A DNA stretch of 64,000 nt, taken from assembly GCF_041146795.1 (NCBI RefSeq), contig NC_135179.1, positions 12,576,047-12,640,046 of the forward strand, read 5' to 3'. The position numbers were made by a program, and so were the translations under genes. The notes below the pieces were generated by a model, which saw only the letters and a list, made by a program, of their open reading frames with translations, had not been told where the DNA came from and did no database searches. This document shows positions 1 through 64,000 of this stretch, in pieces. Position 1 is the first letter of the stretch; each line of letters begins with the position of its first letter. Source of the stretch: Maylandia zebra. Lineage: Eukaryota; Chordata; Actinopteri; Cichliformes; Cichlidae.

Positions 1-112
1 CTGGCCACATAGCGCTGATATTCACTGCACATGCCCATATTAACTTTTTCCAGCCAGGTGTTTTCCTTTTCCCATTCTTCCCTTTCTCTGAGGGGAACAA
101 ATATTGCTGCTC

Positions 113-794
113 TAATGCTGGGCTCACACTGTGCGATTTTTGGCCCATTTTGAGACGATTTTTGAGTCGTGCGACGGTTTTGGCGATCGGCCCGATTTTG
201 GCCTTCATCGTGCGTCGTGTAGTATACGTGGGGTAACGAGAAGTGATTAACACCTCACGACCAGCTCCCGATCATCAATCGCTCGTGAGGGTGTCACCAC
301 AGCCGCTCACACTGCTCACGCGCAAACACGTAAACGTCGGTGAAAAAGACGTTGCAGCACGGCTGTGCAGCGTGTGATCTGGACACAAGCGATGGAGGCA
401 CAACTTGTAGAACTTTGGAAAGCTCATCCGAGCCTTTTCGATGTGGCATCACAAAATTATCACAACCACAACAACCGTGAAAATAGTTGGATTTACACTG
501 CTGCTCATTCACAGCTGCCTGATCATGTTTTTCATTAGCAATTTAGCAAAGTTGATGGTGGTGGTGTGTCTGTGTGAGTGAAAGACTGAGAGAGCGAGCG
601 ACAGATTGTCTGTTATAACCTTCATGTTATGGAGGCACAGTGTGAGCTCTCAGGTCGCATCAGAGCATCGGGCGGTATAGTGTGAGACCTGCATCGTGAC
701 CTACCAACTTCTAACCCCTGCGAGTCAATCGTGCAGTTTGAGCAGGAGCTGAATAACGTGACTGAAAAAATCGCACAGTGTCTGCCCAGCTTTA
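113..794. mobile_element. Non-autonomous DNA transposon (MITE-like) with terminal inverted repeats
   Basis: The left end (from 113, taatgctggg, followed by an ACACTGTGCGATTTTT stretch) matches the reverse complement of the right end (about 766-794, AAAAAATCGCACAGTGT...CCCAGC). The inverted repeats are about 28-30 bp with a few mismatches. No transposase can be read inside; the open frames there are short and on opposite strands. The flanks read TAA on the left and TTA on the right, so a target duplication is not clean, and the superfamily (PIF/Harbinger or hAT) is uncertain. It lies upstream of the first visible htra1 exon, probably in an intron. Confidence 0.6.
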
Positions 795-1069
795 GGTGTA
801 CTGTCGTCCGAGACTTGCACCGCAGTGTCGGCGTTTGTTTCCCTGTTGGCCATGCTTCTTGTTGTGGTCATCTGTTGTCTTCCGGTATTTTCTCCGTAAG
901 CGACCTTTCCTCGACCAATGAGATGAGCGGTAATCTGAATTGTCATACTCGAATTGTCATAAGTGTGCTGTCAGCTCATTGGTCACAAAGCAGGAGAGGG
1001 GCTGGGAATTATGTTTTCAAACAAAGCGTTAATTCCATTAAAAGTTATAGGCCACTTTTGATTCTCACT

Positions 1070-1156
1070 GTATTACGGGACAAAGTGCGTCCCTTATTAG
1101 CTCAATACGGGACGTGTGCTTTTGTTTTGTTTTAAGGGACGGTTGGCAACCCTAGT
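1070..1156. repeat. Probable hAT-type terminal fragment
   Basis: The stretch with repeated tacggga motifs ends in ggacggttggcaaccctag, whose reverse complement begins TAGGGTTGCC. That resembles a common teleost hAT terminus. A matching opposite end was not found, so this looks like a solo or truncated end. From 1157 to 2131 nothing else was recognised except a TG-rich microsatellite near 1750-1785; the stretch is most likely intron of the HtrA1 gene. Confidence 0.35.
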
Positions 1157-2110
1157 TGGCACACATTTGCCATTAGGAATCATTTCTCAGCCGAGCTGCA
1201 CTTTCAAATAAGCCTTTCATCGTGATTATCAGTATTTTAGGTTGTTTGGCATAAATTTCCCTTCCCCTGTGGTTTTAAAGTGGTAATTGTTTTTGTGTGG
1301 GAGCAGGACCATGCTGCATTGAGTGGGTTATGTTTAGAAGACTTGCAGTTTAGCTGTAATTCTTTTTCTGCTGTCCACTTATAAAACACCTGATCACGAG
1401 AAATGCTCAGCAGAGCGACTGCAAATGAAGCAACACTGAACTTGTGATTTTCTTTCAGAGTTACTTTTTTACATATTACTCAACTTTACATGGAGGATGT
1501 CGAGGGAGCAAAGAAATATAGTTTAGTTTTAAAGTGAATGCATTAAGTTAGTATAAGAATAGCTGAATAAGTTTAACTGCATCACTTGTTTTGTTTTCTG
1601 TTATTCTGTGCATAACTTGTAACTGAAAAGATGCAAAGATAAAAGTTAAAAATAGCAGATGACAGAGTAGCGTAGGCTAAATGTAGATGCTAGTTTCACA
1701 AATGATTCCCTATTCCTTTTATGGAGTCTGTCAAATGGCTAGAAAAATATCTGTGTGTGTGTGTCTGTGTGTGTGTGTTGGGGGGAGGGGGGTTCAAGAC
1801 TATAACTCTACAGTAAGCTTATTGCGCAGAGAGACTGGACAGAAACGTTAGCATGTTTACGTTTGCTGCTAAAATGCTAATACGCATATTAGCACAAAAC
1901 ACAAAAGGTGCTGGAAGTGTTATTAGATTTTGCAGCATATTTGGCCATAAAGTCAGGTAATCACTAAAAGGAATGCAAATTATTCTGAGACATGAGTGGA
2001 CTAGTTTGCAGACCATACTGTTGAGCTGACGTTGCGCCTCTAAACCCTATCCTATCAATGCTAAAGAAATGCTTTCTTTACCTGCAAGCCTCCAAATATA
2101 AACATACTGA

Positions 2111-6426
<4,316 letters not shown>

Positions 6427-6932
6427 CCCTCCAGAAATCACACCACAGTTGCTGGAGCTAGCTTTTACTTATCACCAGTGGACCTTATATCGGAGGGGTT
6501 TTTTACTGACGCACCCTCTCCCTGTGGCCAAAGGCCGGTGGTGCCTCACATCCAGGAAAATTCTGGCATTGCCTTGAAAGGAATGACTGTACGGATGCTT
6601 TAAAAGCAGCGCTGTACTATGTTTTCCCTGTGTGTTCTCATGTTTAGACTTTAATGCTTTGATCAAAGCTACTACTGTGTGTTCTTAAACCTTAAAAAAA
6701 TAGTCATTGGCATAGTGTTTTCACCTGCTTACTCGTTTTGTTGTTGTTGTTGTTGTTTTTTTAATGTACTGTTGCTCAGTCAGGCTGACTGAAATTTGAA
6801 GCAATTTTAAGCGACTTGCTGAGCAAATCATATTTGTAAAATTGTTGTTTTCTAAACTCCCCCCCCTTTTTTTTTAAAGTACTGTAGAAATACTTTGTTG
6901 TTTATGTGATGTATACTGGAGAAGAAAATAAA
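6427..6932 (+). other. htra1: 3' UTR of htra1 with polyadenylation signal
   Basis: After the TGA there is an AT-rich untranslated stretch with a TTG-repeat run near 6738-6758. It ends with a canonical AATAAA at 6927-6932, followed by a GT/T-rich stretch, so cleavage should fall around 6945-6960. The end point given is the signal, not a mapped cleavage site. Confidence 0.7.
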
Positions 6933-7027
6933 GGTTTTTTACCTCCATTTGCTTTGACACTCTGCTTACTGCCTTTTAAAAAATGCTCTTTCCAGCTCTC
7001 TTTCATTCAGTTTAATACACACATAAA

Positions 7028-7070
7028 CAGTGTTGGCCAAGTTACTTGAAAAAAGTAATCAGTAACTAAT
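7028..7070. repeat. Solo hAT-type terminus, same family as the element at 28571-29584
   Basis: This stretch begins CAGTGTTGGCCAAGTTACTT and continues through GAAAAAAGTAATCAGTAACT. It is nearly identical to the reverse complement of the right end of the complete element at 28571-29584. The rest of an element is not present here, so it is a truncated copy. Between 7071 and about 9100 nothing else was recognised. Confidence 0.7.
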
Positions 7071-9105
7071 TTCTCTCGTGCATATGCACACAGAAAGAGG
7101 GACATGGAGCGTGTTGGGATCTGGTTTAAATTTGCTTTTATTGCCTTCATATGGGCTTGATAGTGGTCTGGTGTGATTGTTGGGACAGGGTCTCCACAGA
7201 CTGACCTCAGAGACAGGAGTGCGAGCCAAACTGAGATCCGACCCATGATGCAGTGGTCACAGATGTGGGGCTCGCATAAATACATTTAATGTTTTGGTGG
7301 AGATTTTTTGTTTACCACATATAGTGAAGTAAACCTCATGAGACCTGCAACTGCAGCTTCAAGCTATACAATACAAAGTCAAACGCACCGTCTATTATGC
7401 TGCATGTATTAGAAGATAAAATTGCACTTTAACAGCTTTACGAGTAAGTCTAAATGACAGTAGAACATATTTTGTCATGCAGTGGTCGGCTTCCTAGTTT
7501 TTACTTTTAAATTGCAGACCATGTGTCCAATAGCTTGTGGAGCTTTATCTCGCCAACTGCCCAATTTTCCATTTACACAAAGCACATGGAAGCTATATTA
7601 CAAAGTCATCCTTTCAAATGTCAAGTAGCCCAAAGGTGTATAACGTAATTAAACATTATTTAAATGACATAATGGACATTTTAATACATTTGATAATGAC
7701 ATATACTACATTTATAAGCACTAAGCAGTGTTGCTGCCATCTCATGGATTTGTCTCAGTGTTGCAGTCTGTCGTTCTAGTTTAAAAATCCAACTTTGCTG
7801 TGAACATTTTGGACAGATGTTACACTCAGCATTGAAATTCAATGTCTGCATTTCACTTGGCGATGCCACAGGTTTGTGACTCACTTGCTCCAAGACTGCA
7901 AAACATCCAGAGGTTACAGAATACATACGGTGCATTTGAATGAGCTGTAAAGTTTGCTCGTTAATGAAGTCATGACTGCCAGATTGCCAAGACCTGAGCT
8001 CAGAACCATCAGTCAAACATGGTCGTATTACCTCACCACCTCTGGGCTTTTGATGTGGACTGACTGTCTCTTTTCTGGCCCAAATACATACAAATGTTTG
8101 TATGTTTAACTGTAATTAGGTTTCATCTATCAGCCTCTTAATGATCAACCATGTTATGTTTGTCCAAATGTTACAAAAATAATCACGGGAAACAAAGTGA
8201 CTAAACATTTGGCTAATTGTGGTCTATGAATCCTCCGATAAACTAAAAAATATGTCAGTGTATTATGTTGACAGTTTGTAGTTTATATCAGGAGATTAAT
8301 TAGTGTGACAGCTGTTTCCCAATCACAATATTATATTAACACTATTTGTGTTATTTACTTTTTTCATTAAGTGAAATGGGTGGGATCCATCTGAAATTCA
8401 AACATTTCAGGCGGATCCTGTGGGAAATTAGTGTCTTGCTGTTTCTGAACTGAGGCCAGCCATTTCCACAAAAGATTTTCATGCTTTTAAGGAGATGTTG
8501 TGAGGTTTGTTCTGGATGAGTAATGCTCAGTTCAGTGTTGATACAGTTGGGACCACTTGGCCCTGAAGACCCAGGCTGTTGGAACGAACTATGTATTCAT
8601 TTGACACCATCTGTGCCCCAGGCTAGTGCCAGCGTGGGTGATATATACATGATTTCTGTTTACAGTATGTTGGATGTGTTTAAAAATTCACTCCACTGGG
8701 TATAGAACAATCAGATTTGGCAGCATACAACAACATTTATATTGATCGTGTAAGATATTATGTTATGCTAAGAAAACAACTAGAAGAATTTAAGTAACAT
8801 AACACTCTTCCATGTGTCTGATATGAAAATCAAGATAAAAATACTGTGAAAATTGGAATTCTTCCTGTTTGGATGTATTACCTTAAGTATCCTAATTTGA
8901 AGTAATTACAGAAGATTGTTTTTCCTGGATTAAAGCATTGGCTCTTTCAAATATATTTTTTTAATTTTCTCACTTAAATCTAAGTGTGTGTAGCCATCAT
9001 GTGCCTTTTTGTTTGAGACATAATTGCAAGTGGCCCCATTAAAACACATCCTCAACACAACGAACTTTTACATTTGGGTCCAAAAAATAAAATTAAAAAG
9101 GCTCA

Positions 9106-9365
9106 GCAGTGCTGTGCAAAAGTCTCGAGCCACTACTCTTTTCTTCATGAGTTCTTCAGGCTATTTGAAGGTCTTTCAAACATAAAAGGGCAGGGAACAG
9201 CCAGTGTTTATCTTCATATATTAGACAACTTTGCATACCTCAACATGGTGTCAAGGGTGTCCTAAAAAATTGATAAAGCTGGATAAGTGGAGGACAAAAG
9301 AAATAGCTGGCCTAAAAACTGCCTACATTAAATGAACAGTAACTGAAAGTCATGTCCTTAAGAAA
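9106..9365. mobile_element. Probable Tc1/mariner relic
   Basis: Begins with CAGTGCTGTGCAAAAGTCTC, which resembles a terminus of a teleost Tc1/mariner family. The following bases are degenerate and no transposase frame survives. The right boundary is a guess. From here to the wapl promoter (9366-9880) nothing else is seen. Confidence 0.35.
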
Positions 9366-9879
9366 TAGGAAACAATATTTAAGCAAAGACCAGACACAGC
9401 AACCCGGCGGTGTTAATGATCTTGTCAAAATGTATCACAATATGAATGCAGACCTGCCTTGCAATACTGAAAAGCATCTGTTTAATGAAAAATAACTGTT
9501 TAATTTTGCAGCATAAAAACAATCCAAACTCACTGCTAATGTAGTAAAACATACTTGCATGGAAAAACACACAAATATAAATGAGAGGTGGAATTTACAC
9601 AGTATTGCATGTGTAAAGGGTTTCATTAGAAGATTAGATTCGGAAATTAGACCCTTTAAGCTGTTCACAAATGTATAAATTGAGTGGACCGATGCAAATA
9701 TTGAGTGACCATTTTTTAATATTGCATCTGTTCTTTCCCAAAGAAGGTCTATGGATAGAACTAATGCCGATCACGGCCGTTCATTTAGCTTCTCTTTGGC
9801 ACGTCTTCAAGTTCAACCCAACTAATGTGGTCCTCTTGCGCCCCCTATTGTTTGTTTTGGTTTAATTTTTAAACCAATC

Positions 9880-10272
9880 GAAGTCGCGTTTGCTCACAAA
9901 GTCTCAACGCACAGGAAACCTTTCCTGTTGCTGGTTGGTCGATTGCCTTCGACCAGCCCTTTACATGAGGGTCTTGCCAAGCATCGAGGAGGGAGGGGAT
10001 ATTTTAATGGCCGTCCGTAGCACTACAAAATGCAAAAAGTCCGGATTATCTACCATATATAGACTGTTACAGGCACCGATGCGTTAAGTACGCATTTCTG
10101 TGTTGATAAGCATCGCTGCGTGGACATATTCGGAATAGAGATGTCTTTGTAATGGTTTTTGTACTCTGCTGAGCGGACTTTACCCGCTTGATTTGTGTGC
10201 GAGTGGGAAATCAGGCCTAGCCGGCTGGCTAAAAAAACAAGCGGACGGTTAGCCTTTCGCTGGAGTTAAAAG
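9880..10272 (+). promoter_or_regulatory. Likely wapl promoter and non-coding first exon
   Basis: The stretch has more CpG than its surroundings and ends in a good donor, AAAAG|GTAACA, with the last exon base at 10272. The next acceptor (CACAG at 10887-10891) opens the exon holding the wapl start codon, with only 26 untranslated bases before the ATG. A separate 5' non-coding exon upstream is therefore expected. A TATATATA-like string lies near 10056-10061. The transcription start cannot be fixed from sequence, so the left limit is approximate. Confidence 0.45.
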
Positions 10273-10917
10273 GTAACACTGCATTATTACTCATTTGTAA
10301 TTACGGACGATTTCTGCACCATAGTATTTCCATTCAGACCATTACGTCAAAAGACTAAAACTTGTTTCAAACGCAAGGTTTCTGACATTTGAGGCAGCCA
10401 GGTGAGAAATGTAAACAGACTTACGTTAGCATAGTTAGCCATGTTAAGCTAATGGCTAGTGGCTAACTTTATAGTAGTTAACTTTACAAACAAGGGCTGA
10501 CTGAGCTAGAGTTAACACAGTACTTAGCTGTCCTGTAAGTATGTGCTGATAGGTAAAGAGTTTCAAATTGTATTAAAGTTGCTCTAAATCGTTCACGCTT
10601 TCTGTCGTATTGCTCACATTTACCGATGATGGTTTGGAAAGCTATACCGCTTGAGCTAGCTATGCTAACTTTGTGCGCTACCAGCCAACAGCTGAAACAT
10701 AACTTAGCCGGATTAATATAAATAACATTCCCCAAACCACTCATGACGATTACAGCCTGTTTTTGTTTTATGTTTTTTTTTTAAACACTCCTTTGCTAAG
10801 TCGTTCGTATCAATTTAAGTGCGCAGATTATAATGTTCTTGATGATCTATTGGTATAGTAAATGTTTTATTGTCTCTGCTGCTGTTCACAGGGAATATGT
10901 AACATAGAGCAGCCAAC

Positions 10918-13900
10918 ATGACATCCAGATTCGGCAAAACGTACAACCGCAAAGGTGGGGAGGCTAACTCGAAATTTGAGGAGGTCTTTTCCAATAAAAA
11001 GCCCACTCTGACCACCAAATGGGGGGAGACCACCTACAAGGCTCAGCTCGGAGCCAAACGGCCTTTGTTAAAACCTGACGTTTCTGAGGTCCCCAAAAGG
11101 CCCAGGCTTGAGGACAGTGATAGTGAGGAAGACCCGTTTGGCTTTGACAGTGATGAAGAGTCCAAGACTGTAACCTCCCACAACGTGTCGCAGGCAAAAG
11201 TTGCTGAAGGGGAGGTGATGAAGACCACCACAGTGCAAAGCACTGGGACAGCCGCTGTTGTGACTTATGCACAGTCCTCTGCATGTTCAACAGCCACATT
11301 CACGAGTAAGTTTTCATTTTTTTCCATGCACTTTTTTAAACTCCTTATCCAAATTTATTTTAACCTGCTTATTTAAGTTTTACAGTGATTTCTAACTATT
11401 ATAGAAGCATAGTAGTTCCTGTCTTTTGTTTAAACAAACCTGCATTTATCTTCTCTTTTGTTCAAAGGCAAACAAAAAACAGAGGAGAAGGTAGGTAAAA
11501 ATAACCAGCCGTGGTACAAAAGTGAATCACAGAGCAGCCAGAAACCTGCATGGGGGACCTCTTTGTCAAGCACAGTCCTCTCTGATGATCAGAACTTCTC
11601 CCAGAGGTCCACCTCCTCCTCTCCTAATATAGACACATCTGTTAAACTGTTCACTGATGTGCCAGGTGGTAGCAGGGACTTCCAATCCTCATCTTCTTGT
11701 GATGGCTTGCTGTCAGATGAAATGAAAGGTGCAGAGGTGGAGCCTTCAGCGGAGGCCCCACCAGAGCCAGTGGACAATATTCCCCCTTCCCCATTTACCC
11801 TGAGGGCCTCAAATTGCAAAAAATACCAGCGGCCAGGCCGTCCTGACAAATCATCGTCTGAACTTGCAGAAAGTAACAGCAACAAGTCCACTGATGGTGC
11901 AAGTGCCCAAGATAAGCCCAACAGTGCCCTTTCTGCTGGTGCAAGTAGTACTGCTGCCAGTGCTAAAACAGCAGCCAAGCCTGTGGGAAGGGGTGGTGGG
12001 AGGGTACGGGACTACACGGTTCTCCACCCTTCCTGCCTGTCAGTGTGCAATGTCACCATCCAGGACTCAATGGAGCGGAGCATTGACGAACTGGTCAGCC
12101 TCGCTCCCCCAGCTGACCTTGGAGAAGCAGGGCAGATGAAGAAGAAATCAGATACACCACCACCCAAACCTACTAGGTAAGGCTGATAGTTCTGTGTCTT
12201 AAAAGCCACATTGCAGGGAGAATTCTCAAAATACTATGTTCTGAATTCTTATTTAAACAATTGTAGCCTATCCACCATTGCTAATTACATGGATGGGTGA
12301 CTTGAGTATATTTTCTTGTGTCATTCAAGATTTTGTTTTTGTAGTAAATATTTTCAGGTTAAATATTTATTACCGTGTATACACGATACCATAAGGCAGC
12401 CATCATGTGGTAGGTTAGTAATTTAAATATAATAATACATACTACCTTATATCTTACTTCATTGTGTGCTCATACACACTTTGCTTTATCTCTCACTAGT
12501 ACTGGGTCTTATAAAAATGTCATTCATTCATATTCTGAGGAACAAAGTGCAGACGCTACTGAAGTTCAGGTTTAATAAAGATTTCCTTGGCACTTAGATT
12601 ATGCTTTCATGTATCGTATTGTTATACAGTATTGGCCAGACTTTTGCTCTGAAAGAATGTGCTTTACCTTGATGTGTCCCTGGCTTTAAAATTCAAAGTT
12701 TCGGGTCATACTTTGAAGTTTGATATGTTCTTGCGCTTTCATTTCATTGCTTTTGAGAGGCAGGTCAGATTGAATCACCAGTGGCAAGAGAGGCAGCAGG
12801 GAGTGAACCTTTAGTTTGTTAGATTAATGTTAAATCCCCTCTAACAAGTCAAAATGGCAGATGGTGGCAAAAATGTGTGCTCTGTCTGTGTCATTGTGTG
12901 TGTGATCTCATCTCATGTCAGCCATTTATACGGAATTAACTTGATAAGAATTATTTTTAAACTAAACTATTGACATCAACTATTTGGAGAAACGTGCATT
13001 AGTGTTTGTTCTATATTGTAAAGTCTACAGTTTTTTAGATGTCTCTAAACAGTAACATTTATTGACAAAAAAGCTTTCTATTCACTCAGCTAAGTAATTT
13101 TAGGCACCCACTTTGAAATCCCATTTTCTTTTCTTTGTTTCTACAAAAGAGTTTTTTCTTTGTCCTGCTTCAGTTTCTATCTCCTTTGAAAAATCCCATA
13201 AGGCACAATACTTCAAAACAAAATAATCTAAAAAAAAAAAAATTCTTCTTGTTTGTAGGTTCAGACCCACACAGACAAAGACCAAGAAGACCAAGACCGA
13301 GACCAAGCTAGAGTTCTTTGGCTTTGAGGACAAAGAGGACCAGGAGGGGGAGGAGGGTTCAGAAGCTGGCAAGAGTAGCTACAAGATCAAGTACTTTGGC
13401 TTTGATGACCTGAGTGAGAGTGACAGTGATGATGAGAGCTCCCAAGCCAAAGAAAAGAAGGCCAGGAAGGCAGCCGCAGCCTTAGCTGCTTTGAGCTCCA
13501 GCGTGGATAGCCCTCATACCAGTGACTCTCAAGACAGTCATGCTAGCAGTAATACAGGTAAAAGCAGTCCTTAAAAACAGATCTGGTGTTGGTGTAATTG
13601 TCATTTTATTGCATGATCCAATGTAACGACATAAACTTCAAACCTCTCTTTAAATTAGAAGTGCTTGGATGACCCACTTTGGTTAATATTCCATCCATTT
13701 ACAAACTCGTGCTTTTTTTTTTTTTTCCCCTTTAATCATCAACAATCTGGTTTATCCAGCAGATGCCTTTGACTTTTCCGATGACTCAAGTCCTGGTGGT
13801 ACCGAGGGCCAGAAAGCACGCTCAGGGAAGCCAAGTGACAAATCCAAGGACGTCGGCAGTGGACTGAAAAAGATTTTCAGTGGACCCAAAAAGGTATTTA

Positions 13901-16900
13901 AGCATGTTTTAAAATTGGCCGTGTGTTTCTTGGCTCGCTTTTCAACCAAATGTTTTCTTTGTCCTGTGCCATCCAGTGTCTTTGAATATTTGCCCATGAG
14001 ACTTTTTTTTTTTTTTTTTTTTTTAACAACTGCATAGACAAGGGATAGGCACAAACCTTTTAACTGCAGTCTGATCAATCTAAGTGTCTCAGTACAAGTC
14101 ATCTAGCACTTTTGATGACCTTACTCCTGACCAGGGTTTAAAGCAGGTCTGACACGTCTTGGCTTATTGATGTTTAGATGACATTTACATAACAGAATGC
14201 CCAGCTTGTCTGAAAATAGCCTGAGATAACGAGAGTGAGGAGAGCATCAGAGAAAAATAGAGCAAGTGGGCGGGTAAGAGGCTCGACTGAAAACTAAATT
14301 TATATGGTTGTCATTTTATGTAATCCAATTCTGTGATTCAGCAGTGATGCAGGTTAGAACTACAGTCAGAGACTTAAGGCATTGAACTGTGATGCCCAGG
14401 GAATAACTTTTGACAGCCGTCTCATTTGAATCCCATAAATGTGCGTTCAGTAGCATGCATGGGTTTCCACTTTGAAGGGGATTTGGATATTACCTCTTCA
14501 TCAGGCACATATTTTCTCATAACTCTGCTTTGATTTGTAATGCTGTGCTGTTTTGTGTAATGCCCACATTTTCTCTCTTTATCTAGATCATGTTTTGAAG
14601 TGGCTTTGGGTTATTTGTAGTCTGTCTTACTAATTCTGTGTAGTTATTCTTTCTACTTCCTCAGCAAAACTTCCTACATTGTCTTTGTACGATATAATTG
14701 AGTTTCACAATCTGTCATTTTCAGGAAATGTTTTGTGCTGCTTGGGGAGTGTTGTGTTCTACACTGAGGCTGCTGTTGTCTTAGTCTATCAACATGAATT
14801 CAGCATGCAGTGTTTATGGGTTCAGTTCTGCTCATTTACAGCTGGAACGTGGTATTCTTTAGAGAATAAAATATTGGCATATAGGTTGTTGTTGTAATTT
14901 TTTTAATTTATTTTTTTTAAACTGTCATCACTGAAATGCACCAATCTGAAAGCACCATCAGTATTTTCTTATGCCAGCTGTTAGTAATCACTAAATATGT
15001 GTATCCGTTTAGTTAACTGACAAATTTTTAAGTTCTTGCTGTGTTTCAGTCTCCTGCTAAAGCTGTGTACAATGCTCGCCACTGGAACCAGCACGAACCT
15101 GAAGAAATGCCTGTGCCTCCAGTCTCTCGATCTCAGACTGCTCCGGTAAGATACTGTATTTTGCCTGTAGACTGTAGACTGTTAGTAAAAGATGGACAGA
15201 ATGTGGCATCATCTATTAGCTTCTTAAACCTGCATTTTGAAGCCATAATATTTGTGTTTTAGCTGCTGGTATGTTGACTTTGTTGATGTAGAGACCATAT
15301 TTAGGCCAGTTGGTGGGGTGCTAAATCATCAGCTGATCCTAGCAAAGCACAAACACGGGTATCTGCTTATTAACAGAATTATAATACTTGAATTTCAGTC
15401 ACTGAAACTGAATATCAAACTTTTCGGATGGGCTGTGCCACCTGGCAAGCCATATTACTCATCAGATAAGTACATTAAAAATGCTTCAAAAGTTCAGTCT
15501 AGTCCAGTTGAGTACTGAAGGTAAAGTATTGCACAAAATCCACTGTAGCTAATGTTAGCACGCCTTTCAGTTTTAAGCTATAATAAAATGTCAATGTGAG
15601 CTATTAAAAAATCAGATATTATGGGGGAGGAAGTTGGCTATGTAGACTAAATCTGTTCTTTGTGCCAGGTGTTCTTTTCATGGCTGAAGCTAGGCATTTT
15701 AAAATACCACAAGTCAATCACACATTGATTAATTTTGGAGCCAAACTCAAATTGCTATAAGAGAAGCCACAGTTTTTTTTTCCCTCGTCTTAATTTTTCA
15801 GCAAGGTTACTGCTTGGTTTACTTGTCAGGAACTGGAACAAAAATGTAAATCTGTCATTGTGAGTAAAGAGTGTATTTGTATGTTTAAAGTTCTCATTAG
15901 GGTGTATACATTCATTTTGCACAGAGAGGGTAAACACTATTACTGGGTTATTATGTAAAGAAAATGCTATTAACTAGTGCCATTTATTTGTGTTTGTGTT
16001 CTTAATGTCCACATATTAGGATACTGTTTACTGGTCTCTTAGTAGTCAACAATTTCTGTATTAATTGCTCTAATTAGTATTGCTGTTCAAGTGAAATTAC
16101 TTTTCCAGGCAAGTGAAGTTTGCTTGTATGTTTTGTATTGAATTACCCCAATGGAAATAATGTTTGTTTAGAGACTAGCTAATCAGACTCTGGCGACTGG
16201 GATTTAAAAGTTATTGTTAACTTTGCACTACCTCGTCTGACATCTGTTAACAGCACTTATTAAAGACTTGTGTGGTTAACAGACTGTTCAGCTGTGGTAA
16301 ATCTTGTGGACATGTCATTAAACAGATTTTGTTGCTTTGGTATGAGCCCCGTTTCTCAGCTTCATTTTTGTCCTTAGGCTATTTTATCGAGCAGCAGCAA
16401 GGACAGCAACTCCCATAAAGATGACGGCTTGTTCAAAGCTCCTCCACCGCCACCCAAAGTCATTAAGTCAGAGACCATCCCCACACGACTCAACCAGGAT
16501 ATTGTCACAGCACTCAAATGCAGAAAAGAAGACAAGGAGGTGAGTCCAGGTTACACAGATTTGCTGAGTAACAGCAGTTGTTAGATAAATCTTTCTGATC
16601 AGTTTTTACTTCACATTTTGTTTGCTTGCCAGTATGAATTACCCCTAGCCCCCCCTTTCCCCCCCTTCCTTTTTAAACACTCAGCCAGTGAAGGGTTGGC
16701 ATTCATTTGATGTGTGCCAGTGCTACTCCCATACAGCTTGTGTCATTTACAGATGGGCCTTCTGGCCCCAGATCAGGCTGTTAGCCACAGATCCCCTGAG
16801 GTTAAATGGCTTCAGCTACACTAAGCTGTCACCACACACTGATTCTGTTATAAACCCAGGTCCTCCATCCTGTGTCGTGCTGAGCCCCCTCACAGTGTGA

Positions 16901-19900
16901 CTGCTGATATAGATATACATACAGTGTCAACTGCTGATCATACTGACCTGAAGCTTTTGCTGGCTGTGAAACCAATAGAGGAATTTAGAAATGTGAGCAA
17001 TTTGCTGTGTGTGTGTGTGAGCAATTTGAGGGTCTGGACAGATGCAGTGCTTCTCAATTAGCTACAATTAACCCCATTTCCCTTACTACCAGCTGTATAC
17101 TGTGGTGCAGCATGTGAAACACTTCAACGATGTGGTGGAGTTTGGAGAGAATCAAGAGTTCACAGATGATTTTGAGTACCTGGAGACGGGGCTCAAGAGT
17201 AGTCAGCCGCTCAACACAAGATGCCTTAGGTAAGTTTAATAACCAGCTGGGAATTTTTCTTTGTGTTGTAGAGGAACATTTCTATATTTGGTCTGATTTT
17301 AATTTCTTTGTTGTGACTTGCTAAATGTTACTTAGTTTACAAAGTTCAGTGACTGGTACAAGCATATGCCAGTTAATATTTCATAAAAGTACCTAAAACC
17401 AAAATTCATAAAGTAAGTTATTATTCTTGCAACAAAGTAGTAGGAGGTAGAAAACGCAGAGTTAATACTTTAAAAACAAGCACAGATGATCAATTTTAAT
17501 TGAATTGCACTCCAGCCCAGAGACTTCATGTGTAGCTAAAGTTCTCAATCATTTCTGTCCCTTTGCATTTGCTCGCCTCCCTTCCACCGTTGTGCCTCAG
17601 CCTGTTAATCACATTTTACTTCCAATTGTGATTTTTCACTTGCAGCGTTTATGAATAAAAAAAAAAAAAAAAATATCCAAGATTAAACTAATATTGTTCT
17701 GCGTTCATTTTCACAGCATTGCTCTCTCATTGAAACCATGAAAAAATAATTATTGATCATGTGTCACTGATTAACTAAATGTGATAACAAAATCACATTT
17801 AGTTAAAACATTGAAACTATGATGTAAATCACACTTCTTATCCAATGTTTTCATAGGATTTAAGTGATTTTATTCATAATTTAAACTAGAAATGCAGTAC
17901 AGGTAGTTAATGTGTGGCCATACACCACACCCAATCCGATATTTACATTATGTCTGGGCTAATATATGTAAAACATTAGCACTTCTGAACGTGTCTCACA
18001 CCTGGGACACCAACAAGTTTTCACTGTATGTTTACTATGTTGTACATCAAACTGGTCAAGTAATGACTGAAGAGCTTCAAATAACTGTCATAATGAGTTG
18101 AGATGATGATGATGATAATAAAATTATAATTAACTATAATAATAAACTAAATTAGTTTTACATTGTATTTTTTTTTCGTCCTATAGTCTTTTTTTTGTAT
18201 TTATTTGTTTTTACTTATTGCTACCTATTGAATAAATTGGACATTTTTTTTTATTTGTGATATATGAAGTTACAGAATTAGAAAGGTGATGTTTAAGTCA
18301 ACACTGACATTTCCTTACACATAAAAGAATCATTCCCAGTCTCTTTCTCACACTGAGAAAAACAGCTTAATAATTTAATGCTTGCATTGGATCCATGCTG
18401 TGCATCAGCAGAAAGCCAAAGTCAGGCTGTTGTTGTTTTATACCATTAGAACATTGGATTGATGCATAGCATGGGCAACATTGAAGCCTTAGTCTTTAAA
18501 TCTTTCCCTATATTTCTTTAGTTTGCCATTTGTGACATTTTAATTTAAAAGTAGGCTGATTTCATTGTCATAAATCTATCTTTAACATTCCCTCTATTCT
18601 CCACTTTCCTCCCTCATTTCTCCAGTATAATCAGCCTGGCCACACGGTGTGCCATGCCCGGTTTCAGGATGCACCTGAGGGCAAGAGGGAAAGTCGCACA
18701 GGTCTTCAAAATGCTCAACGATGCTCCACAACACCCGGTCAGTCAAAGTTTTGTTTTTAATTAATTATTTTTTTGTCACCTCCTGCCACAATCTCTTTCT
18801 ATCATCTCCCTTGAAGTTTTGACAGATGGTAATACAATGTTTGAATAACTTGTGCTTTCACAATTTATTTTGTGACATGAACCATTACTTTTCCATCTAA
18901 GATGAAGTGTTGAATCACGAGCCCTGTTTCTTCGGTATTAAATTATCAAAATGCAAGAAGAGTGCAAGGAGACCTCAGTAGTTATTCAAATGACATCCCA
19001 GGGTTAGATATGCACACGTATAAATAGGTTTGTGATTTTATTTTTTGCTCAACAAGTAGGTTTTCTGTTGTTAATGTAGTGTCTTAAAATATATTAGTCT
19101 TTCCTTTAAATAAGCGAAGAGCTTGTGGTGGGTATTATGTTTTTATGATATGGCAGTATTTGTGACCGGATGGACCTTTTTTGATGTCAGTTTGTCTTAA
19201 TCTTTATTTTATTTATTTCTTTTGTGTGTATTTTCTGTTTTTCTCTTGGTGCTGTTTTTAACATATTCTTTGTATTCTGGTTGTAATCCTTGACTGAATA
19301 GCACTTTGAATCAACTCATGTTGTTTTTATATATATCTAAGTATAAATTTTGTAATTTTGAGAACTATGTAGTGAAAGTGACACACAATAAGCTTTTTCT
19401 TACTGATCCAGAGCTTTCTCCATATGATCTACACTGCCTGCACCCCTTTGTAAAACCTGATCTGTCATTTTATCAGAACCTCGCTCTGTGCACGGCTGCA
19501 CTGATGTACATTTTGAGCCGGGATCGTCTTAACATGGATCTGGACAGGGCATGTCTGGAGCTAATGATCAAGCTGCTGGAACTAGACCAGGACTACTCGG
19601 GTCACCAGGATCAGCTCACAGCAAAGGAGATGGCAAAGGTCAAAGAGAAGATCAGGAAACTGTGCGAGACTGTGCACAACAAGCACCTTGACTTAGAAAA
19701 CATCACGGTAGGTTGTCCATCAATAAAGAGATCATAACATCATCACATAACTGGTGAATCTTGGATTTAATCAGTAACCACAGTCTCTTGTTCATATATT
19801 TATTGAATAAGCAACACTACGTACATTTTTAAACTACTTTAATGGAAAGGTTTTTCATAAAAATGTCAGTCTGACCTCTTTGTATGCACCCCCTTCTGCA

Positions 19901-22900
19901 TGCAAATACACTAATCTTACTGCAGCTCAGCTGTCAGTTTTGACCTGTCACAACTGATCGACAATATTTCAGTCAGAAAAGTTGCTGATTTGATAAAATG
20001 ACAGCATTAATATTACATATGCTTTACTACCTAGTAATGTTTTCTTGGTGAACTGGTTTATATTTCTTCTTATCAAGCTTAATTAGGGGGAAAAATGTGT
20101 GTTTTAGTGTAGACGACTTTTACAATAGTGGCTTTGTAATACAAGCATACATAAAAAAATTTTTATTTTTTTATTTTTTATTTATTTATTTATTGTCATT
20201 GTCAAGAACAATGAAATTGCGTTTGGGGCTTCCATACAACCCAAAAAAAAGAAGAAAATAATAAATACCCCTTAAAACCCAAGTGTACATATTTAACCCA
20301 GTGTGACTCCAATGCAATAAGACAATCCTTAGCAATAATGTTCGTAGAAATTCAGACAAAGACCTGAGAAACATGACAAAATACAACAATGCAACCCATT
20401 CAATATTATTGTACTGTGAGATATGATATCAGATATGATAGTTATCTATTTAAGAAAGAGGGGGGGGCAGGAGGGGGAAGAGAATAAAGATATGATGCAC
20501 CAATGCAGACCAGTTCATTGCTATTAAGAAGTTGGATATGGTTATTGTCCGTGAGAGGGGGGCAGAGAGTTCAGGAGCCTCACAGCCTGTGGATACAGGC
20601 TGTTGGCCAGTCTGGATGTTCTGGCCTGTATAGACCTGTACCTTCTCCCTGAGGGCAGCAGATGGAAAAGGTGGCGCGCAGGGTGATGTTGGTCCCGCAG
20701 GATACTGTGCACCCTCCTCAGACAGCGAGTGGGGAAGATATTACTGATCTCTGGCAGACTTGTTCCAATAATTCTGCCAGCTTCTTTCACCACCCGCTGG
20801 AGTGCTTGCTGATCGGCCTTGGTGCAGCTGGGGAACCACACTAGAAATCCATACGTCAGAACGCTGCTGATGGCACAGTTGTAGAAGTTCAACATCAGAG
20901 GTCTGGGAATGTGTGCGCTCCGCAGTCTCCTCAGGTAGTAGAGGCGCTGTTGGGTCTTCCGTGCAACTGAGGTGATATGGTTGCCCCAGGACAGGTCCTC
21001 GGTCACAGTTACCCCCAAGAATTTAAAACTGCTCACCCTCTCCACCGCCTCACTGCCAATGAAGAGAGGCAGATGGTTGTTATGACCCCTCTTCCGGAAA
21101 TCTACAATGATCTCCTTGGTCTTTTTGGTGTTTAAGACCAAGTTATTGTCGTGGCACCATGACTCTAGTTGTTGCACCTCTGTCCTATAGTTTGTCTCAT
21201 CATTGTTGGATATAAGTCCGAGCACTGTGGTGTCATCTGCAAACTTAACAATGAGATTGGACGCGCAGGAGGAAATACAGTCATGGGTGAAGAGAGTGTA
21301 TAGCAGAGGGCTCAGAACACACCCCTGAGGGGCACCGGTGTTGACCACAAGGGTCCAGTGATGTTTTTTTTAAACATGCTTCTGTCCTCTATCCCTGCAG
21401 ACAGGGCACCTTGCCATGGAGACACTTCTGTCGTTAACCTCCAAGAGAGCTGGTGATTGGTTCAAAGAGGAGCTCCGGCTACTGGGAGGCCTGGACCATA
21501 TTGTTGACAAAGGTGGGTGTTGGATACTAATGTGCTCAAAGCCATGCTGTACAGTGCATATGTGTATACCTATGCAACGATTTTGTTTGTCACGGTTTGT
21601 AATTGCCACATGTCGTGTGTGTTGCATTGCCACAGTGAAAGAGTGTGTTGACAACCTGAGCCAAGAGGATGACAAGGAGAACCTTGTAGCATCTTTATGG
21701 GGGGCTGAGAGGTGTCTGAGAGTGCTTGAAAGTGTAAGTACAGTTCTGTCAAGTTGGATTCTCTCTTGCACCAAAGTCACACTAGAGTGAGCCTCAAGGA
21801 CAACAGTAATTGAGTACTAAGCTGTGAATTGGCTGGTGACCTTTGTTACCCGATTAAATGCCTCTGCTTAAAGCACTGAATGTGTCTTTATCAGCTATAT
21901 CTTAAAATGCCATTCAGCTTTCCGAGCTAAACATAAAGGGTCTCCCTTAATTTTGTGTTTCTTGTCTTGTTTTCAAGGTTCTTGGTGTACTTTTTCCCTC
22001 TATTGATTTCATTTCTCTTTCATCTCCTGCCAACAGGTTACAGTGCAGAACCCTGAAAATCAGAGTTACTTGATTGCCTACAAAGACTCTCAGCTTATTG
22101 TCTCCTCTGCCAGGTGAGCACCAGCTACTGCTTACAGCTATTATTGACTGTCTACAGACATACTGGGACACAGTGGCTATCGTGACAACAGGTCCTTTTC
22201 ACTTTGTCTCTTTTACTTTTTGTAAGATCATTTTACTCATCATCACCTCGGGGCAATTCTAAAGCTTCTCATGCCCATCAAAAACAACATTAGGGCAAAT
22301 AAAAATAATCCTAGGATAATAGATTTGGATAAAGGTAACCACACCAATAACCAGGTCTGTGGTTTCTAAAATTGATAGCAAAAGTTACATCTTAGTTTTA
22401 ACCATGGATTCTTCTTAGTTTGCATTCATGAACACAGTATATCGAAGATCAATTGTGCTCAAGCTCGTTGCACTTTCTGCATTTAGGATTATCTTTCCAC
22501 TCTGCACTTTAATATTTTTCTTTATTTCTGTTATGTCACTTTTTACTTTCTGTCAACAATATCTTTTTCTTACTTTTATCAGAGCTTTGCGATACTGTGA
22601 GGATATGATCCAGCGGTACAGCAGGGCATTAAACAACACCTCTCTGTCTTCATCGGCTGCTGCACTGCCTCACTGCAGCTTCACAAATGTGGGAAAGGCG
22701 GTGGAGGACTGTATGAGGGCTGTTATTGGAGTGCTGCTCAACCTTACCCATGACAATGGTATTCTCATTCCTTTTTCTTTTCTTATACTATTTATGGAAA
22801 ACTGCAAAAACTCAATTTACTGTAGTTTTTTTGTTTGGATTGTAGTTCTATAAATATACAAAGATGAAATGGCTCATTGTGTACTTCTGTACAAAATGAA

Positions 22901-25900
22901 TATATTCGTGTTAATGTGGTCAGCTAGAATTCAGTTGTATCTTGTATGATTATAGTCTGTACCGTGAGCTATAATATTCAGGTGCTTAGCAGGGAATCAT
23001 GTTGACATGTGTGAGCAGAGGTTAATAATAAGGTTATTTTTGCCTACAGAGTGGGGAAGCACTAAGACGGGTGAACAGGATCAGCTAATAGTGACTGCTC
23101 TAAATTGTGTCCTTCAAGTCCCACGCTACATCCCCCAGGAGCAGCGATTTGACGTGCGTGTGCTGGTAAGGTTCTCTTCAACAACAGAAAACATCTTCGC
23201 AACGGCACAGTTGCTGACACGCTGTTTGGTAAGTTTATGTATGTATGTGAATGTCTCATTTGTGTATTCTGTGGTGTATACCAGGGTCTGGGTCTACTAA
23301 TTAACCTTGTGGAGTACAGCTCCAGAAACCGCCACTGTCTGGTGGACATGGAGTACAATGTCGACGACACCTGTCTGGAAGACAGCCTCATGCAGCCTGC
23401 TGACCCAACGCAATCTGACACATTGGCAGAGTCAGCTGAGACTCAGGCAGATACGGCTGACAAGCCCAAGTCCTGCGGTGCTTTGGCTGCCCTGGTGAAG
23501 GTAGGAACTGTGCCAGAACTCATACATCAATATTTTAGCAGTCACTGGATGTGGCTCTCTTTTGTCTTTTTGTTTAAAAAAACAAACCAAACCCCCACAA
23601 AACAATAGTTTAATACAGTTTAAAGAGCTGAATACATCTTTCCTATTCTTAATTTAAGCAGAAACAAAGTGATTGGGTGTTGTGTTGCAATTTCTTTTGT
23701 CTGTATCATAGAACTCGTGAACCACTCATTTACCTGGTAACACATCTTTCTCGGGAGTGTTAAACATCTCTTCACTGCTTTAAATGCACACCTCTGTTTG
23801 CTCACAGTATTAAGTAATAAGCAAGTGTAAGTAAATGCTTGCTTGTTTGTGGATTAAAATTTCAAAATTAGGTTTTTATTTAGGTTTTTCTTTTTTAATC
23901 AATGTCACTGCAGCCAGAGTTCTTGCAGATTTTCAAAAAGTCTGGAAACTTTTAAAGAAAAAAATGGCAATTAACCTCAAAATTACTTTTCATGCCCAAG
24001 TATTACAGGCTAGTTTCACAGTATTTGGCATGCCTATTTGCTTCCTAACTTTGCCAAGATGAAATACCTTTGCTGTCAAGCTAAACTGCCACTCTTTTAT
24101 TCCCTTTGAATTATGAAAAATTTGCTGTGTTACTTGGCTCCTGTTTTTTGGCTTGTGTTTGGAGTTCACATCTGTTTATTTCCCCTGGAATCCCAGCTCT
24201 TCCTTGAGAGGGAGCGTGCTGCCATCCTGGCTGAGGCAAAGACTGACGACCTCATCAGTGAGGCCCCCAAACCGGCACTAGACCAAAGCGGAGAGTGGCA
24301 AGAGACATCAGGAGAGATCCAGTGGGTGGCATCCGAAACAAATGACAGCCAACCCGAGAAGAAAGAAGAGGAGGATGAAGAGTTGGACTTAAATAAAGGT
24401 AGATATTTTGGGGTTTGTGCATATAAGAGGAGCTGTTTGTAGCTTTGAGTAAAATTACAATCCAAATAAATGCTGACTCAATTTAAGCATGAGTTAATAA
24501 TATCTGCAATAAGGATGAAGATACCAGTAACTATAAAGCTTTGAAAAATATCCCTATTAAGAATTCATTAACCGAATCTCTAATAAGGCTATTAAGGGAG
24601 ACCACACTTGTCTTCAATAACAAAAACTTGTTTTTAAAACTAATTTATCCAACATTGCTCAGTTCTGGCTTTTCAAATGACATTCTCGCTGAATTTTACA
24701 CACCAAATGATTGGGGGTGAGGAGGGGGTAGATTCACAACATTTATCCATAATGGGAATAATTTCATTTATTAATCCATTCATCTTAAAATTCTGAGTTT
24801 TGTGTATAAGCTGTGTAAGAAATTGTGCAGACAAAGGAAGGGCAGTTTCCTTTGAGATGACATTTCCAGTTTTTCTTTTTAATGTTTCCCAAAGTTTTAA
24901 AACTTCTAGATCGACATGGAGAAACTTTTTCTTTTTTTTGAACTCGTAGATTCCTGATCTTTAAATTACTATGGGTTAGGATGGCCAGGTCGCACCCGTG
25001 GGTGTGCGACCTGTGGGTGTGCCGAGTGGGGTTTTCCCCACCCGGCACACCCACATCCACCCAATATTTTAAAAATATGTCATTGATTATTCTCTGTCTG
25101 TGTCTTTGGTAGAATTTTATCTCGCTGCATCACTTTTTTTTTTTTTTTCCCAAAGAAAGGAAAATTGTTAAAGAAAAATCAAAGTGCTGTCTTCACAAGT
25201 TAAGCTTGTTTATAAAAGCCTGAATATAACACATAATTTTCAAATTGCTTGCTCTTAGTTTTTATTTATTTATGCCATTTAAAAAAACAAAACAATGATT
25301 TTTATTGAAAATAACATGGGAACCCCATAAGTATATCTGGGGGGGGGGGGATTGTTACAAGTCTCCACCATACTTTCTCTGGTCATTGAGTGATGTTGTG
25401 TCAGTTTGTCATGCAAGATCAACAGCTCTTGTTGTTTTGCCTTCAATGTTCTTCTCAGGCTTTGATGTAGAGTGCTGCCATGATTTTTGGCAAATTGACT
25501 TCTACACTTTAATCTGTTTAGCTTTAGCCTTGATGCTTTTCTCAGCTGCGTCATTAGTTTCTGCCACAGCGCATGCTTTGCATCATAACAGGCTTTGCTA
25601 ATGAATAATGAAACCTGTGTCCAGCTATTGTTACAGTTGATTAGTTTTTGCAGCTCCATTGAAGTTTAGGTTGCGAAATACAAACCTTTGTTCTTTAGTA
25701 CTTGCTAGTCCTTTGAATGTGACCTCCATGAGCACTGTAAAACAGGAGTTAATGTTACTCTTGTGAACATCATGGACTCATTGTTTTTAATGCTGTGTAG
25801 AAGTGTTGGGTGAGCTGATCAGTGAATTACAGCTAAATATATATTGGGAAACCTTGTCTTTCTCCTTTGTGGTTACTGCAGCTCTGCAGCACGCAGGCAA

Positions 25901-27202
25901 GCATATGGAGGACAGCATTGTTGCTTCATACACAGCCCTGCTGCTGGGCTGCCTCTGTCAGGGCAGCCAGGTAAAAACCGGTGCAGATTTATACATTTTG
26001 TTTTGTCCAGATCTTTAAAAAAAATCTATAATATGTGTTGTTGCTCACTTCCTTTTTTTGCCATCCTCAGATTAATGTGACTACTGTGAGAGAAAATCTA
26101 CCTAAAGGAGATTTCTCCATCATGACAGAAATGCTGAAGAAGTTCTTGAGCTTCATGAACCTCACTGTGAGTGTGACTATTCAGATCAGCCCTCTGTTAT
26201 CAGTGTTACGTGATGATGCATGTTGAGATTGACGAAGTTTAAAATGATCTACAGTTAAGCAAATACATGATGAATTATACAGGCTCAACAAATCAAAGTG
26301 TTTTTCTTAAAAAACAAACAAACAAAAAATACTTATATTTTAGTGACAGTGTAGTGAAAATACTGACACTGAAGGTCTTCGTCCTTTTTTTTCCCCTCCT
26401 CCTAACGCCTCTGAGTGTTGATGCAATCCTTGGCTTCAGGCAAATTAAACTGAAGATACAAAAAGCCGTTTAATTGGACCCATTGAGCAAAAGCACATTT
26501 TTGTGCAGTGAAGTGGCTTGGATGAAATAAACATTCTTGAGGCCCAGTAATTCTGTACAATACCACATTTTCCCTTTTAGTTTCAAATAATTGCAGTTTT
26601 TCTATAGCTCTTCAGCTCCTTTCAGAACCCCCTAGAAAGTGAGTGAAATGCTGAGCCTTTATTTCTGTTTATTAATGAAATGACTTAGGAATTCAAAACA
26701 TTTGAAAGATGAATAAATGAAAGCCTTTCTGATTGTTGCTCATCTTCCAAAAAATAAAAAGCTTATAGTAGCACTTGGCTTTTATGAAGTACTACTTCGT
26801 TATAATACTAAATGTATTCAACAGATTATTAACAATTCAATATTTTTTTATGTCCAAGAGGCATAATCGAAATGATAAAATTTGCAAAACATAATTTTCA
26901 AATAATTCAAGGATTCCTGTGATGCTAGCACTACCACGCCACAGATGTGTGTTTTGCAGCAGCTTTGATTGTGACACATCCTGTCAGAGCTGAAGATTGG
27001 AACCATCTGTTTCATAAACATCCCCTTTGAACAGAAGCATCCTGTTATCATCAGTGTTTGCATCGAGACCTCACAAGTAAAGTTGTTGGCATCCTCACAC
27101 ACTTGTTTTTGTTTTTCCTGTTCTGTCTCCACACAGTGTGCAATGGGCACCACAGGACAGAAGTCCATCTCACGGGTCATCGACTACCTGGAGCACTGTT
27201 AA
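10918..27202 (+). CDS. wapl: WAPL cohesin release factor, complete (19 coding exons, 1171 aa)
   Basis: Coding exons: 10918-11305, 11468-12176, 13259-13557, 13760-13893, 15050-15145, 16378-16539, 17093-17229, 18626-18737, 19477-19707, 21401-21512, 21636-21733, 22037-22113, 22583-22758, 23050-23165, 23285-23500, 24197-24398, 25882-25970, 26071-26166 and 27137-27202 (TAA). All junctions are GT-AG and all phases agree; the sum is 3516 nt. The N-terminus [14 protein letters not shown] and the C-terminus [12 protein letters not shown] match vertebrate WAPL, and the length is close to human (1190 aa). Three FGF motifs, which bind PDS5/cohesin in the family, fall at about residues 74-76, 386-388 and 412-414. 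The middle is low-complexity Ser/Lys-rich. The conserved WAPL helical domain spans the exons from 17093 onward ([34 protein letters not shown]). The protein acts in the nucleus, opening the cohesin ring with PDS5 and opposed by sororin. Which teleost paralogue (wapla or waplb) cannot be told. Confidence 0.96.
17771..17806. repeat. Perfect 15-bp inverted repeat (hairpin) in a wapl intron
   Basis: TTAACTAAATGTGAT at 17771-17785 is followed by the 6-base spacer AACAAA and its exact reverse complement at 17792-17806. It is AT-rich and has no T-run of a terminator type. It could be the core of a decayed palindromic element. Confidence 0.7.
20155..21360 (-). mobile_element. 5'-truncated LINE with reverse transcriptase C-terminal half, antisense in wapl intron
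   Basis: An open frame on the minus strand (21348 down to 20542, 268 aa) carries reverse-transcriptase motifs in order: [16 protein letters not shown], then [11 protein letters not shown] with the FADD catalytic box, then FKFLGVTV, and a C-terminal region ending [18 protein letters not shown]. This is typical of L2/Rex-like fish LINEs. The endonuclease and the start of the RT are missing, as in 5' truncation. The 3' end is an A/T simple repeat (TTTA units, 20155-20195 on the + strand). It sits antisense in the wapl intron 19708-21400, and its truncated end lies only about 40 bp from the next splice acceptor at 21400. Confidence 0.85.
24987..25055. repeat. GC-rich double hairpin in a wapl intron
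   Basis: Two inverted repeats adjoin in an AT-rich intron. Hairpin 1 pairs AGGTCGCAC (24987-24995) with GTGCGACCT (25004-25012). Hairpin 2 pairs TGTGGGTGTGCCG (25012-25024) with its exact complement at 25043-25055. After one A/C mismatch hairpin 2 continues GTGGGG/CCCCAC and closes on a TTTT loop (25032-25035). A related GTGGGTGTG word occurs in both. No coding potential was seen. Confidence 0.8.
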
Positions 27203-28570
27203 CAGACAGCAAACTATCGAGCTCTTACTCCGACTGCACATTAAACGGTTTCCAGGTTACTCTTGTTCTCCACTACCCATTAGAAGCCACAAGGGGCCAT
27301 TGGAGTCTTAGCAGCATTCTCTTGACTTCACCTGATCAGCAGATGTTGCGATCACTCTAAACTCTGAGGAAAAAAGGCATACACTGACATGTGCGTAAAC
27401 ACACGCATACAGATATACACAAGTTTCACTCCCTGTCTGGAGCACAACCCGAACCAAAGCCCTGCTAGCTGACAGACATGCAGACAACTTCAGTTCCACT
27501 CGGCTAACAGCCCATTTAGAGTCAGATCCAGATTCATCCTCAGGTGAGAATCGGGCAGACGCGAGGCTACATCCCCGTAATCCGCGGAAAGTTAAACGAA
27601 GCAGACGTCTTCACACATCGTCCCGAGATGTGTGACGGTAGCAGGCCACTGAGGAGGAGTCTCCCGTTTGCTGCCGGGTCTTGATTTCTGGCTGCTTAGC
27701 TGGAGTGTGAACCACTGAATCAAATTTTATGGATCATTACATTTTCTTCTGTGCGTGTCCACGTCCAAGCCAAGGGTGAAATCATAGATTAGCATGAAAT
27801 CATTTTCACAGACGTTTGAATGATGTGTCTGTACGTAAAACCTGTATGGAATGATTTTTGAATGCAAAATCCCATTGACTTACACATTTGCAATTGGCTT
27901 GAATGTTTAAGGGAAATCGAATTTCTAGCTTATTTTCTAAGCTTTTCATTTTGTGCCGAGTAATTTTTGGGAGCTTGATTTTTGTAGGCTTTGGCTCATT
28001 ATATTTTTAGATTTTTCTTTTTGCCTTGAGGGCATTTCTCTACCAAAATTATGAGTTACTGTTAAAGAAATCAGGACTGCGTGACATACTGACTTTTAAT
28101 AGGATGTCCGTTATTTGACTGGTGACGGCACTCGGAAAATTACGAGCTTTTCTAAAAGTTAGAATTCTTCTCAGCCGTTGTCTGTTTGCTCACATTTTAG
28201 TTTGTTTAGATTATTTAAAGTTCATTTAATTCAGCCGTGTGTAATTAGAGTATGCATTTAAACTCACTGGTATAACGTGATGGATTACTCAAAATTATGA
28301 TTGTTGTGCTTCCTTTATGTTTGTAATGAAGTTATTTTTAATGTATTTAATTTAATGCGTTCTCCTCTTGTGTAAAATGCAAAGCCTACGTAATGAGATC
28401 CCAGTTGTGTCCAACATCGGCTCATTATAATCCACCCCTTGTGATACAGCTGTGTGGCTGGGCACAGCACATCTGAGTGGCTAAATTTATGCTTAAATTG
28501 TAGTTTTTAAACATCAATCACTAAAATATTATGCACATGTTGATCAACATAAGTGGGATGGGGTTAGGGG
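27203..28570 (+). other. Probable wapl 3' UTR and flank
   Basis: No gene was found. The stretch is AT-rich and without repeats that I recognise, in line with a long 3' UTR directly after the wapl stop. No clear AATAAA was found before the transposon at 28571, so the end of the transcript is not fixed. Confidence 0.4.
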
Positions 28571-28704
28571 CAGAGATGGGCAGTAACGCGTTACTGTAAT
28601 CCGATTACTTTTTTCGAGTAACGAGTAAATAAGGGATTACTATTGCAAAAACGGTAATTAGATTACCGTTACTTTCCCGTAGGAACACTGCGTTACTAAA
28701 ACCG

Positions 28705-28738
<34 letters not shown>

Positions 28739-29584
28739 GAGAATGTCATGACAGTGACGTAAGCGAGTGCGACGTTCGTGACAACAGCTGTGTGCAGATC
28801 AACAATGGATCATATATTGAGTGTGGGAGAGAGTATGAGCGTGCAGCGTTTAAAGCGTGGAAGTACTGACCTTACTTTGAGTTTGATTCCATAAAAAGTG
28901 ACAAAAACATTAGCGTCCATCGTGCGTGGGAAGAAAACTTTTTTACAGCGAAAAAAACCCCTAAACTTCCAAGCAAGCACCGAGTAGCTACGACGTAATG
29001 AGAAACTCACAGAGAAACTCGCGGATTCTTCCACTGACCACTGCGGCACACCTGCACCAGGGTAAACCTCCGCCTATGCCACTCCTGCTTTACAGGTGAA
29101 AATAGAGCAACAGGACCGCTGAGTCTTTGACTTTATTTATTTTCTGCTGTGTTTTACTTGCATCTATTTGAAAGACTGAGTGTAAACACAAAAAAAAATG
29201 TATTTTATGTGCTGGAATGTGCAGAAAATAGGTTTAAATATTAAACAAATTTCTTCCAGTCAGAGAATGTTACATATAATTAAATTTTTGCTTGATGCAT
29301 AAAGTTAAAAGATTAAAACTGATAAAACAAGTTTTAAAAAGAGACTTTTCCATTTGATAACATTTTGTATGATGGATTATGCAGAAAAAGTAGAATTGGG
29401 CTGAAAGATCTATCGCTTTATCACCTATTCAGGTTGTAAATCGTGTTTTTAAAAAGTAACTAAGTAACTAAATAATTAATTACTTTTGAAAATAAGTATT
29501 CAGTAAAGTAATGAGATTACTTTTTGGGGAAGTAATCAGTAATTCGTTACTGATTACTTTTTTCAAGTAACTTGACCAACACTG
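28571..29584. mobile_element. Non-autonomous hAT element, 1014 bp, with 8-bp target duplication
   Basis: The ends are CAGAGATGGGCAGTAACG on the left and ACTTGACCAACACTG on the right. Both ends carry GTAAC/GTTAC-rich inverted repeats. The flanking octamer GTTAGGGG is identical at 28563-28570 and 29585-29592, the 8-bp duplication expected of hAT transposition. A T-run of about 28 bases lies near 28708-28736. No transposase frame remains. A solo terminus of the same family is at 7028-7070. Confidence 0.85.
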
Positions 29585-29592
29585 GTTAGGGG

Positions 29593-32414
29593 AGTCTAAT
29601 ATTTTCCTGTGTCCAGCCACAAGCAGCTTCATGTTTTTGCTCATGATATGTTTGCATTGGATAACATGCATTAAGCTCCCATTTATTTATTCTATATTGG
29701 TGTCATTTAAGCCTTGATGATGATGTTGACCTGATCCTTGGAAAAGCCTCTGTCTTGTACTGCTCACATGTACGATCACTGATTTGAATGACAGCCATAC
29801 CTGTAAAAACGTTAGTTTTATCTGCTTTGTAGGGCTGCAGTGAACAGAACTGCAACTGCATTTTACTGTTAATCACTTTGAGAAAAAAAAAAAAAAAATC
29901 TGGTCCGAATGTAAATACTCCTGTACATACCAGTTAATGGACATTTCAGATGCTTAGACTACTTTTTTCCCCTGAAGCTGATATTTTTATTTTATACAAT
30001 ATTTCTGAGTTGTTTTAAAAACAAAAATTGCAGGAAGAGGAAAAAAATGTTTGTACCCCTTTCAAGGACATTGTCTTTGGTTACATGTAAATAGTTGTAT
30101 CTCAAAAAAGAAAAAAAAAAGTTGCTACTTTCAGTACACTCCCTATGTGGTTTCTTCCTTCTATTGTTTTCTTTCATTCTGAGCAAGTTAAAAAATGTTA
30201 ATGTATTCAGAGCTACGGGAGGTGAACACTTTACTAAACACAAGTGGTGTTTAGCTTCCTTTTTGTATTCATGTATGTGTAGCAGCTGCTGAATGCTTAA
30301 CTTTGTATCCCAGTTTGTGCCTGTGTGCGTGTGGATGTGCAAAACCCCCTGGATCTCGCTCATCCCTGACAAACTGGCTGGGATAGAGTGAGAGTCCAAA
30401 GCATGGTCACTATACTTAACAGCACTCAGCGGTGACAGTTTGTGAACGTGGCCCCTCAGCTTGACTGACTGCTGCATAATGGAAACAAAAGATTTCTTGT
30501 TGCAGTTGCTAGCCAAGAGTCAAACTTACAAATAGCTTGGGGAACGAGGGGAATGTAGTGATATACTATCTGACAACACTGATTTCATACAGGCGACAGC
30601 TGTGTCAACCACGATTCAACAAACGCTGCCTCGAAATGTGAAGCGTCAGGAATTGTCAAGACAGGGAAACATGTTGAGTAAACATTGCACAGATAACATG
30701 TAATTATGTCTTTATGTTTTGTTGCCCAACATGCAAATACATGATTAGATGCAGGCAGAAGAGCAGATTAAAATTCTAAAACGCATGATTGCAGACAATG
30801 GGCACCTCTGCCTTCATCCGCCTGCTGTACATTATAGCTTTCATGGCAGTTTCTCAGTAGTGGGAGGTCAGAGGCAGAGAGAGCATTCCCTCTGTGATGA
30901 TCGATGTGGCAAGGAAGTGGATGAGTAAACAAAGAGGAAAAACGCAGCATTTCCAATAGCTTAACAAGATTCGTAGGATGTCCTCCGCTGTTGGTGAATG
31001 TGAGGGAGGAGAAAAATGGGGAAAAGGAGAATGCAGAGGCATGAGATTAACGTTTCCAACTTGTCAGTCCAAACCCTCTCAGTGAGGCTGCGCAGCCTAC
31101 GGCGAGCAACTACAACTGTTTTTTGTTTTTCTGTTTGTTTGTTTTTTTCCCCTTCCCAGCATTCATTCTTTCATCCCTCTCCATATCTGGACACATTTCC
31201 TCCTGGCTTGACTCGTTTGTCTTTTCAGCATCTCCCCTTGCGCACAGGCTGCTTTAGATTTTCAGAAACCGCTGTGTTCTGGTTTCTGCGGTTTTAATTA
31301 TGGGAATTACTTCGGCAAAATGCAGCTTTTTTTTTTTTTTTTTTTTTTTGACTCCTTGCGGCTCCATTTGATGCTTTATCTCACAGTTTGTTGTATGTGG
31401 AGGGAGTGAATAGGTGATTAGCTTGCAGGTGCAAGAATTGTTTTGTTTTTACAACTTCTTGACAAAAAGCAAAACCAAAAGGATTCAAGGCCGTAATGCC
31501 ACTAGGTGGTGTGAGTACTCAGCCTCTGATCGCAGTGTCTGAATGGTTGAAGTAAAGTGCACACACCCACACGTATCTTCTCATCAGTGGTGTTGTCTAA
31601 GGATTTTCCCCTCGAGCTGTAAGAACTCTGCTGTCTTTGGAGAGAGCAACGCGCTGGTCTCACTGATGCAGTCACGTGCATGCGTGCTCCGGAGGGAGGT
31701 GAAACATTTATGAAGAGGCTCTGTTGATGCTTTGCTGACCATTAGCGCCCCTGTTCACTTAAATCAAGCTGTCACATGAAGAAATCGTCGTACCACCTGT
31801 GCACCAACACGTGAAACTCAGATGGGAACGTGCAGACTCGTTCGTCTCCTCAGTCTGTGCAGCTGCAAGTGCTCCTCATGACAGTTATGTGGGTGAAGAA
31901 ATGTTTTTAGAAAGACTCCTGCTTTCAGAGGTTTTATATATTTATTAATACATCGGTACAGCATTTCTAATGCGTGTTTTCACAGTTTTAATTCTTCAAG
32001 GATACAAACTAACTCACCCTACCTTTGTCTGAAGATTAACTGAGGCGTTTGGGCAAAGAGGAAATACTTGAAGAAGTATTCTAATCCAAAAACAAAAGTT
32101 TTGCCTTCAAACATTTCCTTAAGAAGTAGTACAAGAGTAATGTCATTGAGATGTAATTAAAGGATAAGACTGGCAATAGATCTCTTTTATTATTTTTTTT
32201 ATTTAATGAGTTCATGAAAAAAAAAAAAAAAGATTCATCTTCTGAGTGCTCACCTCACAGAAAAAAGTCAGGACGTTAATAGATAACACTATGTAGCGAG
32301 TTTTACTTTAATTACCCCAAATGGGGTACTTGGTGAGGCATCTGTGACAGGCTTTCACACAGTTCCGCAGTTTTAAGTTGGAGTTTCCGAAAACTCTGAG
32401 TTTCCCAGTTGTAA
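29593..32414. other. Intergenic stretch, nothing recognised
   Basis: No exon chain, RNA gene or complete repeat was recognised. The longest open frame (174 codons on the minus strand, 30516 down to 29992) has no domain, and its lysine and serine runs come from A/T tracts. Poly(A)/poly(T) runs occur near 29882, 30105, 31327 and 32218. Confidence 0.5.
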
Positions 32415-33058
32415 TTAAGATAAGATAAGATAAGATAACCTTTATTAGTCCCACACGTGGGAAATTTGTTTTGTCACAGCAGGAAGTGGACAGTGCAAAA
32501 GTTATGACGCAAAAATTAGAATACAATAAGAATAAATACAGTACACAGCTGTACAGAATAGAATAAAATAATATACTATATACAGTAGAATAAAATAGAA
32601 TAAAAATATACAATAAGATAAAAATAGAATACGAATGCTATATACAACTGAGTAAAAATACAACGATGCCAGAAAAGATTATTGCACTTAGTGTTATTGC
32701 ACATGTGTGGATGTGTGTGTTTGTTCAGTTAAAGTCTTTGTTGTGGAGTCTGACAGCAGTGGGGAGGAAAGACCTGCGAAATCTCTCCGTCCCACACCGT
32801 GGGTGCCGCAGTCTCCCACTGAAGGAGCTGCTCAGTGCTGTCACAGTCTGCTGCATGGGGTGGGAGATGTTGTCCATCAGGGATGACAGCTTAGCCGCCG
32901 TTCTCCTGTCACTCACCACCTCCACTGGGTCCAGAGGGCATCCTAGAACAGAGCTGGCCCTTCGGATCACCCTGTTCAGTCTCTTCCTGTCCCCAGCAGA
33001 GATGCTGCCGCCCCAGCAGACCACACCATAAAAGATAGCAGAAGCCACCAACTTGGAA
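32415..33058 (-). mobile_element. LINE 3' end (C-terminal RT region), 5'-truncated
   Basis: The minus-strand frame 33051 down to 32725 reads FYGVVCWGGS, then KRLNRVIRRASSVLGCPLDP, KLSSLMDNISHPMQQTV, and ends RFRRSFLPTAVRLHN. This is the C-terminal segment shared by many fish non-LTR retrotransposons. The element ends in AAGAT/GATAA simple repeats at 32417-32438 on the + strand, followed by an AT-rich 3' UTR. The reverse-transcriptase core is missing. The first row of the frame, VASAIFYGV, is close to the truncation point. Confidence 0.75.
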
Positions 33059-33288
33059 GCTGGTGGGAATGTTATTTAGAGCTTTGAAACTCAATATAGT
33101 ATTAATGTGGCATAAGCCCCAAGACAAATGGTTCCTACTGAAGATCTACATATTTAAAAATGACTCGAGTCTTGAGTAATTTACTTAACTGGCACTGAAG
33201 TTTTTTTTCAGCAGATATTAGTCTGCAAACTAAACTGCACTGAAACAGAATTTTTATGGTAGTATATTGCAGGTCTGGTTCTCTGGTA

Positions 33289-34720
33289 CAGCTGGGTCCA
33301 TAATTTTTTGGACAAAAGCTGAAGTTTTGCACCTTCAATCAAGATGTGATTAAAGGGCAGACTGAGTTTTAATTTAAAGGGTTTTACAAATATTTTTGCA
33401 TTTACTGTTACTGTTACTGTCCCCCCTTTCATGGGCTCAAAATGAACTGGACAACAAACTGAACAATGTTTTAATATTTTAAAATCATGCTGGTTTTTAA
33501 ACTCATGGTCGAAACTCTGCATTTCCTTCCCTCCCTCGAGGTGCTTTAAGTCGTTACTACAGCCACGTTCAGTTGCTGTTGGTTTTTTAAAATTCTTTCT
33601 TCATAGAGTTTTGTATTTAATAACTGAGAAGCACTCTCTGTTGGGCTTTCTTTGCCTTGAGAAACTCTTGGGTTGCTTTTGCTATACGTTTTGGATCATT
33701 ATTCATTTGCAGGTTTTGTCCTGTCAGTTTTTGAGTATTTGTCTCAGTCTGAACGTCAGGTCGAGCAGAGAGCAGCTGTATATGCTTATAATACTGCCTT
33801 CACCATGTTTAATAGATAATGGTGGCATGCTTTGGATCATAAGCAGTTCCTTAGTTTCCGTAGTTCCGTAGTTTTCCATCATTCTAGTACAAGTTAATCT
33901 TAGTTTCATCTGTTCAAAGGTTATTTTTATTAAATTTTTAATTTAATTAAACTGTGCAGACTCCTGTAGATGTTTTCCAATCTGATCTCAGCGGGCCTTG
34001 TTTATTCAGAAGTTCACATGATGTTTCTTTGCTTTTTGAATTTTCATTTCCATGATGGCATCTCTTGGTAGTAGACCTTGACAATGATACACCTCCCTCC
34101 TCCAGACTGTTCTTGACTTAAGATGCTGTAAAAAAAAGTTCCTTCTTAACTTTTGAAAATATTTCTGCTATCATGCACTTTAATTCTCTTCTGCTGTTTT
34201 TCAGGCCCTTTGGTGTTGCTCAGCTGGCCAGAGCTGGCCTGAGGTATATTAATTATTTTGAAGAGCGGACTGGACTGTTGATTTAAGCAAAATTTTTGTC
34301 TCTGTCTCTAACAATATTATTTTGTTTTTTTCAGCCCAATGATGGGCTCCCTCACGTACACTGACATGTCCCCGGGCTACATATTTGAAATTAAAATGAA
34401 AAGAATATATAAATTCAACACTTTGAATCAACTTCAGATATTATGTCTGCTTCATTTGTCATGAGGTAACAAGGGACAGACCTCACCTAGCCATGAAACT
34501 GCTTGTCAGTCAATTGTGCAATTAATTTTTGACCTCTGGGGGTTGGTTCATAAAAATGGCTGTAATTACTAAACAGTTATTATTTTAATTTAATTTTATT
34601 GGTACGACCCCCCCCCCCCTGATTTTAAAGCTGCATGTCTGCCAATTTAAAATCCACAGTGGAGGTTCACCAAAGTACAAAAAAACTGTTTCTTTGTCCA
34701 TCAAATTCTGGACCTAACTG
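33289..34720 (-). mobile_element. Decayed Tc1/mariner element, about 1.43 kb
   Basis: Inverted ends are CAGCTGGGTCCATAATTTTT on the left and, in reverse complement, CAGTTAGGTCCAGAATTTGA on the right. The left flank is TA, the mariner target. On the minus strand, fragments of a transposase survive out of frame: 33909 down to 33724 reads MKLRLTCTRMMENY, then a KHGEGS string like KHGGGS of Tc1 enzymes. Many stops show that it is dead. Confidence 0.65.
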
Positions 34721-37140
34721 CAACATCAATAACATCCTGAAATTGTTTTGTGCCCACATTTAATGCAATCGGACCAAATGTCCGCCCCAGTGTGTGGCTA
34801 ACCGTTTTGTGCTTTTATTGTGGAGGTCTGTGTCACATTTTATGTTGGTTTACTGGATTATTCTTACGAAACATTTCAGGAGTCAGTCATTTGTTAAAGA
34901 AACAGTTACAGTCAAGTTAGATATAACGTGTCTATAAATGAGGAAAAATTGTAGGAAGTAGAAATTGAGTGAACTGGAGTGCAAGTGTGTCCGAGCTGTA
35001 CTTAAGGACAGTGTTGGAGTTAATGTATTTTGTTAACTTCTGCCACTGCTGTTAAAACCAACTCCCTCTCTCTTGTGCTCTCCAATTTATATGTCAAGAC
35101 AGATTAAGTCAGAGGCTAAACACTGAAGCTGAACAGAGCGCATTATCTTGAAACTGCAGGGGAACCAAGAATCAACCCTGAGCATCACACTGTCAACTGA
35201 ATGAGGAATTTTGCATTGGCCACAAAGCTGAGCCAGCACGCACTGATTTCTGTACAAGCCTGGGATTATTTAGCTTTCGCTACAAAGAGTTTATTCAAAC
35301 AGTTTGTCCACTAGTGCCGCCCTATTGTGCTGCCACAGCAAACTGTGCTCTACAGCCTAAATGAATGCTTTCACCGGTGTCTTGTTTACTCACACGCACA
35401 TTTGAAGGTACACACACCGTCAGCCAGGCCAGGCACATGAAAGAATACACACACCCCTGCAAACACCTCGCAATATAAGCACTGAACAAAGAGCCATCAC
35501 TACGGCACATGTGCTGCATAACAAATGTGTAAACACAAATACATTCGCATTTTGTCCAAACAAACGCAGCACACAGATCACTCTCTGCTCATTCATAGCC
35601 AGGTTGTTTCTCTTGTCTAATCTCACTCCTTAAATCATTGAGTGGCAGAGCAGAAAGACTCACCAGCCCATCTGTATTCCTGGGTGTGCGTGACCTGCAC
35701 TCTAACGGATGGGCTTTGACCACAGGCGAGCCAGATGAGGAGCAGAGCAGAGTAGTATTATAACTATCCCACACTGGCTCTGCCTTTTGCTATTCTCCAC
35801 CTCCGGGCTCAGCCTTCTTTCTCTCTGTGCCGGCAGGGTGGAGCCTGATGAGTGTTGTGTGAGGTCGGCTGGGTTCCTGTTTGTGCATTTATGGCAGTCC
35901 ATCTGTGTTAATGCGTTAGGGCAAGAAGCAGTTTGTGTGTGTATGTGTGTGGATATAAAAAGGGCATGAAGTTCTTCATCTGAAATGGCCATCACTGTAA
36001 GTTTCTTCAGGGTTTTGCATTAGCAATGGAGATTCTGCCTTTTTTTCTTTTTCGCACACATTATATAATAAGCAGACAGATATTAATTATTGATCATCAT
36101 TTTTACTTTGGTTTATGTTGATTCAAATTTTTGCAAACACATTTGTCTTCAAATCCTAGGAGATTCGGAGGAGAGGCAAAGCATGTGGGTTGAGTTGCAA
36201 GAATGCTTTCTGAAGCCCAGTGTCTGTGCAACTGCATCAGATCCAAGATCATAAGGTCAGGGGAAAGGAATTTGTACAAAAATAGCAACTGGCAATTAAC
36301 TTTCCCACAGTGAAAAACTGGCATCGGCCCGGCTATTTGTTTTTTATCATCACCCTATTATTACAGCTGTATTTTTGGCTTTATTTTTCAAGGCTGATGA
36401 AAGATGGGCAAAGAGGCAGAAAAGATCCCAGGGCACTCGGATTTGAATCAGGCATTGGCAATTATCAGTGTGTCTTATCTGAAATGTCATTATATTAGCA
36501 GAATCTTAGATTCCTAAATCTCCAATCTGCAGTGCTGTACTTATAATTTGTCATATGACGTACTACAGCACATTCATTTTCACTGTAGATAGTAGATAAT
36601 AAGGTAGAACAGAGTTCTGTTTCCTTCAGCAGATCATGATTTGTGTCAGGTATTGCTGCAGTTTTTTAAAACCCACTCCTGTGATCCTGTTGCACTAATG
36701 TAAAGCGGAGATCTTTAAAACATGTATGCATTAAGCTCCAAAAACGCCAAGTGCAATACTTAAAAGCTGCAACCAGAGACTCAGGCAGATACTATAACCA
36801 GCAGTGTCTTTATTTCAGCACTTCAACAAAAAACCCAGTGCACACTTTGTACTCCCTGCCACCACCATTTTCCATTGAATACCTGCATGGTGCTCTCTCT
36901 CTTTTTCTCCTAAAAACAGCTAGCTTTATTCTTATGAACTATATATAAATGTAGTTCACCATAAGCTACATCAGTACACCTTGCATTGTATCTTGCATGG
37001 AAATAAAACGATTGTCCTGTAAAAATCAGGGCAATAAAGTAATTCTGATTAAACAGAAAAATATAAAATGTATTGTAGAGTTGATGACAACAAAAACAAA
37101 ACTGTTAAAAGTGGAAATTACCCACAATAAGAAATAATAA
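34721..37140. other. Intergenic stretch, nothing recognised
   Basis: No coding exon pattern or complete repeat was seen. Open frames here are below 100 codons and carry no known motif. The end of the stretch passes into a TCTC/GATA/ATTC microsatellite block. Confidence 0.45.
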
Positions 37141-37152
37141 TGATTTTTATTT

Positions 37153-37228
37153 ATCTCTCTCTCTCGATAGATAGATATAGATATATCTATATCATTCATT
37201 CATTCATTCATTCTTTCATTCTTTCTTT
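37153..37228. repeat. Compound microsatellite
   Basis: Runs of TC, then GATA, then TATAGATA-like, then ATTC and TTTC units follow each other without a break. It lies directly before the interspersed repeat at 37236. Confidence 0.85.
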
Positions 37229-37235
37229 ACTCTCC

Positions 37236-37456
37236 CCTAGTGACACCACGATGTAGCGGTTAACACAATGATGTTCCCATTTCAAGATTGGGAACAAATA
37301 CAAACCCAGCCTCAGGGAGTCACAAGCTACTGTACTCCAGTGCTGGTCCCAAACCTGGATAAATGGCAGAGTTGCATCAGGAAGGGCATCCCTCATCAAG
37401 TCTCTGCCAAATCAAACATGCAGTTCCATCTTCTGTGGCAATCCCTTGGGAAATAA
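37236..37456. repeat. Fish interspersed repeat, SINE-like
   Basis: The stretch reads like a common teleost repeat: a CCTCAGGGAGTCACAAGC block, a CAGTGCTGGTCCCAAACC block, a CATCAGGAAGGGCATCCC block and an end CTGTGGCAATCCCTTGGG. I recognise it from memory as repetitive; the family name is not certain. Its start abuts the microsatellite. Confidence 0.6.
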
Positions 37457-37777
37457 ACCAGTAGCTGAATGTACCTTTTGTTGTTTGCTCTGTCCTGGCA
37501 TTTTATTCTCAGGAATTTTCATCAGCCAAAAAGGTTTGCAGACTTGTTAGCTTTTCTGCCAACAGGACTGTGAGTTTGTTCGAAAGATCTACGTGTACCA
37601 TGTATGACTTTCTCATAGTTATTTTTGAAAATTCTATTTTCAACAATTAACTATGCTGAAACACTGTTCTGTTTCTCAAGCTGGGATTAGTCATAAAAGA
37701 CTGTGTCTTGCTAGGTAGAACTATTGATGCATCTCTAGCAAAACGGTGCAATGCAGCTTGTTTTTTGCACTCAAAAC

Positions 37778-38663
37778 TAGGGATGGGTACCGGGCACCGG
37801 TTCTGACATAAACGGTAGTAACCAGACCAAAAAGCAGCGCACATTTCGGTGCTTTATTTCGGTGCTTTTTTTCCCCCTGAGCTGTGATACACTTCTAGCC
37901 AATCATTTTACATTTCCGAGGATAGTAGGCAGGGCCAGGTACGTACGTTCTTTTAGAGCAGAGCTACAGATTAAAAATGCCCAAGGCAAAGCGGTCAAAA
38001 GTCTGGCTATACTTCACAGCAAAATATGCAAACTCAGCAGCCTGCAACAAGTGCTTTAAGCTGATACTGTCAAATCCGATGAAACACCTGGTGACGCATA
38101 GCGTTTTGTTTTTTTTTGTTTTTTTTTAAGCCGAGAAATGCACTGTATTTGATAGCTTGCTGCGAGACCTCACACCGAGCACATCTACTGCGGGTGGGTT
38201 GCCTGTTATCGGACTCGGATTTAGCAACATCCCCCAAAAACACAAAGAGTAGAGTCCTGGCCCCTAGCCCTGCCAGTGTAGCAGAAATGATGACGGATGA
38301 TGATGGCAGCAGCAGCAGCCGTTCTTCTCTGGGTCAGTAGCTTAATGTTGTTCGTGTGTAATTTACGTTGAGTAGGCTAACCACGTTATTACATTAATGC
38401 ATGTAAGGTGAACTAGCAAGCCTCATCATAGCTACATGCGGCTGTCTTCTTGTTTGATGGCAGATACTTCCTTCACCCTGGCCAAAAAGGCTAAAATGAC
38501 CAAAGAAAAAGTGGAAAACAGTTAAACATGAGAGGTTTTTGGACCAATTTTGTGTTCTCCATTCTTTAAGCACCGGTTTGAGCACCGTTTAAGCACCGGC
38601 ACCGTTTCAAAAGTACCGGTTTGGCACTGGTATCGGATAAAACCTAAACGATACCCATCCCTA
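37778..38663. mobile_element. hAT-type non-autonomous element, copy A (886 bp), with 8-bp target duplication
   Basis: The ends are TAGGGATGGGTACCGG and ATACCCATCCCTA, an inverted repeat. The octamer CTCAAAAC is identical at 37770-37777 and 38664-38671. Inside is a CACCGG-rich arm at each end. No transposase frame is seen. Copy B at 39235-41591 is the same family, with the same internal order. Confidence 0.9.
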
Positions 38664-39099
38664 CTCAAAACACAGCTGCTGTAGGTTCATGGATGGAGGC
38701 TTGTCAGTGCTCTGCGTATGGCTTATTTAGGCAGTCATAAAGACAAAACAGTGGCAGCGCAGATTACAAGTTTTACTGTTTACATACACTGCTGCCATCT
38801 TACATTGTGAAGTCGGTAGGGCTGTGCTGACTTTGTGAGTTGGGAGTTTGGCTTCCAGACTTCCAGAAAATTCTGACTGGGAACACAGAAATGACAACTT
38901 TCAACATCAAATGGAATGCACCAATAGTGACCCCCAATAGTCAACAACCCATAACCAAGGAGTCATGAAAGTAATCTGTGCTGTTTCATTAAAATGCAAA
39001 TATATATATACAGACTGGGACAATTGGCATGTTTCACAGCAGCCATTTTTTACATCAAATAGCAGTTAATAGTGTTACTAATGAAATTCATGAAGATTC

Positions 39100-39234
39100 T
39101 GTAAGTTCCATCTGTCCATTTTCTTCCTATTATCCAGTTCAGGATTGCAGGGGTTTTTTGAGCCTATCTAAGCTGTCATGGGCTGAGAGGCAGGGTACAC
39201 CCTGGACAAACCACCAATCTGTGACAGTGCTAAC
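39100..39234. repeat. Old interspersed repeat, first segment (split by insertions)
   Basis: Text such as CTATCCAGTTCAGG-like and CAGGGTACACCCTGGACAAA belongs to a frequent fish repeat. It breaks at 39234 (the target of copy B), resumes at 41592 (CACATAGAACAGACAACC, GCATGTCTTTGGACTGTGGG) up to 41768, and ends at 44555-44600 (GGATTCAATCCCAGGACC, TTCTTGCTGTGAGG). The three pieces read as one repeat in the usual order. Confidence 0.7.
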
Positions 39235-41591
39235 TAGGGATGGGTACCGGTATCCGGTGCCATGATGGCACCGGTTCTGACATAAACGGTAGTAACCAGA
39301 CCGAAAAGCAGCGCACATTTCGGTGCTTTATTTTGGTGCTTTTTTTTCCAGAGCTGTGATACACTTTAGATTCTAGCCAATCATTTTACGTTTCCGAGGA
39401 TAGTAGGCGGGGCCAGGTACGTATGTTCTGTTAGGGCAGAGCTACAGATTAAAAATGCCCAAGGCAAAGCGGTCAAAAGTCTGGCTATACTTCACAGCAA
39501 AAGATGCAAACTCAGCAGCCTGCAACAAGTGCTTTAAGCTGACACTGTGATACTGTCAAAGGAGGTAACAGCTCAAATCCGATGAAACACCTGGCGACGC
39601 ATAGCGTTTTTTTTAAAAGCTGAAAAATGCGCCGTATTTGATAGCTTGCTGTGAGACCTCACACATCTACTGCGGGTGTGGTGCCTGTTATCGGACCCGG
39701 AGTTAGCAACATCCCCCAAAAACCTGAAGAGTAGAGTCCTGGCCCCTAGCCCTGCCACTGTAGCAGAAATGATGACTGATGATGATGGCAGCAGCAGCAG
39801 CCGTTCTTCTCTGCGTGAGTAGCTTAATGTTGTTCGTGTGAATTTACATTGAGTAGGCTAACCTAGGGCTGCTCGATTATGGCAAAAATGATAATCACGA
39901 TTATTTTCACTGAAATTGAGATCTCGATTATTTGACGATATTTATTTAACCCTTTAAGACCTACTATAGAACCAAGTCCGCCAGAGCTTATATTATTTTT
40001 TTACATGTTGTAGTGCCATTTGTGGGAGCATTTGAAGTTGGTATACAACTGTTGTAGCCCATATTTTAATAATATGTATGCATTAAGTCCATAGTAATTA
40101 CATTAATTGCAAAAAAGTGCAATAAACTACAAAAAAATTGAAAATCGTTTTTGTTTTTTTTTTTACATATTTTCTACTTGGAGAAATTTAAGAGGCTTAT
40201 CCCTCAAAACTTTAAATACAAAAAAGTTGCAAAAAATAGTTTACAACAACAGGAAATTTATTTTGAGTGTCTTCATAGTTTTATTTTGGCGATACAGCAA
40301 TTTTTATATACTGCAGGAAAAACAAAAACAATCCTATGATGCAAATTTGCAAAGAAAACAGCAGGTGCATCAAAATAAACTATTTCCAGCAGTGCAATTC
40401 GAGTTCTAAGCATCCCAGAAACTATTCAGAAAAGTCAAACATGACCAGTATAGGCTTTTAAGGCCTACAAGTAAAAAAACTACATTTTCCACGAAAATGA
40501 CATCACTTCGGGTTTCGGGCAGGAAATGGCGGACATGCCATAGTTCGCGCTGACGTCTGTTTCACTGTAGGAAGTGTTATGAACAGCTGATCGGATCAGC
40601 AAAGCGTGTTTCTGGAATATTATGTTTTTGTTGCTGCAAGTGCTTTTTATGCAATTTTTGCAAAGCTTTATGTGGAAGGAAACCGTGACCGAGGACAAGC
40701 TGATGGCATAAGATGTAAGTACAACTCCTCTGGTTTCATATGTAAAACAAAATATTGCGCTAGCTTACACGGTTCAGGTTCTACAGGGATTTAAAAATAG
40801 TTACACAAAACTGAGCGTGCAGCTCTGACCGGCTAATAGGTTAACAATAACAATGTATTGAATAATGACTTTAAAAAATAATATAAAATAGTGTGCAACA
40901 CCACTGAAGGTTTTTTTTTTTTTTTTTTTTTACCTCTCTTTTCAACCAACGGCAGTCACTCTCCTCTCCAAATAACTTCTGCTTAGCTTTCCGAGCTTCC
41001 CTCGGGTCCTCTTAATCAGCGGTCTCCAACCTTTTTTGCACCACGGACCGGTTTACAAGGTGTCGCGGATAAATGAGGGAGGGGCTAATAATCGGCTCAG
41101 TCATTTTTAATGATCGTTGAAAGCCCAGATCGTAATCGTGATTAAAATTCGATTAATTGAGCAGCCCTAGGCTAACCACGTTATTACATTAATGCATGTA
41201 AGGTGAACTAGCAAACATCATCATAGCTACATGCGGCTGTCTTCTTGTTTGATGGCAGATACTCCCTTCACCCTGGCCAAAAAGGCTAAAATGACCAAAG
41301 AAAAAGTGGAAAACAGTTAAACATGAGAGGTTTTTAGACAGTTTGTATTTTTTCCATTGTTTAAGCACTGCTTCCAGCCAAGAGTGATGCCATAAATCCC
41401 CTATAGCTGCAGAAAAGGCTAACATTGTTATCTTTTTACAAAAAAACAGCTGAACATGAGAGGTTTTTGGACCAATTTTGTGTTCTCCATTCTTTAAGCA
41501 CCGGTTTGAGCACCGTTTAAGCACCGGCACAGTTTCAAAAGTACCGGTTTGGCACTGGTATCGGATAAAACCTAAACGATACCCATCCCTA
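39235..41591. mobile_element. hAT-type element, copy B, with 8-bp target duplication and a nested hAT
   Basis: The ends are TAGGGATGGGTACCGG and GATACCCATCCCTA. The octamer GTGCTAAC is identical at 39227-39234 and 41592-41599. The element is 2357 bp, of which 1306 bp plus an 8-bp duplication belong to the nested element at 39864-41169. Without that it is 1043 bp. It differs from copy A by an extra stretch of about 130 bp near 41330-41460, where a CATGAGAGGTTTTT segment occurs twice. Confidence 0.9.
39864..41169. mobile_element. Second hAT family element nested in copy B (1306 bp)
   Basis: Starts TAGGGCTGCTCGATTATGG and ends AATTGAGCAGCCCTA, an inverted repeat. The octamer GGCTAACC is identical at 39856-39863 and 41170-41177. 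The uninterrupted site is seen in copy A, which reads straight through GGCTAACCACG. No intact transposase is present; short frames inside lack DDE or zinc-finger motifs. Confidence 0.92.
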
Positions 41592-41599
41592 GTGCTAAC

Positions 41600-41768
41600 A
41601 CATAGAACAGACAACCATTCACACTCTGACCTAAGGTCAGTTGAGAATCACCAATAGATCCAACCCCATGCATGTCTTTGGACTGTGGGAGGATGCCAGA
41701 GTAACTGGAGAAAACCCATTCAGACATGGGGAGAATTTGCGAACTGCACACAGAAAGGCCCCACACTG
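41600..41768. repeat. Old interspersed repeat, second segment
   Basis: This continues the repeat begun at 39100, from ACATAGAACAGACAACC through GCATGTCTTTGGACTGTGGG to CACAGAAAGGCCCC. It stops at the left end of the CACAG-ended element at 41769 and resumes at 44555. Confidence 0.7.
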
Positions 41769-42485
41769 CACAGCAAATCCAGCATGTCCAAATTAACACT
41801 GTCGGATTTGATTTCAACACTATTAAAGTGTCTATATGGGTCCACACCAGAGAGTGTTAATTTAACTCTTTTTGGAGAGTTGGTACGTTAACTCTGATTT
41901 AGTGTTAAACACCAAATCTGTCTGGAGTTGATAATTTAACACTTGGTGTTAAGAGTTTATATATTAACTCTCAAAGAGTATTTTAGTTTAACTACGTAAG
42001 AGTTATCTTCTAATTCATTCTAAAAAGCAGGAATTTTCCTGTTCTGAACTTCTAGAAATTTCTTTTGGAAATAAACATTTACTAAAAAGATGCAATGGTT
42101 TTTGAAAAACATTTATTCTGAACTGTGCACCACAATTTCAAAACATTTTCTGAAAAATGTAACAGTATACATGTTCTCACTTTCATTAGAATTTTGTTTA
42201 TCAAAAGGTCTGACATGGTAAATGCAAATAACAGCATTCTCATCACTTATTTCTTCAATACAATATGCATGTCCTTCATTCATCTCTTTGTGGAACTTCA
42301 ACGCACATCTGCTCTCCCCCATATTCCATCTTCACAAGCATATCCTGTGCGGAGATTGAATAAAAATTAGTTGACACTAGTTAATGGCACAAATAATCCA
42401 GTAAACAATTGCAGCACAGTTTAAAAAAAAAAAAAAAAAAAGGAATCCTCTTTGAGCCATTACTTGTGTTAAGTATTTTCCCAAA

Positions 42486-42555
42486 AGACAAAGACACAGG
42501 CAACAGGTAATACTGAACTAAGACAAAGACACAGGCAACAGGTAATACTGAACTA
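42486..42555. repeat. Perfect tandem duplication of 35 bp
   Basis: The unit starting AGACAAAGACACAGGCAACA occurs twice back to back at 42486-42520 and 42521-42555 without a mismatch. It lies within the left arm of the CACAG-ended element. Confidence 0.9.
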
Positions 42556-42625
42556 AATGTAAAACCTCAACCTTTTTCATTTTTACCTAAACCGTGTGCA
42601 CAAAACTCTGGAGGGATCTATGCTA

Positions 42626-43859
42626 TAGTGATGGGATTTCCGGCTCTTTTTAGAGATCCGGCTTTTTCGGTTCGGCTCACTAAAAAGAGCCGGCTCTTTC
42701 GGCTCCGAACCGGCTCTTCAGGTTGTTTTGTTGCTTTAATTAATTTATTATTAACAATAATATAAAATTATGCACAAAAGGAATTACTAACGTAAAAACA
42801 AGTGGTTTTATTTATATATGTTTATATATAAATATATGCGGTGGCCCCTAGAGACAAAACACGTACAAACTCCAAAACACATTTCTAGCATTAACTGAAC
42901 TTCCAAAGCAGAGCTACTAGATCACTTAAATTACACAATTGAAAGCATGTGTGTATTGTTTGTGTATTTATACACAGGCACTCATATATATATATATATA
43001 TTCAAATAATTTAAAAAAAAGTTCATTTACCTGTTATTACCACACACCAAATCCGGTCGTTGGTACTTGCTGGCTTGTGTAGCCACAAGATAACAAAGGC
43101 TCAACACTGCGCCCAGCATCCTGGAGCACTTCTGTTGTCTTTTGTACGTGTTTTGAGTTTTTACGTGCTTCGGAGTTTGTACGTGTTTTTACGTGTTTTG
43201 GAGTTTTTACGTGTTTTGGAGTTTGTACGTGCTTCAGAGTTCGTACGTGATTTGAAGTTTGTATGTGCTTTGTCTCTAGGGGCCACCGTAAATATACTTT
43301 TATTTATTCACTCCACATAAAATGTAATAAATAAATCATATAATACAAAAATCAACTATTCACATTTCAACTTTTAACTATTTAAATTTTCAGCTTTTTC
43401 CTTTCACAAATTTAAAGTGAAAAGAACACAAAACACTGCAAACCACAACACAATTAAATATAAATTATAATATGAAAACTAAAAGAACATGCATATTCTC
43501 TGTCATATGGACCTGCATGAATAAACTTTCTCAATCCTTTATCATCTGCAACCGAAAATAGTTGTGGATGATTACTATACCTTTCTAATGTTGTTGTCCC
43601 TGCCTCTCTTTCTCTCTCTCTCTGGCTCTGTTCCTGTGCTACTGAGTGTAACTACCGCCCCTCCCCCCTCTGCCCAGCGTAAAGCACAAGGCTCGCGTGC
43701 AGAGTGAAACGGAAAAAAAGTGCGAGAGAGAGGCTGAGAGAAAGAAGGAAAAAAAAAAAAAAAAAAACCCACGTGACGGCTCGCGATAAGGATCCGGCTC
43801 GCGTCGTTCACGTCAAAGAGCCGGCTCTAGCCATTTCGTTCGCGAACGACCCATCACTA
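42626..43859. mobile_element. hAT-type element (1234 bp) with 8-bp target duplication
   Basis: Starts TAGTGATGGGATTTCCGGC and ends GCGAACGACCCATCACTA. The octamer CTATGCTA is identical at 42618-42625 and 43860-43867. Both arms are rich in AGAGCCGGCTC palindromic words. It holds a further insertion at 42837-43288 and no transposase. Confidence 0.9.
42837..43288. mobile_element. Small inverted-repeat element nested in the hAT, with internal minisatellite
   Basis: The left end CGGTGGCCCCTAGAGACAAA is the inverse of the right end TTTGTCTCTAGGGGCCACCG. The octamer TAAATATA flanks both sides (42829-42836 and 43289-43296), leaving two extra bases (TG) at the left. Near the right end (about 43140-43270) a roughly 19-bp unit like TACGTGTTTTGGAGTTT recurs about six to seven times. 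A single inverted copy is in the left arm. Confidence 0.7.
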
Positions 43860-44554
43860 CTATGCTAACGTAGAATCCAGTCAGGACGTCTGCTACTGCT
43901 GTTTGCTCGTTTTTTTTTATGGGCGATCGTTTTCAGGCTTCAAGTAGCACCATTATACCAACATTTACATTCTAGACATTGTTTTAGGCGTATTTGACCA
44001 AAGGTTTGACTGAAAATTCACATGCAAGCTTTTTTTCAGTGCTGTGGTATTTGCCCGCAAACAATACCTTTCAGCTAGCTAAAACAGAATATTATGCTAT
44101 CAGCGAGCAACATGGCTAATGCCTTTCACACAGCTTTGTCTCAACTCCAAAGAGCCACAGAAGTAAAAGCTAATAGAAATAATTGAAACAATCTTTGAAA
44201 AAATGATTTACCAAGCATGGCAAACAATTCAAATATGTAGAGCAAAATGTTCTGAAACGGCTTCACTTCAGCTTCGATTGGAGCCGTGCTGGGGGCGGAG
44301 TCTGTGAATTTACTCTGTTGGTGTCATAGCCCCTGTAGGAGTTCAGAGTTAAGAGGTCAAGAGTTAATGTTTCCATTGTAACACCTCCAGATTTGACAGA
44401 GAAACACTCATTTTTAACACTCGATTTTAACTACTATCATTTTACACCTCAGAGTTACATTCAAAGAATGTGACTCTGCTTAGAGTAAAATTAACTCTAC
44501 TTTTGCAAGAAGACTATTAACACCAAAACATTTAACACTTTTGAATTTGCTGTG

Positions 44555-44600
44555 TGGATTCAATCCCAGGACCTTCTTGCTGTGAGGTGGTAAGAGTTTA
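44555..44600. repeat. Old interspersed repeat, third segment
   Basis: Last piece of the repeat begun at 39100: GGATTCAATCCCAGGACC followed by TTCTTGCTGTGAGG. It directly follows the CACAG-ended element. Confidence 0.65.
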
Positions 44601-44636
44601 CCAAGAGTTTATGTGATTTAGTTACACCTAATCTGG

Positions 44637-44945
44637 GGCGGCTGGGGCGATCGTGGCTCAAGAGTTGGGAGTTCACCTTATAATTGGAAGGTTGTCGGTT
44701 TGAGCCCCGGCTTGAACAGTCTCGGCCGTTGTGTCCTTGGGCAAGACACTTCACCCTACTGGTGGTGGTCAGAGGGCCCGGTGGCGCCAGTGTCCGGCAG
44801 CCTCGCCTCTGTCAGTGCGCCCCAGGGTGGCTGTGGCTACAATGTAGCTTGCCATCACCAGTGTGTGGATGACTGGGTGTGTAAAGCACTTTGGGGTCCT
44901 TAGGGACTAGTAAAGCACTATACAAATATAGGCCATTTACCATGT
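44637..44945 (+). mobile_element. tRNA-derived SINE
   Basis: The head has box-A-like text (GTGGCTCAAGAGTTGGGAGT) and a box-B-like GGTTTGAGCCCC. The body has TTGGGCAAGACACTTCACCC and ends with GTAAAGCACTTTGGGGTCC, a well-known fish SINE layout. The tail is AT-rich. No tRNA cloverleaf is complete. Confidence 0.75.
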
Positions 44946-45910
44946 AAATTTTATATCAAGTGGATGTAGTTGTAGATGTTGTTTTCATCATTTGATATGA
45001 TTGAGACACAAAGGGGAAAATCTGTCATGGAATCATTTCAACGTTCCTGCTACTGCATACTGCTTATTAACCATTCAGCTAGAGAAATATTTGACTTAGC
45101 CACAAGTCCTTGAATCTGAAGATTTGTTTTTCCCATAAAGGTCCCTGGCCCCCTAACATTTTTGGACAAATGGACAAACTGGATGACGTGTTGATATTAT
45201 AACAATCTGTGTTCAGAGATGCTGGTTTGTAGAGATCTAAATGGTGTTGTGACAACTTCAGTCGAGAGGTCAGTAAACATGCTCTCATCTTAGATGCTGT
45301 AAAGCCTGTGAAATAGTGTCTGTGATTTGCAGGGTTTTAAAGGGATTGGCTGTTGTTTTTATCTGCTAGTTCAAAGCAGGGACTTAGTCTGAAGGTGCTT
45401 AAACAAGAAGCTGGTCCAATGCCAGCAGCGTGGTGTACGGTTTTTGTTGTTTTGAGACTCACTATGTCCTGATCTCCTTATTGAAGGCATGCTATAATGT
45501 TTGTACTAATGAAAAGTAGGTTTTTATATTGGGAAATATGTATCACAAAAACAGAAAATAAAATGTAGAAGGTCTGGCTACTTGCAATAACAATATTTAC
45601 CTTTTTATTTTGTGCAGTATTTCTTTCCTTGTAGACTGTGTGTCTATTCTCAGTCATGCTCTTTCTGCTCTTTTATGTATTTCTTTCTCACTTTGCCTGG
45701 TTGGTTTTGTTGCTGAGATCTAAGTGATTAACTGCCAGTGTGAAACATTTCAGGGCATGCCAGCCCAACTAGCAGAGACCCTTGTGGCTTCAAAAAAGCA
45801 AACCGAAACATCAGCAGCACAAGGCTCTAAATGGAGCTTGAAGACCTCTTTTTTTTTTTTCTTGGTCTAATGGTCCCTGTGATACTTCCCCGGAGGCTGA
45901 CATTCAGCTA

Positions 45911-46256
45911 CACTGCAAAAACTCAAAATCTTACCAAGTATATTTGTCTTATTTCAAGTCAAAATATCTAATCACACTTAAAATAAGCCATAATCAGCTA
46001 AAGAGTAACGTTTCAGTGAGATATAGGAACTTGTTTTTAGACAGTGCATCTTGGATATCTTGTTAAGTGAAAAACTCTTGAAAACATATTGTTTTGAGTC
46101 ATATCTCACACGAAACAAGCTTTTTTTGGCATTTCATAAACGTTTTAAGCTGCTGTGTTATTTGTAAAAGATGTATCATCTTGTTTCAAGAAATAGACCT
46201 AACTTGAATCAGGACATCAAATCTACTTTATTGAGAACTGCAGGTTAATATCATGC
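45911..46256. mobile_element. CACTA/EnSpm-like terminus
   Basis: The stretch starts CACTGCAAAAACTCAAAATC and runs on through TTACCAAGTATATTTGTC and TTATTTCAAGTCAAAATATC. This is the typical end of teleost EnSpm/CACTA elements. The preceding trinucleotide CTA (45908-45910) may be one half of a 3-bp target duplication. Subterminal words such as CTTGTTT and its inverse AAACAAG recur. The opposite terminus (ending TTTTTGCAGTG) was not found in the rest of the window. The transposase-like gene ends about 800 bp away and points toward this terminus. Confidence 0.7.
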
Positions 46257-46491
46257 CCAGGGATAGCTCAGTAGGTAAAGTGGTCGCCCCATGATCGGAA
46301 GGTCGGCGGTTCGAATCCACTTAACGGCTACCCTGAGGTACCCCTGAGCAAGGTACCGTCCCTACACACTGCTCCCCGGGCGCCTGCTTAGTGGGCTGCC
46401 CACTGCTTCACTGAGTGAATGGGTCAAATGCAGAGAAAAAACAAGTAATTTCCCCATGGGGATCAATAAAGTATCCATTATTATTATTAAC
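46257..46491 (+). mobile_element. tRNA-derived SINE inserted in the CACTA-like end
   Basis: Box A-like TAGCTCAGTAGGTAAAGTGG and a good box B GGTTCGAATCC are at a tRNA-like distance. A body follows with GAGTGAATGGGTCAAATGCAG and an ATT-repeat tail. Its position between the CACTA-like terminus and the transposase stop suggests it landed inside that element. Confidence 0.8.
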
Positions 46492-47758
46492 ATTGCATTA
46501 TTATGAGTCTTAGTATCTTAAGCACAGTGTATTTATTTTTCTTACATACCAGTCAAACCATATCAATGTGACATTGAAAAAGAGGCAAAACACTGAAATT
46601 GTTTCCCTCACTGAACAGATTGCGCCAAAAGTAAAATAAAAAGTAAATAGAACAATTTTTTTGCCAGTCTTTAAAAACCTTATTTCAGCCCACATATTCA
46701 CAAAAGACTCAAGAATAATGTTTGATGATGTCAGTTAGATCATACTTCACTGGAATGTACTTGCTGTTATTAAAGTTTACATAGTGGTATGCTGTATAAT
46801 CAACAAGATTTCCAGCATCCACAAAAATATTTGCCTGAGCTAGACAGGGAACTTCTACCTCATAAGCTAAATATTGATCATTCCACCCAACTGTAGAGAG
46901 AGGCTGGCATTCAAAACAATACACAGATGCATTTACAATATAGATGTTTTTAACAAGTGCAAACTCTGGAGCATCATTTATGACATCAGAAATAACCAAA
47001 GATTTTTCACATGAATGTATATTTCCATGTAGCATAATCCACTGTACAGAAACTACATGTTCAACTTGCTCAATGAAGTCTTTAATCTTGCCTTCTACAT
47101 AATGAACATTTTTCACCTCTTTGGCTGGACCCATGTCGACTTCACTTGAAAAAATGGGATGTTTCTCATGCACGTTCTGACTACATTCATAAAGTTGGTT
47201 GTGCTTCACAAGAGATTTACAAATATTCTTAAAACTACTTTTCAGAGCCCACTGCTTGAAGAAACAATGTTTTGACTCAAAACGCATACACATATGCCTC
47301 ACTGTAGGACCAAGAGCCTTAATCTGAGAAGGAAGATGCAGTAAATAATGCTGTTTAGGTATAATATTTTCATCTGGAAACAGTTGTTTGAAATGTTTTA
47401 AATGCTGCTCTATTAAAAGCTTCAATCTGGAGAGAGTTGAGACAGCAATAATAGGTGAAAACAGAATTTTTATGATCTCTAACATGTTACGTAGCATTTG
47501 TGTGTAATGATTTTCTCCAATTTTGTCCATAAGAAATGGAAGGATCTTCAACAAAACCAGCATCTGCCCAGCTGACTGTTTCAATTTATTGTCATTTGAT
47601 GACAGCGTACTGACAGATATGGGGCAAGGCTTATCCCTCACATCAACAGGAGAATAAGGGAAACACAAAATTGCACTATTGAATGAATCTAAGTTCATTT
47701 GCCCTGAAAGCACAAGATTCTTTAAAACACATTTGATTTCATATGGGGCAACGCCTTC

Positions 47759-48018
47759 TTTTTTTTTTTTTTTTTTTTTTGGCCTGTCCCGTTTGGCTCT
47801 TTTGCCATCAGAATTGTTGTCTAAAGGCAAAGAAAGATGCCCAACGGATTTACTTTACCAAACTGACCATCCCAGCCTTGCCGTAATGGTCCATTTGATT
47901 CACCTTTTATTGTTTATTTTATTTTCACTTACTGAATACGGGACAGACTTGACTGGGGGAAAGAAGGGGAGAAAGAAAGAGGGAAAGAGAAACAGCTGAG
48001 AAGAGGGACGGGGGAGAA
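47759..48018 (-). mobile_element. Retroposed insert (poly(A), 13-bp target duplication) within transposase exon 3
   Basis: The 260-bp insert is bounded by identical 13-mers GGGCAACGCCTTC at 47746-47758 and 48019-48031. On the minus strand it ends in 22 A's (47780 down to 47759). Target duplication of this length plus a poly(A) tail is the mark of LINE-driven retroposition. Its minus-strand start is pyrimidine-rich (CTTCTCCCCC), and an AATAAA-like cluster lies in its middle. The source RNA was not recognised; the frame SDGKRAKRDRP before the A-run gave no family. It brings in a stop and splits the transposase frame inside EGVA. Confidence 0.85.
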
Positions 48019-50640
48019 GGGCAACGCCTTCAAGAATAACATGCATGATGTCTTGTGGGGTTTGATTGATTATATCAACGTGAGGAGATTCTGTTAACTT
48101 GCTTCTCCTGTTTATACCATACGTTATTTTTAGTTTGTCTTTCAGAAAGTCCGTACTTGCCTTCTCAATGTCATTACATTGCCTGTTATGACTGGCCATG
48201 GTCCTTTTAACAAAAAAATCTTCATTAAATTTTTCCTGCATGTCTTCAAAGTGGCATTCGCAGTGCCTGCATTTACTGTAGGCAAAACCCACTCCTTCCT
48301 TAAATCCAGCCACTTCATGCTGAGCTAGAGTGTCTCCACACACAGATATGAGTGCCCCATGAATTGTCCTCTCACCACTTGCAGTGACAACTTGGACACC
48401 ATCACACAGCTCAATTAAGTCACGGTTAATCCTCTCAAATATCTCATCTATACCACAACGGGAAAGATCTTTTGATTTTACCATGGCAAGCAGACGAATA
48501 GCAGGAAGTCTTGATCTGTACTTAGGGCTGATGTTACCTAAGGTGTAATAAATCAATAACAGCTTGTTCTTGTTTGCCCGAGATCCAAGAGGATTGCATA
48601 GTTCAATTTCATCTGTATATAAAATCAACTGTAATGCTGTAGGGACTTTAATAAACAGTGGGTGCCACTTAAAAATGTCTCCATCAATGAAATCATGAAG
48701 AAAGCCATCCTTGCATGGCTTTGGCCTCTCATCAATCATTGCAAGCATTCTTGGATGTGATAGCAGCTGCTCCAAACTTTTCACCAACGGTATGTAATGA
48801 AAACAATGGTCTTTAATGGCAAGAACTCTGGAGTCTCCACGCTTCGAATAACAGACTGTTTGTTTTGTGACAATAATCTCTGGTTCAACTGGTTTTAACA
48901 GTTCTTTGATGGTCTTGTCCTGCAAATGGGTGGAAGCAATTTGAGTGAAAGGGTCAACAAACTGGTCAAATACCCCCACTGCATCACTCTTTAGTTGATC
49001 CAGGTCCCCAGAATGTCTCTCAATCATGTCACTCATTTGTTGTTTTAGGTGCTCCAATAATACGGCCTGATATTGCTGGATTCCACTCACGATGTGGTTA
49101 ACAGCTCTCTGTGGAAGAGGAAAAAACAAAGGAAAATCCTTAATTACAAAATTCATATGAGAACACAGTCAACATGCAAACTCACAGAGACACAATTTTT
49201 GAAAAATGAAACCTTCAGTTACATAAAGTTAGTGAGATGCAATGAGCAAAATAAGTTACCCCCACCACCCAATTTTTTTTGTAAAGAATAATATTGTCTT
49301 ATGCAACGTTAAAACCTTGTTTTCACTTAATTATAATGCATTTTGAGGAATCGGATCATAGGTGGAAATGCAAATTGAAAATTTGTGTTGTGTGTATTAT
49401 GTTGTCTCTATTCTTAGCTCATGCTAAGGAAATATAGTGATAGGCAGATTTTGGATGCAACATACATGTCTATTTCCATATATAGTGGGGGAGTGAGATC
49501 TGAGTGGTCACCCATGAATTACATGGAGACACATTCGAATGTCAGGTGTTTCACTCACATACCTATAGCTGTCCATTTATGATCAGATCATTCAAGATGC
49601 CAGGTCTGAACAGTGCCCAAGTTATAGCTTGAGCACTGTTAAGCATAAGTTAAGCATATTGCTTTTAGGTTCTCTAACAATGAAATACAATTCAATGGAA
49701 AATTAATGGCATAAATTACCTGTGTCAGTCGATGGGTTTCCTTGGCTTGAAGAAGAAATGCAGTTGCATGTTTATAAATGTCAAGATTCAGGTGACCCTC
49801 TCCATCTTCTTGAAATCCACTCTGAAACAGAATAACAAAAACATATCTATTAAAACAGAAATAAATAATTGCATTGATAGGTAGCAATCACCAAACAATA
49901 TTGCATTCATTAGTTAGCTAGATTCATGCCCATAAGGTACAAGGTAGATGTATTTTTACTGACTGATGTCTTTAATTTGAGCTTTTAAAATGACAACTAA
50001 AATGACAAACAAAGCAGTACTTGATAATAGATTAATAAGACTAGCAAAGCACATGGAGAGTTCAGTACAGTATAGTTTAAATTCCTTGATCATGCCTGAT
50101 CACCCCCAAAATTGAATTACTTGTTTATTGGCCCATTTGTGACATTTCCTGAAAATTTAAAATCTGTCCATAACTTTGAGTTATTTTGCTAACAGTCAGA
50201 CAAATGCCACCAAAAACATAACCTCCTGAGTTACTAAGAAAAAAGGTAAAGAAAAGAAAAACAAAAGATAGTTTTAGAAAAAAAAGTAACAGTTAATGTT
50301 GTCAGTAGTCTTACTGTTACTTCAGAAATGCAAATAGTTATTTATAACTGATTACTCATTTAAAAAATATACAAAATAACTTACTGATTGGTTTGTATGA
50401 AAGTAATTAGTTATGTCAGTTATTTACTGTTGGACAAGTTACTGACAATTTGAAATATGTTATATTTAGTAATTTCACCTTTAAAAAAAATGACCAATAC
50501 TGACAATAAAAGTAATATTGACTTTAATGCTCTTATTAATGTGAAGATGAGTATTTTTTTGTGTGTTTAAATTTTTTTTTGACAGTAACTCTGAACAAAT
50601 CATGTAATTTTGGTTTGCTTTGCCTAATAGTCATTCTCTT

Positions 50641-51215
50641 AGGCTACGTCCACACGTACCCGGGTATTTTTGAAAACGCAGATTTTTCTATGCGTTTGCA
50701 CCTTTCGTCCACACGTAAACGGCGTTTTTGGTCACTGAAAACGGAGATTTTTAAAAACTCCGGCCAGGGTGGATATTTTCTAAAACTCCGTTTTTGCATT
50801 TACGTGTGGACATAAAAATGGAGAAAACGCAGTGTCAAAGGTGTGCTCATTTTTTGATGTCACACTGTGCGCCACGTTATTATTTCGGTGAAATGAATTT
50901 CTACAATACTGTTACTTCTACTCAATGCACTGTTTAAATGCTTACATATACACACACAGTTACTGTCCCTCCACACATACCACTTGCTTCTGCTTCTATG
51001 CCCCAGCTTTGTTTACTTTTTCCCACCGAGGCTTCTAGACTTCTGATTGGCCAACATTGCTGCACGGTTAGGAATATATCGCCACCTGTTGCTTTGGCAT
51101 GTTCCTAGCAGTGTTTTCCTTCATTTCTGCCTTTACGTGTGGACGGGATTATTTTTTAAAACGAAAACGGAAAATCTCCGTTTTCAAAAATACCCGTGTA
51201 CGTGTGGACATGGCT
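50641..51215. mobile_element. Non-autonomous inverted-repeat element in transposase intron 1
   Basis: The left end GGCTACGTCCACACGTAC and the right end GTACGTGTGGACATGGCT are inverted repeats that continue inward (GGGTATTTTTGAAAACG and its inverse). The total imperfect inverted repeat is about 50 bp. Inside are more CGTTTTT/AAAACG and TCCACACGT words. No coding frame is present. Flanks TTA and TAA do not form a clean direct duplication. Confidence 0.75.
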
Positions 51216-51967
51216 TAAATTGACCTTGAACACATATGTAAACATGATAGCGACCTATTCAGTTAGCTGACTGGCTTTTACCAGCTGATTTCAACACGTA
51301 TTTCAAAAATATATCAACTTTTTTTAAACTAATAGGACTTTCTGCAAAGTTTGGATGCATTCACCAGAGCGAACGAACGGATGACTGAAAAAAAAAAAAC
51401 AGTCTGACAAGACTGCAGCTTTGCGTTTCTGCCACAGCTCTCATTTACGTTTCAGGTGAGTTACTTAATTTAGCGAAACAACTAGTTCGACACTCATCAC
51501 TGTTAAAATAAAAGTACAACATGAGTCTGTCAAAAACAACACATTTAATGGACGTACTTGGATCAGCCAAATTAAATGCTAACATTATGTTACAGCTTCT
51601 GCAGCTCGTTTCTCTGGCTTTTGTTAAAATAACTTACCGTTAGTGCGGGGATGCTTGAGCCCTCGTCAGTTACTGAAGAACTGGCGTTAGTTTGGTTGAT
51701 TGGGGCCGTCCTTTCACCTGCTCCAGGTAAACCGTGGCGGGTTGATCCATCCTCCTCATCCGCTTCCACTCCGAGAAGGTGACGCGCGTGTGTCCGCTTT
51801 ACGTGATAGTAGAAAGAGTTATATACTCTGTACTCACTCGGACAGCCATCAATTCCACACACCACGCGAAAGTCAGGGCTGCGGCTGTGCATGGTATTAA
51901 TGTGACTCAAAAGTTGTCTCAGACTCAATGCTACAAACACGTAGCATATAAAGCAACGCCAAGTCAT

Positions 51968-52490
51968 GTTGGAAGCTAGTATGTTTCATTCGGTAGCGCG
52001 GGCTGCAGTTGTGCCGTAAAATAACTCGTTACCATGGTTAAACGCGCCTGCTAAATTGTCGTAGATGTGGGGGATAAAGTAAAAAAAATTTTATTAACCT
52101 ATAATAATTAACGCTATTTTGCAATGCACAAAGACAGTTGTTTGGTTTAAAAACCAATCAATCATCCTTTTAGGATTTTTGGGCCAAAGAAATGTCAGGC
52201 AAATTGAAGACGAACTTCGTTTCTGGCTGTCGTGAATGATCTGGTGGACATCTTAAGTTCATGTAGACACGTGCCTGCCACTACTGTCCCAGAGTTCTTT
52301 GCATTCGCGTTTCATTGGAAGTAAGTTAAAATGTATTATACAGTGCTCATTTTTTGTACATATTACACTCCTTTCGAAAGTTCTAAATGTTTTGGTGTGT
52401 TTATATTGTGTAACGTTGCAGCCGAACAGTGACTGGACGAGGCAAGCTAACGCCAAAAAAGCTAACTAGTGTGCTAAGTAGGCTAACAGC
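51968..52490. promoter_or_regulatory. Shared divergent promoter region of the transposase-like and SAM genes
   Basis: The 523 bp between the two start codons (minus ATG at 51967, plus ATG at 52491) must hold the promoters of both genes. It contains several GCTAAC/GTTAGC-like words (for example 52446-52490) and has more CpG at both edges than the surroundings. No TATA box at a convincing distance was found on either strand. Function is inferred from gene layout. Confidence 0.5.
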
Positions 52491-53581
52491 ATGGAAGGAC
52501 TGGATGAGGTCACAGTGTCGGTTTTAAAGGGTAATGTATGCAAATTTATTTTTAAACAGATTAAATGGACTTATGTTTTACATAGGTGTATGAACACGGA
52601 AGTGTGCAAATTACATTATTTTATAAATAATGTCGTTGATGATGTTTAAGTAATTTTTTTACCTTCCATTTCATGTGATCATTTCCTCATTTTAGGAACA
52701 TTTGTAGTTATTTGTTTTACTTATGCAAGTGTATTTATTCATCCTTAGAGGTGGATAATTCTCAGTAACATTTACCAATTTACATTTAATTGATTAACTT
52801 TTGGGGAAAAAAAGTACTTAAGAGTAGTTTTACTGCACTATAGTTTACACTTTTACTTGAGTAGATTTGTAAAGAAGTAACTGTACTCCACTACATTCCA
52901 AAAAGCTCAGTTCCTTTAATAATACCTAAAGCTGGATAAAAATTCAGTGTCCAATATATAAAAAATGAGGTCAACAATGCTACTAAAGTAGTGTGACAAT
53001 TTGTCTGTAAACAGAATTTTTCCACAGCAGTTAGCCCAGCAGATATATATTTTTTAATTTAATTAGGTAATTTTTTTGAGGAGAATACTTTTTTCTTCTA
53101 CTTCATTTTATTTTGAAGTAACACTACTTTTACTTAAGTACAGTCTTTTTAGCATGTTGATCATTAGCTCTATACAAAAAACAGTAGCAGACAATGAGGT
53201 ATCCACATTTCTATACTAAACTAGTTAGCAATAGCAACACAATTTTAATGAAGTGTCAACTTTCATAGTCTCATCTCTCATGCAGTTTCCTTTGTAGGGC
53301 ATAATTTCATCTTGCTATGTTTTTCTTCCAATGTGTTCATAGCTGCAAACATCAGCGAGGGAATGATGGGCACCCTGTCTCGTGAAGACTTGCAGGATCT
53401 TTTCCCAGGCCCAGAGAACTTTTTACGGAGAAAAGCTGTCTGGCGTGCCTGTCAGGATGTACTGGAGGTCAGTTTCTCAGTCACTCACCACCACTTAAAA
53501 TTGGCATCGTCGTGTTTTTGTCCGATTACAACTAGTTTAACCGCGGGCAGAGTTGAATGGCTCTTCACTATTCCCCCCTCT

Positions 53582-53642
<61 letters not shown>

Positions 53643-54808
53643 GCGTTTTGCTTTTATTCATTATTATTTATTTTATAGGAATCTGGCCAAGATGACTCAA
53701 AATCTTCAACCAGCTCCTCCATTAATGAGTCACCCAAGCAACAGACATCCACTACTGTAAATGCAACTCCTGCAAAATGCACAAGCCCTGAAAAGGTTGT
53801 GAAGTTATTCTATCCAGAATATGTATTGCACACTGACACTGAGCTTGAGCAAGTCCGCCAACAATACTTTGAGTTGTCAAAGAAAGGTGAAGAGCGCAGC
53901 TGCAAAATGTCAAAGGAGCTCAGATGTCGGCTCATCCGAAACACCATGACTAGTATGATTGCAATCCTGAGGGCAAAAGGGGATGGAGAATCGCATAGAT
54001 ACCCATCAAAACCAGAAATTACAGCAATGGCAAAGAGAATAGTGCAGTACTACCCTATGCTACAGGACCAAGGCATCAAGAATACATGGGTAAGTGAAAT
54101 GCATCCACTTCAATACCAAAGTGTTTCATGTTGGACATTTTAGTAGTGGTTGGAAAAATGTATTAAATGTCCTATACAGGTTACTGTGTACACACAGCTA
54201 AACAAAAGACTGCAAAATGTGAGATCCCCACAAAAAGCCACTCCAGATGGGAGACATTCAAAGAGGTAAGGCTGCAACTAATTAATTTTAATTTTAACTA
54301 TGATAATTCTGTTATTCATTTTCCTCATTAATTGATAAGTTGTTTAGTCAGTACGATGTTTGAAAGTTGTGAAAGTTTTTCCCCAAAAGTCTTCTTTTGT
54401 CCACAATCTGACAATTTTAATTTCAACGATAGAGGACAAACAAAAAAGCTAAAATCATGTTTGGGCATTTTATTAAGGAAAGAAAGAAGTGATCCAATGT
54501 GATCAATCAAGTATTTGGTGACCTGCCTTTAGTTTCCTCACCTGTTTTAGCATGAAAGGAAGAAGCACTTTGTGTTACACTTTGTATATTTGAAAATGGC
54601 TGTACAATAAAGATATGAATTGATTGAGTTTATAGTTGATAACTAATTGATTAACTGACTAATCTTCGCAGCTCTGCCAAGAGGCGACGTCTTGATCAGC
54701 CAAGTGACGTAGAAGAAATGGATTCAAGTGACTCAACAATCATTCTGGATCTGTCCACAGAAGGGAGGAGCAGCCCAGAGTCGGCCAGTAAAACAAGTGA
54801 GTTAGAAG
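52491..54808 (+). CDS. SAM-like and SAMD3-like domain protein, five visible exons (3' end not found)
   Basis: Exons: 52491-52530, 53343-53467, 53679-54089, 54180-54265 and 54672-54808, with AG acceptors and GT donors; phases agree and give 266 codons. The start MEGLDEVTVSVLK is joined to AANISEGMMGTLSREDLQDL and FPGPENFLRRKAVW, a SAM-like helical domain. A Ser/Thr-rich linker follows. Residues from about 85 on (KVVKLFYPEYVL, RLIRNTMTSMIAIL, EITAMAKRIVQYYPMLQD, WVTVYTQLNKRLQNVRSP) resemble the region after the SAM domain in SAMD3-like fish proteins. The end has a basic patch SAKRRRLD, a possible nuclear signal, then an acidic Ser-rich tail. The last exon ends in a donor with one base over, so at least one more exon is needed; none was recognised to 64000. 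It lies head to head with the transposase-like gene. Partner function is inferred. Confidence 0.7.
53583..53635. repeat. (CA)n microsatellite
   Basis: About 26 CA units lie in the intron between the second and third SAM-gene exons. They give the apparent His-Thr runs in open frames here. Confidence 0.95.
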
Positions 54809-55843
54809 GTGAGTTTCAACTTTACATTTACAAACTGTGTGGTCATCATAAAAAAATAAAACAAATATACCTGCATGTTGAGTCAAGATGGCAGTCCTGA
54901 GATGACAGAAGTAAAAGGCTTTAAAATGGGCATCAGAAAATGATAACTACATCACATTTTTCCTGTTTTATCATCAGTTTGTTAACATTTCTGTGGAAAT
55001 TAATGTTAATAAAGTATTGGTATTAATAAAAGCCAGTATATTATAAATTTAAAGAGCTGGGTACTGTGGTGTGTTTATAGTATAAGTCTGTGCAACATCA
55101 CTGTCTCTAACCACTCAGTATATCATGTAAAGTAATGTTTTTAAAAAACAATGTGCCTCACTAGAGGCTTTTTTGCCTATAGGCAAAACTTTGTGCAGCG
55201 CTGAGCAGAGGCGGAGGCAGACATTTGATACACCCAGGGCTTAGAGTTTTGTTCAAAAAAGAATGACTTCATATAGGGAAAATATATATATATCACATCT
55301 GCAGGACACCTTAAACTAGTTTTTTAATTAAGCAGCAAGGCAGAACAAAGTCGGGGCTGTATCAAGACACGAGGACTAAACCCCAATTCAACCAGACCAA
55401 GAACTGATCTGGAATTAAAACAGGACTACAACAGTTCAAAATCAGGACTACTTAGGACTTAACCAAGACAGAACCAGAATCAGAACTAGATGATAGTAGC
55501 ACTAAAAATAATCATAGACCTGCACTACACTTATTTTTTATTTCTACCAAAGTACATTATTTAGATTCAGAAAAGTTTATATAATTATTTAGCCTTGTTG
55601 TGCAAACAAGCCTGCAGAACTTAATAATTGTAGAATTTGAAAAATAAAAAACTTAAAAAGAAACACTAGGTACGATGAGTACCTATGATACGGTGATACT
55701 TTTGGTAAACGACCATTTGACTAACATGTGTGTCTCACCTGCTCTTGTTCCATCTCTGTTCTGTCGTCATTCTCTCTCTCCCTCTCTGCTTCTCTCTCCC
55801 TCTTTGTGCTGACAATCAAGCCAAACACCAACATCATCAAATA
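54809..55843. other. No gene recognised downstream of the SAM gene
   Basis: The SAM gene needs a further exon, but no stretch here gives an acceptor plus conserved-looking frame. Several AAGAACTGATC/AGGACTA-like repeated words occur at 55370-55500, perhaps an old repeat. Confidence 0.4.
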
Positions 55844-55845
55844 TA

Positions 55846-56457
55846 CAGTTGAAACCAGATATTTACATACTCTTCAGATAAAAACACAAATACTTTTTTT
55901 TTAATTGTAACATCAAATCAGAATAAATGTTTATTTTTTTTAGGTTGATAAATATAAAAAACATAGTTTCTCTCTTTACTCTTAAAGTTAACAAATATCT
56001 GTATTTCTTAATTGTAAATGGCACCAAATTGTATTCAAAATTGAGCCACACTTATGGAGCTCCACAATTCTTTTCCTGGTGTTTTGGTTGACATCTCTTG
56101 ATTTTCCCACGTCAAAGAAACAGGCTCTGTGTTTTGCCTTATATGCATCCACAGGTGTGCCACCAATTTACTCACATGGACTCTACTAACCTATCAGAAG
56201 CTTCTTCAGCTCAGAATGGAACCGTCTGAGTTTTCTTATTAATTAACAATAAACTTAGTGTACATGTACTCCTAAATTTGATGAAAGTGATAAAAATAGA
56301 CAGCTGTCTCTTTATTCTGACATTTAACTAATTCAAAAGATATTTCAATATTTATTTATCCAAAACAAAACAAGTTTACTCTAAATTGATGTTGTACAGT
56401 AAAAAAAAATGTTCTTGTGTTTTCCACAAAGTGTATGTAAGTATCTGGTTTAAACTG
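55846..56457. mobile_element. Non-autonomous Tc1-like element, 612 bp
   Basis: The left end CAGTTGAAACCAGATATTTA and the right end (reverse complement CAGTTTAAACCAGATACTTA) are inverted repeats of about 30 bp that continue into ACACAAATACTTTTTTT-like text. The left flank is TA, the Tc1 target; the right flank is TG, a likely mutation. The interior has no transposase frame. Confidence 0.85.
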
Positions 56458-56459
56458 TG

Positions 56460-59400
56460 AATATACTGCTGTGTATTGAAGTTCCTCTTGTTTTGCATAA
56501 AAATATACTAAACAACATACAAAGCATAATATATAAAATACTACCAGAGTTTTTTCTTTGAAAGAAGCTCCTTATGTCCATTCTTGTATATCAGTGCATT
56601 ACTGAAACCGATTTATATAGCTGTGGAGGGTAACAACTGAAAATAGGAAATAAACACACATGTAAGCTAAGACTCCAAAGAAACAGCATTGTTGTTGTTC
56701 GGCTTTTCATTTCGCCATTTGTTGATTCACTCGAAGAGCAAGTAACGTAATATGGGTCAAGTGATCAGTTTGATATCAATCTTTTGTGATTCACCGTCAT
56801 ATTTACATTATTTGTACAGTACGAATGATTTGCTTTGCTACCTGGTCAAACTTCAGTTCTCCTCTGTCTGCCTGGTTGCGTTTCTCCAACAGCGTACTGG
56901 CAGGCAGCAGCTCCCCCCACCCCCTCATGTCTGAGCTCAGATCATACCAATATTAAGGGGAATTTACGCACAGTCGTAAATTCCCACAGCGTGCACTATG
57001 TGCTTCGAATATTGTGTGTAGTTTTTGTTTTATACAGTTGTCAGCCAGGCATGTAACTATGAAAAGAAATTACACTCCAAAAGACCCCGGACTTCTGAAA
57101 AAACAACTCTGGCTTAAGCCCAGTAAGCCGCCCCCCTCCTCCCGCTCCGCCTCTGACGCTGAGAGGTGTCAAGTCAAAAAAGCTCTATCAATACTGAAGT
57201 TTTGTTTGATGACAGATTCATGGTGAGGTTTTAGTTGTATTATACATTAACAGTGGCATTATTTCCCAGATGTGATTACCCTTACACTCACATGTTTCAC
57301 CAGCACAGTGAAAAAGCTCTCTCGCCAAAGGTGCACACAAGCAGAAAGGGAAAGAAAATCGCTGCATCAAACAATCCTGCTCCAAATGGCAGATTTTGGC
57401 TTTGTGTTTCTGTGTAGGAAGTAAAACAGACCTGAAAGACTCACTATTTGCATTATCTTGCGTAATCTCTGAGTAATTGGAAAGGAATTAATATTAATCC
57501 TTTCCTGTGGCACGGTGCCCCATAAAGCTGTTGTGACTAAGGCAGAACACAGAGACAATGCAGAGAACATGCCAAGATCCTCTTCAAGTAAAACATGCAG
57601 CATCACTGGATGGGGTGGCTGAACTGTGCTTTGCAAGGGTTTGACTAAAGAGCCCTTGAATGCGTGGGCTTCATAGGGGGGACGTAATACAGAAGAACCT
57701 CACACCAACCTTTAAATCCTGACTTGGTTGGGTTACATTCACACAACTGCCTGCTTCACAGCAGCTCAGGAAACAGTCGGAGTAAGTGTGAGTTTACACA
57801 TGACAGGGAAAGTGGTACTTGTTCACAGTGAAATGTAGACTATAAAGTTTTACTTACCACATATAGTAGAGCCAATTTAATGAACATCGCACTCCTGGGA
57901 CCCTTTAGCACTTTACAGTGTAGTTTGCAGAGGGAATTTGCTGAATGCAGAAATGTGTGGAGGAAATCAGAGGTTGTCAGTGTCACAAGCCCGAAGGCTC
58001 AGCACATGATGATTATTTTTTTCTTTTCTGATGCGTTCTGTTAAAATGAGCTTTTCACACACTTTATTTTAACCTTGCCAATTAGCGCTTCATACTTCAA
58101 TGTACACAGATGAGGAATTTAAAAGTGTTTTTGTCAGTAATTAGAAATTCTCCTATAAACATCAAAAATCAGCAGTTAGTGGACATTCAGTCTGGGCACT
58201 CATCTCGTCTTGACCATAGACAACATATATTACAGTAACATCAACCACTGGTGAGTGAAGTCACCTTGTGAAGTCTCAAGGAGAGAGTTTTCTTCTTCAT
58301 CATTTTGGTGTTAAGAAACTGGATGTGATGACGAGCGTGGTGGAACTAACTGAGGAACTAAGGGACACTGCATGCTGCACGTTACAATGTACTTTAGGCT
58401 TACCAGAACACAAAGCCTGCTTTATTGTCCTTTTTTTTTTTTTTTTTTACTCTAATTGGGGCTGTAATTTACACAATAAATATCACGCTATATTTACACC
58501 TTATCTGAAATTATAAACCATAAATGTATAGTTCTATAGAAAAGGATGTCTTTTTGAACCCAGAGGAGTTGCTTTGGGAACCACTAATAACATTTTGGTG
58601 CTTCTGGTATAGCAAGCAGAAAGCCCAACCACAACTTCCTGTTGTTTATATAAATAATGTAAATTAAATCTGCAAGCAGCAATGATAAGGCATTTGCACC
58701 TTGGCACACTCAAGCATGCTGCAGTGTGGCTATCTAGGATTGTGATTGGCTGTTGCACAAACTAGCACTTCCTATGCACACGAGGTGTTTTTTTTTCCTC
58801 GAGCAAACGCACAGAATAATATGCCATGTTGCTGCATACCATGTGTGGAACCCACAATTAAAATTTCAACATGATGTGTATTACCACTTGCTGATTTCCT
58901 GTTGCTACTAGATGGCGCTATAACATTGACTAAATATTCGCAATTTAGCATTGGCAAGGTTTACTATCATTAATTGCAATGTAATAGAGGGTGATATAGA
59001 ACTATTCTGGAATAATCATGTTTGTGTCCCAAAAAATATGTATTTATCACCAGTCCTGATGCATATGCTAACTATAACCCAAAAAAGACAGTTAATTTGC
59101 ACAAAGAACCAGAACTTCTCACAGTCAGTGCTCACACCCTATCAACTTTTTTATATGCTAAGAAGACAGGCTTTGACAAACAGGTAAAAATAGAATATTG
59201 GAAGGGAAATCTAACACAAATTCACTTATATTAACGGCTTTTTTTCAGTAAAAAAACAAAGTTGTAAAAGAATATTCAGTGGTTTTGTATTAATAGAATG
59301 TATGTCTGTAAAGTGTTATCCCTTTCCTACAGATTCTGTACATCTTGTTTTGAAAATATCTGTTTATAGAGATTATAGAGATGTAACACCAACTATATCA

Positions 59401-62400
59401 CATTTGAAACATGAGGTTTTGTGATTTTTTTTTTTTTTTTTTTTTTTTTTGGAGAAGTTTACATCTCCCCCTGAGAAACCTTTGAATTGCACAATAAATT
59501 CTAAAGAAATAAACTTCAAACAAAATCAAATAATTAAGTAAATAAATAAATAAATGAATGAACACTATTAAAAAGGAGAATTTTCTGGAATTTACTTGAT
59601 GGTTCAGGGTTTAAAGTGTTAGAAGGTTGTTTAAACATGTTTAGACTTATGTCTACAAGCAATGCGGACATGTACACGTATTTTTTAGAAAAAGTATTTC
59701 AATAGAAATGTTTCACCTCCAGGTCCAGCTGTATTACTTCTTCCAGAACTTTCGGCTACATCTCGCCCTCATTAGTGGAAGAATTTTCTTTTTTTTATAT
59801 AAGACCCCAATTATCTACTGTATTTTAGCAAAAGCTGCTCTTCTGGGGTTCTCCAGAATAATTTTAAGAATGCTTCAATAACATCTGTGCGTGGATATTA
59901 TTGAAGCCGCGAGTGCTGCGACTCAACAAAGAACGACACTAATAAACCTGCCTAACACAAAGCTTCATACACCAATTTCATCCTATAAAATAACTGGTGC
60001 CATTTTAATAACTCTTCCACTAAATCACAGTTCAAAATGGGAGAGATTGCTCTCTAAAAAAAATCTTTATAATAATAATAATTAACAGTTTCTTGTGTAA
60101 ACAAATACATTTTTTAAACCTAGCGTATTACATTTTGGATTTAAGTGCCATCTGTCTAAACAAAAAACAAAAAAGGGGGGGTGAACCTGTTAGTTAGCAG
60201 TTGGTGTTTTACACATCCAGCAGGTACATAGTAACATTTTATTTGTTTGGTGTCAGTTGTCCTGCCCTCTGCTTGTTGTTAAGATCATTTTCTTACTTTA
60301 AATTCTGTTCCAGTCTGTCTGCATGTTGGATGAGTTTGAGATATTTGTGCAGGTGTCTGCTGCATCTAAAAGAAATGCCAATTATGACAGCAGTGAGAAG
60401 AAATCAAAAACAGCTGGACTTTGAAAACGCCGAGCAACACGCTAGAGCTGAGTACTAATATCTAATGTGCTCTTCACAGTGACCAACGTCTTACACATGC
60501 ACAAGGTGTCATGCCACTGCTCGTGGTGTATATCATAGCTGTCTGGTTACAACTACGTTTTTTTGTCATAAAGCACACTTTGTTTCCTGTGAGTAGATGT
60601 TTTTTAAATGGAGTTTTTAAACGTTGTGAAAACTAGGTAAGCCGCCTTTGGAAAATATAGGTAACCCTATTCCCTGTTGTTGAAAGAGAGTCTTACTCCT
60701 GAGATGCATCTAGTCTGCTACCGAGATAGAAAAACAAGAAAGACGGGGGGGAAAGCAAAGAACTTTAAAAACTTTTTCATAGTCAAAAAATGAAATAAAA
60801 ACAGTTTCACCCCTGAGGGGAAGGAAAAGTTTGTGGTTGCGCACTTAACAAAGGAAAGCATTGATTTGGGATTGTTTTACCGCCACGGTCGCTAAATGGA
60901 ACATGCTTTGCATTTTGACTGAAATGATTCATTGCTGGACTGCTTATCATTTTCTTAACACACTAAACAGAACAAACCTGCTAACAGCATTTAAACAGTG
61001 AAACCTTTACTGTCAGAGCCTGTTTTAGATTTTGCATGTTTCCTTTTAGCAGAGGAAACTTCCATACGCGCATTTAATTCCCCGTGAGAGTGTTAACAGT
61101 TTAGTGCGAGGCAATCATTCGGGCCGGCATGTCCCAAGAGTTGCCTTTCGCTTCTCGCCTTACTGACTACAACTTCTAGCTGCGTGACAGTGCTGGAACA
61201 TATGAGTGTTTCTAACCAAGTTGCATTGTGTTATAACCTTCATCTGTTCGCATTCATCATTAAAATTCATCTATTTTTCAGATGTATAATAATGAATCCA
61301 GGGAGCAGGTGCAGTGATTTTTAAGTGAGCTCGTATTCACTGAGGTTCTTATCATAACTGTCAACACAAAGACTTTTACATAAAGTAAAAGACAGCTCTG
61401 TTCAGCAGAGTCTGAAAAGACTGAAGAGATGAAAACCCCTTTAGGCATGTTATACCACTCAGTCCAGCACTGGTACATTATGTGTCTTCAGGTAACTGAT
61501 TTTCTAGTCTTCCCTGCTTGGTCAGGAGCACATTATGAGGAAATCTGAAATTCAGTATTCGCTGCAGAAAGCTTCTTCACTATCCAAATTAAAGCACAGA
61601 TTCATTATAAATAAGACTGCCTCATGTTTATTTTATGACCCTGTGCAGCTGTAATTCAAATGTGTAAACATGACTGACTTTTCACAGGGATACAAATGAA
61701 ACATTAAGCATTTTAAATGTGTTGTGATTTACAGTCATCAAAGGAGACAAAATTATGAAATTATAAATACAGTTATTAATGCAAAATAACACTGAGACTC
61801 CTTGATGTAGATTGTAGATCTTAAGAAAATACCAAAACAAAATGGCACGAAATCTGTACTCGTAGAAAATCTTGAAATTGCTGAAATGAAACTGTTGGTC
61901 ATGTGGTTACACTTTTGAGTCCTTTCTCAGTTTTAATGCGATGCAAAACATTTTGTTTGCAGCCTTTGTACTGATGACAATGACACATAATAATAGGCTT
62001 TTAGGGTTTGCACTGACATTTAGCAATCGAAATCCACAGCAGCACCTCTGATAGACCATGATGCAATTGAAAAGACATGCAGTGCTTGAGTAAAACACGT
62101 ATCCTTTCTTTTAGGAAAAAAAAGCTGTCACTATCTTTGTCTCATTATGCTATTGCTATACCTGTCTGTATCACTACTTCTCTCGCTGCCATAACCCACA
62201 GAGAAATTCTCCAAAGTTGTTGAAAGCAATTCCAGGAAATATGGAAAGTCTGTGTGAGGTAACTGTAGACAAGATTTTTTTTGAGAAAGTCAGAAGGAAA
62301 GCTATAAGTACAAAGGATCATTGGTCCTTTCTGTACATCCTACACGTAGGGGAACTAACGTACTAATGTTAGTACTACAAAAATGCTGTGAAAGTTATTT

Positions 62401-62560
62401 CCAGTGTGTTAACTGTTGTATATTATTATCCTTGTGATTATGTTAGACATAAATATGAAATTAAGCATTGGTACATGTGTGTTTGTTGTTATTTTAATAC
62501 ATCTATAAACTGTGTTAAGTTAAATGCCAAAGTCTTCCTAGGGCCAATATTTTGGTTGGA
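56460..62560. other. Intergenic stretch, nothing recognised
   Basis: No exon chain, RNA gene or complete element was identified. Long T-runs lie at 58430-58450 and 59427-59450. Open frames of 60-90 codons occur at background frequency. A 36-codon coding-like stretch at 60313-60421 lacks splice context and a known motif. Confidence 0.4.
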
Positions 62561-62564
62561 GCCC

Positions 62565-63700
62565 TGTTTGTGTTCTCAGTTTCACCCCTGTGCCATGTCA
62601 CACAGCATCCGCCCACTATACATACTGAAACTGCTGACAGGTGAGGTGAATAAGATCGCTAATTTCCATAACAATGCAATATTTTGCTCCGAAATGTTTG
62701 GACCCAGCATTTATATGGATGGCACTCTGACACATACCACCCACCTGAATATTGCTGCAGATCAATCACACCTCCATGGCTACAGCACTCACAATATGTA
62801 CTCCATCACCCTGCAAAAAACAAAACAAAAAAATCCCCCAAAAAGCATCCAGAATGGCTGGAGTAACATGACAAAGAGGCCAAAATGCCAGTCAAGTAAC
62901 CATTTTAGCAAGTATTTTCCTCAAACGTTACAGATCATCATCTGCTCAGTTAAGAATCAGAGGTTTTGGATCAGTTTCATTTGCTTTGGTGTTCATGAAA
63001 TGAACAACAGATGCACTAGAGAGGCAACAATAAGACAACCCCCAAAATAGGAAATCTACAGGTGAAGGCCACTGACAATTTTTTCCACCTCATCTTTTCT
63101 CTTTTGCATTTGGTTAGGGACAATTCACTGCTGGTAACATAGGAATACATGAACCCTACAGAGGTTGCACATGGCATACATGAAGATTTGCTGTGACTCA
63201 TAGACTCAAGAACACAGAGGAGATTCCAGGAGACAGGTCGTTGCTCTAGGAGAGCTTGTCAGGGTTGTAGAAGGTCCTTAACCCATCAGCAGTTCCGGTA
63301 TTTGCTCCTTTGTGCAAGGAGTAACAGGATGAGCACTGTGAGAATCCTGTTGTGAAGGTGTTTAACCAAACAATCAGAAACAGACTTCATAAAGGTGGCC
63401 TGAGGGCCCAACATCCTTTAGTGGGCCCTGTTCTCACTGAGTGGTACTAGTTGTGATTTGCCATAGAAAACCAGAATCCACCACTGGTGCTCTGTGCTTT
63501 TCACAGATGAGAGCAGGTTCGCCCTGAGCACATGCAACAGATTTGGAGAACATGAAGCTGCCTGTAACATCTCTGAACATGGATGGTTTGCTGGTAGGTC
63601 ACTGATAGTCTGCGGAGTTATATCTATTGAGGGACACACACCTGTGGAGGCTAGGCAACGGTATGTTGAAAAGTTTTTTTCAGTATAGATATCCAGCATG
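62565..63700 (+). mobile_element. Degenerate Tc1/mariner-like transposase relic
   Basis: At 63494-63688 the + frame reads LFTDESRFALS and later RSLIVCGVISIEGHTPVEAR. This matches the FSDESRF...VMVWGGIS block around the first catalytic Asp of Tc1-type enzymes. Upstream, 62690-63045 contains fragments such as FGPSIYMDGTLTHTTHLNIA and NRCTREATIRQPP that I know as repeated in fish genomes, but the order of fragments is not that of a single intact enzyme. Stops and frame changes are frequent. It may be two overlapping relics. Confidence 0.45.
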
Positions 63701-64000
63701 ATTTTTTTTTTTTCACCCTAATACATTTCCAACACGTTCCTTTAACTTTTTTTGTGCAGTATTTTTATATGTATGCTTTGCTTTTGATACTGAAACATCA
63801 ATACATTAAAAACTGGAAATCCTGACCCAGATCACAATGTCAAGTCATGGGCTCACTTAAAATCAATAGGATTTGTCCACATGGAACATCACTGCCTGTG
63901 GAAAACTGCACAGAAATCCATCTTATTGTGAACACGGGAACACAATAGATTGCCATAAAGCTATGCTGCTATGTTGCTTAAAATTGACTTTTTTTCCTGT

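What the first reader, a model, noticed from the sequence alone, without database searches (positions are those of the whole stretch)
45911..54808. Divergent transposase-like and SAM-domain gene pair, possibly the cargo of one large CACTA-type element
Seen: a CACTGCAAAAA terminus at 45911; a minus-strand gene with two C2H2 fingers, DIMH and RFESKH motifs ending 800 bp from it; and a + strand SAM/SAMD3-like gene starting 523 bp from the transposase start. Known: CACTA elements often carry a second protein besides the DDE transposase, and Tnp2-type enzymes show DxMH-like and RFExKH-like blocks. Inferred: the SAM protein is the accessory factor (for example oligomerising on terminal repeats) and the 523 bp drives both. 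A two-gene CACTA-like system with a SAM partner is not one I can name. The far terminus is missing here, so the pair could also be neighbouring host genes.
Basis: partly seen in the sequence, partly recalled or inferred. Interest (0 to 1): 0.8.

Follow-up and report, generated by a model that had tools for sequence, protein, structure and literature searches.

The report
Two-gene RAG1-fold jumping element in fish
This is a damaged copy of a fish jumping gene that carries its own cutting enzyme, folded like the antibody-gene recombinase RAG1, together with a second head-to-head protein gene, and a complete two-gene copy of a related element with both ends was found elsewhere in the same genome.

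The parts
45911..55174 (.). Right-truncated copy of the two-gene element (as far as it is shared with other copies)
   Evidence: Left edge: similarity to two other copies begins at CACTGC with different flanks. Right edge: similarity to the C6 copy stops at 55174, where C6 goes on with further exons of the SAM-like gene.
45911..45921 (+). Terminal inverted repeat, left arm CACTGCAAAAA
   Evidence: the same 11 bp, inverted, close the complete C3 element
45911..46259 (.). Subterminal region with 7 copies of a degenerate 12-mer CTTRTTTYRAGT in both orientations
   Evidence: 7 against 0.37 expected from the window average (68 in 64 kb, up to 2 mismatches); the densest 349 bp of the window (motif read off this same end)
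46260..46488 (+). tRNA-derived SINE-like insertion, absent from the two other copies
   Evidence: absent from copies A and B; tRNA-like start read by eye
46709..49108 (-). Transposase exon 3, catalytic part and C-terminal domain, interrupted by an insertion
   Evidence: D codon 48611-48613, D codon 48332-48334, first C of CxxC 48269-48271, H of DIMH 48041-48043, E of RFESKH 47276-47278
47758..48019 (-). Poly-A retro-insertion that splits the transposase frame; 13-bp duplication GGGCAACGCCTTC on both sides
   Evidence: absent from copies A and B
49720..49821 (-). Transposase exon 2
   Evidence: tblastn with P0090
50642..51216 (.). hAT-MITE-like insertion in transposase intron 1 (edges read by eye)
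   Evidence: inverted repeat CTACGTCCACACGTA.. seen; a related copy lies in intron 1 of the SAM-like gene of the C3 element
51638..51967 (-). Transposase exon 1, two C2H2-type fingers
51968..52490 (.). 523-bp head-to-head intergenic region (360 bp in the C3 element)
52491..52530 (+). SAM-like gene exon 1 (40 nt, same length in the C3 element)
53343..53467 (+). SAM-like gene exon 2
   Evidence: matches P0209
53679..54089 (+). SAM-like gene exon 3
54180..54265 (+). SAM-like gene exon 4
54672..54808 (+). SAM-like gene exon 5, last one left in this copy; the C-terminal half is lost

Best explanation
45911-55174 is a decayed, right-truncated copy of a two-gene cut-and-paste DNA transposon of the CMC (CACTA/EnSpm-Mirage-Chapaev) kind. 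One gene encodes a D/D/E transposase with N-terminal C2H2 fingers, a RAG1-like catalytic body and a probable C-terminal BAH domain. The other, head-to-head with it, encodes a partner of about 554 residues with an N-terminal SAM-like helical module. Shown: terminal inverted repeats, 2-bp target duplications, clustered subterminal repeats, dispersed copies, a complete two-gene sister element, mirrored phylogenies. Inferred: the transposase pairs and cuts the CACTG ends; the partner does the job of TnpA in Spm, coating the subterminal repeats, oligomerising through its SAM-like part and bringing the ends together; the short gap is a shared promoter; the BAH domain steers insertion or silencing through nucleosomes. 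The confidence is for the two-gene transposon; the partner's role alone stands near 0.5.
Against: No complete element of the window's own subfamily was found: copies A and B stop before the SAM-like gene in the 20 kb read of each, and the C6 copy has the 3' part of the SAM-like gene with no transposase match in 20 kb. In the sister subfamily, of 3 transposase copies at 98-100% 2 have the partner, and of 4 near-complete partner copies 2 have the transposase, so solo copies exist; whether any of them has two intact ends was not checked. Pfam hits of the window pieces are below curated cut-offs, and the catalytic piece scores better with Plavaka (6e-4) than with Transposase_21 (0.07), so the place within the CMC-like transposases is open. 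The clades for the shuffle test were cut after seeing the trees. In C3 the 12-mer is dense at the right end only (11 of 25 in the last 707 bp; 3 in the first 500 bp).
Confidence: 0.93

Rival explanations
1. Two neighbouring host genes (an exapted transposase and a SAMD3-like gene) that happen to lie beside a short non-autonomous CACTG element.
For: Short CACTG elements of 306-425 bp occur in this genome, fish records list the partner as an ordinary uncharacterised or SAMD3-like gene, and other cichlids carry nearly identical partner stretches (Simochromis 99% over 64% of the query, Oreochromis 97% over 34%).
Against: Copies A and B show that the transposase lies inside the same repeat unit as the end; the complete C3 element and the mirrored trees tie the partner to it. 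The window partner is closer to one of a mormyrid (91.7%) than to those of Iconisemion (82.6%), Epinephelus (76.5%), Nerophis (74.6%) or Gadus (67.2%), all nearer to cichlids by descent (recalled), which is not host-gene behaviour.
Confidence: 0.03
2. The element is two-gene, but the partner is a captured cargo or a regulator (for example against silencing) and not part of the end-joining machinery.
For: No Pfam family for the partner P0209 and no convincing sequence relative among solved structures; transposons do carry accessory enzymes of that kind, such as TET/JBP dioxygenases (PMC12730594, passages).
Against: Partner kept with several transposase clades in mirrored descent, head-to-head layout conserved over a large divergence, repeat-rich ends like those bound by TnpA of Spm (recalled).
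Confidence: 0.35
3. The partner is a RAG2-like cofactor that activates the RAG1-fold transposase directly rather than binding the repeats.
For: RAG1 fold; RAG transposons are likewise two-gene (recalled).
Against: No Pfam kelch or PHD match in the partner or its 57 aligned relatives at E up to 0.1.
Confidence: 0.15

Closest known systems
En/Spm of maize (CACTA) with TnpA and TnpD
   Same: CAC..GTG ends, subterminal 12-mer arrays (recalled), two proteins; that tnpA and tnpD are both required for transposition in tobacco is the title of Masson 1991, seen only in the reference list of PMC4158355. DUF4218/Transposase_21-type transposase (below cut-offs here).
   Different: Partner shows no Pfam relation to a known family and is a separate head-to-head gene; target duplication 2 bp instead of 3; probable BAH domain.
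Fish EnSpm families of Repbase (e.g. the EnSpm-N elements of zebrafish)
   Same: Short non-autonomous relatives in fish with inverted ends; EnSpm-N6_DR is 346 bp (PMC3485254, passages).
   Different: Repbase itself could not be searched here; whether its autonomous fish entries already list the partner is not known to me.
RAG1/RAG2 and ProtoRAG
   Same: RAG1 fold of the transposase, two-gene element.
   Different: Partner has no Pfam RAG2 signature; CACTG ends and 2-bp duplication rather than RSS-like ends and 5 bp (recalled).
Plavaka, ESTA and fungal EnSpm of the CMCT clade
   Same: EnSpm-like transposases; CMCT has CA..TG ends in most cases and 2-5-bp duplications; ESTA has TA duplications (PMC12730594, passages). 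The catalytic window piece scores best with the Plavaka profile (6e-4, below cut-off).
   Different: The elements of that paper are fungal with TET/JBP cargo; a tree with the present family was not made.

Membership tests
CACTA/EnSpm (CMC clade) | CAC...GTG terminal inverted repeats | tested here: met
   C3 element 11/11 bp; short relatives
CACTA/EnSpm (CMC clade) | 3-bp target duplication (EnSpm proper) | tested here: not met
   2 bp in 6 of the 7 short copies with both ends intact, 1 bp in the seventh (10 rows, 3 with a degraded end set aside); TG in C3. The wider CMCT clade allows 2-5 bp (PMC12730594).
CACTA/EnSpm (CMC clade) | D/D/E with C(2)C between second D and E | tested here: met
   D 47/48 (one gap), D 47/48, C 47/48 and 48/48, E 48/48
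CACTA/EnSpm (CMC clade) | H(3-4)H motif between second D and E | tested here: inconclusive
   one invariant H in DIMH (48/48); a second H at the right spacing was not established
CACTA/EnSpm (CMC clade) | Transposase_21/DUF4218 profile match | tested here: inconclusive
   present but below curated cut-offs for the window pieces, with Plavaka scoring better than Transposase_21; DUF4218 41, Transposase_21 15, Plavaka 11 of 48 relatives at E up to 0.1
CACTA/EnSpm (CMC clade) | clustered subterminal repeats | tested here: met
   window left end and a 425-bp relative; right end of C3, weaker at its left end
Spm-type two-protein system | second protein encoded within the element | tested here: met
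   C3 element; in the window copy itself the right end is missing
Spm-type two-protein system | second protein binds the subterminal repeats and is needed for transposition | not testable with these tools
   -
RAG transposon family | RAG2-like kelch/PHD partner | tested here: inconclusive
   Pfam at E up to 0.1: no family for P0209 and no kelch or PHD among the 5 families matched by any of 58 aligned partners (best: Med31, 14 members, E 0.008)
RAG transposon family | RAG1-fold transposase | tested here: met
   predicted model
SAM domain proteins | Pfam SAM match above cut-off | tested here: not met
   SAM_2 E 0.14, 12.8 bits against 20.5; none. The predicted model has four N-terminal helices within 6-50, not searched on their own.
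BAH domain | BAH fold | tested here: met

The most novel reading that the evidence does not exclude
A lineage of vertebrate two-component transposons in which a RAG1-fold enzyme with its own chromatin-reading BAH domain works with an obligate, self-assembling SAM-like synapsis protein that coats repeat-rich ends. The pair passes repeatedly and together between fish orders, so that many teleost 'SAMD3-like' genes are transposon proteins.
Probability: 0.4. Interest if true: 0.8.

Novelty: new variant of a known kind. Interest (0 to 1): 0.62.

Why it matters
It gives animals a two-protein CACTA-like system comparable to maize Spm but with a partner that no search here could link to a known family, on a transposase with the fold of the vertebrate antigen-receptor recombinase. 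That makes testable how RAG1-fold enzymes recruit partners and how repeat-rich ends are synapsed. It would also explain a set of uncharacterised or SAMD3-like teleost genes as transposon proteins, and marks a candidate for transfer between distant fishes: the window partner is 91.7% identical over 252 residues to a mormyrid protein.

Tried and rejected
Far terminus in the window and 40 kb beyond: none. First places of the bare 11-mer: unrelated sequences, so the 11-mer alone is weak evidence. Other copies for the window's own right end: A and B are right-truncated; C6 ends near the partner's C-terminus in sequence whose nature I did not examine. Partner against PDB by fold: Foldseek gave no match at E 0.001 or better, and the rows shown by Foldseek and VIA name no SAM, RAG2 or clear DNA-binding relative; such absence excludes nothing. 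By sequence: two weak hits, best E 0.19. Seven 73-bp fragments of the sister partner exon at other places were not explained. Searches were sent with miscounted coordinates and did not complete; the corrected ones are and, answered, 140/141. Papers: searches listed, judged by titles and abstract starts, no paper describing a SAM or SAMD3 partner or a BAH domain in a CACTA element; several lists were capped, and subscription journals and Repbase are not covered.

Rows dropped: trees used 38 of the 120 listed transposases (210 found) and 62 partners out of those listed (322 found, 120 listed), chosen because a species name was shown; not every named one was used. Alignments for folding used 58 and 48 relatives. 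The C3 transposase and partner were typed against 9 and 12 queries only.
Full report
What is there. The window is part of contig C13 of a 962-Mb fish genome. The genome is probably Maylandia zebra: contig C6 is 45,268,537 bases long, the same length as the contig that carries a Maylandia zebra protein (P0029). CACTGCAAAAA stands at 45911. A minus-strand gene runs from ATG 51967 (two C2H2-type fingers in exon 1) through exon 2 (49821-49720) to exon 3 (49108-46709), ending 798 bp from the terminus. A plus-strand gene starts at 52491, 523 bp away, with five exons up to 54808. The exons have open frames except that transposase exon 3 is split by a poly-A insertion at 47758-48019 with a 13-bp duplication.

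It is a transposon end. A 35-base form of the terminus occurs 99 times in the genome with up to 3 mismatches, and its reversed control not once. Many hits are + and - pairs close together: short non-autonomous relatives, most of those compared about 89% like the window end over 143 bp. Of ten such copies, 306-425 bp long, seven have both ends intact and six of these seven show a 2-bp target duplication (TA three times, TT twice, AG once). Of the 29 other loci compared, two match the window end at 99% over 349 bp. The DNA there shows two further large copies, A on C5 and B on C1, 96.7-99.4% identical to the window in their aligned blocks. In both, similarity starts at CACTGC and the flanks differ. 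So the transposase lies inside the repeat unit that begins at 45911. The SINE-like piece at 46260-46488 and the insert at 47758-48019 are missing from A and B. B's long transposase exon has one stop within 724 codons.

The partner belongs to it. Neither A nor B reaches the SAM-like gene in the 20 kb read of each: A shares sequence to about window 50991, B to 51693. A search of the genome with partner exon 3 gave five places. On C6 a 97% copy runs from window 53995 to 55174 and then goes on with the C-terminal exons that the window lacks, so the window copy is cut off at about 55174. On C3 a diverged copy (69% over about 154 of the 411 bases) turned out to have a transposase gene head-to-head with it. 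The DNA on both sides completed the element: CACTGCAAAAA at C3:63951442, TTTTTGCAGTG ending at C3:63940236, 11,207 bp, 11 of 11 bp inverted, a 2-bp TG duplication. The transposase stop lies 595 bp inside the left end, the partner stop 922 bp inside the right end, the gap between the two ATGs is 360 bp, and exon 1 of the partner is 40 nt in both elements. The four matched transposase stretches hold no stop. Three of the six partner stretches matched with P0258 hold one stop each, all in parts that do not match the protein, that is read-through into introns.

Further copies. With the C3 transposase exon, three places match at 98-100%: C3, C16, C2. With the C3 partner exon, four near-complete places match at 96-100%: C3, C4, C2, C1. 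At C2 both lie in the same order and orientation, 15.3 kb apart instead of 3.9 kb; no transposase was seen in the 7.8 kb next to the C2 partner, so something lies between. So, as far as these lists show, 2 of 3 transposase copies and 2 of 4 partner copies are paired; the rest are solo.

Descent. The partner has relatives in many fishes (87 hits; 322 with a profile, 120 listed). The transposase has relatives in fishes and also in soft coral, hydrozoan, amphioxus and molluscs; an unbroken frame matching the window's over the whole query is on record (P0088, 724 residues). Trees of 39 transposase and 63 partner rows show matching clades: eight transposase clades can be assigned to partner clades so that 19 genus labels agree, against 13.1 +/- 1.4 in shuffles, reached in 1 of 5000. 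The clades were cut after the trees were seen, so this number is indicative. An unplanned check came from C3: it was found by the partner exon alone, its partner is nearest P0258 (clade S4) and its transposase nearest P0111 (clade T4), the two clades paired by the test. In Solea senegalensis the two proteins are listed on a contig of the same length, 29,262 bp. The window partner is 91.7% identical over 252 residues to a protein of Paramormyrops, a mormyrid, but 82.6% to Iconisemion, 76.5% to Epinephelus and 67.2% to Gadus; other cichlids carry nearly identical stretches besides other subfamilies at 47-53% to P0209. The transposase is 84% identical to that of Myxocyprinus, a sucker, and 60% to the one listed for Archocentrus, a cichlid. 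This suggests transfer between distant fishes, but paralogous subfamilies exist and no DNA dating was done.

Partner. The full-length relative P0209 has 554 residues: helices within 6-50, a helical block at about 109-207, a low-confidence linker and a well-predicted C-terminal part. The name SAM rests on a label carried by a few database relatives, a resemblance seen by eye and a sub-threshold Pfam hit.

How it most likely works. The window end carries a 12-mer cluster: 7 copies in 349 bp against 0.37 expected, and 10, arranged symmetrically, in a 425-bp relative. In the C3 element 11 of 25 copies lie in the last 707 bp, but only 3 in the first 500. By analogy with Spm, where TnpA binds such repeats and TnpD cuts (recalled; that both are required is a title cited by PMC4158355), I infer that the partner binds and bridges the ends and the RAG1-fold enzyme cuts at CACTG and inserts at 2-bp staggered sites. 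The layout and ends are shown; the partner's role is inference, at about 0.5.

Verdict. This is a broken member of a two-gene CMC-type transposon lineage, best graded a new variant of a known kind. Fish EnSpm families are in Repbase, which could not be searched, so the partner may already be listed there.

Noticed in passing
window 47758-48019: Poly-A retro-insertion with 13-bp target duplication, absent from two other copies; splits the transposase frame.
   Followed up: partly
window 46260-46488: tRNA-derived SINE-like insertion, absent from two other copies.
   Followed up: partly
window 50642-51216; C3 element, partner intron 1: hAT-MITE-like elements in introns of both element families; shared sequence of copy A with the window, and of C4 with C3, breaks off inside such a MITE, perhaps by recombination between MITEs.
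   Followed up: partly
C3:48277213-48277637 and others: Short non-autonomous elements with CACTG ends, many exactly 425 bp long.
   Followed up: partly
G000:C17:22965906, 22969588, 22973270: The terminus recurs at exactly 3,682-bp steps, which looks like a tandem array of an element.
   Followed up: no
C25:1309012, C22:49727418, C22:39195150, C17:24007658, C15:32187254, C3:70432, C22:27123295: Seven 72-73-bp, 97-99% fragments of the sister partner exon query (positions 285-357), all with the same limits in the query; unexplained.
   Followed up: no
window 55850-56460 and 63050-63690: Tc1-like element pieces, recognised by eye only.
   Followed up: no
P0090 residues 720-852: Probable BAH domain at the C-terminus of a RAG1-fold transposase.
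   Followed up: partly
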